A stretch of 52,897 bases of DNA from a bacterium (GCA_037147175.1 JBAWVS010000014.1:1-52897); one strand, 5' to 3'; counted from the stretch's first letter, positions 1-52,897 are shown. Numbers and translations: made by a program. The notes: a model not told the origin generated them from the letters alone.

Positions 1-62
1 AGACGTGAAAAAAGAAAATTTGTTCTAAACTTTTAACTTAACTGAACACTAGTTATAAAAAC

Positions 63-944
63 ATGATGGACGCTCTCGTCAAAAAAAGTGATAATCAAAC
101 AAAACAACAGGCTCAAGATAACTTTTTGAAAGAACTTCTCCTTTCAGACGCAACAGATGACGGACAAGTAAACGGAAGTGTTATAAATAAAAAAAATCTA
201 ACGTCTTCTCAAGATAAAAAGGATTTAAATAATTTTTATAAAAATGAAAATAACAATAATTTATTACAAATTCTTCTTAACTATTTGTCGAGTTTAGACA
301 AACAAACAGCAGATGGAGAAACAGAACAAATCGATACTATAGACAACAATTTACAAACAGACACGCATATGTCTTTTGAAGATTTGATGAATTTATTAGT
401 AAATTTATATAATTCTCAAGAAATAGGTCTCAATGGTATCGAAAATAAATTTATTACACCTTATTTTAAAAAACGTAGTTTACAAAATGATAAAATAAAT
501 GTTCAGCCGTACAATCCTACAGCAAGCGCGGCTTCAAACGGGTCAATTATAAAATTCAATCAGTCAAAGAATCTCGGCATCCCTCTCGGAGGAGGGAAAC
601 TTTTAACGGTAAAATGTAAATCAGGAGCAAAATTCAATGTCAACGAAAAAGTTGCTCCCCAATTTCAGGGCTTCATAAACGAACTTGAAGCAATGGGCTA
701 TAAAATAAAACCAGGTTCGTCCGGTGGCTTTAATTTCAGAAAAATAAACGGTTCAAATAATTACAGCCAACACGCTTATGGCAACGCTATAGATATCAAT
801 ACTGCTGAAAATGCTATCGGAAAGAACGGAGATCTTCCTCCAAATATTGGTGAAATAGCTGCTAAATACGGTATTTCATGGGGCGGAAATTTTAAAAACA
901 AAAAAGATCCTATGCACTTTGAAGTAGCCGAACTCCGCAGTTAA
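63..944 (+). CDS. M15-family peptidase (D-Ala-D-Ala carboxypeptidase / L-Ala-D-Glu endopeptidase-like)
   Basis: A 293-residue protein whose C-terminal third carries the zinc site of M15 peptidases, which cut peptide cross-links in peptidoglycan. Residues 235-244 read SQHAYGNAID (ligands H237 and D244) and residues 282-286 read DPMHF (H285). The first ~170 residues are Asn/Gln/Lys-rich, of low complexity and match no domain I know. There is no clear signal peptide. A short stretch near residue 18 (QDNFLKELLL) loosely resembles the start of the FlgD protein in this window, so a flagellar or cell-surface role is conceivable but unproven. The start is the first of two ATGs and has no good Shine-Dalgarno, so the true N-terminus is uncertain. 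The next gene follows 72 bases later on the same strand. Confidence 0.82.
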   Translation: MMDALVKKSDNQTKQQAQDNFLKELLLSDATDDGQVNGSVINKKNLTSSQDKKDLNNFYKNENNNNLLQILLNYLSSLDKQTADGETEQIDTIDNNLQTDTHMSFEDLMNLLVNLYNSQEIGLNGIENKFITPYFKKRSLQNDKINVQPYNPTASAASNGSIIKFNQSKNLGIPLGGGKLLTVKCKSGAKFNVNEKVAPQFQGFINELEAMGYKIKPGSSGGFNFRKINGSNNYSQHAYGNAIDINTAENAIGKNGDLPPNIGEIAAKYGISWGGNFKNKKDPMHFEVAELRS

Positions 945-958
945 TTTTAAAAATAAAA

Positions 959-986
959 TTGTTTAATAAAAATTATCCTTTATAAT
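959..986 (+). promoter_or_regulatory. candidate sigma70 promoter for the 5'-nucleotidase gene
   Basis: A perfect -10 box TATAAT lies at 981-986. Sixteen bases upstream is TTGTTT (959-964), which keeps only the TTG of the -35 consensus. The expected transcription start is about 25 bases before the ATG at 1017. The region is AT-rich, so a chance match is possible. Confidence 0.35.
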
Positions 987-1016
987 TTTATTAATTAGAG
1001 TTGCAGAGTATATTTT

Positions 1017-2582
1017 ATGCGTTGTAAAAGATTTTCAACAGTAATTTTCAGTGTCTTTATTGCTTTAATTTGTTGTACAAATTACTCTCCGGCTGATAAT
1101 GCGCATTATCTTACAATTATTCATACAAATGACGTTCATGGTCGTTTAAAGCCTATTGATTATGGGATAAGACATGATGTCGGCGGATTTGTCGCACGTG
1201 CAAATCTGATTCAACAATTTAAATCTCAAAACAAAAATGTTTTAGTACTTGATGCAGGTGATATAGCACAGGGGACTTTGTTTTTTAAATTTTTTAACGG
1301 TGTTCCTGATGTAAAATTTATGTCGGAAGCGGGATATGATGCAGCAGAGCTGGGAAATCATGAATTTGATAAAGGACTTGTGGTCGTAAAAAACATGATT
1401 GAATCGGCAAATTTTCCGTTTTTATGTTCAAACATAAGATTTTTAGACAATCCTGCACTTCAAAAAGAAATTAAACCATATATTATAAAGGATTATAACG
1501 GATTTAAAGTGGCAATTATAGGGGTTATAGCTCAAGATTTAAATACACTGGTCGGCAATTATACTGATTTTAAAACAATAGATCCGATTGAAAGCACAAA
1601 AAATATAGTTAAAGAAATAAATTCAAAAGTCGACTTTATTGTAGTTCTTTCTCATACAGGCTTTGAAGAAGATATAAAAATTGCAAAAGCTGTTCCTGAA
1701 ATAAATGTTATAGTCGGAGGACACAGTCATACATTTTTGAAGCAGCCTAAACAAATTTTTCACGGCAAAACGGAAACTTTAATAGTTCAAGATGGAGAAT
1801 TTGGAGTAAATATAGGACAGCTTGATTTAAAATTTGAAAATAAAAATATAGAAAAATATAATTATAAAAGCCTTCCTGTTAACGGAAAAGATGAAAACAA
1901 AGTTTTTTCAGAAAAAATAGCAAACCTTTCACAGGAAATTGATTCTGTTGCAAATCAAAAAATCGGACAAATAAATACACCTCTTGATGCCGAAAGAAAT
2001 AAAATTAAAAGTCGGCTGACAAATGCAGGTACACTTATTGTTAAGTCAATGAAAGCAAAATGTCTTGATTCTGACATTGTTTTGCTGAATGCCGGCGCAA
2101 TAAGAGCAAATAAATCTATAGAAGCAGGTTTTATAACAAAATCTGATATTTTTCAATTATATCCCTTTGATGATACTGTTGTAACCGCAGAAGTAAAAGG
2201 CAGTGCGATTAAGTCTATCCTCGAGACAAGCTCAAAAGAGTTGCCAAAAGCTTCAGACTCATTTTTACAGTCCTCAGGGCTTGAATACAGTATAAATACG
2301 GCAAATTGTCCCCAAATCCTTTCAAATAATGGATTATATATTTTGAAAGAAGGGGAAAGGGTTTCGGACATAAAAATCAACGGAAAACCTTTAATAGCGG
2401 ATAAATATTACAAAGTTACAATGAATGACTATATTTTTAGCGGCGGAAACGGTTATTCGCAGTTTAAAAATTCAAAAAACATAAGAAAAACAGATATATT
2501 AGTTCAAGATGCCATTGTTGATTATATAAAAAAAAATTCTCCTATTTCGGTTGAAGTGGAAGATAAGATTAATTTATACTAA
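1017..2582 (+). CDS. secreted 5'-nucleotidase / UshA-type metallophosphatase
   Basis: A 521-residue enzyme of the UshA/YfkN family, which removes phosphate from nucleotides and related esters outside the cytoplasm. All calcineurin-like metal motifs are present: HTNDVHGRL, LDAGDIAQG, GNHEFDKG, LSHTGFEE and GGHSHTF. The C-terminal substrate-binding domain is also present, with NAGAIRAN, PFDDTVV and SGGNGYSQF. The N-terminus (MRCKRFSTVIFSVFIALICC) is a signal peptide. The two Cys at its end suggest a possible lipoprotein, although the lipobox is not canonical. A second member of the family lies at 6801-8399 and lacks this signal. The likely role is scavenging of extracellular nucleotides. Confidence 0.92.
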   Translation: MRCKRFSTVIFSVFIALICCTNYSPADNAHYLTIIHTNDVHGRLKPIDYGIRHDVGGFVARANLIQQFKSQNKNVLVLDAGDIAQGTLFFKFFNGVPDVKFMSEAGYDAAELGNHEFDKGLVVVKNMIESANFPFLCSNIRFLDNPALQKEIKPYIIKDYNGFKVAIIGVIAQDLNTLVGNYTDFKTIDPIESTKNIVKEINSKVDFIVVLSHTGFEEDIKIAKAVPEINVIVGGHSHTFLKQPKQIFHGKTETLIVQDGEFGVNIGQLDLKFENKNIEKYNYKSLPVNGKDENKVFSEKIANLSQEIDSVANQKIGQINTPLDAERNKIKSRLTNAGTLIVKSMKAKCLDSDIVLLNAGAIRANKSIEAGFITKSDIFQLYPFDDTVVTAEVKGSAIKSILETSSKELPKASDSFLQSSGLEYSINTANCPQILSNNGLYILKEGERVSDIKINGKPLIADKYYKVTMNDYIFSGGNGYSQFKNSKNIRKTDILVQDAIVDYIKKNSPISVEVEDKINLY

Positions 2583-2646
2583 ACTAAAATCACAAATTCA
2601 AACGAATCCCTGTATAAAAAATTAAAATTTAAAAAGGTAATTATTA

Positions 2647-4662
2647 ATGAAAAATATATCGAAATCAACAATCCTGTTTTTTCTTATAGGACTTGGATTG
2701 TTGGTTCTTACATTTATAAAAAACCCCGGTTTTTTTGATTTTCAAAATATTGAAAAAGCAAGAAGCCTTTATAGAACAGCTAGAGAATACCAGAAAAACG
2801 GCGAATACAAGAACGCATTTTATACTTACACCAAAATATCTTCCGGTTACCCTGCTTATGACGCTGTATTGTTTTATCAGGCAAAATGCGCTGTTGAACT
2901 CCAGGATGAAAAAACAGCGATTTTAAAATTTAAAAAGCTATTATCAAACTATTCTGACAGCCCACTCGCTCCTCAAACAAGTTATAATTTGGGTCAGGCA
3001 TACATAAGAACCAAAAGTTATTCGGAAGCAGAAAGCCAATTTGCTGAAACAATAAAAAAATATCACGGAACAGACTTTGCTATAGGCAGTTTTTATTATC
3101 TCGGACAGGCAACAAAAGAGAAAAACAAAAAAGCAGCAGCGCAATACTGGCTAAAATATATAGAATTAGCACCTTCTGGACGTTTTGCCATGGATTGTTA
3201 CGAAGAATTGAAGCATTTACCCTGCAAATATTCCTCTATACAACTAAAAGAAATTGCCATAGCTCTTTATAATGATGAAAATTATACAAAATCAATTTTT
3301 TATCTTAAGAAGGTTCCTCTAAAATACAGCTGGTACTATCTTGCAAAAAATTATGAAGAACTTGGCGACAAAAACAAGGCACTTTATTTTTATAAAGAAG
3401 GTTTAAAAAAATCTTCTTCGGATTGCGAAAAAAGAGAAAATTTTGAACAAGCAATGCAATTTTATGTTTCATCTGATTCTGAAGGCTTAGATAAACGATG
3501 GGATGATGTTTTAGGATTTTCAAACACAGCAAGAGACTTTGCGTTGTTTCACAAAGCGCAGATAACACCTAAAAACAAGTCTCTTAAATATTATTGGGAA
3601 ATAATTAACAAATATCCTAAAAGCAACTTTGCTTCTGAAGCATTATGGAACATTTTTTGGGATTCTTACCTTAATAAAAGAGATAATTATGAATTAGCAA
3701 TAAAATTAGGTAATAACCATATTTCAAAATACGAAAATACCAAAGCTTCTCCTGCAATTTATTTTTGGTTGGGGAAAATATATGAAAAAAGAAACGAAAA
3801 ATCTAAAGCATTTTATTATTATCAAACAGTGCTTTCTAAATATCCCGACAGTTACTATGCTTTCAGGGCTGATGGAAGACTAAAAGCTCTAAAAACAGGG
3901 GTTGATCACGGATGGAGAACAAATTTATATAACAGGATTCCGGAAGACCGGACTGAAATCAAATTACCTTATTCCGGCGGAGAAATAACAGGATTATATG
4001 GCAAACAGGCACTGGAATTAATAAATGTCGGTGATTATGAAACAGTTTTATCCTTTTTAAAAGATGATGCGTTTCTGGAAAGCTGGATAGACCTTCAGAA
4101 CGGAATAATATCAAGGTCGATAGTTATCGCAAGAAACAAAATGGATAAGCTCTCCGAAAAACCAAATTGGAATGACGCCAGATGGAAACTTCTTTATCCC
4201 GTTTATTATCCTGAAAATATAAATAAAAATTCGGGATTAAATGCTCTTGACCCTGTAATAGTCCTTTCTTTAATGAAAGAAGAAAGTTATTTCAATACTT
4301 TTGCCCTTAGTTATTCCAACGCAAGAGGTCTTATGCAAATTTTACCCTCAACGGCAAAAGATATAGCAAGATGGAAAAATCTGGGAAGCTACAGCGGTGT
4401 GCAATTATTTGATCCTGATATAAACATAAAGCTTGGTACAGCTTATTTAAGCCATGTAAAAAGTTCTTTGCACAATAATATGCTTTTTGCTGTTGCTGCT
4501 TATAACGGAGGCCCTCATGCAGTAGAAAAATGGCTTAATGCTAACCCGAACAGAGATACTGATGAATTCATAGAGAATATTCCTTATGAACAGACAAATA
4601 CTTATGTAAAAAAAGTTTATAAAAGCTACTGGAATTACAAACAGATTTATAATTTAAGATAA
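2647..4662 (+). CDS. soluble lytic murein transglycosylase with TPR superhelix (Slt70-like)
   Basis: A 671-residue protein that cleaves the MurNAc-GlcNAc bond of peptidoglycan with formation of 1,6-anhydro ends. An N-terminal hydrophobic segment (residues 8-24) is a signal or anchor. Residues ~35-430 are repeated helical TPR units (for example AREYQKNGEYKNAFY). The C-terminal lysozyme-like fold (~530-660) has the catalytic glutamate in MKEESYF (E546), then SNARGLMQILPSTA and AAYNGGPHAVEKW, the usual Slt family I motifs. An AAGG-type ribosome site precedes the ATG. aroB follows 16 bases later, so the two may be co-transcribed. Confidence 0.93.
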   Translation: MKNISKSTILFFLIGLGLLVLTFIKNPGFFDFQNIEKARSLYRTAREYQKNGEYKNAFYTYTKISSGYPAYDAVLFYQAKCAVELQDEKTAILKFKKLLSNYSDSPLAPQTSYNLGQAYIRTKSYSEAESQFAETIKKYHGTDFAIGSFYYLGQATKEKNKKAAAQYWLKYIELAPSGRFAMDCYEELKHLPCKYSSIQLKEIAIALYNDENYTKSIFYLKKVPLKYSWYYLAKNYEELGDKNKALYFYKEGLKKSSSDCEKRENFEQAMQFYVSSDSEGLDKRWDDVLGFSNTARDFALFHKAQITPKNKSLKYYWEIINKYPKSNFASEALWNIFWDSYLNKRDNYELAIKLGNNHISKYENTKASPAIYFWLGKIYEKRNEKSKAFYYYQTVLSKYPDSYYAFRADGRLKALKTGVDHGWRTNLYNRIPEDRTEIKLPYSGGEITGLYGKQALELINVGDYETVLSFLKDDAFLESWIDLQNGIISRSIVIARNKMDKLSEKPNWNDARWKLLYPVYYPENINKNSGLNALDPVIVLSLMKEESYFNTFALSYSNARGLMQILPSTAKDIARWKNLGSYSGVQLFDPDINIKLGTAYLSHVKSSLHNNMLFAVAAYNGGPHAVEKWLNANPNRDTDEFIENIPYEQTNTYVKKVYKSYWNYKQIYNLR

Positions 4663-4678
4663 TTGAGAATTTTAAAAT

Positions 4679-5845
4679 ATGGCTTCAGATAAAATGCAAA
4701 CAGTAAAAGTTAAAATCCCTGTCCAACAGGAATATTTTTATCCGATTATTATCGGAGAAAATCTTCTGAATAAAATCGGGGAGCTTGTCAAAAGATATTC
4801 GCAAGCCAAAAAGCTTCTTATAGTGACCAATAAAACAGTTTATCCTATTTATGGCGAAAGAGTAAAAGCTTCTTTGACAGAAGAAGGGTTTGAAATTGGT
4901 TTCGTTATTCTCGAAGACGGTGAAAAATACAAGAATAGTCAATCACTTGAACTTATCTGGCGAAAAGCTATTGAATTTAAACTTGAAAGAAAAGATGCCA
5001 TAATAGCTCTAGGCGGCGGTGTTGTAGGAGATATTACAGGATTTGCGGCCTCTACTTACTTAAGGGGAATTGATTTTATTCAAATTCCTACCACTTTGCT
5101 CTCTCAAGTTGATTCTTCAGTCGGAGGCAAAGTCGCAGTCAATCACACGCTTGGAAAAAATCTTATAGGCAGTTTTTATCAGCCTAAATTTGTTTTAACC
5201 GATATTTCAACTTTAAAAACTTTACCTGAAAGCGAGCTTAAAGTAGGACTCGCTGAAGTAATTAAATACGGGTTGATTGAAAAATCATGCAAATTGAAAG
5301 CAGAGGGCGAGCAGCCAAGAAGCGGTTTAAGCCCCCTTGATACAAATTTTCTTGAATATTTAACACAAAACAAACAAGCAATATTTGCTCTTAATATTGA
5401 TATTATCCAAGAACTTGTAAAATATTGCTGTGAACTAAAAGCTGCTGTCGTAAACAAAGATGAAAAAGAATCAGGATTAAGAGCAATTCTTAATTTTGGA
5501 CATACCATCGGGCATTCCATCGAAAAATGTTCGAATTATGAAAATATAAACCACGGTAATGCAATCGCAATAGGAATGAAAGGGGCTTTGTTCATAGCAA
5601 AAGCAAGAAAACTTATTGACGAAAATTATTACAAATCCTGCATTCAAATCTTTGATTTATACGAAATGAATTATAAAATTCCCGAATTTATAGAACAAGA
5701 AGCGCTTTATGAAGCCATGCTGGGTGACAAAAAAGTTTTGTCGGGAAAAATCAGATTTGTTCTATCAATAGAAGAATCAAAAGTTGATATTTTCAATGAT
5801 ACAGATAAAGAAACGATTTTTGAGGCAATAAAAACACTTTATTAA
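4679..5845 (+). CDS. aroB: 3-dehydroquinate synthase
   Basis: This enzyme converts DAHP to 3-dehydroquinate in the shikimate pathway, using NAD and a divalent metal. The diagnostic nucleotide-binding stretch GGGVVGDITGF starts at residue 112, followed by PTTLLSQVDSSVGGK. The metal-binding residues lie in AEVIKYGLI, FGHTIGHSIE and NHGNAIAIGM. The protein has 388 residues, longer than the usual ~350-365. Part of the excess is a segment at residues ~202-223 (KLKAEGEQPRSGLSPLDT), coded by unusually GC-rich DNA at 5282-5345. This looks like an in-frame insertion between two conserved helices. The start at 4679 has only a weak ribosome site; M5 is an alternative. Confidence 0.95.
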   Translation: MASDKMQTVKVKIPVQQEYFYPIIIGENLLNKIGELVKRYSQAKKLLIVTNKTVYPIYGERVKASLTEEGFEIGFVILEDGEKYKNSQSLELIWRKAIEFKLERKDAIIALGGGVVGDITGFAASTYLRGIDFIQIPTTLLSQVDSSVGGKVAVNHTLGKNLIGSFYQPKFVLTDISTLKTLPESELKVGLAEVIKYGLIEKSCKLKAEGEQPRSGLSPLDTNFLEYLTQNKQAIFALNIDIIQELVKYCCELKAAVVNKDEKESGLRAILNFGHTIGHSIEKCSNYENINHGNAIAIGMKGALFIAKARKLIDENYYKSCIQIFDLYEMNYKIPEFIEQEALYEAMLGDKKVLSGKIRFVLSIEESKVDIFNDTDKETIFEAIKTLY

Positions 5846-5860
5846 TTGGAGGATTTGGTT

Positions 5861-6727
5861 TTGTTAAAGAAAAATTCAATAATTAGATCCATAATATTAT
5901 TTTTGTCGGGAACAATTCTTTTTTGGGGCGTTGGCTCAATTAACCTGAGCCTGATTGAAAAAAACATAGTTTATAAACCATCAAATCAATTATTTAAATT
6001 AATACCTCAACTTGCCTCAAAAGCAGAAGAAAGAAGTTTTCTTTCAAAAGACGGGATAAAAATATCTTATATAAGAATAAAAGGAAATGAAAAACTTCCG
6101 ACAATTCTATTTTGCCACGGTAACAGCGGAAATATGACACGGGATGACAATCAAAATAAAATTGAATTTCTTGTAAAACAAGGTTATGAAGTTTTTACGT
6201 TTGATTACAGAGGGTTTGGAAAAAGCAGCGGAGAAGTCGATGAAAAAGGTCTTTACAAAGACTTAGACGCGTTTATTTCTTATTTAAACACTCAATATAA
6301 AATACCCTCCAATAAAATTGTTTTATGGGGGCATTCTCTGGGTTCTGCCATAGTAATTGACGAAGCCTCAAAAAAGAAATTTGAAGGTGTGATTACCGAA
6401 GGAGCCTTTACCAGCGTTGAAGATATGAAAAATTACAGGATTGCACATAAAAGAAACGGAAATCCTGTTCATCTTTTTATAAGAGATTTTCTTTTCAATA
6501 GTATGCCTATTACTCAGCAATTCAGGTCTAAAGAAAAGATAACAAAGATAAAATCCCCTATGCTTATTATTCATGCACAAAATGATGAAATGATTCCTGT
6601 TGAAATGGGGAAAAAACTGGCTGAACTTAAGCCCGATGCGCAGACTTATTTTTCAAAAATCGGACATCACTGCGATTATGGCTGGCAAAACAAGCCTATT
6701 CTTGAATTTTTAGAAAAATTGCATTAA
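5861..6727 (+). CDS. alpha/beta hydrolase, membrane-anchored (S33 / BAAT-like)
   Basis: A serine hydrolase of the alpha/beta fold with unknown substrate. It shows an oxyanion loop in CHGNSGN, the strand DYRGFGKSSG, the nucleophile elbow GHSLGSA (S159), the acid region HAQNDEMIP and the catalytic histidine in IGHHCDYG. An N-terminal hydrophobic helix (residues ~7-25) suggests membrane anchoring with the catalytic domain outside. I chose the TTG at 5861 as start because GGAGG at 5848-5852 lies 8 bases upstream. The frame is open back to a TTG at 5846, which would overlap its own ribosome site. The gene follows aroB within 15 bases and is probably in the same operon. Confidence 0.85.
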   Translation: MLKKNSIIRSIILFLSGTILFWGVGSINLSLIEKNIVYKPSNQLFKLIPQLASKAEERSFLSKDGIKISYIRIKGNEKLPTILFCHGNSGNMTRDDNQNKIEFLVKQGYEVFTFDYRGFGKSSGEVDEKGLYKDLDAFISYLNTQYKIPSNKIVLWGHSLGSAIVIDEASKKKFEGVITEGAFTSVEDMKNYRIAHKRNGNPVHLFIRDFLFNSMPITQQFRSKEKITKIKSPMLIIHAQNDEMIPVEMGKKLAELKPDAQTYFSKIGHHCDYGWQNKPILEFLEKLH

Positions 6728-6800
6728 AAACATAAACTTCGTATAAAGTTTTGTAAAACAATAGAAAACAAAATATCAACTTTTTTTTTCAGGGTTTTTT

Positions 6801-8399
6801 ATGCAAATAGAAGATGTGAGAGAAGAAAAGATTATGTTGAAAAGTTTGTCAGGGAATTCAGTAGCATTTGGTGCTATTAACTATGAAAACAAAACAGCAT
6901 CGGGAGAAGTAAAAACAAAAACCGCGTTATTTGGCGTAACCGATATACATGGCAACTTTTCGGCAATGTCCAGATTAGTAACTGCCTCTAAAGAATTTAC
7001 ACAAAAATATAATTCAACTCAAAGAGATACTTTTAAAATATCATCGGGTGATATAGGTTTATCTTCAAGTGAAGACAGACAAAGGCACAGTCTTGATTTT
7101 CTGAAAAAAATAGGAATAGATATAGCTACCCTTGGAAACCATGAATTTGATGTTGGTTCAGCGAAACTTGCAAAAATAATTCTGGAATCACCGATTAAGT
7201 TTGTCTCTTCAAATTTTGATGTACCGGTAGACAACCCCTTGCATGCTTTAATGTCCAAATGTAATTTCCCTGACAATAAAGATTCAACGAAAAAGATTTT
7301 TAAGTCATATATTGAGACAAAGCCTAACGGAGAAAAATATGGTTTTATTGGCTCTTTACCGACAGATATGGATAAAGTTGTAACTGGGTTTGAAAAATTA
7401 AAAATAAACGTCTTTGATTTTGATAAAACAAAAAAAGCACTTGCAGAAGAAATTAATAACCTGAAAAAACAGGGAATTAATAAAATAATTTTTGCGTCCC
7501 ATCTTAGGGATCAACAAGATGAAGAAATAGCCAAAGACAAAGAAACTGCCGGAATAGATGTTATCATCGCCGGTCATTCTCACAAAAAAATAGAAAAAGT
7601 CGTCATGTCTGCCGCCAATGAGCCTGTAGTAATTATGGAAGCAGGAGAAAACGGGGCTAATTATTCAGAAATGGAAGTGGATTTTGACAAAAACGGAGTT
7701 ATACAAAAAGCTGTCGGAGAAGTCAAAGAAACAAAAATCCATAAAGAAGATGCTGATTTCGAAAAAGAAACAAGTAAAAAATACGGAAGCAAAGAGCCAA
7801 TAGGACAAATAATTGATGGTATAGGTTCAACAGGAACAGTAGACGAAAAAAACGCAGCTATGTCAGGTATTGTTACTGATATATTCAAACAAGAAACGGG
7901 CGCGCAGATTGCTTTTACAAATATTTCAGCTTCAAGAAAAATCCCTGACGGTTCTATTAGTGCAAGAGAGGTAATTACAGAAATATTTCCGTTTGAAGAG
8001 GCATTGATTAAAGTAAGGTTAACAGAGAAAGAACTTATCGAGACTCTAAAAATCAGTGCTGAACAACCTAAATTCAATATGATGCTTCAATCGTCAGGAT
8101 TGAGATATACAATAGATTTGAACTCGCCTCAAAAGATTAAAGATGTAAAAATAGTAGATATTCAAGGTAAACCTGTTGAATCTTTGAATGCCGAAAACCC
8201 GTCAGACAAAAAAACTTATACGGCCGTTTATGTAAAAGGTTTCTTATATTCAGGCGGCTTAGGGTATACAAGCCTTAAAGATAAACCAATAATTCAGGAA
8301 TATTCGAAAACCTTTAACGATTATTTTATTGATTATGTAAAATCCCAAAAAGAGTCAATAATATTAAAACATCATGAAAGTTTCTCTATAATAAAATAA
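6801..8399 (+). CDS. second 5'-nucleotidase family metallophosphatase, no signal peptide
   Basis: A 532-residue paralogue of the enzyme at 1017-2582. Metal-binding motifs are kept: TDIHGNF, SSGDIGLS, LGNHEFDVG, FASHLRDQ and AGHSHKKIE. The C-terminal domain has FPFEEALIKV and SGGLGYTSL. There is no signal peptide. The N-terminus instead contains the short motif SVAFGAI. The start used has AGGG six bases upstream. ATG at 6834 is an alternative that would place the FGA motif about 12 residues from the start. The gene ends 7 bases from a convergent neighbour. Substrate and location are unknown; it may work on cytoplasmic or surface-delivered nucleotides. Confidence 0.88.
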   Translation: MQIEDVREEKIMLKSLSGNSVAFGAINYENKTASGEVKTKTALFGVTDIHGNFSAMSRLVTASKEFTQKYNSTQRDTFKISSGDIGLSSSEDRQRHSLDFLKKIGIDIATLGNHEFDVGSAKLAKIILESPIKFVSSNFDVPVDNPLHALMSKCNFPDNKDSTKKIFKSYIETKPNGEKYGFIGSLPTDMDKVVTGFEKLKINVFDFDKTKKALAEEINNLKKQGINKIIFASHLRDQQDEEIAKDKETAGIDVIIAGHSHKKIEKVVMSAANEPVVIMEAGENGANYSEMEVDFDKNGVIQKAVGEVKETKIHKEDADFEKETSKKYGSKEPIGQIIDGIGSTGTVDEKNAAMSGIVTDIFKQETGAQIAFTNISASRKIPDGSISAREVITEIFPFEEALIKVRLTEKELIETLKISAEQPKFNMMLQSSGLRYTIDLNSPQKIKDVKIVDIQGKPVESLNAENPSDKKTYTAVYVKGFLYSGGLGYTSLKDKPIIQEYSKTFNDYFIDYVKSQKESIILKHHESFSIIK

Positions 8400-8406
8400 T
8401 TGTTAA

Positions 8407-10347
8407 TCACTCGAACATTTCTTGAATTAAACTTTCATAACGCTTCTGAATTTCATTTTTACGAAGTTTCATTGTCTGCGTCATTAAACCGTTTTCAATA
8501 GTAAAAGGCTCATTAAGTATCTTAAAATATTGTATTTTCTCAAAAGGTCTGTAATGCGGTCTTGATTTAACGCATTCCGTCAAAACTTGTTTAAAAAGTT
8601 TTTTAACTTCAGGCTTTTTCGTTATTTCAGAAGATTCATGATCTTTGATATTGCGGTTTTCAAACCATAATTTTATTGATTCTTCGTTAGGAATAACTAA
8701 AGCACCCAAAGAATCTTTATCTTGCCCTACAAGCATAATCTGGTCGATAAAAGGGCTTTTCAGACAAGCTTCTTCTATAGGTTGCGGCTCTATATTTTCT
8801 CCGTTAGACAATACTATTATATCTTTAGCCCTTCCTGAGAGTACAAGCTCACCGTTTCGAGTAATCCAGCCCAGATCTCCCGTATTTATCCAACCGTCCT
8901 TAGATAAAATTTTATCAGTTTCCTCGGGGTTTTTGTAATATCCGCTCATTACTTGCGGACCTCTGACCAATACAACACCTGTTTCGTTATTTTTCACAGG
9001 GATAAGTGTTTCAGGGTCAACGATTTTTAATTCTGTTTCATCAAGCGGTCTTCCTACAGAGCCTCTTAGGTTTTCTTCCAGCGAATTTGCTGCTATTCCG
9101 GGGCTTGTTTCAGTTAAACCGTACGCATTTAAAAGATTTATTCCTATGATTTCATAAAAATCATCAAGATGTCGCGCAATTGCACCGCCGCCGGTTATTC
9201 CCTGATACAAATTACCTCCGAAGACAGACCTGATTTTATGGTAAAGGGATTTGTCAGCAAAATTATGGATAGGACGAAGCAAAGCAGAAATAAATAAAGC
9301 ATTTAATCTCGAAACCAAAGAGGCATTGTGATTGTAAATGTCGGCATTTTCAGCCAGTCTCTTAAATTTGATGTACATTTTGCTAATTTTTAAACAAGAT
9401 TTTATAAAGTTTTTCTTCGATAGAGACTGTTTTTCAATTCCTGCGGTTATTCCTGTATAAAAAGCCTCCCATAATCTTGGTACAGAAAAGAAACAATCAG
9501 GTTTGAATATTTTTATATCATCTTTAAGATTAAGCAAATTTGTATAAGCAAGAGTCCCTCCGCTGGCGAGAATACAATATTCGCCCGTTCTTTGATAAGC
9601 ATGCCATGTCGGTAAAACAGAAAGAGAAACATGTCCTTTTACAAATTTTATACGAGATAAAAGAGCTTTTATCTGGTATAAAAAATTACCATGCGTTAAC
9701 ATTACTGCCTTAGGGCTGCCTGTTGTTCCTGAAGTATAAATAAGTGTAGCAAGATCATCTTTTTTGATTTTAATAGGATTATGCAAAGAAGTTTTTCCGA
9801 TTTCTATAACCTCATCAAGCCTATAAACAGGAATTTTTTCTGTAATAAAACTGGAAATATCTTCATCTGAAAGGCAAACAACAAATTTTAATTCTAAATT
9901 TATCAGATTATCTTTTAATCTGGAGATTACGGAAATATTTTCAGCAATTAAACCTACACTATCACTGTGTTCTAAAATATATTTAAGTTCTTCATCAGGA
10001 GAAGCAGCACCTCTTACAGCATCAACAGCACCGGCAAATAAAATCGCCTGATCGGAAAGTATCCACTTAGCTGTATTTTCCGAAAAAAGAGAAACATGTT
10101 CACCCTTTTTTAAACCCAAAGATTGTAATCCATAGGAAAAAAACTTTATTTTTTCGTAAAATTCTTTATAAGTAAATTCATAACCGGAATATTTATCTAT
10201 AACCACTTTAACATCAGCATATTCTACAGAATAAGACTCCCATAACTCTATTATAGATTCTGCTTTTTCATCAAAAAAAACTGAAAATTGTTTTGGAGTG
10301 GTTAATTTTATTTTATTTTTATTATTTTTTCTTGTTGATGTACGCAT
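8407..10347 (-). CDS. long-chain acyl-CoA synthetase (AMP-forming)
   Basis: A 646-residue ANL-superfamily ligase that activates fatty acids to acyl-CoA via an acyl-adenylate. The P-loop-like motif YTSGTTGSPKAVMLTHGN is clear, as are GLTETSPGIA, GWINTGDLGW and the hinge SGRAKDIIVLSNGENIEP. A C-terminal Lys-bearing region (TQTMKLRKNEI) completes the fold. Length and motif spacing match the FadD15/ACSL type of bacterial long-chain ligase. No signal peptide is seen, so it is cytosolic or peripheral on the inner membrane. It could supply acyl chains for phospholipid, or work with the enoyl-CoA hydratase at 27658-28464. Confidence 0.92.
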   Translation of the reverse strand: MRTSTRKNNKNKIKLTTPKQFSVFFDEKAESIIELWESYSVEYADVKVVIDKYSGYEFTYKEFYEKIKFFSYGLQSLGLKKGEHVSLFSENTAKWILSDQAILFAGAVDAVRGAASPDEELKYILEHSDSVGLIAENISVISRLKDNLINLELKFVVCLSDEDISSFITEKIPVYRLDEVIEIGKTSLHNPIKIKKDDLATLIYTSGTTGSPKAVMLTHGNFLYQIKALLSRIKFVKGHVSLSVLPTWHAYQRTGEYCILASGGTLAYTNLLNLKDDIKIFKPDCFFSVPRLWEAFYTGITAGIEKQSLSKKNFIKSCLKISKMYIKFKRLAENADIYNHNASLVSRLNALFISALLRPIHNFADKSLYHKIRSVFGGNLYQGITGGGAIARHLDDFYEIIGINLLNAYGLTETSPGIAANSLEENLRGSVGRPLDETELKIVDPETLIPVKNNETGVVLVRGPQVMSGYYKNPEETDKILSKDGWINTGDLGWITRNGELVLSGRAKDIIVLSNGENIEPQPIEEACLKSPFIDQIMLVGQDKDSLGALVIPNEESIKLWFENRNIKDHESSEITKKPEVKKLFKQVLTECVKSRPHYRPFEKIQYFKILNEPFTIENGLMTQTMKLRKNEIQKRYESLIQEMFE

Positions 10348-10572
10348 TTTCCGGTCATTCTCTCAAGTTGCATTTTTTGTGTCATCTGTATTTTCAGCAA
10401 AGATACTAATTGTATTGTCCTCTATATAGTACACAAAGGCAAATCTTTTTATAATACTCAAAGTAATAATTTTTTATATTTAAATATAAAATTAAAATAA
10501 ATTATCTATTTTTATTCAAAATATTTACAAATAGAGAAACACCAAAAGAAAAAATTATTTTCAAACTGATTA

Positions 10573-11268
10573 TTAATTCGCTGTTAATTGCTTTTCAAGC
10601 AATATTTTTTCTGCTCTGGCAAAATCTTCAGGGGTATCAATATCTACAGATGCTTCCATTTCAAAGATACCGACATTTTCACCAAGGAAATCCCCTGTTT
10701 CTCTTAAAGCATCTATTCTTATAGCGTAAAAAGCCCCTGTTTCATGGTATATATCTTCCATAAGATGACGCTCCTGGGTTCTTGGTCTAAAGTGATAATC
10801 ATAAATAGCTGTATTTTGACCGTCAAAACCTTTTTTCCACAGAGGCATATTTTTTCTTAAAAGAGATCCGCCAAAAATAGAATCCTTATCAGAGTTTATT
10901 AATTGTGTAAGTGCCGCATCAATTAGTTTTTCATCTCTTGTCGGGCAAGTTGGCTGCAATATAACGACAATATCAGGAACATATCCGGTAAGTTCAAGTT
11001 TTTCAAGCACATTTATCATTACCGGAGCAGTTTTTGCAGTATCAATAGCAAGCTCATAAGGTCTTTCAACAACTTCCGCCCCATAATCCATTGCTACTTG
11101 TGCAATTTCAGCATCTTCTGTTGAAACAACCACCCTGTTAATAAGTTTTGATTTCAAACCTGCTTCTATTGTATGCGCAATAAGAGGTTTTCCGGCTATC
11201 ATTTTTATATTTTTTCTTGGAGTTCTTTTTGATCCGCCTCTGGCAGGAATTATTCCGAGTATTTTCAT
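10573..11268 (-). CDS. CMP-sugar (acylneuraminate-type) cytidylyltransferase
   Basis: A 231-residue enzyme of the NeuA/PseF/LegF family, which couples CTP to a nonulosonic acid (sialic, legionaminic or pseudaminic). The N-terminus IIPARGGSKRTPRKNIK is the CTP-binding signature. LQPTCPTR and the C-terminal VDIDTPEDFARAE are also typical. The exact sugar cannot be told from sequence. No other sugar-acid genes lie nearby, so it is an orphan here. In flagellated bacteria such enzymes often supply flagellin glycosylation, and the flagellar genes in this window make that a fair guess. The promoter-side gap contains a miniature mobile element. Confidence 0.88.
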   Translation of the reverse strand: MKILGIIPARGGSKRTPRKNIKMIAGKPLIAHTIEAGLKSKLINRVVVSTEDAEIAQVAMDYGAEVVERPYELAIDTAKTAPVMINVLEKLELTGYVPDIVVILQPTCPTRDEKLIDAALTQLINSDKDSIFGGSLLRKNMPLWKKGFDGQNTAIYDYHFRPRTQERHLMEDIYHETGAFYAIRIDALRETGDFLGENVGIFEMEASVDIDTPEDFARAEKILLEKQLTAN

Positions 11269-11300
11269 TTAAATCTCCTTTTATTAAAATAAAATACTAA

Positions 11301-11426
11301 GAGCCTATCTTGCTAAAAATATAAAAATTCAGATATATAAGCTTTTAAGGCTCGTTTTAGGGACTGCGGTTAAAATCATAAACGGCTTGTTTGACAAGGC
11401 GATTTTGATTTTAACAAGACAGCTTC
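11301..11426. mobile_element. 126-bp MITE with IS5-like terminal inverted repeats
   Basis: The left end reads GAGCCTATCTTGCTAAAA and the right end, read inward, GAAGCTGTCTTGTTAAAA (14 of 18 match). Both ends are flanked by TAA (11298-11300 and 11427-11429), a likely 3-bp target duplication. The ends resemble those of IS5-family subgroups (GAGCCTGTC...) that duplicate TNA; this is from memory and untested. The interior has no open frame and contains a slightly GC-richer patch. It looks like a non-autonomous element that landed between divergent genes. Confidence 0.6.
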
Positions 11427-11594
11427 TAATATAATTTTAATTATAATTTATTTTTTGTATTTAAAAACACTAGCAAAAATATGATTTTTATTTTTTAATA
11501 TAAAAAGTAATTTGTATTTATTTCATATAAAATATACGAATGAACATTGAAATATGGTATTCACTATTTTCCGTTTTTTAAAAGCTTTAACTTA

Positions 11595-11620
11595 GAAGCT
11601 ATCTTGTTAAAATCAAAAGC
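11595..11620. repeat. second, solitary MITE end
   Basis: Twenty-six bases starting GAAGCTATCTTGTTAAAATC match the inverted right end of the element at 11301-11426 with about two differences, including bases internal to the terminal repeat. The terminus faces left and is preceded by TTA. No partner end was found before the gene at 11704, so this is probably a decayed or partial copy. Confidence 0.5.
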
Positions 11621-11703
11621 TGCTCTAAAATAAAAATTAAATTATTTAAAACTAAATTTATTCATCTGCTTGTTACTTTAAATAAATACACGGGGGGTAA
11701 TTT

Positions 11704-13785
11704 ATGGCTGAAACATCAGAAATCAGGAATGTTGGTTTAATTGGGCATGTCGGAACGGGAAAAACTTCTCTTGCTGATGCAATTTTGTTTAACGCGGGTC
11801 AAAATACAAGACTCGGAAAAGTCGATACAGAAACGTCCCTTATGGACTATGAACCCGAAGAAATAAAAAGAAAAACAACCATAAGCTCTGCAATAGCAAA
11901 TTTTTCGTGGAAAAATAGGCAAATAAATCTTATAGACACTCCGGGCTCGGCAAATTATATTGCTGATTCCAAAAACTGCATGCAAGGAATCGATTCCGCG
12001 CTCCTTGTTCTGGACGGTATAGACGGAATAAAAATTCAGTCCGAAAAACTTATAAAACAGGCGAGAGAACTGGATTTGCCAATTACTGTGTTTATAAATA
12101 AGCTTGAAAGAGAACACTCCAATTATAAAAACGTAATTGCCAATCTTGAAAAATCTTTTCAGGCAAAACCTGTTTTAATTCAAATGCCCATAGGAGAAGA
12201 AGCTTCTTTCAAAGGTATTGTGGATTTATTGGAAGAAAAAGCTTATGTTTTTGAACAAAATGAAAACGGTAAGTTTTTAACTCAGGATATTCCTGCTGAT
12301 TTAAAAGCGGAAACTGATTCTTTAAGAGAAAAATCTCTTGAATCAATAGTGGAATGTGATGATGAAATTCTTGAAAAATATCTGGAAGGTCAAACATTAA
12401 CTCCTGATGAAATAAAAAAAGCTCTTAAATCAGGAATTAAAAACTGTCAAATTACTCCCGTTCTCTTTGGATCGGCGTTAAAAAATATCGGGATAGCTCA
12501 AGTCCTTGATTTTATTAATAATTATTTACCTTCCCCTTCTGATAGGGGCGAAATAAAGGCATTAAATCAGGATGAATCAGAAATAACAATTAAACCCTCA
12601 TCATCAGAACCTCTTGCTGCTTTAGCCTTCAAGACCGTAATTGATCCTTACGCAGGTCAACTCACTATAATCAGGGTGTTTTCAGGAAAAATATCACCTG
12701 ATTCAGTAATTTATAATGCTACAAAAAAATCAAAAGAGAGAATCGGGCAAATTCTCCACCTTGTCGGCAAAAAGCATGAACCTGTTCACCAGGCTTTAGC
12801 GGGGGACATAATTGCAATTCCCAAGCTGAAAGAAACACATACAGGGGATACCATTAGTGATGAAAAAAAATCCGTAACCATCCCTGCTGTTAAAATGCCT
12901 GCCCCTGTTATATCTTTTGCTATTAAGTCAAAAAATAAAGGCGATGAAGAAAAAATATATGCGGGTTTAAAAAAACTTATGGAGGAAGATCCGACTCTTC
13001 ATTTAAGCAGGGATGCCCAAACAAAAGAAATGATTTTATCAGGCATGGGACAGGTGCATCTTGATGTTGCAATTGAAAAATTAAAAAGAAAATTCGGCAC
13101 GGAAGTACTGCTTGAAGCGCCTAAAATTCCTTATAAAGAAACAATTTCCGGGAGTACAAAAGTACAGGGCAAGTATAAAAAACAATCCGGTGGAAAAGGT
13201 CAGTATGGCGACTGCTGGATAGAACTTCATCCGCTTAAAAAAGGTAAGGGCTTTGAGTTTGTCGATAATATTGTTGGAGGATCGATTCCGAGACAATATA
13301 TTCCTGCTGTAGAAAACGGTATAAGAGAAGCTATGAATGAAGGCGTTCTTGCAGGATGTCCCGCAGTGGATATACAGGTAGTACTTTATGACGGAAGCTA
13401 TCATCCTGTTGATTCTTCAGAAATGGCATTTAAAGTAGCCGGTTCAATGGCTTTCAAAAAAGGCTATATGCTGGCAAATCCTGTATTGCTTGAGCCTGTA
13501 ATGCATGTTGAAATCACAGTTCCCGAACAAAATGTCGGAGACGTTATGGGTGATTTGAACAGCAGAAGAGGAAGGATGCTTGGAATTGATACAGAAGGTC
13601 ATACACAAACTGTCAAAGCAGAGATTCCAATGTCTGAAATGCTTCAATATGCCGCAGTATTAAATTCAATGACGAGCGGTGCAGGAATGTTTGCAATGGA
13701 ATTTTCTCATTATGAAGAAGTTCCTGCGCATTTATCTCAAAAAATTATTGAACAAAATAAAAAAGAACATAAAGAAGAAGATTAA
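11704..13785 (+). CDS. elongation factor G paralogue (EF-G-like GTPase)
   Basis: A 693-residue translational GTPase with the full EF-G domain order: G domain ~1-280, domain II ~300-390, domain III ~400-480, domain IV ~480-600 and domain V after ~600 (GDVMGDLNSRRGRMLG). G1 is GHVGTGKT (14-21). It departs from canonical EF-G at key positions. G3 is DTPGS (78-82), with Ser where EF-G has its catalytic His. G4 is NKLE (132-135) instead of NKxD. This places it with the divergent EF-G paralogues rather than the housekeeping fusA, which normally sits with rpsL-rpsG and tufA. A strong GGGGGG ribosome site precedes the ATG. A bidirectional terminator follows. Confidence 0.9.
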   Translation: MAETSEIRNVGLIGHVGTGKTSLADAILFNAGQNTRLGKVDTETSLMDYEPEEIKRKTTISSAIANFSWKNRQINLIDTPGSANYIADSKNCMQGIDSALLVLDGIDGIKIQSEKLIKQARELDLPITVFINKLEREHSNYKNVIANLEKSFQAKPVLIQMPIGEEASFKGIVDLLEEKAYVFEQNENGKFLTQDIPADLKAETDSLREKSLESIVECDDEILEKYLEGQTLTPDEIKKALKSGIKNCQITPVLFGSALKNIGIAQVLDFINNYLPSPSDRGEIKALNQDESEITIKPSSSEPLAALAFKTVIDPYAGQLTIIRVFSGKISPDSVIYNATKKSKERIGQILHLVGKKHEPVHQALAGDIIAIPKLKETHTGDTISDEKKSVTIPAVKMPAPVISFAIKSKNKGDEEKIYAGLKKLMEEDPTLHLSRDAQTKEMILSGMGQVHLDVAIEKLKRKFGTEVLLEAPKIPYKETISGSTKVQGKYKKQSGGKGQYGDCWIELHPLKKGKGFEFVDNIVGGSIPRQYIPAVENGIREAMNEGVLAGCPAVDIQVVLYDGSYHPVDSSEMAFKVAGSMAFKKGYMLANPVLLEPVMHVEITVPEQNVGDVMGDLNSRRGRMLGIDTEGHTQTVKAEIPMSEMLQYAAVLNSMTSGAGMFAMEFSHYEEVPAHLSQKIIEQNKKEHKEED

Positions 13786-13789
13786 ATGT

Positions 13790-13829
13790 ATAGAAAAACA
13801 GCGGGTAATTTTATCCGCTGTTTTTCTAT
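13790..13829. terminator. bidirectional intrinsic terminator between convergent genes
   Basis: A perfect 15-bp stem (ATAGAAAAACAGCGG at 13790-13804, its complement at 13815-13829) has a 10-base loop. A-rich on the left and T-rich on the right, it can stop transcripts from both the EF-G-like gene (+) and the TPR gene (-). It overlaps the TPR gene's stop codon. Confidence 0.85.
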
Positions 13830-15595
13830 GCATTGATTGTTTTTATTAAATCATACAAAGAAATTTGAGCTTCTCGATGATTTGACTTTAATTTAAGAAC
13901 TTTTAGAAAATATTCTTTAGCAAAATCATAATTTTGAGCTTGTGAATAAATTAATCCGAGTTTATAACATGCCTCAAAATCGTTGGGATTTGAGTTAATA
14001 AGGCTTTGATATTTTGCTATTTCATTTTCTAAATCAGGATCTGCTAATTTTTGGCTGTCTGTTTTATTCATCAACAGCATTATTTTAGAAAATAAAGTTT
14101 TAGCTTCAAGATGATCAGGAGTAACCTCAAGAATTTTTTTCAACTCATCAAGAGCTCTATAATATTCTCTTTTTTCTATATAAATAAGAGCCAGTTTATA
14201 GTAATATTTGGAAGGTTCACCTGCATTATTTATTATTTTAATTACTTTGTATAAGGCATCCTGGGCTTCTTTATGATTAGGATTAAGTAATAATGTTGTT
14301 TTAAGACTGTCTATAGCATATAAATATTCTTTCTGCTTTATATAAACAACGCCCAAATTAAAATGATTTTGCGGCTCTTTAGGGTTTTCTTGAATGGCTT
14401 TTTTAAGCGCAATAACTTCTATTTTATACTGCTCTTGTTCTTTAGCTTTTGAAAATGCCGTATAACGCTCTGTGCCCGAATCAGAAGCTGAAACATTTAT
14501 TTGTGTATTATCCAGAGATAATTTTATCTGTGTTCTGGAGAGTGCTGCTTTTATTTGAATATTGTTCGGTTTTATAGCTAATGCTTTTTTAAAACACTCA
14601 AGAGAATTAGCATAATCTTTGCTTGAATAAGAAGACACACCCTCGTTAAATAAGTTATTCGCCTCATTTAATAATATTGTGGTTTTATTAAGCAATTCAA
14701 CAGCTGCCTGATAATCATTTTTAAAGGCTAAGGCTTTGTTTAATTCCTCAACAGCCAGCTCTAGCTCACTTACCTTTAAAAACCCTACAGCTTTCCTAAA
14801 ACATTCTTCAGACACTGCTTCTAAATCCACAGTAGGTTTTTCAGTATCTTTTTTCAGAATCGTCTCATGTTGTTTTTCGTCTAAAATTACTTTTTCAGGC
14901 TCTTCTTCAAGAAAAGATTCCTGAATATTTTTATCAAAATCTTTTAAAGCCTGTATAGCTCCTTCATGTTCAGGATTCAAAGATAAAGTATTTTTAAAGT
15001 TTTCTTCAGCAAGATTAAATTCTTTTAATTTCAAGTAAACATTACCCAAATTAAAATAAATTTCCTCATCTTGATCGTTTAAGGAAAGTGCGTAAATAAA
15101 GTTCTTTTTTGCCAAATCATACTGTTCATCTGTATAATACGCATAAGCAAGGTTAGATGCCACTCCAATATTATTTTTATCAAGCTCGAGAGCTTTTTTG
15201 AAACATTCAATAGAATCTTTGTACATGTTCATTGAAAAGTAAGAAATTCCAAGGTTATCATAAATTTGATAATCACAGGATTTTATTGCTATAGCCTTTT
15301 TATATAATTGAACAGACTCTTCGAACTGAGATTTTGTATAATAAACAATCCCCAAATTTTGCAGAGCGTCGGCATCTTTTGGATTTAGAGCGATTGCTTT
15401 TTCAAAATTGGCAATAGCCAAGTCATATTCTTCTGTTTTTACATAAGCAAGTCCCAAATTATAATAAAATTGAGGTTTTGATGAGTTTTTTTCAATAGCT
15501 TGTTTAAATAAATTTATTGCCTGCTCATATTCACCTTTTTCAAAGTGGCTAATTCCTTTATTATAGAAAACTTCTGATGATTTATTAGTGAACAT
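13826..15595 (-). CDS. tetratricopeptide-repeat protein
   Basis: A 589-residue protein made almost wholly of TPR units (34-residue helix pairs). Examples are GISHFEKGEYEQAINLF, GLAYVKTEEYDLAIANFEKA and GNVYLKLKEFNLAEENF. There are about six N-terminal repeats, a charged linker near residues 225-260, and further repeats in the middle and at the C-terminus. No signal peptide, enzyme domain or membrane segment is seen, so it is probably a cytosolic scaffold for protein-protein contacts. GAGGG lies 8 bases before the ATG. Partners cannot be named from the sequence. Confidence 0.88.
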   Translation of the reverse strand: MFTNKSSEVFYNKGISHFEKGEYEQAINLFKQAIEKNSSKPQFYYNLGLAYVKTEEYDLAIANFEKAIALNPKDADALQNLGIVYYTKSQFEESVQLYKKAIAIKSCDYQIYDNLGISYFSMNMYKDSIECFKKALELDKNNIGVASNLAYAYYTDEQYDLAKKNFIYALSLNDQDEEIYFNLGNVYLKLKEFNLAEENFKNTLSLNPEHEGAIQALKDFDKNIQESFLEEEPEKVILDEKQHETILKKDTEKPTVDLEAVSEECFRKAVGFLKVSELELAVEELNKALAFKNDYQAAVELLNKTTILLNEANNLFNEGVSSYSSKDYANSLECFKKALAIKPNNIQIKAALSRTQIKLSLDNTQINVSASDSGTERYTAFSKAKEQEQYKIEVIALKKAIQENPKEPQNHFNLGVVYIKQKEYLYAIDSLKTTLLLNPNHKEAQDALYKVIKIINNAGEPSKYYYKLALIYIEKREYYRALDELKKILEVTPDHLEAKTLFSKIMLLMNKTDSQKLADPDLENEIAKYQSLINSNPNDFEACYKLGLIYSQAQNYDFAKEYFLKVLKLKSNHREAQISLYDLIKTINA

Positions 15596-15647
15596 ACCCT
15601 TGCCCTCGAAATGCCTAAAAATTTTTGATAATGCTATAAACTTCTTA

Positions 15648-15677
15648 TTGAAATAAATTTGTTTAATTTGCTATAAT
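15648..15677 (+). promoter_or_regulatory. candidate sigma70 promoter upstream of tRNA-Leu/infC
   Basis: TTGAAA (15648-15653) and a perfect TATAAT (15672-15677) are separated by 18 bases and read toward the tRNA and infC. The implied leader before the tRNA is ~240 bases and contains the palindrome at 15774-15801. A second TATAAT at 15890-15895, 31 bases before the tRNA, lacks a clear -35 and may be the proximal tRNA promoter. The rest of the 15596-15925 gap is plain AT-rich DNA. Confidence 0.4.
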
Positions 15678-15773
15678 TCATAAACAAATTACCTGCAAAT
15701 TATTTTAACATAATCATATTTAAAGAAATACTATAAAAAAAGTATAAATAAAATAATATAAATTTTGAAATCA

Positions 15774-15801
15774 GGAAAATGTAAATATATTTACATTTTC
15801 C
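15774..15801. repeat. 28-base perfect palindrome in the tRNA-Leu leader
   Basis: GGAAAATGTAAAT is followed by AT and then its exact reverse complement ending in TTTTCC. As RNA it would be a long AT-rich hairpin followed by GTTTCTT, too weak in U to be a confident terminator. As DNA it could be a binding site for a dimeric regulator. It lies between the two candidate promoters of the tRNA-Leu/infC region. Confidence 0.5.
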
Positions 15802-15925
15802 GTTTCTTATAGTAACATTTATAACTGAATAAGTATCTGCACTAAGCTTGAAGATTAATCAAAATCACAATCCTGTGTAGAATCTTCGGTATAATTTCAA
15901 AATTTACGAAGACTTATCTGAAAAT

Positions 15926-16007
15926 GCCGAAGTGGTGAAATTGGTATACGCGCATGATTCAGGTTCATGTGGGGCAACCCGTGCGGGTTCGAGTCCCGCC
16001 TTCGGCA
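15926..16007 (+). tRNA. tRNA-Leu, anticodon CAG
   Basis: An 82-base class II tRNA. The acceptor arm GCCGAAG pairs with CTTCGGC (16000-16006), with discriminator A at 16007. The anticodon stem CATGA/TCATG encloses the loop TTCAGGT, giving anticodon CAG (reads CUG). The long variable arm is GGGG-CAA-CCC, and the T arm GCGGG-TTCGAGT-CCCGC is perfect. The 3' CCA is not encoded. Its 5' end lies 31 bases after a TATAAT box. It is followed by infC, as a leader-proximal gene. Confidence 0.95.
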
Positions 16008-16132
16008 AGATATCTCAGTAAAGCCTCGATATGATAATTTCATAAGCGAAGCGGGAGTAAAAAGTCTAAAAAGCCTCAAACAAAAGACTTAAGCTCATCC
16101 TCATACCAGGTTACAAATATAGGAGAAAAGTT

Positions 16133-16678
16133 ATTAGCAACATAAAACCAACAGGCCCGGTCAAAACGGTGCCTATAATAAACGAAAGAATAAAATCAAA
16201 AGAAGTTAGATTAATTGACGATGAAGGCATAAATCACGGCGTTATAAAAACAAGTGAAGCTTTAAGCATGGCTATAACAAAAGACCTTGACCTTGTTTTA
16301 GTTAGCCCTGATCAGGATCCGCCAGTTGCTAAGATTTTAGATTATGGCAAATACAAGTTCGAATCAGAAAAACGCGCCAAAGATGCAAGGAAAAAACAAC
16401 ATACGGTTGAACTAAAAGAAGTCAAAATGCGCTATAAGATTGATACGCATGACTATGAAGTTAAAATTAAAAATATAAAAAAATTCCTGCTTGCTGGTAA
16501 TAAAGTTAAGATCATGGTAATGTTGAAAGGTCGTGAAATTCAGCATACTAATCTGGCTTTCGATTTGATAAAAAGAATAACAGAAGATTTACAGGATGAA
16601 AATTACATTCTGGAGAAGAAAGCTTCAATGGAAGGTAAAAACGCCGTAATGATAATTGGACCTGTAGGAGCTTCATAA
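16133..16678 (+). CDS. infC: translation initiation factor IF-3, probable ATT start
   Basis: IF-3 binds the 30S subunit and enforces initiator-tRNA and start-codon choice. The protein has the N-domain (VPIINERIKSKEVRLIDDEG) and C-domain (ELKEVKMRYKIDTHDYEVKI...MVMLKGREIQH) at normal family length. A GTG at 16169 would cut off the usual N-terminal lead. The frame stays open upstream, and an AGGAG at 16121-16125 sits 7 bases before ATT at 16133. That start gives 181 residues beginning (M)SNIKPTGPVKTVPIINERIK. infC is known to use AUU in E. coli, where IF-3 represses its own synthesis through that rare codon, so the same autoregulation is likely here. It heads infC-rpmI-rplT. Confidence 0.93.
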   Translation: MSNIKPTGPVKTVPIINERIKSKEVRLIDDEGINHGVIKTSEALSMAITKDLDLVLVSPDQDPPVAKILDYGKYKFESEKRAKDARKKQHTVELKEVKMRYKIDTHDYEVKIKNIKKFLLAGNKVKIMVMLKGREIQHTNLAFDLIKRITEDLQDENYILEKKASMEGKNAVMIIGPVGAS

Positions 16679-16682
16679 ATAC

Positions 16683-16770
16683 GAAGCAAGCGGATTTGCC
16701 GGCTTCAAATATTTGAACTCATTCTTTATAAATATCTTTAATGTTATTTTAATTTTTTTCATACTATAAT
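16683..16770 (+). promoter_or_regulatory. infC-rpmI spacer with hairpin, palindrome and -10 box
   Basis: The 179-base spacer holds three things. An imperfect hairpin at 16683-16708 pairs GAAGC with GCTTC and CGG with CCG. A palindrome TTCAAATATTTGAA lies at 16704-16717. A TATAAT lies at 16765-16770 without a convincing -35. It may be a processing site, an L20-responsive leader or an internal promoter for rpmI-rplT; the sequence alone does not decide. Confidence 0.25.
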
Positions 16771-16857
16771 ATATGCTAAACCAAAATTTGTTTTTGGATT
16801 TATTAAACAGGTACTGGTATAAAGAACAAAAATCTAAATTAATGGAGAAAAATAATC

Positions 16858-17067
16858 ATGCCTAAAATGAAAACTCATAAAGCTGGAGCAAAAAGATATA
16901 AAGTTACCGGCAGTGGAAAAATATTACGCAAACAGGCAGGCAGAAAGCATTTGTTAGGTCATAAAGCTACTGCAAGAAAAAATCGTTTAAGCGGATTCAC
17001 GGTAGTATCCGAAGGCAATCTTGAAAAAATCAGACTTGAATTGCCTTACATAAAATATTCAAGATAA
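16858..17067 (+). CDS. rpmI: 50S ribosomal protein bL35
   Basis: A 69-residue, highly basic protein with the bL35 signature: MPKMKTHKAGAKRYKVTGSGK at the start and RKHLLGHK in the middle. It is part of the large ribosomal subunit. The order infC-rpmI-rplT is the classic bacterial arrangement, in which L20 represses translation of rpmI-rplT. GGAG lies about 9 bases before the ATG. rplT follows after 50 bases. Confidence 0.97.
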   Translation: MPKMKTHKAGAKRYKVTGSGKILRKQAGRKHLLGHKATARKNRLSGFTVVSEGNLEKIRLELPYIKYSR

Positions 17068-17117
17068 ACATCTGGTAATTAACGAAAAAAAGATATAACA
17101 ACAAGGAGTAATAGAAT

Positions 17118-17477
17118 ATGGCAAGGGTAAAGCGAGGAAATGTTCTTCGCAAAAGACATAAAAAAATATTAAAACTGGCAAAAAGTTTTAAAGGCGCAAG
17201 AAGCAGATTATTTGTTGTAGCAAATCAGGCAGTAATGAAAGCTCTTAAATTTCAATACAGAGATCGCCGCAACAAAAAAAGAACTTTTAGACGTCTTTGG
17301 ATTGCAAGAATCAACGCAGCAGTCAGACAGCATGGCTTAAGCTACAGCAAATTCATAAATGCACTAAGCAAAGCAAATGTTGCAGTAAACAGAAAAATAT
17401 TGGCTAATATAGCAGTAAAAGATCCTGATGCTTTCAAAAAAGTCGTTGACTTAGCGAAAGAAAAACTTACAGCATAA
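17118..17477 (+). CDS. rplT: 50S ribosomal protein bL20
   Basis: A 119-residue basic protein matching bL20 over its whole length: [19 protein letters not shown], then [27 protein letters not shown] and [15 protein letters not shown]. It is an early assembly protein of the 50S subunit and, in studied bacteria, the autogenous repressor of this operon. AAGGAG lies 10 bases before the start. A strong terminator follows and ends the operon. Confidence 0.98.
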
Positions 17478-17493
17478 TTAATTTAAAAAATAT

Positions 17494-17523
17494 AAAAAAC
17501 CTCTTTGTTTAAAGAGGTTTTTT
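17494..17523 (+). terminator. intrinsic terminator of infC-rpmI-rplT
   Basis: The stem CCTCTTT/AAAGAGG (17500-17506 and 17511-17517) has loop GTTT and is flanked by an A run and a T run, which extend the pairing and give the U tract on the + strand. It lies 16 bases after the rplT stop. Confidence 0.9.
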
Positions 17524-17565
17524 ATTTATACTAAAACGAGTTTATAAACAGAAAGAGATGACCCC

Positions 17566-18357
17566 TTGATAAGTACGGAAAAACTGCTTGAAACAGCAAA
17601 AGAAGCCGCTTATGCAGCAGGAGAAATCCAGCTTTCATATTTTGGAAAGAAAAAAGAAATTTCTCATAAATCAAACGAATATGATCTTGTAACAGAAGCC
17701 GATAAATTATCTGAAGAAAAAATTGTATCAATTATTCAGGCAAACTTTCCTGACCATGCCATTCTTGGAGAAGAAACAGGAGAACATGAAGGTCATAAAT
17801 CCGGTTATTTATGGGTGGTTGATCCCCTTGACGGTACGACCAATTTTGCACATAATTTTCCGCATTTTGCAGTCTCTATAGGGCTTGTTAAAGACAATAA
17901 AATCATCATGGGAGTGGTTTATGATGTCTGCAAAAATGAACTGTTCTGGGCGGCAGAAGGAACAGGAGCTTACTTGAATTCCGAACCGATTAACGTAAGT
18001 AAAATCGTGGAACTGAACAAATCTTTGCTTGCTACAGGATTTCCTTGTTCAAGAGAAAAAACTCTGGAAGAAAATTTTGTTTATTTTAAAAAATTTGTTT
18101 ATAAATCTCAGGCAGTAAGAAGACCGGGTGCTGCTGCACTTGATCTTTGTTATGTTGCAGCAGGAAGGCTCGACGGTTTCTGGGAATTAAATCTCTGTCC
18201 CTGGGACGTAACGGCAGGAACTTGCATAGTTCGAGAAGCAGGAGGCAAAGTAACCAACTTTGATTCTGAAGACTTTAATTCTGAAATTAAAAATATTATC
18301 GCCTCAAATTTAATTATTCATGACCAAATGAAGGAAGTCTTATATTCTTGCAGATAA
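17566..18357 (+). CDS. suhB: inositol-1-monophosphatase family phosphatase
   Basis: A 263-residue Mg-dependent, Li-sensitive-type phosphatase of the IMPase/SuhB family, which acts on inositol phosphates and related sugar phosphates. Metal-site motifs are present: LGEETGE (metal-binding Glu), WVVDPLDGTTNFAHNFP and the C-terminal WDVTAGTCIVREAGG. The start is TTG; a closer ATG (17558) runs into a stop after three codons. The ribosome site is weak (AAAGAG). The gene lies just after the rplT terminator and is probably transcribed separately. The true substrate is not predictable from sequence. Confidence 0.9.
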   Translation: MISTEKLLETAKEAAYAAGEIQLSYFGKKKEISHKSNEYDLVTEADKLSEEKIVSIIQANFPDHAILGEETGEHEGHKSGYLWVVDPLDGTTNFAHNFPHFAVSIGLVKDNKIIMGVVYDVCKNELFWAAEGTGAYLNSEPINVSKIVELNKSLLATGFPCSREKTLEENFVYFKKFVYKSQAVRRPGAAALDLCYVAAGRLDGFWELNLCPWDVTAGTCIVREAGGKVTNFDSEDFNSEIKNIIASNLIIHDQMKEVLYSCR

Positions 18358-18456
18358 AAAATACTTAACCGGACTAATTAATATAAGTATTGCCAAACAA
18401 AACAATAAGCAGTTAATATCTTATATAGAGATGTTTAGGAGTGACAGAGGAATAAA

Positions 18457-20232
18457 ATGAAAAATATATTAAGATTATTTATAATATGTTTAACGTCATT
18501 ACTTGTTTTAGGAGTAATTATTAAACCTGTATCGGCACAAGTTACGATTTTGCAGGAAAATCAAACCAATCAATGCGTAAAAACATCACGTATTAAAATA
18601 AATGCCATAAACCCAACACCTGAAACAAATCCTCTGGGAGCATATTATCCCGGATTTAGGGGCAGTAATCAGCTTGTTGTTTATACTTCCGGCTTTGGGG
18701 AATACACAAACACTAATGAATTTGGCAAAGAAGCTATAGTAATAGAAGATAAAATATTTGGATTCTGCGGTTCAAACTGTTATATACCTAAAAATGGTTT
18801 TATAATAAGCGGTCATGGCTCTGCTAAAAAATGGATAAATGAAAAATTAATGGAAGGCGCAACCGTAAAAATTTATCCGAATACTATGACGCTGGAAAGT
18901 ACTATTACTCCTGAAAGTTATTTATATAAAGCAGGCCAAAGAATAAACGATGTTAAAAAAGTTATAATAGAATATAAAAGAACACTTCCCGGTTATCAGT
19001 CTAAAGTTTCCGAGAATTATCTTGATCAGGCTATACAAAGATACAATGAAGCCAGATATATGCTTGATAAATTACAGTATGAATCAGGCAGAGACCTCGC
19101 TAATGCCGCACTTAATATGGCTGATATGTCCTTTTATTATGCCGTCCCTGCTGTCCAGAATGAGTTGCATGGGGTATGGTTAAGACCTATTGAAAAAAAT
19201 CAGGCGGAAATAGAAAAAACACTTGATAGACTTAAAAAAACAGGTATAGATAATATATTTTTAGAAACCTATTTTCAAGGATATACTATTTTCCCGAGTA
19301 TAACAATGACTTCTTACGGAGTGAAAGAACAAAAGGCAGGTTTTGAAGGCTGGGATCCTTTGAAAGTATGGGTTACTGAAGCCCATAAAAGAAATATGAA
19401 AGTACAGATATGGTTTCAAACCTTTTATGTGGGCAGTGAAGCGATATCTAAAAGCTCAAAGCACATACTTGCCGTTTATCCCCAATGGGCTAACTGCCAA
19501 AAAAGAAATGCTGTATGTAACAAACCTATGCCTTCTATAAGTGAGCATGGCGGATATTTTCTTGATCCTGCAAATCCCGATGTCCAGAAATTTTTGACGG
19601 CGCTTCTTACCGAAATCACTACTAACTACAACATAGACGGCTTGAATATCGATTATATAAGATATCCTAAGAGCTTATCACCAAACTTTTCCGAATATCT
19701 TGATTCAACATGGGGCTATACGACTTTTGCAAGGAACGAATTCAAAAATCTGTACGGCAAAGACCCTATAGACCTTGAGCAGACAGACCCTTTAATGTCT
19801 AAATGGGTTACATACAGACAAGATAAAGTAACCGATTTTGTTTCAAAACTCCGCTCAATAGTCGGAAACAAAAATATAATGATTTCAACCGTAATCTTCC
19901 CCGGTCAACAGGACACAGCCACAACAAAACTACAAAACTGGCCAATTTGGGCGCAAAAAGGCTATATAGACGCATTTACTCCGCTGATAATGAGCAGTGA
20001 CAAATACATGGCAGGCAATTCTGTCAGAGAAATCCGCAGCCTTGCCGGTAGCAATGTTTGCGTATTTTCAGGGTTATTTGAGCCTTTCACGGCAGGAAGC
20101 CCCGCTGATTTGCTCGGTCAAATCACTTCTGTAAGACAGGAAGGGTCTTCAGGAATCATACTTTTTGATAATGCGCATATTACTGATGATTTTATTACAG
20201 CCCTAAGCGCCAGAATCCTCAGAAAAGACTAG
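18457..20232 (+). CDS. secreted GHL10-type glycoside-hydrolase-like protein
   Basis: A 591-residue exported protein. The signal peptide covers residues 1-~28, with cleavage likely after PVSA. An N-terminal region (~70-150) has FGKEAIVIEDKIFGF and GFIISGHGSAKKWI, resembling the N-terminal module often attached to this family. The second half is a TIM-barrel of the GHL10/DUF187 type: LHGVWLRP, TGIDNIFLETYFQG, FLDPANPDVQKFL and DGLNIDYIRYP. Such proteins are thought to act on envelope or extracellular glycans, but few have been assayed. GAGG lies 7 bases before the ATG. No operon partner is evident. Confidence 0.85.
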   Translation: MKNILRLFIICLTSLLVLGVIIKPVSAQVTILQENQTNQCVKTSRIKINAINPTPETNPLGAYYPGFRGSNQLVVYTSGFGEYTNTNEFGKEAIVIEDKIFGFCGSNCYIPKNGFIISGHGSAKKWINEKLMEGATVKIYPNTMTLESTITPESYLYKAGQRINDVKKVIIEYKRTLPGYQSKVSENYLDQAIQRYNEARYMLDKLQYESGRDLANAALNMADMSFYYAVPAVQNELHGVWLRPIEKNQAEIEKTLDRLKKTGIDNIFLETYFQGYTIFPSITMTSYGVKEQKAGFEGWDPLKVWVTEAHKRNMKVQIWFQTFYVGSEAISKSSKHILAVYPQWANCQKRNAVCNKPMPSISEHGGYFLDPANPDVQKFLTALLTEITTNYNIDGLNIDYIRYPKSLSPNFSEYLDSTWGYTTFARNEFKNLYGKDPIDLEQTDPLMSKWVTYRQDKVTDFVSKLRSIVGNKNIMISTVIFPGQQDTATTKLQNWPIWAQKGYIDAFTPLIMSSDKYMAGNSVREIRSLAGSNVCVFSGLFEPFTAGSPADLLGQITSVRQEGSSGIILFDNAHITDDFITALSARILRKD

Positions 20233-20267
20233 AAAAGTGTTAAACCACTCAGGATACGGCATATTAT

Positions 20268-20293
20268 CCTTCTGAGCGAAGCGAAGAATCTTT
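20268..20293. repeat. REP-like GC-rich motif
   Basis: The stretch containing TCTGAGCGAAGCGAAGAATC resembles a short dispersed motif seen in intergenic DNA of many bacteria, usually preceded by CATT. It lies in the 340-base gap between the GHL10 gene and gatA. The gap also holds the repeat at 20430-20523 and no gene I can support. Confidence 0.4.
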
Positions 20294-20429
20294 CCGGTAC
20301 TACATAAAATCAAAACACCACTTGCGAGCAGAAGCTTGAGAAGAAGCTTTACCTCTTCAGAATGCTGTTTATAGCGAGCAACCAAAGAATATGCCTAATC
20401 AACTCGAATTTCTAAACAAAATAATCAAA

Positions 20430-20523
20430 CTGTCATTGCGAGGAAGCTCGAAGAGCTGACGTGGCAATCCATTTAGGCTTCAAACATACATTAAAATCAG
20501 ATAGATTATCACGCTCCTGTTAA
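20430..20523. repeat. dispersed intergenic repeat, copy A
   Basis: About 94 bases starting CTGTCATTGCGAGGAAGCTC and ending near CACGCTCCTGTTA. They match copy B at 39376-39484 over nearly the whole length with scattered substitutions. The ends are degenerate inverted arms (TGTCATTGCGAG... against ...AGATTATCACGCTCCTG). It contains no open frame. It is probably a REP/MITE-type element. Confidence 0.75.
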
Positions 20524-20572
20524 TTTCTCAGAAAGAAAATACTCTTTTTATTATGTGATTTTTTTAAAATAT

Positions 20573-22042
20573 TTATATCTCAGGATGTTTAGTGTGAAAA
20601 TCTGTAGACTGTTCAAAGTTGTAAGCAGCTCTCAAAACAACTTCTTCTGACAATGCAGAACCAAGAAGCTGAAACCCTATAGGAAGCCCGCTGCTATCAA
20701 ATCCGCAGGGAACACTTATTGCAGGAAGCCCTGCCAGATTGGCAGTAATTGTTCCAATATCCATAAGGTACATGCTTAAAGGATCAGAAATTTTTGAGCC
20801 GAATTCAAAAGCTGTTGTCGGACAAACAGGTGAAATAAGCAAATCGACTTTTTCCCATGCCCTGTCAAAATCTTTTTTAATTAAAGCCCTTACCTGTTGG
20901 GCCTTTTTATAATAAGCATCATAATATCCTGAGCTTAAAGCATAAGTTCCAATCATGATTCTTGATTTTACTTCTTCTCCAAAACCTTCTGACCTTGTTT
21001 TCAGATACATTTCCATTATATTTTTGGTGTCTTTTGCTCTGTAACCGTATTTTACACCGTCAAATCTTGCCAGATTTGCGCTGGCTTCAGCCATAGCAAT
21101 AACATAATAAGTCGCAACAGCGTACTGGTTATGAGGAATAGAAATTTCTTCTATTTTTGCCCCGAGAGTTTCATAAACTTTTATTGCACTGAGAACAGCT
21201 TGTTTAACCTCAGGGTTTGTACCATCTCCAAGCATTTCCGAAATTACACCGATTCTTAAGCCCTTTATATCTTTTTTTAAGGTGGCTGAATAATCAGGAA
21301 CAGGCATATTTATTGAAGTTGAGTCTTTACTATCATATCCGCTTATTGCCTGAAGGGTAAGCGCTACATCTTCCACACATCTGCCGAATGGACCTATCTG
21401 ATCAAGACTGCTTGCGTATGCAATAAGCCCGAATCTTGAAACCCTTCCGTAAGTTGGTTTCATTCCTACAACACCGCAAAAACTTGCAGGAAGCCTGATA
21501 CTTCCGCCTGTATCCGAACCCAGGGAAATAACAGATTCTCCTGATGATACAGCCGTAGCAGAGCCGCCGGAGCTTCCTCCGGGAACCATATTAAAATTCC
21601 ACGGGTTTTTTGTTTTTTTAAAAGCGCTGTTTTCCGTAGAACTTCCCATTGCAAATTCATCAAGGTTTGCTTTGCCTATCAAAGGAATAAAATTTTCTTC
21701 AAGTTTTTTTGCTATCGTAGAATCGTACGGAGGAATGAAATTTTCAAGAATTTTGCTTCCTGCCGTGGTATGATAACCTTTTGTACACATATTATCTTTA
21801 ATCGCCATAGGAATTCCGGCAAGAGGCGGTAGATCCTCTTTTATTTTAATTCTTTTATCTACTTCTCCGGCTGTTTTATACGCCAAATCCTTAGTAAGAG
21901 AGATAAAAGACTGAACTTTATCATCAATTTCTTCTATTCTTTTATATGATTCGTCAACAAGCTCAACAGCAGAAATTTCTCTGTTTAAAAGTGCTTTCCT
22001 GAGTTCTTTGACTGTTTTAAAACAATGTTTTGTATCTAACAT
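20573..22042 (-). CDS. gatA: Glu-tRNA(Gln)/Asp-tRNA(Asn) amidotransferase subunit A
   Basis: This is the amidase subunit of GatCAB, which turns misacylated Glu-tRNA(Gln) or Asp-tRNA(Asn) into the amidated form. The amidase signature is intact: GIPMAIKDN with the catalytic Lys, PGGSSGGSATAVSSG, and GSDTGGSIRLPASFCG with the cis-Ser and nucleophile Ser. GLIAYASSLDQIGP follows. I start it at 22042 because GAGG lies 8 bases upstream and the protein then begins MLDTKHCFKTVKEL (489 residues). An ATG at 22075 would add 11 unlikely residues. gatB and gatC are not in the window. An unknown membrane protein gene lies 111 bases upstream on the same strand. Confidence 0.96.
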   Translation of the reverse strand: MLDTKHCFKTVKELRKALLNREISAVELVDESYKRIEEIDDKVQSFISLTKDLAYKTAGEVDKRIKIKEDLPPLAGIPMAIKDNMCTKGYHTTAGSKILENFIPPYDSTIAKKLEENFIPLIGKANLDEFAMGSSTENSAFKKTKNPWNFNMVPGGSSGGSATAVSSGESVISLGSDTGGSIRLPASFCGVVGMKPTYGRVSRFGLIAYASSLDQIGPFGRCVEDVALTLQAISGYDSKDSTSINMPVPDYSATLKKDIKGLRIGVISEMLGDGTNPEVKQAVLSAIKVYETLGAKIEEISIPHNQYAVATYYVIAMAEASANLARFDGVKYGYRAKDTKNIMEMYLKTRSEGFGEEVKSRIMIGTYALSSGYYDAYYKKAQQVRALIKKDFDRAWEKVDLLISPVCPTTAFEFGSKISDPLSMYLMDIGTITANLAGLPAISVPCGFDSSGLPIGFQLLGSALSEEVVLRAAYNFEQSTDFHTKHPEI

Positions 22043-22153
22043 TATTAATTCCTCAACATATACCCTTATAAACATTTTACCGCACGCAAAATGTAATAAA
22101 AAGTTTTTCTTTAGCTGAGGATAATAGTCCTGTTTTGTTATCTTAATATTATT

Positions 22154-23899
22154 TTAAATCTTTTTTATTTTTTGCTGTAATTTGACAAAATCCGCAAGAA
22201 TTTCATTGCTTACAGGATTTCCGGAAATTTTATCTGAAATTTTTAAATTTTTAGGCTGTTTTTTCTCTTGCGAAACAGAAGTCTCAGCTTGAAGATTCGA
22301 TTTAACAGACTTAGCAAGATTCAATTCATTTTTTTTCTTTTCTGTAAGTTTATTTGTAATAAATTTATTCAACATTGGCGTAAAGAAACCCAGTGCAAGC
22401 GTTGAATATGCAACACCCGTAAAAATTGAAAAATTAAGTCTATGGGACAAAGATTTTTTCATGGTTTCATTTATTTTTCTATTTTTAAACATAGCATCAA
22501 TTTCCGCATGAGAGATAAGACTTTCATTTGTAAGGAAATGTCCTATTCTGGAAAACAAATTTGCTCCTTGATTAAGCGGTTTCGAAGTATTTATAAGCTT
22601 TCCGCCTGATATTTTTTTACCGAACCATTTTGAAACAAAACCTCCAAGAACAAGCCAATTTAAAAATCCGGGTATATCTCTTATGTTTGTTTCCCTTAAT
22701 TCATTTTTATCAGATGACGCTAAAACACGTCCTATCAAAATAGACGGATAAATTAATGATCTTAATTGGTTTAAATTAGGCCAAATGCTGTTAAATTCAA
22801 GTTTTTTTATAAGATTCCGCGGTTTTAAAGTTTGTGAAATTTTCTTAGGATTAATCGACCAGGCGAGAGTAGTAGCGGCCAAACCAATAAAAGCTGCTGC
22901 AGAAAAAGTTTTTGCAATAACAAGTTTTATTTTTTTATTTTTATCGTTTTTTTCAGCTTCAGCCTGTTTTTTGCTTTCTTCAGAAAGTCCTACAAATGCA
23001 TCACTTCCCGTTCTTTTTTTTGTCATATACCTATTAATAAATTGTTGTGAGATACCTAAACCTACAACAATAGCCAGAGCAATTAGAGTTTTTACGGGAG
23101 TTACTTTATTAATTTTTTTTATGACAGGCTCAACTTTATCGGGTTCGAATTTTGTAAAAATCTCTCTGCTTACCTTGTGCATATTTTTTATAAGCCTGTC
23201 AGCATTTATTTTAAGCTGTTTATCCCCATCAATCACTTTAAGGTTTTCACTTGCTCCTAATAATTGAACAAGTTTGTTTTTCATATTTTTTAGGTCTCTT
23301 CCCGAAGCTTTTTCTGTCCTGATAAACAACTCTGCAACTTCACCTGCAAGAGATTTAACTTCTTTTTCAGGCTTATTGGCAAGCTCAAGCCATTCTTTTC
23401 CGACAAGACCGTGTGTTTTATTAAAGACATTTTCTATAAATCTCTGAACGACCTGTTTTTTATCAGCGCCTTCCTCCCAGAATTTATGTCCGTCAACATT
23501 TTTCCACGAGTTATGAAACATTTCAAGCGTATCACTACTGATAGGAATAGCAGCATTTATTTTTAATTCCGGATTAATAAACTTGCCGAGCATCCAGCTC
23601 ACTCCAACAGCGATAAAGCCTGGAATAACACAATTATTAAGAAAACCGCAAATTTCTCTAAGGCCTGTTTCTATTCCGGCATCTTTACTGCGTGTAGAAT
23701 CAACATAAGTTCTCGGAGCAATCATAGAGACAATATCTACAATTGAAGGTCCAAGAATTTCACCGGTCTGAACCTGCGTACAAAAATTACTGGCAAGAGA
23801 TTCAATTCCCTTAAAGGAAATTTGATCTTTGTCCTGCTTCTTTTTCTGCAATATATATTTGTTCTCTGCCGTATAGTCAGAAGAAACTTTAAAAGTCAT
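22154..23899 (-). CDS. unknown multi-TM protein, lineage-restricted family (paralogue of 47866-49119)
   Basis: A 581-residue protein I do not recognise. The N-terminal ~35 residues are polar and include DQISFKGIES, a short F-K-G motif. Several hydrophobic helices follow, near residues 90-110, 270-290, 335-355, 425-445 and 490-510, between Lys-rich segments. The motifs KKRTGSDAFVGL and SSDKNELRE have counterparts in the protein at 47866-49119 (EKRTKRNGYVGE and CRDKHELKL), in the same order, so the two are paralogues. The last ~60 residues are Lys/Gln-rich and probably disordered. AAAGG lies 8 bases before the ATG. It is likely a membrane protein; its function is unknown. Confidence 0.8.
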   Translation of the reverse strand: MTFKVSSDYTAENKYILQKKKQDKDQISFKGIESLASNFCTQVQTGEILGPSIVDIVSMIAPRTYVDSTRSKDAGIETGLREICGFLNNCVIPGFIAVGVSWMLGKFINPELKINAAIPISSDTLEMFHNSWKNVDGHKFWEEGADKKQVVQRFIENVFNKTHGLVGKEWLELANKPEKEVKSLAGEVAELFIRTEKASGRDLKNMKNKLVQLLGASENLKVIDGDKQLKINADRLIKNMHKVSREIFTKFEPDKVEPVIKKINKVTPVKTLIALAIVVGLGISQQFINRYMTKKRTGSDAFVGLSEESKKQAEAEKNDKNKKIKLVIAKTFSAAAFIGLAATTLAWSINPKKISQTLKPRNLIKKLEFNSIWPNLNQLRSLIYPSILIGRVLASSDKNELRETNIRDIPGFLNWLVLGGFVSKWFGKKISGGKLINTSKPLNQGANLFSRIGHFLTNESLISHAEIDAMFKNRKINETMKKSLSHRLNFSIFTGVAYSTLALGFFTPMLNKFITNKLTEKKKNELNLAKSVKSNLQAETSVSQEKKQPKNLKISDKISGNPVSNEILADFVKLQQKIKKI

Positions 23900-24040
23900 T
23901 TAATTCGCCTTTACGAATAACTGCCTAACTTGAATACTACTTACTTTAATAAAAACAGAAAAACAAAGAAAGTTGCTTTTTTATACTTAAACAAGACTGT
24001 TTTTTACAAAAAGTAATAAAAACTTTGTCCACTACTCGAA

Positions 24041-24068
24041 TTACAAGACTCTAATCTGCTCTTATAAT
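24041..24068 (+). promoter_or_regulatory. candidate promoter for the CoA-disulfide reductase gene
   Basis: TTACAA (24041-24046) and a perfect TATAAT (24063-24068) are 16 bases apart in the 344-base divergent gap 23900-24243. The implied leader is ~170 bases and holds the small frame at 24099-24197 and a short CCACT/AGTGG hairpin near 24157-24175. Nothing else is recognisable in the gap. Confidence 0.4.
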
Positions 24069-24098
24069 GTTAAGACAATTTAAAAAAGAAAGCGAAAA

Positions 24099-24197
24099 AT
24101 GAAAGATAAAACGAATAGGCGAGCAGTGGCCTCAGGAAACAAAAAACTAATCACAACCACTTCTTTGAGCGAGTGGGTGTTAATAATAATCCAATAA
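24099..24197 (+). CDS. possible 32-residue leader peptide or chance ORF
   Basis: A short frame lies between the candidate promoter and the reductase gene. It begins MKDKTNRRAVASG and ends SEWVLIIIQ before TAA. It has only a weak purine-rich stretch as ribosome site. No match is known to me. It could be an upstream ORF affecting the downstream gene, a relic of a repeat, or chance. Confidence 0.2.
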   Translation: MKDKTNRRAVASGNKKLITTTSLSEWVLIIIQ

Positions 24198-24243
24198 ATA
24201 CGTATTCAAAAAGGTATAACTTAGATTTAATGGAGAAATTTTT

Positions 24244-25896
24244 ATGAAAAAGCACCTGATTATAATTGGTGGCGTTGCCGCAGGAACAAAAGCCGCGGCA
24301 AAAGCAAGAAGAGAAAGCCCTGATATGAAAATTAGCCTTTATACCGAGGGTCAGCATATTTCATATTCGGCATGCGGCATGCCCTATTATATAGAAGACC
24401 TTATAAAAGATGAAAAAAAACTCCTTGTAAGAACTCCAGAGTATTTTAAAGAAAAAGAGAATATTGATATTCACATAAAACATCGTGTTACGAAAATTTT
24501 TCCCAAAGACTACAAAGTTGAAATTGAAAATCTTGAAACAGGAGAAAAATTTTTTGATGAATACTCGAAACTTTTGATTTCAACCGGCTCAACAGCTTTT
24601 GTTCCTGATATTGAAGGTGTTAATTTAAAGAATGTCTTTGTTTTAAAAGATATAGAAGATGCCGTAAAAATTAAAAACCGGCTGAAAAAATCAAAAAAAG
24701 CGGTTATAGTTGGCGGAGGCTATATAGGGCTTGAATTATTAGAGTCTTTTCAGGCTCATGACCTTGATTTAACTATAATAGACCGTTCTCCGCAAATTTT
24801 AAACACTTTTGACCTTGATATCTCTTCTCATATTCAAAAATATCTTATAGAAGAAAAAAATATTAAGCTGATAACAAATGTAAGTTTAAAAAGGCTTATA
24901 GGAGAAGACGGAGGCTCTGTCAGACAGGTAGAAACCTCCGAAAATAAACTTATTGAGACTGATATGGTCGTACTTGCTCTTGGAGTAAGACCAAACATTA
25001 AGCTGGCAAAAGATGCCGGCATCGAAATCGGTGAAACAGGAGCTATAAAAGTCAATAAACGAATGCAAACCAATTTTCCCGATATTTTTGCGGCAGGCGA
25101 TTGCGTTGAAACTACAAATACCGTAACAGATGAAAAAGTTTGGGTTCCTTTAGGTTCAACGGCAAACAAAATGGGAAGAATCGCTGCTATAAATATAACC
25201 GGAGGATACGAAGAATTTAAAGGAATTACAGGCTCAATGGTTGTAAAAATCTTTGATTATACAGCCTCAAAAACAGGTTTAAGCGAAAAAGAAGCAAAAA
25301 ATTTTGGTTATGATTACGTGATTGCAATACTTATGCATCGTGATAAATCAGGCTATATGCCTGATGCCAAAGAAATTACCATAAAAATGATTGCTCAAAA
25401 ACCTTCAGGAAGGATTCTGGGCGCTCAAGTTATAGGCAAAGGCGATGCTGATAAAAGGGTAAATATTGTAGCTGCCGCTTTAACAGCAAATATGAACGTG
25501 GAAGACTTTATGGGAATAGATTTAACCTATGCACCGCCTTATTCTCCGTCTATAGATCCTGTTCTTATTGCGGCACAAATTCTTTACAGCAAGCTAAAAA
25601 AAGAAGTGGGCAGCATAACACCGGAAGAACTTCAAAAACATCTTAAAAAAACTGAGAAGGCTGCAATTATCGATATAAGAAACCGTTCAGAGTTCAAAAC
25701 ATGGCATATAGAAAATTCCCGAAACATATCTTTTGATAATCCGGAAGAAAAAATTGCTCCGTCAGATAAAGAAACCATAATTTGTTGCGAAGGAGGCATG
25801 GAAAGCTATCTGTTAACTTTAAAATTAATGGAAAAAGGTTATCAAAACATAAAATTTGTTGATGGCGGTATTAATTTCTTTAAGAATATTAATTAA
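24244..25896 (+). CDS. CoA-disulfide reductase with C-terminal rhodanese domain (CoADR-Rhd)
   Basis: A 550-residue pyridine-nucleotide disulfide oxidoreductase. The FAD site is IIIGGVAAGTKAA (6-18), with the single active-site cysteine in SACGMPYY (C44), typical of CoA-disulfide/persulfide reductases and NADH oxidases. The NAD site is AVIVGGGYIGLELLE, and FAAGDC closes the FAD domain. After ~460 a rhodanese domain (AAIIDIRNRSEFKTWHIENS) carries the loop CEGGMES with catalytic C515. The fusion is typical of enzymes that reduce CoA-persulfide or polysulfide with NAD(P)H, or that defend against disulfide stress. GGAG lies about 9 bases before the ATG. Its 3' end overlaps the convergent rqcH by 8 bases. 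Confidence 0.92.
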   Translation: MKKHLIIIGGVAAGTKAAAKARRESPDMKISLYTEGQHISYSACGMPYYIEDLIKDEKKLLVRTPEYFKEKENIDIHIKHRVTKIFPKDYKVEIENLETGEKFFDEYSKLLISTGSTAFVPDIEGVNLKNVFVLKDIEDAVKIKNRLKKSKKAVIVGGGYIGLELLESFQAHDLDLTIIDRSPQILNTFDLDISSHIQKYLIEEKNIKLITNVSLKRLIGEDGGSVRQVETSENKLIETDMVVLALGVRPNIKLAKDAGIEIGETGAIKVNKRMQTNFPDIFAAGDCVETTNTVTDEKVWVPLGSTANKMGRIAAINITGGYEEFKGITGSMVVKIFDYTASKTGLSEKEAKNFGYDYVIAILMHRDKSGYMPDAKEITIKMIAQKPSGRILGAQVIGKGDADKRVNIVAAALTANMNVEDFMGIDLTYAPPYSPSIDPVLIAAQILYSKLKKEVGSITPEELQKHLKKTEKAAIIDIRNRSEFKTWHIENSRNISFDNPEEKIAPSDKETIICCEGGMESYLLTLKLMEKGYQNIKFVDGGINFFKNIN

Positions 25897-27658
25897 GAAG
25901 CTGTCTTGCAGGGAGCTTTGTTTTGTCAGGATTTACAACAAGGGTTTTTTCATGAGTAAAAATAACAAAACCCGGCTTTGAGCCTGAAGGCTTCTTGACG
26001 AATTTTCTTTTTGTATAGACCACAGAGACATTTGACGATTCTCTTGCCTGACTGTAATATGCTGCAACATAAACCCCTTCATGAAGCGCTGCTTCAGACA
26101 CTTCGTTGTTGTTTTGAGGGACTTTTATCAAGACATGAGAGCCTGGAATATTCAGGGAATGAAGCCAAATATCTTCGGGAGCGGCTATTTTTAGTAAAAA
26201 TTCATTCTGTTTATTGTTTTTTCCCGCTAATATACTGAACCCGTCAGAAGAAATAAACTCTGTAAGTTCTAGATGTTCTTTTTTTTCTTTTTTGGAGCCT
26301 TGATAATTACTTGATTTGATTAAATTTTGAGCCGTTAATTCCTGTTGAACTTCTTTTAAATCCGACAAACCCTCTGCTAAATTTATTGATTCTCTTATGG
26401 TTTCAAGATAAGCAATTTCCTGCTGTATTTTTTCAGCTAATTCTCTTCCATGCCTGGCTGCATTTTTAGCTTTGTTATAGAGTTTATAATACTTTTGGGC
26501 ATTTGCGTTAGGAGAAAGCATCTTATCAAGGGGAATTTTTATGATTTTATTTTCGTCAAAAAAGTTTTCAAGTTCAACATATTCATCGCCACGCATAATT
26601 TTATAGAGATTCGACATTATAAGATCGGCATATTGACGGTATTTTTCCTGTTTTTCATTATTATTTTCAGGAAGTGCATGAGAATATGAAAGCAACTGCT
26701 TTTCTTGCTTCTTAAGCTCTTTTTTAAGAATACCTGCCAGATAATTTTTAAGTCTTGTAAAATTATCATTAAAAACCTGATGACCAAAATACAAATCTAT
26801 CATTGCATTTACAGAATCTACTGATCTCCATTTTATCGACTTATCAAGACCTGTAATTGAATAATATTTTTTATCTTCGCTTATAGAAGGATTAATGTTA
26901 TCAAAATTTATTGTTTCAGTTATCAAATCATATAAATCAGATATTTTTTCCTGCGAAACAGCCGATGTTTTGTCTTTTTCAATATTTATCCCGAGAAAAT
27001 TACAAAATTCAGTGGCAAGAGCTTTGCTTATAAATCCAAATTTTTCGTTAAGCCAAATATTTATCGGCATATCGATAATTTTTGCCCACTCCGAAAACTT
27101 TTCTTTGCTTAACGTAATAAAGTCATATTTATGCTGTTTTGGGGGATAAATATACGGCAAACCTCCTGCAAGTTCTCTTTCTCTGCTTTTTTCGTGGCTT
27201 ACGGGATGCGCACAGCCCTGAATCACGTTATTATCATAGTTATACAAAATAATATTGCTGTGTTTGCCCATAAATTCACAGGAAAGAATCATTGGAGTTC
27301 TTTCCCCGAGTTCATTATAACTGTCAAATTTGATTTCAAGTATTCGCTCATAATCAGGCTGCGTAACAGCATTGATTTTACAGCCTTCCATGTGTTTTCT
27401 CAGAAGCATACAAAACATAGGAGGCTTTTGAGGAATTTCAATATTTCTTAACTCTTCTCCTTCGAGACTCAAAAGCGAAACATGCGGATATTTGGGGTCA
27501 ACGCATATATAAAGCTTATGAGTTTGTCGCAAAGCTCTTATAGTCAACAAAACTTCATTTTTAGAAGGCTGCTGAACTTTTTGGACACGCCCTTCCGTCA
27601 AAATCGGTTCTATCTCGCTTATTAAGGCTTTTAGTGAAAGTGAATCAAAATTTATCAT
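25889..27658 (-). CDS. rqcH: ribosome quality-control NFACT protein (RqcH / FbpA family)
   Basis: A 589-residue NFACT protein. Family members bind 50S subunits carrying stalled peptidyl-tRNA and add C-terminal alanine tails that mark the nascent chain for decay. The N-terminal NFACT-N domain starts MINFDSLSLKALISEIEPIL. A long coiled-coil middle (~270-430) includes AARHGRELAEKIQQEI. The C-terminal NFACT-R domain has EDIWLHSLNIPGSHVLIK and AAYYSQARESSNVSVVYT. Where the family usually has Asp-Arg in the N-domain, this protein reads YER (E104-R105). Older annotations as fibronectin-binding protein refer to the same family. The ATG shares one base with the stop of the upstream enoyl-CoA hydratase, so the two are translationally coupled. 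Confidence 0.93.
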   Translation of the reverse strand: MINFDSLSLKALISEIEPILTEGRVQKVQQPSKNEVLLTIRALRQTHKLYICVDPKYPHVSLLSLEGEELRNIEIPQKPPMFCMLLRKHMEGCKINAVTQPDYERILEIKFDSYNELGERTPMILSCEFMGKHSNIILYNYDNNVIQGCAHPVSHEKSRERELAGGLPYIYPPKQHKYDFITLSKEKFSEWAKIIDMPINIWLNEKFGFISKALATEFCNFLGINIEKDKTSAVSQEKISDLYDLITETINFDNINPSISEDKKYYSITGLDKSIKWRSVDSVNAMIDLYFGHQVFNDNFTRLKNYLAGILKKELKKQEKQLLSYSHALPENNNEKQEKYRQYADLIMSNLYKIMRGDEYVELENFFDENKIIKIPLDKMLSPNANAQKYYKLYNKAKNAARHGRELAEKIQQEIAYLETIRESINLAEGLSDLKEVQQELTAQNLIKSSNYQGSKKEKKEHLELTEFISSDGFSILAGKNNKQNEFLLKIAAPEDIWLHSLNIPGSHVLIKVPQNNNEVSEAALHEGVYVAAYYSQARESSNVSVVYTKRKFVKKPSGSKPGFVIFTHEKTLVVNPDKTKLPARQLLN

Positions 27659-28464
27659 TATTTAAACTCAGGCTTTCTTTTCTCGAGAAAAGATTTTATA
27701 CCTTCTCTGGAATCCTCTGACTGTAAAGCTTTTAAGAAGTTTTCAACCTCTGTTTCTTCGACAGCAGTCTTTTTTAAGACTTGATCAATAGTATTTTTTA
27801 TTAAATAAAGAGAATTTGAAGATTTTTCAGCTAAATTTTCACAATATTCCATAGCTTTTTCTTCAAAATCCGAATCATTAAAAATTTCTGCCACAATCCC
27901 TAAATCCATAGCGTTTTTAGGAGTTATTTCTTTACCTGTTGAGACAATTTCAAAAGTTTTGTTTTTTCCGACTATTTTTAATAATCTGCTTATTCCTCCA
28001 TAGCCTGGAATTAAGCCGATATTGACCTCGTTTAATTTAAAAGAAGCTTTTTCTGATACAAGAATTAAATCGCAAGCAAGTGCCAGCTCAAAAAAGCCAC
28101 CGCATGCAATCCCATCCACGCCAATAATTACAGGTTTTTTAGACTCCTCAATTTTTGTCATTAGTTTTCTGTTCTTTTTTAACAAATTCTTAAATTCATT
28201 TGGATTTTTATCAAAAAGCTCAAACTTTTCATCATATTCTTTAAGATTCACTCCGGCAGAAAAAACTTTTTTTCCTGTTTTTGATTTTCCACAAGCAGCT
28301 TTTATTAGAATTATTTTAATATTATTATCGTTTTCAAAAGCATCCAGAGCAAAATTTATTTCATTAAAAGTATCTGATTTAATTATATTTAAATTCTCGG
28401 AATTATTTAAACATATAACACCGATTTTACTGTGATTTTTTATTTTTATTCTTTTAAATATCAA
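27658..28464 (-). CDS. enoyl-CoA hydratase/isomerase family protein
   Basis: A 268-residue crotonase-fold enzyme acting on acyl-CoA thioesters. The oxyanion-hole regions are visible in KVFSAGVNLKEYDE and IGVDGIACGGFFELALACDL. The downstream ASFKLNEVNIGLIPGYGG has the Glu position common to hydratases. The C-terminal helices (EDSREGIKSFLEKRKPEF) are normal. Substrate chain length and reaction (hydratase or isomerase) cannot be fixed. It is the first gene of a two-gene unit with rqcH, an unusual partner. A TATAAT reads toward it on the minus strand at 28500-28505. Confidence 0.9.
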   Translation of the reverse strand: MIFKRIKIKNHSKIGVICLNNSENLNIIKSDTFNEINFALDAFENDNNIKIILIKAACGKSKTGKKVFSAGVNLKEYDEKFELFDKNPNEFKNLLKKNRKLMTKIEESKKPVIIGVDGIACGGFFELALACDLILVSEKASFKLNEVNIGLIPGYGGISRLLKIVGKNKTFEIVSTGKEITPKNAMDLGIVAEIFNDSDFEEKAMEYCENLAEKSSNSLYLIKNTIDQVLKKTAVEETEVENFLKALQSEDSREGIKSFLEKRKPEFK

Positions 28465-28960
28465 GATTTTATACCTTATCAGATTTATTATTTGACAATA
28501 TTATATAAATATTAATTTTATTATTACTTAAATTAACCGGCAGATTTTTTTAAAAATATTTTTGTATTATATTATTTACTGCCTATATTAATATTAATTC
28601 TTTTAGGCTTTTTAGCGTTATACAGTTGATTAATCAGGTTATTATGTTTTTTATTTATTTATGATTTAATAATCTTAAATTAAAAACTGTCGACAATATA
28701 ATTATTATATGTTAATAATTTATCTGTAATATTATTATTTTTTTATAAACATTTCAAGGAATTTATATAATATGTGTTGTTAATAAAATATAAATAAAAA
28801 CGCGTTTTATTAAAATGACTATTAATTTATAAATTTTGTAATTTTTCGTTACAACTAAAATACGGAAATTTGAAAAAGAATATTAAATAATGCTATGTTA
28901 AAAACAGAGGTAATAATAAATAAACAAATTTAACCGTTTGGGATTATAAGGTAGTGAGAA
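28465..28960. other. 496-base AT-rich divergent intergenic region
   Basis: It separates the enoyl-CoA hydratase (-) and the MerR-type regulator (+). It is almost entirely A/T, with palindromic AAAACGCGTTTT at 28797-28808. The only strong element is the promoter at 28870-28899. No open frame, tRNA or clear repeat was seen. Confidence 0.6.
28870..28899 (+). promoter_or_regulatory. candidate extended -10 promoter of the MerR/HspR-like gene
   Basis: TTGAAA (28870-28875), an 18-base spacer and TATGTT (28894-28899) preceded by TGC, an extended -10 pattern. The predicted start is ~55 bases before the ATG at 28961, which has AAGG 9 bases upstream. Confidence 0.45.
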
Positions 28961-29401
28961 ATGAGAACAGAATCTATGACAATTAATTTAACTCAAGCAC
29001 AAGACTCAAAGGGATTAGACCCTGAAAAACCAATGTTTCCTATCAGTGTTGTGGCAGACTTATTGAAAGTTCATCAAAGAACATTAAGAATTTATGATGA
29101 CGAAAGGATTTTAATGCCTTCAAGATCTCCTAAAAACAGAAGACTTTATTCTTTTAATGATATTGAAAGAGGAAAGTTTATTCAGTACTTGACCAGAGAA
29201 CTTGGAATTAATCTTGCAGGAATCAAGATTATTGTTCATTTGCTGAAACAACAAAACATTCCTCCGGCTGACTATCTGGTTCACATCAGCAAAGTAGCCA
29301 ATGAATTAAATATTTCTCCTGAAGTTCAGGAAGAAAACAGAATAAAACTTTCCAGAAGAGGACGAAAATCCAAAACTTCTGATGAAGAAAATGAAGAATA
29401 A
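28961..29401 (+). CDS. MerR-family transcriptional regulator, HspR-like
   Basis: A 146-residue DNA-binding protein. The winged helix-turn-helix covers residues ~23-95: PISVVADLLKVHQRTLRIYD, then NRRLYSFNDIERGKFIQYLTRE, then GINLAGIKII. The last phrase is typical of HspR, the heat-shock repressor of dnaK operons, rather than metal-sensing MerR proteins. No metal-binding cysteines are seen. The C-terminus (SRRGRKSKTSDEENEE) is charged and likely disordered. No chaperone genes are nearby. The lone promoter and long upstream region could allow autoregulation, although I did not find the HspR inverted-repeat operator. Confidence 0.85.
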   Translation: MRTESMTINLTQAQDSKGLDPEKPMFPISVVADLLKVHQRTLRIYDDERILMPSRSPKNRRLYSFNDIERGKFIQYLTRELGINLAGIKIIVHLLKQQNIPPADYLVHISKVANELNISPEVQEENRIKLSRRGRKSKTSDEENEE

Positions 29402-29449
29402 AAACAAACTGTCATTTCAAATTTGATAGTATTATTTGGAAAGATATTT

Positions 29450-29479
29450 AAAAAAGTCGTTATTTTCAGCGACTTTTTT
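29450..29479. terminator. bidirectional terminator between the HspR-like gene and comEC
   Basis: AAAAAAGTCG (29450-29459) pairs with CGACTTTTTT (29470-29479) across a 10-base loop. A and T runs on the two sides allow use by both convergent genes. It overlaps the last codons of comEC. Confidence 0.8.
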
Positions 29480-31826
29480 GCGTTTTAAAAGTTTTATAAA
29501 CATAATTTTCGCCATCCGAACTTATTATCACCGCAAAATCCCTGTCTGTCCTGAAAGTTTTAACGTTAAATTCTTTTAATTCTTCTAAAATTTTACCGTT
29601 TGGATGTCCATACATATAACCTTTTTTACCAACTGAAATTACGGCTAATTGAGGTTTTAAATAATCAAGAAAATTATAATTTAAGGAATTATAACTTCCA
29701 TGATGACCTATTTTTATTATATTTACAGGTTTTTTTACATATTTTTCAATATCATAGAGCGAATCAGCTTCGCTATCTGCCATTAAAATTGATGAAAAAT
29801 CTTTATAAAAAATGTATAAAATAATACAGTCTTCGTTTTCATTATTTTTGTATTTTTTATAAGATCTTATAACTTTAATCTTTACATCTTTGTCTAAATT
29901 TATGTTTTCACCGTCGTATAAAATTCTGTTTTTAATATGATTTTTTTGAAAATAATTTTTTATTTTCAGGCATGTTTTTGAATTTTCCCTCAACCCGTTA
30001 TGAAGAATCTCGTTTACTTTAATATTATCAAGTATTTCAAGAGTTCCGCCGACATGATCGCTATTTGGATGGGTTAAGACAACAGCATCAAGCTTTATAA
30101 TTCCTCTATCCCTTAAATAAGGGACAATAGAAGTTTTAGCAGGAATATATTTCCCGTTTGGACCCGTATCAACCAAAATATTTTTATTGTTCGGAGTATG
30201 AACAAGAATAGCATCGCCCTGTCCTACATCAAAAAAAACAAATTCAAGTTTTCTGTCAAAATTATCTTTAAAAACAAAAATTAATAAACTTAAAAATAAA
30301 ATTAAAGACACAACATTTAATTTTTTAGAAGAAAAATTTGCCTTAATTACAAATAATAACGCAATAATAAAGCCGTAAAAAATTATGACTGCAAAAACAT
30401 CAGGTTTTGCAAGGTAATAAAGAGCATGAGGAAGATTGGAAACATATTTTGAAATAAAAAGAATAATATCTATAAAAGGCTCAGATATTTTATCGAAAAT
30501 CAGGCATAAATTTCCTCCTATCACGGGTACAAAGCTAAAAACGCTTCCAGTAAATCCCAAAAAAGTTATAATCCCGACAAAAGGAACAACGAGGATATTT
30601 GCTAATAACGAATAAGTTGAAAAATTATTAAAGTGAAATATTTGAATCGGTGATGCCCAAATTTGCGCAACAAGAGGAACTACAACAACTCCTGATACTG
30701 CTTCGGGAATAGGATTTAATTTTTCTAAAAGAGGCGTAACGCATAACAAAATACCGAAAGTTGTTATAAAAGACAGCTGAAAACTTATATTTGCAAGCAG
30801 CAAAGGGTTAATTAAAAGCATAAGAGCGCATACAAAGACTAAAATAATTAAAGTGTCCGCTTTTCTGTCAAGCAATTTTGCCAGAATAAGAAATTCTGCC
30901 ATAACGGCCGCACGCATTACAGAAGGAGGTAAACCGGTCAAAAGCGAATAGAAAACTACCAGAATTGCACCTGTAATCATCTTGGGTTTGTAAGAAATTC
31001 TTAACTTTGACGCAATAAAAAACCATGCTCCAAAAATAAAACTCACGTTCATTCCTGAAGCTGCAAGCAAGTGCAAAAGACCTGATTTCATAAATTCCTG
31101 TTTTATTTCATCGGGAGCAGGAACCGCAAAATCCCCAAAAACCATTCCTTCAAGCACTTCCAGCTTAGGTGATTTTATATATTTTGAATTTTCAAGAATA
31201 ATTTTGTTTTTTATTTTATTCAAACTCTGTATTAATAACCATTTACCCCCTTTAGGATGCTCAATAATATTGAAATCATTATATTTTACATTTGTAATGG
31301 TAAAAACACCCTGATTTTGTAGATAATTTTTATAATCAAACTGTCCGGGATTTGTCGCCTCAAAAGGAAGTTTTACAAATCCTTTAACTTCTAAAATATC
31401 CCCTATAAGAATCTTTTTGAATTTTTTCTCTTTATCATAAATATTTACAATGGTTTTAGCTTTTATTGGTTTCCAATTATCCTTAAATTTGTATGAATAA
31501 ACTTTAAACTCAAATTTTGTTTTGTTTATTGACTTTGAGCTAGGTTCAGCTATTACCCTGCCCTTTAAATAAACACTTTTAGGAGCCAGCTTACATAATG
31601 AATCGGGTCTTGGAGTTCTTAAACCACAATAAAATACCGAAAAAACAACAATTATAAGACATAATACAGAAAATTTTATTGAAAAGACTTTTTTATAGGC
31701 AAGAATCGAAATTAATAAAACAAAAACTATAACCAGCAAAGGAATTAAATTAAGCAAATATGCTCCAATTCCTGCAATAAAAGCAGAGCAGAGTATCATT
31801 GTTTTTTGCGGTTTTGTTAAAGGCAT
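29466..31826 (-). CDS. comEC: DNA-uptake channel protein ComEC/Rec2
   Basis: A 786-residue polytopic inner-membrane protein that carries single-stranded DNA into the cytoplasm during natural transformation. An N-terminal membrane and OB-like region (~1-200) is followed by the ComEC competence domain (~220-490; GLLHLLAASGMNVSFIFG, LPPSVMRAAVMAEFLILAK). A C-terminal metallo-beta-lactamase domain begins at FVFFDVGQGDAIL and contains THPNSDHVGG and KIGHHGSYNS, proposed to degrade the non-transported strand. All three parts are present, so the protein looks functional. Four pseudopilin genes start 158 bases away on the other side of a shared divergent region. Confidence 0.95.
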   Translation of the reverse strand: MPLTKPQKTMILCSAFIAGIGAYLLNLIPLLVIVFVLLISILAYKKVFSIKFSVLCLIIVVFSVFYCGLRTPRPDSLCKLAPKSVYLKGRVIAEPSSKSINKTKFEFKVYSYKFKDNWKPIKAKTIVNIYDKEKKFKKILIGDILEVKGFVKLPFEATNPGQFDYKNYLQNQGVFTITNVKYNDFNIIEHPKGGKWLLIQSLNKIKNKIILENSKYIKSPKLEVLEGMVFGDFAVPAPDEIKQEFMKSGLLHLLAASGMNVSFIFGAWFFIASKLRISYKPKMITGAILVVFYSLLTGLPPSVMRAAVMAEFLILAKLLDRKADTLIILVFVCALMLLINPLLLANISFQLSFITTFGILLCVTPLLEKLNPIPEAVSGVVVVPLVAQIWASPIQIFHFNNFSTYSLLANILVVPFVGIITFLGFTGSVFSFVPVIGGNLCLIFDKISEPFIDIILFISKYVSNLPHALYYLAKPDVFAVIIFYGFIIALLFVIKANFSSKKLNVVSLILFLSLLIFVFKDNFDRKLEFVFFDVGQGDAILVHTPNNKNILVDTGPNGKYIPAKTSIVPYLRDRGIIKLDAVVLTHPNSDHVGGTLEILDNIKVNEILHNGLRENSKTCLKIKNYFQKNHIKNRILYDGENINLDKDVKIKVIRSYKKYKNNENEDCIILYIFYKDFSSILMADSEADSLYDIEKYVKKPVNIIKIGHHGSYNSLNYNFLDYLKPQLAVISVGKKGYMYGHPNGKILEELKEFNVKTFRTDRDFAVIISSDGENYVYKTFKTQKSR

Positions 31827-31895
31827 TTTTTTTCCTTTATAATATGATTTTTTAATTATAAAACAATAAAATTCAAATTCTAAAAACGTAATAGA

Positions 31896-31924
31896 TTGAG
31901 CAGAGTTTTAATATATGTTAAGAT
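31896..31924 (+). promoter_or_regulatory. candidate promoter for the first pseudopilin gene
   Basis: TTGAGC (31896-31901), a 17-base spacer and TAAGAT (31919-31924), each 4 of 6 to consensus. They lie 60 bases upstream of the ATG at 31985, which has AAGGAG about 8 bases before it. Confidence 0.3.
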
Positions 31925-31984
31925 TATTGTATCTTTCAAAATTGCCGGATTTAATTCTTAAAACTTATAAAAAGGAGTAGATAA

Positions 31985-32647
31985 ATGCGAAAAGGTTTTA
32001 CACTTGCTGAAACCCTTATTACAATGGCTGTAATAGGAATAATTATGGCTTTATCAATTCCTGCCGTTATTCAATCAACAAACGATACAGCGCCCTTGTT
32101 TAAAAAAGCGTATAATACCGTAGAAGAAGTTACAAGTGAACTCATAAATGACACTTCTCTTTATCCGAGCGGGGATCTTAGCAGTGCGGCAAGTGGAACA
32201 GCTAATTGTTCTGCGACAGACTTAACAAATGGAGAATGTTTTTGTAAAAACTTTTTTGCAAAGTTAAACACTGTAGGAACAATAACTTGTACTGCCGCAG
32301 CTGCTGTCACACCTACCGTAACAGTAGGCAGTCCGAATACAACAAATGCTGATGCTTCAACAACAAATGCAATGAATTGGTATAATTTACATTCTGCCGT
32401 AGCAGATAAAGCCGCTTCCGGTTTTAATACAGGAAATTGTAATACCGGTTCTACAGGCATTGATACAAGTACAAACACCTGCGTAAAAATAAGCGTTGAT
32501 GTTAACGGAATGAACAAGGGCTCAAATACAAATACACCTCAGGCTAATCAAGATATTTTTAACATATATGTAACTGCAACAGGAAAAGTTGTTGTGGAAA
32601 CCAGTAATTCATTAACTTATGATGAAGCATATATTCTTCAACATTAA
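31985..32647 (+). CDS. type IV pilin-like (pseudopilin) protein
   Basis: A 220-residue prepilin with a class III leader cleaved before Phe: MRKG/FTLAETLITMAVIG, with Glu5 of the mature protein and a hydrophobic N-terminal helix ending LSIPAV. The middle is Thr/Ala/Asn-rich. The C-terminal part has a Cys pair and ISVDVNGMN...DIFNIYV, a diverged form of the DVNG signature shared with the three genes that follow. It is the only one of the four on the plus strand, divergent from comEC. It probably builds or tips a pilus-like fibre used for DNA uptake or secretion. Confidence 0.87.
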   Translation: MRKGFTLAETLITMAVIGIIMALSIPAVIQSTNDTAPLFKKAYNTVEEVTSELINDTSLYPSGDLSSAASGTANCSATDLTNGECFCKNFFAKLNTVGTITCTAAAAVTPTVTVGSPNTTNADASTTNAMNWYNLHSAVADKAASGFNTGNCNTGSTGIDTSTNTCVKISVDVNGMNKGSNTNTPQANQDIFNIYVTATGKVVVETSNSLTYDEAYILQH

Positions 32648-32655
32648 GAATCAGA

Positions 32656-33399
32656 CTAATACAACATTTTTCCATCCTGAAGTGCTTTTGCGGCACATTC
32701 TAATCCGCCATTATAAGCATTGAGGGGACAATCATTTGCTCCATAATAAGAAACAGCCGTATTTTTTGTCCCAATATCTCCGTTGAAAATAATTTTACTA
32801 TTGATGTCTCTGTTTGTGTTAGTTGGATCAACGACTTTAACTATAAAAAATCGGAAGATATCCACACCAAATCGATTAGGTCTATTAAAACCGTTTACAT
32901 CAACGTCAACTTCAGCGCAGGCTATATTATTCGAACCGGAATCTTTAACAGTACTATCTGTGCATGCGGTGCTTAAAGCCTTAAAAGCTAACATTGAGCC
33001 ATCGTTCAAAACAGCCATTGAATATGTACTCAAATCTAAACCGTTTGCGCTTCCGTCAAATTTATAATAATTAGCCGACCAACAATTTGTATGAGCAGCT
33101 CCGGCATTACATAATTGTGTGATTTTTAAAAATCTTGAATATAAATTTCTTAAATTATCATTTGCATTACCAGTTGTACTCCACGCATTTTCCATTACTC
33201 CCGAGTTATTTGATTTTATTTGCTGCGTGGCAAAATCAAAATCAGTATAAAGCTTCCTTAATGCGTTTACATATTGATTTTTTTGGGAAGTACCGCCTAC
33301 AAAAAAAGTCGGGATGGTTAAAGCTGCCAATATGCCTAATATGGCAAGAGATACAACCATTTCAGCAAGGGTAAAAGCTTTTTTTGACGTTTTATTCAT
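32656..33399 (-). CDS. type IV pilin-like (pseudopilin) protein
   Basis: A 247-residue prepilin starting MNKTSKKA/FTLAEMVVSLAIL. The residue before the cleavage site is Ala rather than Gly. I start it at the ATG at 33399, which has AAGGA about 10 bases upstream. An ATG at 33438 would add an unlikely 13-residue extension. The mature N-terminal helix ends LTIPTF. The globular part shares TQQIKSNNSG with its neighbours and carries DVNGFNRPNRFGVDIFRF near residue 175. It ends 9 bases from the convergent pseudopilin at 31985-32647. It is the last gene of a minus-strand run of three. Confidence 0.87.
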   Translation of the reverse strand: MNKTSKKAFTLAEMVVSLAILGILAALTIPTFFVGGTSQKNQYVNALRKLYTDFDFATQQIKSNNSGVMENAWSTTGNANDNLRNLYSRFLKITQLCNAGAAHTNCWSANYYKFDGSANGLDLSTYSMAVLNDGSMLAFKALSTACTDSTVKDSGSNNIACAEVDVDVNGFNRPNRFGVDIFRFFIVKVVDPTNTNRDINSKIIFNGDIGTKNTAVSYYGANDCPLNAYNGGLECAAKALQDGKMLY

Positions 33400-33457
33400 A
33401 AAATCATTTTCCTTTTTAACGACTTCTGTTTTATGCATGGGAAATTATACTTAATTA

Positions 33458-34177
33458 TTATGTACTATAGTTTATCTCCTGCCTGTTAAGAACTTGGGAG
33501 GCACACCCATAACCATCTTTTAATGTATTCTTAGTATTACAATTGCCGGCTGCATTATAAATAGTATGGGCTTCTCCTCCGGCATAAAGACCGTTTGAAC
33601 CTAACAAAAACATAAAAATATCCTTGCCAATAATATTTGGTCCATTAAAACCGTTAACATCCGCAACTATATAACCGCATAAAATTTTGTCCGTGGCCGC
33701 ATAAGGAAGATTTAAACTCACACCTGTTCCATTACATGAAGTATTTGGTATATAAAAAAGCAAAAAAGTTCCGTCAGCAAGAACTGCTCCCTGATAATTT
33801 GTATTAGCATCAAAACTTTCTACCGATGCTCCAATCGATAATTTGCCGGTAAAATTTGCCCAACAATTTCCTACAACGCTACCAACTGAGCATGTTTTAT
33901 TGTATTCAAGGATATTGCCATATTTATTGTCCCTTGCATCAGTTGAACTCGTAAAAGCACCTATTAAGGTACCTGCATTGTTTGACATAATTTGATTTGT
34001 GGCTGTATCAAGAATCCCGTAAGTTTTTTTAAGCCCGTCGATAAAAGAAGCCTGATTGGTACTTTGAAACAAAGTAGGAATAGTCAAGGCCATTACTGTA
34101 CCCATTATAGCCAATGTTATCAAAACTTCTGCCAGAGTAAAAGCATTACTGTAATAAACTTTTTTTTGTTTTTGCAT
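33458..34177 (-). CDS. type IV pilin-like (pseudopilin) protein
   Basis: A 239-residue prepilin beginning MQKQKKVYYSNA/FTLAEVLITLAIM, with an unusual NA before the cleavage site. The hydrophobic helix ends LTIPTLFQ. The globular region has GLKKTYGILDTATNQIMSNN and the signature DVNGFNGPNIIGKDIFMF, with Cys residues that could form disulfides. It sits between two homologues, 58 bases from the downstream one. It is most similar in layout to the gene at 34246-34920, which suggests tandem duplication. Confidence 0.87.
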   Translation of the reverse strand: MQKQKKVYYSNAFTLAEVLITLAIMGTVMALTIPTLFQSTNQASFIDGLKKTYGILDTATNQIMSNNAGTLIGAFTSSTDARDNKYGNILEYNKTCSVGSVVGNCWANFTGKLSIGASVESFDANTNYQGAVLADGTFLLFYIPNTSCNGTGVSLNLPYAATDKILCGYIVADVNGFNGPNIIGKDIFMFLLGSNGLYAGGEAHTIYNAAGNCNTKNTLKDGYGCASQVLNRQEINYST

Positions 34178-34245
34178 TTTTTATAAATTCCTCATCATAA
34201 AAAAATTCATTGTTTAATACATCTTTAATTTAATATACAAAACAT

Positions 34246-34920
34246 CTAATAGTTCATCGTACCTTCTGTAAGGATTCTTCCTGAACATGCTACTCCATTA
34301 ATTGAATCAATAGATGAAGTATCACAATAAGTACTCCAGGGAGTAAATCCTTTTAAACCATCAGGGAATAGACCTTTACTGGTTATTCTGAAGATAAAAA
34401 CATCTCTTCCAAACCTATTTGGAGGATTAAATCCATTTACATCAACCCAAAAAGATCCGCAAGCGATATTTACTCCATTATCTACGTAGCTATTATCAAC
34501 ACCGCCTGTACAATTAGGATTTGCTAAGGACATCGCAATAAGCATGCCATTAGATAATATAGCTGTCGGAACAATCATTATATCCCAACCCAAATAATTT
34601 CCTTGAAGATTATTTACATTAGGACTAAAAAAACAACCACTTGTTCCGATAGAACATTTTTTTACACAATTTAATCTTGTACAATATTTATCTAATAATT
34701 CACTTGAATTACCTGCGATTTTAAGCATCGTTCCGCTGTTATCAGTCATTATTTGGCTGGTAGCCGTTTTAAGTATTAAATATGCTTTTTTTAAACCGTT
34801 AACATAATTGTGTTCATTCGTTGTATTTATAAGATTAGGTATTGTAGCCGCAATTATTATTCCTAAAACAGCTAAGGTAATAAGGGTTTCTGAAAGTGTA
34901 AAACCTTTTTTTCTTTCCAT
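34246..34920 (-). CDS. type IV pilin-like (pseudopilin) protein
   Basis: A 224-residue prepilin starting MERKKG/FTLSETLITLAVLG, with a canonical Gly before the cleavage site. I start at 34920, with AAGAG 6 bases upstream; an ATG at 34980 would add 20 residues that spoil the leader. The globular part has GLKKAYLILKTATSQIM and the signature DVNGFNPPNRFGRDVFIF. Multiple Cys residues (RLNCVKKCSIGTSGCFF) suggest disulfides in the exported form. It is first in the minus-strand run of three pseudopilin genes. Confidence 0.87.
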   Translation of the reverse strand: MERKKGFTLSETLITLAVLGIIIAATIPNLINTTNEHNYVNGLKKAYLILKTATSQIMTDNSGTMLKIAGNSSELLDKYCTRLNCVKKCSIGTSGCFFSPNVNNLQGNYLGWDIMIVPTAILSNGMLIAMSLANPNCTGGVDNSYVDNGVNIACGSFWVDVNGFNPPNRFGRDVFIFRITSKGLFPDGLKGFTPWSTYCDTSSIDSINGVACSGRILTEGTMNY

Positions 34921-35020
34921 AAAAATCTCTTTTCCTGATTTAACCATACTAATTAGAATAGGTATATTTAAGTTTATCAAACTTTTAAGGCTTTTGCATA
35001 TATATTAAAAAACAAAATTA

Positions 35021-35058
35021 CAAATAAGCTGCCTGATGAGAAAAAGGCAGCTTATTTG
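35021..35058 (-). terminator. intrinsic terminator of the fliJ-fliK-flgD-flgE unit
   Basis: A perfect 14-bp stem (CAAATAAGCTGCCT at 35021-35034, its complement at 35045-35058) has a 10-base loop. A T-rich tract follows on the minus strand, 18 bases beyond the flgE stop. Confidence 0.85.
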
Positions 35059-35075
35059 CTTAATTATGACTTTCA

Positions 35076-36380
35076 TTATCTTCCGAGGTTTACAATAGTA
35101 TCCATTATCTGGTTTTGAACGGAAAAAGCTCGGCTGTTTGCCTCAACAGCTTTTTGTGCAAGAATCATATTTGCAAATTCTGTCGGCAAATCCACGTTTG
35201 AGGTTTCAAGAGATCCTGAATCAATAGAACCAAGCCCTCCTGATCTGCCTATTGCAAAACTGGGATTTCCTGCTGCGGAATTGATTGAAAAAAGGTTTCC
35301 TCCGATTGCTTCAAGTCCTTTAGGGTTAACTACTTGGGCAAGCTGAAGTTGTAATTGTGCCGGATCAATAAAATTCCCTGCTGACTGAGTAACATTATTT
35401 CCCGAAACTTCTTTACTTCCTGATGAAACATATTTTAAAGTTCTTGACGGCTCACCTGTAACGCTAAGCTTTGCTCCGTTTGAATAAGAAACCTCTATTG
35501 CTCCGTCATTAAGTATAGAATAAGAAGACACTGTATAAGTATTAGGCAGTGCGGAACCTGCTGCGCTGGCTTCACCTATATCTACTTTCGGAGTATCAGA
35601 TAATGTTGCGCTGGTATACGTAGGAGAAGAACCGGTAAAATTTGCAACCGTTGCAAAGTTACTTGTGTCGGCTGCATTGCCAAATGTTACTGTATCAGAT
35701 CCTGATATCACTATTTTATTTGAACTTAAAGTCGCTGTACTTGATGTAAGTTTCGAATTAATTTTATTTACTATATCCTGCATTGTATCAGTTTTAAGAA
35801 CATCAACCTGTTTTGCTGTTCCATTAACAGTAACAGTAAATTGCAGAGGGGATGCAGTTGTTCCACCTGTTACAGCCGTGGTTCCATCGGAAATTACGTT
35901 TGTTTCATTGAGAACTAAAGAAGTAGGTATATTAATAGTTGTATCACTTCCTGTTGAACTTGTTGTACTGGCAGTGCCTGCAACTTTATAACCAACAGCG
36001 TTAACCAAATTTCCTCCGGAATCTACAGAGAAATTTCCGGCTCTTGTAAGCAACATTTTGCCTGAAGGATCTACAACAGTAAAGAACCCTTCACCCTGAA
36101 TATTTAAATCAGCGGATTTTCCGGTGGATTGAATAGCTCCTCTTGTAAAATTTCGACTTATTTCAGCTATCGTGACACCCAATCCGACTTGTTTCGGATT
36201 AACTCCTCCGCTTGTAGTCGTTGGGGTTCCTCCTGCAGAAATAGTATTTGAAAAAATACTTGCAAAATTCATTTTACTTGATTTAAAAGCTGTTGTGTTA
36301 ATGTTTGCAAGGTTATCCCCGATTACATCTAACATCGACTGGTTGTTTGTGATACCCGAAATTGTTGTAAATAATGACAT
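35076..36380 (-). CDS. flgE: flagellar hook protein FlgE
   Basis: This protein forms the curved hook that joins the flagellar rod to the filament. The N-terminus MSLFTTISGITNNQSMLDVIGDNLAN and the C-terminus LPTEFANMILAQKAVEANSRAFSVQNQIMDTIV are the paired coiled-coil ends typical of axial proteins. RNFTRGAIQSTGKSADLNIQGEGFF is the conserved FlgE/FlgG box. The length of 434 residues is ordinary, and the Thr/Ser-rich middle (~130-300) is the variable surface domain. It is the last gene of fliJ-fliK-flgD-flgE and is followed by a terminator. Confidence 0.96.
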   Translation of the reverse strand: MSLFTTISGITNNQSMLDVIGDNLANINTTAFKSSKMNFASIFSNTISAGGTPTTTSGGVNPKQVGLGVTIAEISRNFTRGAIQSTGKSADLNIQGEGFFTVVDPSGKMLLTRAGNFSVDSGGNLVNAVGYKVAGTASTTSSTGSDTTINIPTSLVLNETNVISDGTTAVTGGTTASPLQFTVTVNGTAKQVDVLKTDTMQDIVNKINSKLTSSTATLSSNKIVISGSDTVTFGNAADTSNFATVANFTGSSPTYTSATLSDTPKVDIGEASAAGSALPNTYTVSSYSILNDGAIEVSYSNGAKLSVTGEPSRTLKYVSSGSKEVSGNNVTQSAGNFIDPAQLQLQLAQVVNPKGLEAIGGNLFSINSAAGNPSFAIGRSGGLGSIDSGSLETSNVDLPTEFANMILAQKAVEANSRAFSVQNQIMDTIVNLGR

Positions 36381-36442
36381 TAAAGCCTCCCCTTTTATAT
36401 ATTATTTTCCAGAATTTTATTATTTTTTATCGCATTATATAT

Positions 36443-36916
36443 TTAACCGCTGCTGGCTCCGCTGCTTGTAGAACTTGTGCTTGCTTCTTTAACACTCAAA
36501 ATATTATTTAGCGGGTATTCGTTTCCGTTTACCACAACACTTGCCCCGCTTGAATTAATTTTAGCTTCGCTTACCGTTCCCGAAATTGTCTTTTTAGTAT
36601 CATTCGGATCAGTTAAACTTACGTCTTTTCCGATAAGAGTACTTGCCTGCATCATTTGATTGGATGACGTCACCGACTTGTTAAGCTTTTGAAGCTCACT
36701 GATTTGGGTAAATTGAGCTTGTTGAGACATAAACTGATTACTGTCTGTAGGATTTAAAGGATCCTGATTTTTCAACTGAGCCATTAACAACTGCAAAAAT
36801 GCATCCTGTCCCATGTCAGAACTTCCTGCGGTTTTGGCATTTTTTTGAGCCTGCACTGCGGCCGTATTATTTTGTAAAGTTGTTAAAGAATTGGTTATGT
36901 CTATTGCTGATGTCAT
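36443..36916 (-). CDS. flgD: flagellar hook-assembly (capping) protein FlgD
   Basis: FlgD forms the temporary cap under which FlgE subunits assemble. The hallmark N-terminal part is present: DMGQDAFLQLLMAQLKNQDP, then SNQFMSQQAQFTQISELQ. The protein is 157 residues, shorter than the ~220 of enterobacterial FlgD, with the C-terminal Tudor/Fn3 region reduced to a short segment ending in Ser-rich sequence. Short FlgD forms occur in several phyla. It lies between fliK and flgE. Confidence 0.95.
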   Translation of the reverse strand: MTSAIDITNSLTTLQNNTAAVQAQKNAKTAGSSDMGQDAFLQLLMAQLKNQDPLNPTDSNQFMSQQAQFTQISELQKLNKSVTSSNQMMQASTLIGKDVSLTDPNDTKKTISGTVSEAKINSSGASVVVNGNEYPLNNILSVKEASTSSTSSGASSG

Positions 36917-36942
36917 AAAACCCCCTGCCTCCGTTATATTTA

Positions 36943-38574
36943 TTATATTTTGTAATCAACTGTTCCTGAGTGGAAAACTTTATTTTCTCCGACTGAGTCA
37001 CCTGTTTCATTTTCTGATTCTTCATTAAACTCATATGATGCATTATTTAAATACGCTGAAGAACTTTCTCCTGAATGCTTTTGCTTATCAGATTGATAAT
37101 TCATGTTTGATGTATTTGAATTTGCCTGTTCAAAGTTCTTTTGATTCTCCTCAGAATTCATATTTTGATTAGATGAAGAAGACTCCTGAACATTAACAAC
37201 CATTTTGCCAACATTAATTCCCTGTTCTGCCATATTTTGCCTCAAGGTTTCAAGACCTTTGGTTAAAATATCTTTAACCTGAGTATTTTCTGCGGTAATT
37301 TGAGCTGTTAAGACCCCGTTCTGCGAAACAAGATTAATATTTACCTTGCCAAGATTATCAGGTCTTAACACAATCGAAACTTGAGACTTATTTGTTGATA
37401 TATCTGACGAAATTTTATCCTTAAGCTGGTTAAGAACAGAATTTTCAGGGGTTTGTGTTTGTTTTGTGTTTAAAATTTTATCAAATTGAGAAGTTTTTTG
37501 AAGATCGATTTTTTGCAAATTATTTTCATCTGAAGATATAACCTGAACCTGACTAATATTTGATTTTAATTCCTGCTGGTTTTGTTTTTGGTTTTGACCG
37601 TCAGAATCCTGTTTTGAAGAGTTGGTTTGAACCTGAATATTTGTTATAACAGGTTTTGCGTCTTCATTATTAATAGTATCAGCCAATTTTTCAGAAACAG
37701 GTTTTAAATTTTCGGAATGAGGCTGTTTAATTTGAGTTTTATCTATGGCATTAAGCTTATTTAAAACATCTTCTGAAGCCAAAATCTCCGGTTTTTTAGA
37801 TTGATCTTGTTTTACAGTTTGATCGATGATTTTTGTATCTGTTTTTTTAAGTTCTTCAAGATTTATTTTATTTATTTGCTGCTGATCTTTGGAAGTTTCT
37901 TCTTCAACGTCTGTAGATTTTTGTTGTAAGACATTTTCTGCCTGTTTATTCGTTATTTTTTCGTTTGCAATTTGTTTTTGAAGTGTGGTTAATTCTTCAG
38001 GCAAAGTTTTTTCTAAATTAGCAGTCTTAAGTTCCGCTGTATTGTTTTTCGGCAACGAAACATTAGCTTCATCAGTATTTTGCAATGCCGTTTGAATCTG
38101 TTCTTGTTGATTTAAATTAATATTTTCGGCAACTGTCTCAGTATTATTATTTTCCTGCTGATTTAAACTTGTTGTTTCTTCTTTAACTTCAGAAACAGCA
38201 TCCTTTTGGTTTTCTTTGGTTTCAGAAACAGTATCTTTAGCTTCGATATCTGCATCTTTTTTCTCTTCTTTAAGTTTAAAGAAGACTTCTTTCTTTATTG
38301 AATTATCAATATTTTTGTTATCGGCAAGTTTATTGTGAAAATTTTCATAATCAGACTTAAACCCCTTTAAATTTAAGTTTTTACTATATTGATTTAAGTT
38401 TTTTTGTGAAAACTTTTCTGTTTTATCAAAGGAAAAGTTAAAACTTTTATTAGTCGATTCAAAAATATTTAAAAAACCGTTGCTATTGTCTTTTGAATAA
38501 TTTTTTTGCGTATATTCATTATTTTTAGTATTTGAATCAAATTTAACAGTATCAATTAAATTCTCAATAGCCAT
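36943..38574 (-). CDS. fliK: flagellar hook-length control protein FliK
   Basis: A 543-residue secreted ruler that measures the hook and switches export from hook to filament subunits. The first ~400 residues are low-complexity and Gln/Asn/Lys/Glu-rich, as expected of a flexible ruler. The conserved C-terminal domain (~385-470) reads SIVLRPDNLGKVNINLVSQN and then LETLRQNMAEQGINVGKM, the FliK core. A further ~70 polar residues follow. It sits between fliJ and flgD, the classic order. The match is clear only in the C-terminal domain. Confidence 0.92.
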   Translation of the reverse strand: MAIENLIDTVKFDSNTKNNEYTQKNYSKDNSNGFLNIFESTNKSFNFSFDKTEKFSQKNLNQYSKNLNLKGFKSDYENFHNKLADNKNIDNSIKKEVFFKLKEEKKDADIEAKDTVSETKENQKDAVSEVKEETTSLNQQENNNTETVAENINLNQQEQIQTALQNTDEANVSLPKNNTAELKTANLEKTLPEELTTLQKQIANEKITNKQAENVLQQKSTDVEEETSKDQQQINKINLEELKKTDTKIIDQTVKQDQSKKPEILASEDVLNKLNAIDKTQIKQPHSENLKPVSEKLADTINNEDAKPVITNIQVQTNSSKQDSDGQNQKQNQQELKSNISQVQVISSDENNLQKIDLQKTSQFDKILNTKQTQTPENSVLNQLKDKISSDISTNKSQVSIVLRPDNLGKVNINLVSQNGVLTAQITAENTQVKDILTKGLETLRQNMAEQGINVGKMVVNVQESSSSNQNMNSEENQKNFEQANSNTSNMNYQSDKQKHSGESSSAYLNNASYEFNEESENETGDSVGENKVFHSGTVDYKI

Positions 38575-38640
38575 TTATAACCCTCTATAAAATAAATCCC
38601 CGAATTTTGTTGTCCTATCCCCGACCTGGCTGAATAATTT

Positions 38641-39087
38641 TTACCCCTGCTTTGCATATCTGCCTGTTGCAATTTCATCGATTAATAACATTTCATGCCT
38701 GTTTATGTTTTCTTTAAATTCGTCTAGTGCTTTCTCCTTTAGCTTTTCCATAACTTTTTTTGCTTTTAGTGCTTCTAACATAAGCTGATTTTTTTCTTCG
38801 AGTTCTTTTTCTGCCTGTTCTATGATTGTTTTTTGCTTTTTTATATTTTCTTTAAGTGTAAATATATAATTTTGATGAATTAAGATGATTGTATTATCTA
38901 TATTCCCTGCTTTTAAAACTTCCTCTAAACTTAAATTTGTTTCATCAAGGGCTTTAACAATATTTGCCATCACAAGATTTTCGCAGTGAAGTTTGTTTTG
39001 AGCTTTTGCAAACCCGAGCTGACAATCCTCAAGTTTTTTTTGCCGTGCATCAAGAACACTCTGCAATCTAAATTTAAAACCTTTCAC
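38641..39087 (-). CDS. fliJ: flagellar export chaperone/ATPase stalk protein FliJ
   Basis: A 148-residue coiled-coil protein. FliJ sits in the centre of the FliI hexamer and helps couple ATP hydrolysis to export. The start FKFRLQSVLDARQKKLEDCQ is characteristic, and the rest is helical and Lys/Glu-rich. The start codon is GTG, with GAGG 7 bases upstream. fliI, its usual upstream neighbour, is absent; the 437 bases before it hold repeats instead. The unit fliJ-fliK-flgD-flgE therefore appears to start here. Confidence 0.9.
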   Translation of the reverse strand: MKGFKFRLQSVLDARQKKLEDCQLGFAKAQNKLHCENLVMANIVKALDETNLSLEEVLKAGNIDNTIILIHQNYIFTLKENIKKQKTIIEQAEKELEEKNQLMLEALKAKKVMEKLKEKALDEFKENINRHEMLLIDEIATGRYAKQG

Positions 39088-39312
39088 CCATTAACCTCGA
39101 CCCGCAAATTTACTTTTATACCAATTATCGTCCTCGTTTTTGGTTCCTGTTTTCAGAGCGGTAACCTTTAACCTGATTCATACCCGAAAACAAATTCAAA
39201 TTGGGCATAAAAACATGTATTTAGAGATTAACCCATGCACAGGGTCGATTCATCCCCTAAAAAAAGTATTTGGACTATAGCCCTTTTTAAATACGTATTC
39301 GTCAAATCATTA

Positions 39313-39343
39313 TTTAGCCCCTTCCTTGAGAGAGGGGGCTAAA
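39313..39343. repeat. GC-rich hairpin in the fliJ upstream gap
   Basis: TTTAGCCCC (39313-39321) pairs perfectly with GGGGCTAAA (39335-39343) around a 13-base loop. It stands out in the AT-rich gap 39088-39524. It lacks a T tract, so it is more likely a REP-type sequence than a terminator. The part of the gap to its left (39088-39312) holds no gene I can support. Confidence 0.45.
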
Positions 39344-39375
39344 GTCAATTCGAACGGCTAAATAAATTAATCAAT

Positions 39376-39484
39376 CTGTCATTGCGAGGAAGCTTGAAGA
39401 GCTGACGCGGCAATCTATTCAGGCTTTAAATAGGTATAAAATCAGATAGATTTTCACGCTCCTGTTAGCCCTCAAAATGACAAT
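39376..39484. repeat. dispersed intergenic repeat, copy B
   Basis: About 109 bases matching copy A at 20430-20523: CTGTCATTGCGAGGAAGCTT, then GAAGAGCTGACG, an ATCAGATAGATT core and CACGCTCCTGTTAG. Here the right arm extends to AAAATGACAA, so the ends form an imperfect inverted repeat. There is no coding content. Confidence 0.75.
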
Positions 39485-39524
39485 ACCAATATTCATTTAG
39501 ATTTCGACTATTTAGCAATTCGGG

Positions 39525-39716
39525 TTATTTATAACTGTTAACAAAATTCTTTACTGACCTGTCCCAGCTTTTTTCTGCATCGAGAGGAAAAAAGCAGCCA
39601 GGAATCTCTTGTTTGCTGCGATGATAAGCTACACATTCGCAGCAAATACCTTTTCTTGAACACCCGTCATAGCTGCAAGTGCAGTTTTGGATATTTTTTG
39701 CGGTTTTGCATTCCAT
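39525..39716 (-). CDS. small Cys-rich protein (DUF6485-like)
   Basis: A 63-residue protein with clustered cysteines: [21 protein letters not shown], then a PGCFFP motif and a C-terminal WDRSVKNF. The pattern agrees with a family of short bacterial proteins annotated as DUF6485, as far as I recall. The cysteines could bind zinc or a cluster. AAGGA lies 5 bases before the ATG, and the gene starts 9 bases after the secA stop on the same strand, so it is probably co-transcribed with secA. Its function is unknown. Confidence 0.75.
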
Positions 39717-39725
39717 ATATTTTCC

Positions 39726-42530
39726 TTATAAAACGTTACTGTTTGCACCACAACATTTTTTGAATTTTTGTCCGCTTCCGCAAGGACACGGGTCATTTCT
39801 TCCAACTTTTTCACCGGAAGCTATAAGATTCTCAGTCAAAAAGGCAGGTACAAAATTCTCAGCAGCCCTTGAAAGAGGAGTTTCTATCACATCAGAAGGT
39901 TCTTCCTGCATATGCACAACCTGAACTTCAAATTTTGTCCTGAAAAGATGTGCAACGGTTTCTCTCTGAATTTCATGCATCATATCATTAAACAGGTCGA
40001 AAGCTTCTCTTTTATACTCTATAAGAGGATCTTTCTGTCCGTATGCCCGCAGCCCTATGCCTTCTCTTAAAATATCAATATTATGCAAATGGTCAATCCA
40101 TTTGCTGTCAATGATTCTAAGGAGAGTATCTCTTTCCAGCATTCTCATTACACTGTTTTCAGAGCCCGGTATTTGTAATGAATATTCCCCTTCGTCATGG
40201 TTTTCTAACATAATTTTGTTATAAAAAGCCACTATGTCATTTTCATGATTTTCATAAGCGGAAATCGTCATATTTTTGAGTTTTTCAAGCAAATCAGAAT
40301 ACTTAATGTTTTTTACATCCTGAAGAGAAAGATTTGAAAGCTGCGGAATAACTGAATGAATAGCTTTTAAGAGGGAATTGAGCGTTTCGTCGTCATATTC
40401 CAGATAAGGAGTTTCAGGACTGATATAAACAGACATAATCCTGTTTAATTCCTGTTCAATCATATGAATAATATCTTCATTGATATTTCCGCCTTCAAGA
40501 ACCTTTCTTCTCTGCGCATAGAAGAGTTCTCTCTGTCTATTCATAACATCATCATATTCAAGAACGTGTTTTCTTATGTCAAAGTGGTATACTTCAACCT
40601 TTTTCTGAGCTGATTCTATACTTTTGCTTACTATACCTGCTTCTATTGCCATATCTTCTTCTACATTAAGCATGTTCATTAAGCCGCTAATTTTGTCCCC
40701 GCCAAAAATTCTCATCAAATTGTCTTCAAGAGAAAGGAAAAATCTTGTAGAACCGGGATCGCCCTGTCTTCCTGCTCTTCCTCTCAGCTGATTATCAATA
40801 CGCCTTGATTCATGCCTTTCTGTACCGATGACACAAAGACCTCCGGCATTAACAACCTTTTCATGCTCTTCCTGCGTAATCAGGTAAGCTTTATCGAGAG
40901 CTTCATTTTTAAGTTTTTCGTATTCTTCAGAAGAAATTTCTTCTTTGTTGACACCTTCAAGCATTTCTTTTGCAAGAAATTCAGGGTTTCCTCCGAGAAT
41001 AATATCAGTTCCTCGACCTGCCATGTTTGTTGCTATTGTAATAGCCCCGTATCTTCCCGCCTGTGCTATAATTGTCGCTTCTTTTTCGTGATGTTTTGCG
41101 TTTAATACGTTATGTTTAAGCCCTTTTGCCTTAAGCATTCCCGATAAAAGCTCTGATTTTTCGATACTGATTGTACCTACAAGTATGGGTCTTCCCTGCG
41201 AATAAAGGTCTTCAATTTCCAGAACAAGAGACTTGAATTTTTGTGTTTCTGTTTTGTAAATAACATCAGGAAGATCCTGCCTTATGTCAACTCTGTTTGT
41301 CGGGATTTGTGTTACTTCAAGATGATATATTTTGCCGAATTCCGCTTCTTCGGTAACAGCAGTACCTGTCATCCCCGAGAGTTTCGGATAAAGCCTGAAA
41401 AGATTCTGGAATGTAATACTTGCAAGCGTCTGGCTTTCATCCTGAATTTTGACGTTTTCTTTTGCTTCAACAGCCTGATGAAGCCCGTCACTCCAGCGGC
41501 GACCTTCCATCATTCTTCCCGTAAATTCGTCAACTATAATAACTTCACCGTTTTTTACAACATAATCAGTATCTTTCATAAAAAGCTCTTTTGCTTTCAA
41601 AGCTTGTAAAAGATAATGGGCAAGCTGTGTTGAAGCATCAAAAATATCCTGAACGTTTAAAAGTTCTTGAGCTTTGTCTATGCCGTCTTCTGTAAAAATT
41701 ATGTTTCTGTTTTTTTCTTCAACTTCATAATGAATATTTTTTTCAAGCTGAGGGGCTATTTTTGCCATTATTTTATATGTTTCAGCAGATTTTTCAAGCC
41801 TTCCGCTTATAATTAAAGGAGTTCTGGCTTCGTCAATAAGAATACTATCGACTTCATCTATGATTGCAAAGTTGTAAGGTCTTTGTCCACATTGTTCAAG
41901 GCTTCCCGACATATTATCTCTTAAATAATCAAATCCGAACTCATTATTTGTACCGTAAGTAATGTCTGCCTGATAAGCTTTTTTCTTTTTTTCAAAGTCT
42001 TTTTCTGCCATATTTGAAAGAACAAGTCCTACTTCAAGACCTAAAAATTTGTAAATTTTACCCATCCATTCGCTGTCACGCTTTGCAAGGTAATCATTTA
42101 CCGTAACAATCTGAACGCCTTTGCCTGTAAGTGCATTTAAGTATGCAGGTAAAGTTGCGACAAGTGTTTTACCTTCACCTGTTCTCATTTCTGCAATTTG
42201 TCCTTGATGAAGGACTATTCCGCCTATTAACTGCGTATCAAAATGACGCATATTAAGGGTTCTTTTTCCTGCTTCTCTCACTACAGCAAAAGCTTCAGGA
42301 AGAATACCATCGAGAGTTTCTTTTTCTAGGGCTTTATCTCTTTGAGGATCGTCAGATCTTTGTCTTTCTTGAAATCTTTGTTTGAATTCCGCTGTTTTTG
42401 CCTTTAATTCTCCGTCAGAAAGCCGGCTTATTTCCGGTTCAAGCGAGTTTATATATTCAACTGTAGGCTGAATTTTTTTAATTTTTCTTGCGTTTGGATC
42501 TCCCAAAACTTTTAACAATAAATCTATCAT
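39726..42530 (-). CDS. secA: preprotein translocase ATPase SecA
   Basis: A 934-residue motor that drives unfolded proteins through SecYEG. The Walker A motif is MRTGEGKTLVA, and the DEAD-like motif is IDEVDSILIDEARTPL. The preprotein cross-linking region and helicase domain 2 (TNMAGRGTDIILGGNPEF, RRIDNQLRGRAGRQGDPGS) follow. The C-terminal SEC-C zinc motif is CPCGSGQKFKKCC. Every expected domain is present and length is normal. The small Cys-rich gene follows 9 bases later. Confidence 0.98.
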   Translation of the reverse strand: MIDLLLKVLGDPNARKIKKIQPTVEYINSLEPEISRLSDGELKAKTAEFKQRFQERQRSDDPQRDKALEKETLDGILPEAFAVVREAGKRTLNMRHFDTQLIGGIVLHQGQIAEMRTGEGKTLVATLPAYLNALTGKGVQIVTVNDYLAKRDSEWMGKIYKFLGLEVGLVLSNMAEKDFEKKKKAYQADITYGTNNEFGFDYLRDNMSGSLEQCGQRPYNFAIIDEVDSILIDEARTPLIISGRLEKSAETYKIMAKIAPQLEKNIHYEVEEKNRNIIFTEDGIDKAQELLNVQDIFDASTQLAHYLLQALKAKELFMKDTDYVVKNGEVIIVDEFTGRMMEGRRWSDGLHQAVEAKENVKIQDESQTLASITFQNLFRLYPKLSGMTGTAVTEEAEFGKIYHLEVTQIPTNRVDIRQDLPDVIYKTETQKFKSLVLEIEDLYSQGRPILVGTISIEKSELLSGMLKAKGLKHNVLNAKHHEKEATIIAQAGRYGAITIATNMAGRGTDIILGGNPEFLAKEMLEGVNKEEISSEEYEKLKNEALDKAYLITQEEHEKVVNAGGLCVIGTERHESRRIDNQLRGRAGRQGDPGSTRFFLSLEDNLMRIFGGDKISGLMNMLNVEEDMAIEAGIVSKSIESAQKKVEVYHFDIRKHVLEYDDVMNRQRELFYAQRRKVLEGGNINEDIIHMIEQELNRIMSVYISPETPYLEYDDETLNSLLKAIHSVIPQLSNLSLQDVKNIKYSDLLEKLKNMTISAYENHENDIVAFYNKIMLENHDEGEYSLQIPGSENSVMRMLERDTLLRIIDSKWIDHLHNIDILREGIGLRAYGQKDPLIEYKREAFDLFNDMMHEIQRETVAHLFRTKFEVQVVHMQEEPSDVIETPLSRAAENFVPAFLTENLIASGEKVGRNDPCPCGSGQKFKKCCGANSNVL

Positions 42531-42787
42531 TTTTTATATATATCCCCGAGCTTATAAATTATTCTCATAAGATTTTACCATATACAAAATTTCTTACACA
42601 TTGCATCTATAATCTAATTGACTATTGAAACGGATATATTATTTTTTACCCTGCTTAATAATATAAATTATACTGGAACTTAACAAATAAGCTTTTGCTT
42701 CGCATGTACATAATTTAATTGTATGATTCTTCTTGAATAAAAATGCGGTTTAATAGAAATAAACTTAAAATAAATACGGAGTGAAAT

Positions 42788-43579
42788 ATGGATTTAACAT
42801 CTTTAATAGGTCCTATAGCCGGTATTGCGCTTGTTATCGGGTCTTTCTTGATGGAAGGTGGAGATATTGCGTCACTCATTCAGGTGACTGCTGCGCTTAT
42901 AGTCTTTGGCGGAACTTTTGGCGCAGTTGTTTTTAGTTTTTCTCAGGAACAACTTATTTCTGCAATGAAAGCGACAAAAAGGGTATTTTTTAATCAACAT
43001 ATTGATCAAAAAGAAATTATTGCAGAACTCGTAAGATATGCAACAAAAGCCAGAAAAGAAGGCGTTATTGTCCTTGAAAAAGAAGCAAAAAACGCAAGTG
43101 ATCCTCTTATAAAACTCGGACTTGAAGCAGTAAGCGACGGAGCTGACCCTTCTCTTGTCAGAGATTTGATGGAAACGCAACTTGCACAAATGGAAACTTC
43201 TTCAACAAGTGATATGAAAGTTTGGGAAGCAGCAGGTGCTTATTCCCCTACCTTCGGAATTATCGGTGCAGTAATGGGACTTATTAACGTAATGAAAAAT
43301 CTTGCTGACCCTTCTGCTCTCGGAGCAGGGATTGCTGTTGCCTTCGTTGCTACTATTTACGGTTTAATCGGAGCAAATTTAGTATTTATTCCAATGAATA
43401 CAAAAATTAAAAATAAAGATCATCACATCTTTTTAGCTAAACAAATGATGATTGAAGGAATACTTTCAATTCAAGCCGGCGAAAGTCCTGCATTGATTGA
43501 AAGAAAGCTTCAGGCTTTTATCCTTGAATCAGCTGCTTCACATGATGGCAAAAAATCTGCTGAAGAAGCTATGGCCTAA
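42788..43579 (+). CDS. motA: flagellar motor stator protein MotA
   Basis: A 263-residue inner-membrane stator subunit that, with MotB, couples ion flow to flagellar rotation. It has four hydrophobic segments (residues ~5-20, ~30-50, ~145-170, ~180-200), separated by a long cytoplasmic loop with charged residues that contact FliG (VRYATKARKEGVIVLEKEA). AGAYSPTFGIIGAVMGLI is the usual motif of the third membrane helix. GGAG lies about 6 bases before the ATG. motB follows 17 bases later. Whether the ion is H+ or Na+ is not decided here. Confidence 0.95.
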   Translation: MDLTSLIGPIAGIALVIGSFLMEGGDIASLIQVTAALIVFGGTFGAVVFSFSQEQLISAMKATKRVFFNQHIDQKEIIAELVRYATKARKEGVIVLEKEAKNASDPLIKLGLEAVSDGADPSLVRDLMETQLAQMETSSTSDMKVWEAAGAYSPTFGIIGAVMGLINVMKNLADPSALGAGIAVAFVATIYGLIGANLVFIPMNTKIKNKDHHIFLAKQMMIEGILSIQAGESPALIERKLQAFILESAASHDGKKSAEEAMA

Positions 43580-43596
43580 CAGAAAGAAAAAAGATT

Positions 43597-44655
43597 ATGG
43601 CAAGAAAAAAACATGCTGAAGAACACGTAAACCTTGAAAGATGGCTTATATCTTATGCCGATTTTATTACATTACTGTTTGCAACGTTTGTTGTGCTTTA
43701 CGCTCTTTCCCAGATTGACCTTGCCAAATTCAAAGATTTAAAAATTTCCCTTGCTAAAGCTTTTTCTTCATCTCCTACTATCCTTCAGGGCGATCCGGGT
43801 ATGCTTAATAAAAGTAATAAAGTCATGGATTCAGGAGGACAGCAGGATAACCAGAATTTGATTCCTCCAATGCTTGATGCACCTTATGCAAAACAGGAAG
43901 AATCCAATTTTGAAGAAGCAATGAAGAGCCTGGACAGTCAAAATTTAAATGAGACCAATGGAATCAAGACAGAAGTAACCGAAAAAGGTCTTGTAATAAA
44001 ATTGCTTGGAGGTATTGTTTTTGAATCATCAACAGCAACAATAAAAAAAGATTTTTATAAACAACTTGGAAAAATAGGAATTATTCTTAAAAATAAATTC
44101 CCGAATCATTTAATAAGAGTTGAAGGGCATACGGATAATTTACCGATAAACTCCTCTGTTTATCCTTCTAACTGGGAATTATCATCTGCAAGGTCAGCTT
44201 CTATAATTCGTTATATGATGAAAAATTTTGGCATTTCAAAGGACAGATTCAGTGCTTTAGGTTATGCGGACAGCAGACCGGCAGCTTCTAACAATACAGA
44301 AGCCGGAAGAAAAGAAAACAGAAGAGTTGAAATTATTATATTAAGAAATAATTTGTTAAAAACCGAAACAGTATCTAAAGAATTTAAACAGGATCTCAAA
44401 AAAGAAATTGATAAATTTAAAGAAGTTACAAAAATAGAAGGAAACGATTCTTCAACAACCAGCGATGCTGTCAAAAATCTGCTAAAAGAAGGCAAATCAA
44501 AAGGCAATGTTATAATACTCGATAACTCTGACGATGCCTACAAAAAAGATGCGCAACAAATACTTAAAGAGATTAAAGAAAAAGAGCAGCAAGCAGAAGA
44601 CGACTCAAAAGCCAGAAAACAGGCATTTTTTAACAACGTAAAAAAACAATTTTAA
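43597..44655 (+). CDS. motB: flagellar motor stator protein MotB
   Basis: A 352-residue partner of MotA. A single N-terminal membrane helix contains the ion-binding Asp: RWLISYADFITLLFATFVVL (D22). After a plug/linker region, an OmpA-type peptidoglycan-binding domain (~140-250) shows VEGHTDNLPINSS, NWELSSARSASIIRYM and GRKENRRVEI. The C-terminal ~100 residues are Lys/Glu-rich coiled coil, longer than in enteric MotB. It is co-transcribed with motA and converges on the gene at 44673. Confidence 0.95.
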   Translation: MARKKHAEEHVNLERWLISYADFITLLFATFVVLYALSQIDLAKFKDLKISLAKAFSSSPTILQGDPGMLNKSNKVMDSGGQQDNQNLIPPMLDAPYAKQEESNFEEAMKSLDSQNLNETNGIKTEVTEKGLVIKLLGGIVFESSTATIKKDFYKQLGKIGIILKNKFPNHLIRVEGHTDNLPINSSVYPSNWELSSARSASIIRYMMKNFGISKDRFSALGYADSRPAASNNTEAGRKENRRVEIIILRNNLLKTETVSKEFKQDLKKEIDKFKEVTKIEGNDSSTTSDAVKNLLKEGKSKGNVIILDNSDDAYKKDAQQILKEIKEKEQQAEDDSKARKQAFFNNVKKQF

Positions 44656-44672
44656 AAATACGTTGAATAATA

Positions 44673-45038
44673 TCAGATCGTATCAGAAAGGTTTACCTGT
44701 ACTTTTCCAACGCCATAGCTTGTTAATTCTACGATTATATTATTTATACCTTCTTGTAATTTCAATCCGCTTTTCATAACACAGGTAATTTCTTCATTGA
44801 GCTTGACAATCAAGGGATCTTCGGAAGAAATTTGTTCGGCTATAGTTTCTACACCTGATTTTATGATTTGAATAACGGAAGAATTATAAATATCATCATT
44901 AATTTTGACAAAATTAATCCCTGTTATAAGTCCCGGAGCTAAAATATTTTTCAAATCAAAGGCAATGCCTTCTTCTATGTGCCTTAAACTACCCTTTTTG
45001 TAAATTTTTTTGAGTAAAAAGCTCGGGATAATAGTCAA
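44673..45038 (-). CDS. small protein of unknown function downstream of the GH35 gene
   Basis: A 121-residue protein I do not recognise, starting (M)TIIPSFLLKKIYKKGSLR and containing DLKNILAPGLITGINF. It appears to be a compact alpha/beta domain with no signal peptide or membrane segment. I start it at the TTG at 45038 because AGAGAGG lies about 6 bases upstream. Another TTG at 45074 overlaps the stop of the upstream galactosidase by 4 bases (TTGA) but has a weaker ribosome site. Translational coupling with the galactosidase is likely in either case. Confidence 0.65.
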   Translation of the reverse strand: MTIIPSFLLKKIYKKGSLRHIEEGIAFDLKNILAPGLITGINFVKINDDIYNSSVIQIIKSGVETIAEQISSEDPLIVKLNEEITCVMKSGLKLQEGINNIIVELTSYGVGKVQVNLSDTI

Positions 45039-45070
45039 GTTGAACCTCTCTTTTTTGTTTTTCAAAACTA

Positions 45071-47713
45071 TCAAACAAGTTCTTCTATAGATACAAGACT
45101 AAAAGTTTTAATATTTCCTATCTTTATTTTAACATATAATTGTGCTTGTTCATAGTCTTCATTATTTTGACTATTATCTTTCCTCCATACTATCATTGAA
45201 AGTTTATTCTCCGGTTCCAAAAACCCTTCCGGCAAATAAAACCTGCTCTGAGGTCCTTTTGATTTCCAGAATTTTCCTATCAAATTACCATTCAAATAAA
45301 TATCAGCTTTGTTGAAAACTGCTTCCGATAAATCTAAAAATAAAGGATTATATTTGTTATTATTTTCCTCAAGCCTGAAATTTGCACTCAGCCACGTTAA
45401 ATAAAAATTTTCCGAAGCATTTTCAAGATCATTTTCAGGAGCAAAATCCCATTCTTCAATCAGCGGAGTCAAGCCGCCTCTTATTTTCCACTCAATTACT
45501 TTTTGGGACTCCTGCCTGTTCTCCATAAACTGCGTTTCATTCAAAGGCTGAGGGGGTTTACCTTCCATTTGCTGCGAGCAAGAGGTTGTTTTAAACGATA
45601 ATATCCCTCTCGGCATAATGACTTCATTTTGAAAACCCTTGTCAAATCCGAGGTTCTGGACGAGAACCGTTAATTCATTGACTCCTGCCTTGTTCAAATT
45701 CTTTTTATCAACATTAAATGTTATAGTTTCCGAAATTTCATTGCCATGCTCAAAGGCAAGCGAATCATGCGCATATATTTGTTTTCCGTTTAAATAAATA
45801 GCATAACAGTGCTTTGCATTTATTTCAATCTGGTCAAAAGCCTCTTTAAAACTGCCTTTGTACCAAATATAACCGTCATAAATTTTATTGGAAACGCAAT
45901 CAAATTTCTCTATTTCGCTTAAACAATCCCAATTTGAATAATCATAATTCACATCAATTTCAGGAGCGCAGCTATAACTTTTCCAGCCTGTTAATTCAGG
46001 CAAAGTTTCTTCCTGCAAAGCTTTTACTGTTTTTGTTTTCAGGTTTATTTCTTGGTTATACGCTTTAAACTGCATTTCGGGAGAGTAATTCTCTTCTTTT
46101 AAATCTGCCTCGATATTTAAAATTTTTACTTCTGTATCCTTGCTGAAAGCTGCTTTATCAAAATTATTCGTTAAAAAATCAGCACCTATAAGGACTTTGT
46201 TATCAAATAGCCATGTTTTATCAGCAGTTTCAGGATTTATAAAAATAAATTCCGTTATTTTATTATTTTTAGTAAATTTAAAAGAATCTAAATCTTTTAA
46301 ATCAGTAGATTTAATATTTAAATTTAAGTTTTGTGAATTAGTTTCATAATCAGAAACAAAAATCTCTGAATTTTCATCAATAATAAAGAAAATTATTTCG
46401 TGATTATCTTTATTAATTCTGCCAAAAATCTCAAAAGAAGAAAAATCTATTTTACATGCGTTTAAATTCAGCTCAACAGGCATGATTTTCATATCAAAAG
46501 GCTTAATAATCAGATTATATTTATCCAGAACTTTTAAATTTTTGGGATTTGCCTGATTGCTCTCATTATTTAGATTCCTGACAAAAAGCCATTTGCAATT
46601 ATTTAAATTATCCTGCCTGAGTCTGACAAAAATATTTTCTTCCATAATATCTGCTCCATCAGAAATCAAGTCTGTTGAAGCAAAGTTAAAAGAGTTTAAA
46701 AAATAATTTATTTCTTTTGCCTTGTAATAATTTTCTCTGGGGATGCCTGATTCAGAAATAGGCGCCGCAAAATCATAGGAAGTATAGACTTCAGAGCTTG
46801 CAAGTTTATCCCAGGAAGTGCCTCCGCAGCCCATATAATGGTTAAACATTGTTATACCCTGAGAAAGAGCTGTTTTTGTGACAATATTTATATGTTCTTT
46901 TTTAAATTGCGACCATATTTTTTCATACCCTGCACCGCCCCATTTATCAAACCAGCCTGCCTGAAGTTCCGCTATAAAAAGCGGTGAATTATCGCAACAG
47001 TCAGCCAGGTTGCTTTCTGCATTATCCAAAACACCGAAGGCATCAGGGAAATTTTTCCAATCATAATCCAAATTAATTGTCGGATATGTATCAAAAGCAT
47101 AAATATTCACAATATCCGAATATAAACCTACCGAAAGTGCATCATTATGGAATATTGGAGCTTTTACACCAAGAGAACGCGCCAGATCATAAAGCTCCTG
47201 CAAATAATCAGGTTCTGCTTCATTTGTAAAGTATTCATTTTCTATCTGAAAAGCGATTATATTATGATATTCGTTTATTATCGGAATAATTCTTGAATAC
47301 CATTCCTTTAGAGGCTTCATATACGCCTCTGAATAGATAAAATCCCCGTCTTTTTTGTTTCTGATGATAACATCCGGAATGTTTAGAAGCCATTCAGGAA
47401 GACCTCCGAGAGAAAGTTCGGCATTTATAAACGGGCCGGGTCTTGCAATAACAAATAAACCAAGTTCTGCCGTCAAATCCAGAAGCGCTCTGATATCTTT
47501 TATGCCGTTAAAATCATAAACACCTTGCTTGTGTGAATGATAACCCCAGCAAAAATAAAGGTCTACGGTATTATAGCCGCAGGCTTTAATTTTACTAAGC
47601 CTGTCTCTCCATGTATCAATCCCCGGACACCTGAAATAATGAAAAGCCGCACTATTTATTAAGGTCCTCTTGTTATCAAAAATTAAAGAATGTTTATCAT
47701 AATCTATTATCAT
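45071..47713 (-). CDS. glycoside hydrolase family 35 beta-galactosidase-like enzyme
   Basis: An 880-residue enzyme with an N-terminal TIM barrel of GH35: AAFHYFRCPGIDTWRDRL, GYNTVDLYFCWGYH and ARPGPFINAE. The acid/base Glu lies in QIENEY (E160) and the nucleophile in IAELQAGWF (E249). The C-terminal half holds beta-sandwich/jelly-roll domains (YDGYIWYKGSFKEAF, ADIYLNGNLIGKFW) that usually shape the active site or bind sugar. No signal peptide is seen, so it should be cytoplasmic unless exported another way. The likely reaction is removal of terminal beta-galactose; other beta-linked sugars are possible. The small gene at 44673 follows closely. Confidence 0.9.
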   Translation of the reverse strand: MIIDYDKHSLIFDNKRTLINSAAFHYFRCPGIDTWRDRLSKIKACGYNTVDLYFCWGYHSHKQGVYDFNGIKDIRALLDLTAELGLFVIARPGPFINAELSLGGLPEWLLNIPDVIIRNKKDGDFIYSEAYMKPLKEWYSRIIPIINEYHNIIAFQIENEYFTNEAEPDYLQELYDLARSLGVKAPIFHNDALSVGLYSDIVNIYAFDTYPTINLDYDWKNFPDAFGVLDNAESNLADCCDNSPLFIAELQAGWFDKWGGAGYEKIWSQFKKEHINIVTKTALSQGITMFNHYMGCGGTSWDKLASSEVYTSYDFAAPISESGIPRENYYKAKEINYFLNSFNFASTDLISDGADIMEENIFVRLRQDNLNNCKWLFVRNLNNESNQANPKNLKVLDKYNLIIKPFDMKIMPVELNLNACKIDFSSFEIFGRINKDNHEIIFFIIDENSEIFVSDYETNSQNLNLNIKSTDLKDLDSFKFTKNNKITEFIFINPETADKTWLFDNKVLIGADFLTNNFDKAAFSKDTEVKILNIEADLKEENYSPEMQFKAYNQEINLKTKTVKALQEETLPELTGWKSYSCAPEIDVNYDYSNWDCLSEIEKFDCVSNKIYDGYIWYKGSFKEAFDQIEINAKHCYAIYLNGKQIYAHDSLAFEHGNEISETITFNVDKKNLNKAGVNELTVLVQNLGFDKGFQNEVIMPRGILSFKTTSCSQQMEGKPPQPLNETQFMENRQESQKVIEWKIRGGLTPLIEEWDFAPENDLENASENFYLTWLSANFRLEENNNKYNPLFLDLSEAVFNKADIYLNGNLIGKFWKSKGPQSRFYLPEGFLEPENKLSMIVWRKDNSQNNEDYEQAQLYVKIKIGNIKTFSLVSIEELV

Positions 47714-47865
47714 AATAGACTTATTTTTTAGTATATTTGATTTTTAGTCAAGACCCCCGAATTGTGAAGAATTATAAAATTTTTTTAAAAACAGCAGCAA
47801 TTATTTTTGTGTTTTGGTTTTATATAAATGCATGATTAAATAATCCTACGGATGGAAATGTTTTA

Positions 47866-49119
47866 ATGTTAACTCCAATAAGGCAAAACTCATATTTATA
47901 TAATACAACATCAGAAATTCAGAAAAATGCCGTTCTCAATCGGGGATTTATTGAATCAATGGGCGTAGAAGTGCCTTTTGCCTTAATGGCAAATAATAAA
48001 GATGAAAGAATCGAACGTTTGATGAGAGCAGTATGGTTTGTTTTTGCTTCTTTTGTCGCGCCTGTTATATTTATGCCGAGAATAAACAAACAGGTTTTAA
48101 AAAATTCAAAAATCGCAGAAAATGCCGGAGAAACACTTATATTAAGGGTATCAAAAAAGTATTTAACAAAAAATGCGGATTACATGCTTGAAGGTTTCAA
48201 GAAAACAGCAGAAGAACTTGAAAAAAATCCAAAATTTAAAGATGCATCAATTCATTTTAATAATGTTTTAAAAAACTTTCCCGACAAAGAAAAACTAAGA
48301 GAAAATTTAATAAAAGCCCATCAGCATATTTTTTCTCTGGAATTTGCTCTATCAAGCTTGCTTGCTATATCAAACCCATGGGTAATCAATTATATAACAG
48401 AAAAAAGAACTAAAAGAAACGGATATGTCGGTGAATTTAAAATGGCAGGTAAAGAATACACCAATAAAAATGCAATGAACCATGAAAAAACTAAAAAAAT
48501 CAAAATGGCACTTTCTTTTTTATTTCCAATTTTGCCTGCAATAATAATCCCCAAAATAGCTTCCAAAGCCATTTTAAAGCCTATTGACAAATTAGGAACA
48601 ATAGGAAAATTCCTGAAAAACAACGCACATATATTTGATTACAAAGATGCTGTTTATGCTAGTAAAGCCGCCTGTTTCGGCATTATGGCGTTTGGTGATT
48701 TCCCTTCATATATGCTTGCTTGTAGAGACAAACACGAATTAAAACTCAGAGCTACAGGGTTTAGTTTTATAATAGCCATGCTTTTTGCCGGTGATTTTAT
48801 ATTGAATAATATTGTCGGCAGAATAAGTGATGAAATTTTTAAAACAAAATTAATGAACAGAGAAGGGTTTGAAAAAACAGGTTTCTTAAAGAATTTCTTA
48901 ATGCATGTTAATAGTTTCGAAAAATTAAATGCAATGCCCCATCTTTCAAAAGTAAACAAAAGAGCAGCTCTTGCCATGTATTGGGGCAATTTTGCTCTTA
49001 CTACAGCACTACTTGGCTTTGGCTTGCCGTTTATTTTAAATAAAGGTCTTAAAAAAGACGTTGCAAAAGATCAAAAAAATATTTCTAAAGATACGTCAAA
49101 ACCACAAAAAAAAACCTGA
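47866..49119 (+). CDS. unknown multi-TM protein, paralogue of 22154-23899
   Basis: A 417-residue protein of unknown function. The N-terminus MLTPIRQNSYLYNTTSEIQK is polar. Hydrophobic helices lie near residues 55-75, 155-175, 210-240, 260-285, 295-320 and 375-395, with basic loops between. EKRTKRNGYVGE and CRDKHELKL match the paralogue's KKRTGSDAFVGL and SSDKNELRE in the same order, and both end in a Gly/Pro-Phe helix then a Lys-rich tail. It is probably an inner-membrane protein of a lineage-specific family. The ribosome site is poor. The stop codon lies inside the terminator at 49112-49138. Confidence 0.8.
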   Translation: MLTPIRQNSYLYNTTSEIQKNAVLNRGFIESMGVEVPFALMANNKDERIERLMRAVWFVFASFVAPVIFMPRINKQVLKNSKIAENAGETLILRVSKKYLTKNADYMLEGFKKTAEELEKNPKFKDASIHFNNVLKNFPDKEKLRENLIKAHQHIFSLEFALSSLLAISNPWVINYITEKRTKRNGYVGEFKMAGKEYTNKNAMNHEKTKKIKMALSFLFPILPAIIIPKIASKAILKPIDKLGTIGKFLKNNAHIFDYKDAVYASKAACFGIMAFGDFPSYMLACRDKHELKLRATGFSFIIAMLFAGDFILNNIVGRISDEIFKTKLMNREGFEKTGFLKNFLMHVNSFEKLNAMPHLSKVNKRAALAMYWGNFALTTALLGFGLPFILNKGLKKDVAKDQKNISKDTSKPQKKT

Positions 49120-49138
49120 GTTTTTGACTCAGGGTTTC
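49112..49138 (+). terminator. intrinsic terminator of the 47866-49119 gene
   Basis: AAACCTGAGT pairs with ACTCAGGGTTT, with one unpaired or wobble base and a short T loop. An A run precedes and a T-containing tail follows. It overlaps the TGA stop. The rest of the gap to 49351 is AT-rich with a TATATATATA run near 49188 and no gene. Confidence 0.75.
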
Positions 49139-49351
49139 TAATCTTGTTAGAAGGGAAGGTTAGGAAGTAAGTTCAGGAAGCTATATCGTATATATATATA
49201 AAATATTCTGCTTATACAAAATTGCGTCACAAAACAAAAATTGTAATATTTTGTAACATGCTTTTTGCATGGTTTTCAAAGGGTTCCAGTAAATTTTTAC
49301 TTTGAATCCCCTGTCATCTTTGTAATATAAGCCAACAATATTTTTTATTTT

Positions 49352-50506
49352 TTATTTTTTATTTGAAAGTTTTTTTATTTCTCTCTCGGCATTTTTAAGA
49401 GAGAATTTGGCTAGAGGTTTTCTTGTCCTGCTGTCATAAAATACAAGCCAGTGCCTTTTCTTTGGATTATCTACAGAAAAAGACAATCTCCCTCTCATTT
49501 CGCTGTTGGGAGTTATTTTTGTAAACCACATGCTTGTATCACCAAAAGGAGAAGCGTAATATACAGTTTTATAATCGCTTAAAAGTGCCATATCAAAAGT
49601 ACTGAATGTTTTATCAGTGTTATTTTTTACACCAAGAGTTAAAGTAATAGTATTTAACTCTCCAAAAGGATCTTCTTCGACATTATATCCGATAATTTTT
49701 ACATTAAGTCCGTCAAGAGCCAGATCCTCATCCCTTAAGGCTTTTTCTGACATAACGGGAAGGGCAACACTTTCATTTACGTTTACTTTGATTTCATCAC
49801 CCGGTTGTATTAAAACATCATGCCCTTTTCTTACAAGAGAAGCCGTCATTCCGATAAGAGCGCCTATCCCTGCTCCGCCTGCAACAGTATATCCATGACT
49901 TGCAACTGTTGCGCCAAGACCAAGGACTTTAAACGCCAGTATTCCTCCTATAACTCCTCCTGCCACAGTGTAAGCAGTATCCTCAAGAACTACTTTTGCT
50001 GCAGAAGCAGCAGCGTTTCTTTTTGTTGTCATACTTGCAACTATAGGTATTTTCCTGTTATCGGGAGTTATTAAATAATCAAATTTTAGTGTCATATAAG
50101 CATCTCTGCCGAGTCTTTTTTTGTCCGTAAGCTCTGTAACCACCCCATGTGCAACCGTACCGGAAGGAATCACTATCCCGCTCTGTGTAGAAAAATCATC
50201 TGTTATTTCAGCAAAAAATTCATCGCCTTTTATGTGAAAATTGCTGTTTATAACACTAGATACGGTCATTTTAAGCTTTGCACCTTTTTGAACAGCTTCT
50301 ACCTGCCCTGTAAACAAATCCTTATTTTCGTCAAGCTCATTATAATCAACTCCTCCGTTAATAGGCTTTCCTGAACTCGGGAACATTGTTTCGGTCGGGG
50401 TATTTATTGCCTGATCTTCACTAAAACAGGGCATGTTAAAACTTAAAAGGAAAACTGCCGTTAAAAAAGCTGAAAAAAGCCTCTTTATCTCTAAATCTTT
50501 ACTCAT
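49352..50506 (-). CDS. exported protein with VirB10/TrbI-like and glycine-zipper regions
   Basis: A 384-residue secreted protein, not assigned to a named family. A signal peptide covers residues 1-~29 (cleavage near PCFS/E). Residues ~70-160 include SGIVIPSGTVAHGVV and AYMTLKFDYLITPDNRKIP, reminiscent of the beta-barrel domain of VirB10/TrbI and related export proteins. A glycine-zipper segment (~175-215: TVAGGVIGGILAF, AGGAGIGALIGM) could insert in or lie against a membrane. The C-terminal part (~290-370) resembles a DUF4352-type beta-sandwich (ITLTLGVKNNTDKTF). It is probably periplasmic or in the outer membrane. No conjugation genes are nearby. Confidence 0.75.
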   Translation of the reverse strand: MSKDLEIKRLFSAFLTAVFLLSFNMPCFSEDQAINTPTETMFPSSGKPINGGVDYNELDENKDLFTGQVEAVQKGAKLKMTVSSVINSNFHIKGDEFFAEITDDFSTQSGIVIPSGTVAHGVVTELTDKKRLGRDAYMTLKFDYLITPDNRKIPIVASMTTKRNAAASAAKVVLEDTAYTVAGGVIGGILAFKVLGLGATVASHGYTVAGGAGIGALIGMTASLVRKGHDVLIQPGDEIKVNVNESVALPVMSEKALRDEDLALDGLNVKIIGYNVEEDPFGELNTITLTLGVKNNTDKTFSTFDMALLSDYKTVYYASPFGDTSMWFTKITPNSEMRGRLSFSVDNPKKRHWLVFYDSRTRKPLAKFSLKNAEREIKKLSNKK

Positions 50507-50569
50507 TTGCTACCCGAAATTTTTATTTTTGTAATATTTTTATCATACATTACTTTATTTAAAACGTCA

Positions 50570-51382
50570 TTATTCCTTGTTTAAATCCTTTTGAATTCTT
50601 ATTTTGTTAAAATATTCCTGCATATTTGAAGAAACATTTATATTTTGCAGTGATAAATTGTATTTATTAAACTCCGCAAGCGTATCTTGCTCGTAATGCA
50701 ATACTTTTTCCTGTTGAGGCGCAGGCAATTTTTGTTGAAGAAAATTTTCATTTTTCTTTTGATTCGGATTCTCAAGAAAATGTATTAAGTGATCAAGCGT
50801 ATAAGCAGAAGAAAACTTATAACGAAGAAGAATATCTTTTTGAGCTGAACCCACAGGAAAATTATAAAGCCATTTTAAGGTAATAATATCTCTTTTTGAA
50901 ACAGAAGTTACACCGTATTGATGGGGGACATACATTATGTCTTCGGGATAAGGACTGTGATTAAGCCCTAAAGCATGACCTATCTCGTGAATAATAGTAT
51001 GTCTGACCTCGTTTTTGTCTTCATACTGCTTATGAATAAGACCATCCGAAAGACCAATTTGAATTTCTGCTGAAAATAGCCTTCCTTCAGGATCAAAATT
51101 AAACAAACAATGCCCTAATGATGACCTGTCTACACGTTTCCATTCTATGTTTATTTGCGAATTATATAGATTATCAACAAATTCAAAAGATATTTTCTCG
51201 TTGGAAGCTTTTTTCCAAATTTCAAAAGCTTCTTTTATCATTGCATAATAGAAATATTCCTGTCCTTTTTCTTTATACCAACGAAAAGGCGCAACATAAA
51301 CCTTGAGAGGCATACATTTGTCGGGCCACCTCAGCAATTTATCGTCCTTAAGGCAATTTGTCAGATAAGATGCAAAACTCAT
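50570..51382 (-). CDS. matrixin-like zinc metalloprotease (M10 type), no signal peptide
   Basis: A 270-residue metzincin. The zinc site is HEIGHALGLNH (H132, E133, H136, H142), followed by the Met-turn in EDIMYVP (M150). Upstream, RWPDKCMPLKVYV and IKEAFEIWKKASNEKISFEF match the start of matrixin catalytic domains. No propeptide cysteine switch and no signal peptide can be seen, unlike most secreted matrixins. The C-terminal ~85 residues are polar and unassigned. The start has no good ribosome site, so the N-terminus is tentative. It is divergent from ybaB. Confidence 0.85.
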   Translation of the reverse strand: MSFASYLTNCLKDDKLLRWPDKCMPLKVYVAPFRWYKEKGQEYFYYAMIKEAFEIWKKASNEKISFEFVDNLYNSQINIEWKRVDRSSLGHCLFNFDPEGRLFSAEIQIGLSDGLIHKQYEDKNEVRHTIIHEIGHALGLNHSPYPEDIMYVPHQYGVTSVSKRDIITLKWLYNFPVGSAQKDILLRYKFSSAYTLDHLIHFLENPNQKKNENFLQQKLPAPQQEKVLHYEQDTLAEFNKYNLSLQNINVSSNMQEYFNKIRIQKDLNKE

Positions 51383-51552
51383 TATTTACGCAAGTACCTG
51401 TTTAAATATATTATTCATTTTTTTAGTTTAGTGTAATTTTAAAATTTAAACAGGTTTTTAACAAGTGTATGATTTTTTTTAAAAAAATAATCTAATAAAA
51501 ACTTCTTCTGTTAAAATAAAATTACTGTCAGAATTCGAGGAGGAAAAAAATT

Positions 51553-51897
51553 ATGATGAAAGGTTTTAACATCCAGCAGATGATGAAACAAGCACAGCAG
51601 ATGCAGAAAAAAATGGAAGAAACTCAGGATGAATTAAGGACTATTCAGATAAAAAGCGAGGCAGGCGGCGGCGTTGTTTCAGTTGTTTTTAACGGAAAAA
51701 ACGAATTTCAGTCAATAAAAATCAAACCTGAAGCTATAAATCCCGATAATCCTGAAAGCGTTGATGCAGACACAGTTGAAATGCTTGAAGATCTTATTGC
51801 AGGCGCGCTTAAAGATGCAAACAAAAAAGTTGCCGAGATAACCGAAGCAAAAATGGGTTCTATTACCGGTGGAATGAATATTCCGGGATTATTTTAA
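51553..51897 (+). CDS. ybaB: nucleoid-associated protein YbaB/EbfC
   Basis: A 114-residue DNA-binding protein that forms a dimer and bends or bridges DNA. The sequence [19 protein letters not shown], then [16 protein letters not shown] and [15 protein letters not shown], is the family pattern. A strong GAGGAGG lies ~9 bases before the tandem ATGs. The stop overlaps the recR start by one base (TAATG), the standard ybaB-recR coupling. Confidence 0.95.
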
Positions 51898-52496
51898 TGC
51901 AATACACAAAACCTTTAGCCAGGCTTATAGAAGAATTTCAAAAGCTTCCCGGCATTGGTCCAAAATCAGCACAGAGAATGGCTTTTCATATTCTTAAAAC
52001 CCCTTCTGCCGAAGTACAGAAGTTTTGTGATGCAATACTTTATGCAAAAGAAAAAATTAAATATTGCCAAACCTGTTTTAATATGTCCAGCGAAAATCCT
52101 TGCGAAATCTGCACCGATGAAAGACGCGATAAACATATATTCTGTGTTGTTTCAGAAACAAAAGACCTTATCGCCCTTGAAAGAACAAGAGAATACAAAG
52201 GCAAATACCACGTTTTACAAGGCTTAATTTCTCCTCTTGACGGCATAACACCAAATGACCTGAGAATAAAAGAGCTTTTAGAAAGACTCGGCAAAGAAAA
52301 TCCCGAAGAAGTTATTCTGGCTTTAAATCCTTCTGTAGAAGGCGAAGCAACAAGTCTTTACTTAAGCAGATTAATTAAACCGCTGGGAATCAAAGTTTCA
52401 AGAATTGCTTTCGGACTTCCTGCGGGAGCAGACTTGGAATATGCAGATGAAGTTACCCTTGCGCGAGCTCTTGAAGGCAGAAGAGAGATTATTTAA
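51897..52496 (+). CDS. recR: recombination mediator RecR
   Basis: A 199-residue repair protein that, with RecF/RecO, loads RecA at gaps. The helix-hairpin-helix ([17 protein letters not shown]) comes first. The four-Cys zinc motif ([16 protein letters not shown]) is followed by a Toprim domain ([14 protein letters not shown]) and the C-terminal [17 protein letters not shown] and [16 protein letters not shown]. Length and motifs are normal. It is translationally coupled to ybaB and followed by an AT-rich hairpin terminator. Confidence 0.97.
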
Positions 52497-52532
52497 AAAT
52501 TAATAAAATTTTTAGCAATTTTATTAATTTTT
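52495..52532 (+). terminator. AT-only hairpin terminator after recR
   Basis: A perfect 16-bp A/T stem (52495-52510 with 52517-52532) around loop TTTAGC, followed by TGTTTTT. It begins at the recR stop codon. The stem has no G-C pair, so its strength is uncertain. Confidence 0.55.
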
Positions 52533-52570
52533 TGTTTTTATATCAATAAATAAAGGGAAATGATATAAAA

Positions 52571-52897
52571 ATGTCAACGATCCAAAATAATTCTTCTCTA
52601 TTCATAAATATAGAAGATAAAGAAAATAATCCTAAAAGCATTTCTTTATTGAAAGAAACCGTAGGCTTAGCAGCTGGAGCAGGAGCGGGGTTTTTTGTTA
52701 AAAACGGAGCAAATTCAGCTTTAATAAATTATAACCGAAAATTATTATCTTCTATAGATAAATTTCATTCTTTTAATTCCGGTGTGATGCTTCAAGAAGC
52801 TGAAAAAATGGCAACTGAAGCAGATTTGTATCAAAAAGGATTTAAAGGAATAAGAATAGTTGATGCATCAAGCGAAGAAAAATTAAAACAATCTATA
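52571..52897 (+). CDS. unknown protein, truncated by the window end
   Basis: An open frame of 109 codons with no stop before the edge. It begins MSTIQNNSSLFINIEDKEN. A hydrophobic Gly/Ala-rich helix at residues ~29-42 (TVGLAAGAGAGFFV) is followed by a polar region with YQKGFKGIRIV. The polar N-terminus followed by a membrane helix resembles the unknown proteins at 22154 and 47866 in style, although no homology can be shown from this fragment. AAAGGG lies ~13 bases upstream. Function is unknown. Confidence 0.65.
   Translation, partial: MSTIQNNSSLFINIEDKENNPKSISLLKETVGLAAGAGAGFFVKNGANSALINYNRKLLSSIDKFHSFNSGVMLQEAEKMATEADLYQKGFKGIRIVDASSEEKLKQSI

Follow-up and report, generated by a model that had tools for sequence, protein, structure and literature searches.

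Four genes encoding type IV prepilins lie directly beside comEC in a 52,897-nucleotide stretch of bacterial DNA (GCA_037147175.1 JBAWVS010000014.1:1-52897; hereafter, the window), raising the question of whether they serve DNA uptake together with ComEC, as a preliminary description of the locus had suggested as one option, or belong to something else. The comEC gene (29466..31826, minus strand) was identified by TIGR00361 (255 bits against a cut-off of 190) and by PF03772 above its cut-off. The adjoining genes, here termed p1 (31985..32647, plus strand), p2 (32656..33438, minus strand), p3 (33458..34177, minus strand), and p4 (34246..34920, minus strand, with an ATG at 34920), all matched PF07963 above its cut-off, confirming the four prepilin genes reported beside comEC; p1 is divergent from comEC and opposite in strand to p2-p4. 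For p4, an alternative TTG start would give a longer frame, to 34980. On the far side of comEC is a gene for a MerR-type regulator (28961..29401, plus strand; Pfam), a conserved neighbor that also adjoins comEC in genomes G009 and G001, and beyond p4 are flgE, flgD, fliK, and fliJ (35076..39087, minus strand; Pfam). A promoter and terminator scan of the window yielded hits at about chance level.

As expected of class III prepilins in the type IV pilin superfamily, all four proteins have a hydrophobic helix at the N-terminus and the cleavage/methylation motif, including its Glu+5; the helix was long in a structural model. Their soluble parts matched zero Pfam families above cut-off besides PF07963 (N_methyl). 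Sequence inspection and alignment bore out the shared C-terminal block DVNGFN-x-PN-x2-G-x-D-[IV]-F in p2 (DVNGFNRPNRFGVD, 32860..32901, minus strand), p3 (DVNGFNGPNIIGKD, 33620..33661, minus strand), and p4 (DVNGFNPPNRFGRD, 34402..34443, minus strand), together with the diverged version in p1, where the loop has a stretched form, DVNGMNKGSNTNTPQANQDIF. The alignment likewise contained the GLKK-like (GLKK/ALRK) and TATxQIM-like segments, the latter reading FATQQIK in p2, and placed p2 and p3 in the same family. Two orthologues of p1, 48-55% identical, were found in the sister genome G008.

The adjacency to comEC did not prove to be a conserved feature. At the 31 other comEC loci from the order, no pilin of the family was found within the flanks examined (up to 1.5 kb per side, shorter at contig ends), and in nine other genomes of the window's taxonomic family comEC and the pilins were on different contigs. 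In G008, fliJ-fliK-flgD-flgE and a peptidase gene flank an orthologous cluster of five pilins, away from comEC, where other genes fill the 4 kb upstream. In the gut genome G022, 14 kb separates comEC from the nearest family member. Pilins in other genomes adjoin dnaE-, asnS-, and aroK/aroC-like genes, named here by sequence inspection. This is the pattern that the preliminary description had named as speaking against its proposal, namely pilins scattered through related genomes and never near comEC, and a comEC linkage was rejected on this order-wide comparison of flanks: comEC is best seen as an incidental neighbor of the pilins. A DNA-uptake pilus tip working with ComEC, with the adjacency reflecting that role, is therefore very unlikely. 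It would draw on the divergent arrangement of comEC and the pilins in the window and on the presence of both ComEC and pilus motors in the same genome, but comEC is single-copy there, whereas the pilins number from one to at least 150 per genome, and neither a conserved genomic link nor a family link to competence genes was found. The N-terminal helices of p1-p4 did give weak matches to the competence pilins ComGC and ComGE; however, all ComG matches fell under the curated cut-offs and covered the N-terminal part only, and p1-p4 are not in a comG operon.

The flagellar genes on the other side of the cluster were likewise considered as partners. The pilins adjoin flgE in 3/3 genomes of the genus, including G009, where contig ends hide their position relative to comEC. 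Since the flgE contigs of the other seven genomes of the window's family were without family pilins among the matches listed, this neighborhood is only a genus-level position, and a flagellar linkage was dropped. Carriage on phages or plasmids was rejected as well: a tblastn search with p4 returned zero matches in phages and plasmids, and viral contigs contained zero matches to a related pilin and zero instances of the homopolymer-tract pattern described below. The pilins appear to be separate genes that work in trans.

A profile built from 27 members matched 40/40 genomes sampled from the order, and across the phylum the family profile matched 134 of 291 genomes at an E-value of 1e-12, all but one of them in the order; the sole match outside was marginal (6.7e-13). 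None of five listed genomes from another family of the same class had a family pilin. The order is named here as Gastranaerophilales after two named profile matches, Candidatus Gastranaerophilales loci recovered when genome contigs were scanned with a narrow-alignment profile. Judged from these 291 genomes, the family appears essentially confined to Gastranaerophilales, and the earlier suggestion that the pilins are lineage-specific held within this sample. The window's genome has 13 recognized prepilins, six of which belong to the family; within its taxonomic family, matches number 1-12 per genome. Gut-family genomes have far more copies, with 107 for G028 and at least 131-150 for G020, G102, and G039. 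In G022, read to 98.5%, there were 74 family frames, 69 of them with a recognizable prepilin motif, against ∼1,620 open reading frames (ORFs). PF07963 matched 74 of 76 homologues; DUF6613 (PF20318) matched four of the 76, one of them above cut-off when checked, and this domain of unknown function covers one subgroup only and matches none of p1-p4. Open-licence literature yielded no prior description of the family or its expansion, although a termite-gut genome paper reports pilA, pilB, pilC, pilT, and pilD (PMC5877343). The proteins form an undescribed type IV pilin-like family.

Outside the prepilin helix, the main conserved feature in the alignment of 76 members is the loop, D-x-N-G-x4-N-x2-G-x-D. 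Apart from the prepilin motif, D160, N162, G163, and D173 were invariant among 27 homologues; among the 76, D160, N162, G163, N168, G171, and D173 were each at least 90% conserved against a mean column identity of 20%, with the prepilin helix and G125 also conserved. Because the loop residues stay conserved across both sets, the motif is beyond chance. When the soluble domain was aligned by itself, a glycine, a proline, and two cysteines also emerged as conserved. AlphaFold2 with 66 members modeled the p4 soluble part at high confidence (pLDDT 92.7, pTM 0.89), and in the model the loop sits between two strands, joining them as a metal-binding hairpin would. The Asp/Asn loop first noted in the window was upheld as a conserved element. 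Its metal would probably be calcium, by analogy with the GspG/PulG pseudopilins, in which calcium is bound via a loop near the C-terminus and is needed for folding (PMC6692295). A Foldseek search with the p4 model returned nothing below an E-value of 1 in the PDB and nothing below 0.17 among viral models.

The same analogy bears on which machine would assemble these proteins. The window's genome encodes, on contigs other than that of p1-p4, a pilB-pilT-pilC set, a second set (GspE/GspF/secretin) whose secretin is closest to GspD, and Tad. Instead of forming surface pilins, p1-p4 and their relatives could serve a type II-like secretion machine as pseudopilins, a reading in keeping with this secretin and with the calcium-binding C-terminal loop of GspG/PulG (PMC6692295), which likewise have a prepilin N-terminus. 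We consider it unlikely, given that dozens to >100 diverged members per genome is far above a pseudopilus set; the present proteins are also longer than GspG/PulG, and their fold matches no solved pseudopilin. Beyond the helix there was no significant match to a GspG-type family: TIGR01710 (GspG) scored 20-22 bits against p1-p4, in the helix only, with a cut-off of 88.85.

One gut repertoire, that of G022, showed a further property. In a k-mer comparison of upstream DNA on contig C1 of this genome, G runs preceded 16 of 28 pilins and 0 of 596 other ORFs. In total, the 1.739 Mb examined from this genome contained 51 G or C runs of at least seven bases, all of them 9-11 long, and 46 of the 51 were no more than 450 bases upstream of the prepilin motif of a family pilin, so that 46 of the 74 members bear a tract (a G/C run of 10-11 bases); these counts come from a single gut genome with almost complete coverage, among draft genomes. 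A C10 tract also lies in a G022 gene for a putative acyltransferase. Each of the 46 pilin genes has a start codon with a ribosome-binding site ahead of the tract, and between tract and motif the sequence is stop-free in the frame of the motif (46/46), compared with 0 and 1 in the other two frames and with a mean of 6.1 and a maximum of 12 in composition-shuffled stretches; the 46 genes are not independent, because they fall into only 20 sequence clusters. The tract is positioned between the start codon and the prepilin motif; therefore, its length decides whether the pilin is read in frame. A joining length of 2 mod 3 closes the frame in 43/46. As assembled, 42 of the 46 are out of frame, ending after 14-29 codons, and four are in frame. 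A promoter role for the G10 tract, with a TATAAT eight bases before an internal ATG, was considered but dropped, because the start codons found upstream, together with the absence of stops in the frame, show the tract to be coding; TATAATAGTGAT then reads as codons for YNSD.

Tract length also differs between related copies. In G022, it is 10 in 42 of the 46 genes and was called as G11 at four loci, and in G003, from the window's own taxonomic family, a tandem pair of near-identical leaders has G10 in one copy, which is in frame, and G9 in the other, which is out of frame. Tract-bearing leaders occur additionally in other species of the G022 genus and in another gut-family genus (lengths 11-12); counting against a switch, some tracts near pilins in other genomes lie outside the reading frame (L126, L129). 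The window itself has zero G or C runs of at least seven bases, and the leaders of p1-p4 are without a homopolymer tract. Judged from its sequence, the G022 arrangement is the architecture of translational phase variation.

Two other explanations of the out-of-frame members must be weighed. There is a small but real chance that the tract lengths are technical or act at the RNA level, as a one-base homopolymer miscall or as transcriptional or ribosomal slippage giving an in-frame product from all members, with no switch in the DNA. The near-uniform tracts of G022, 42 of 46 exactly 10 and nearly all short of the same single base, would fit this, as would the same offset in other genomes of its genus, but the same assembly has G11 at four loci, coding leaders elsewhere include tracts of 9, 11, and 12 bases, and the tandem G003 leaders differ by one G. 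Such uniformity counts against free switching, which might spread the lengths more; however, in Campylobacter jejuni, mutation bias keeps most tracts at G9/G10 (PMC8355987), and a bias of this type would account for both the uniform lengths and the mostly-off state. Alternatively, the out-of-frame members could be decaying pseudogenes, as the assembly puts most tract-bearing genes out of frame and at least one member (C1:408272) has further stops. This is extremely improbable: the leader carries no stop past the tract in 46/46, the median open frame beyond the motif is 225 codons long, and across species the orthologues of one member share 77-83% identity.

Recombination among silent cassettes was also considered. 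Paralogues in G022 share 67% identity over the first 28 mature residues vs. 22% over the rest, and identical residues share their codon at a proportion of 0.39 in the helix vs. 0.51 elsewhere; because identical helix residues share codons less than those elsewhere, recent gene conversion is not indicated, and a cassette mechanism was not supported in G022. The likeness to Neisseria pilE/pilS extends to variable pilins in a host-associated bacterium; Neisseria recombines similar cassettes, whereas the paralogues here are 22% identical outside the helix and bear no sign of conversion. A further parallel is with the poly-G/C genes of C. jejuni, which likewise have intragenic G or C tracts of ∼9-11 bases at several dozen loci per genome (PMC8355987) and in which out-of-frame lengths truncate the product. 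The C. jejuni genes are mostly those for flagella, capsule, and lipooligosaccharide, while the G022 tracts lie nearly all in prepilin genes; the two organisms are from different phyla, and in G022 switching is predicted from sequence architecture.

Taken together, the best explanation, to which we assign a probability of about 0.75, is that p1-p4 belong to a Gastranaerophilales type IV pilin-like family, with comEC as an incidental neighbor, and that the tract-bearing relatives are switched. Once processed, the prepilins would be incorporated as minor (pseudo)pilins by a type IV pilus or a type II secretion-like machine, and the loop would bind a metal, probably calcium, that steadies the soluble domain. 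Slipped-strand mispairing would switch the tract-bearing members, most of them being off at any time, so that the subunits at the surface, probably adhesins, would vary. In support of an adhesive role, another prepilin of G022, whose tract is in frame, carries YadA-head repeats, along with a Peptidase_S74 domain. The tract-free p1-p4 are presumably not switched in this way. We lean, with modest confidence, toward a more specific form of this explanation, in which the pilin repertoire of gut Gastranaerophilales is phase-variable, mostly off, and very large (1.74 Mb of a single genome would contain ∼47 switchable prepilins), with an undescribed, probably metal-stabilized soluble domain: the gain of one base in a G10 tract would bring a gene into frame, mutation bias would tend to revert it, and few pilins would be displayed per cell.

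Gastranaerophilales, most of them uncultured, are Cyanobacteriota that live in animal guts and do not photosynthesize, and to our knowledge little is known of how they contact host and microbial surfaces. The family accounts for several percent of the 1.8 Mb G022 genome by its share of predicted ORFs, and it adds to the known pilin domains a conserved soluble domain without a match in the PDB. Phase variation of the tract-bearing members predicts mixed tract lengths at single loci in existing metagenome reads and, if true, would provide a strong example of phase variation at many loci beyond the well-studied pathogens.

In the gut Gastranaerophilales relative G022, many of the pilin leaders bearing a tract (a run of G or C between the start codon and the prepilin motif that sets the reading frame), for example that at C1:442273, contained a near-perfect inverted repeat, TAATAGTGAT-ATGAAAC-ATCACTATTA, which encodes NSDMKHHY and surrounds an internal ATG. 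One prepilin of this genome, 639 aa in length (G022:C1:211833-213752, corresponding to L149:11833-13752), whose leader includes a G10 tract that is in frame, contained YadA-head repeats and a Peptidase_S74 domain, and is predicted from this domain content to be an adhesin-like, pilin-anchored protein.

Within the window's own genome (G000), two tandem prepilins with the loop variant DVNGDKGPN were encoded on contig C24 (G000:C24:9459-10871; L079), adjoined by an asnS-like gene, and three prepilin-like genes of very large size (722, 1042, and 546 aa) followed one another on contig C11 (G000:C11:2751-9715; L081). In the window itself, comEC was adjoined by a MerR-type regulator (the two genes together at 28961-31826; likewise in stretches L067 and L074), and this regulator is the gene conserved beside comEC both in the genus of the window and in one further genus. 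The window also encoded a matrixin-like zinc protease (Peptidase_M10; 50570-51382, minus strand) containing HEIGHALGLNHS, a protein that looks unusual for such a setting.

In G022, an Acyl_transf_3 acyltransferase gene (G022:C3:51853-52977; L246:11856-12974) holds a C10 tract within its coding sequence, so that phase variation in this organism may extend to the modification of surface polysaccharide.
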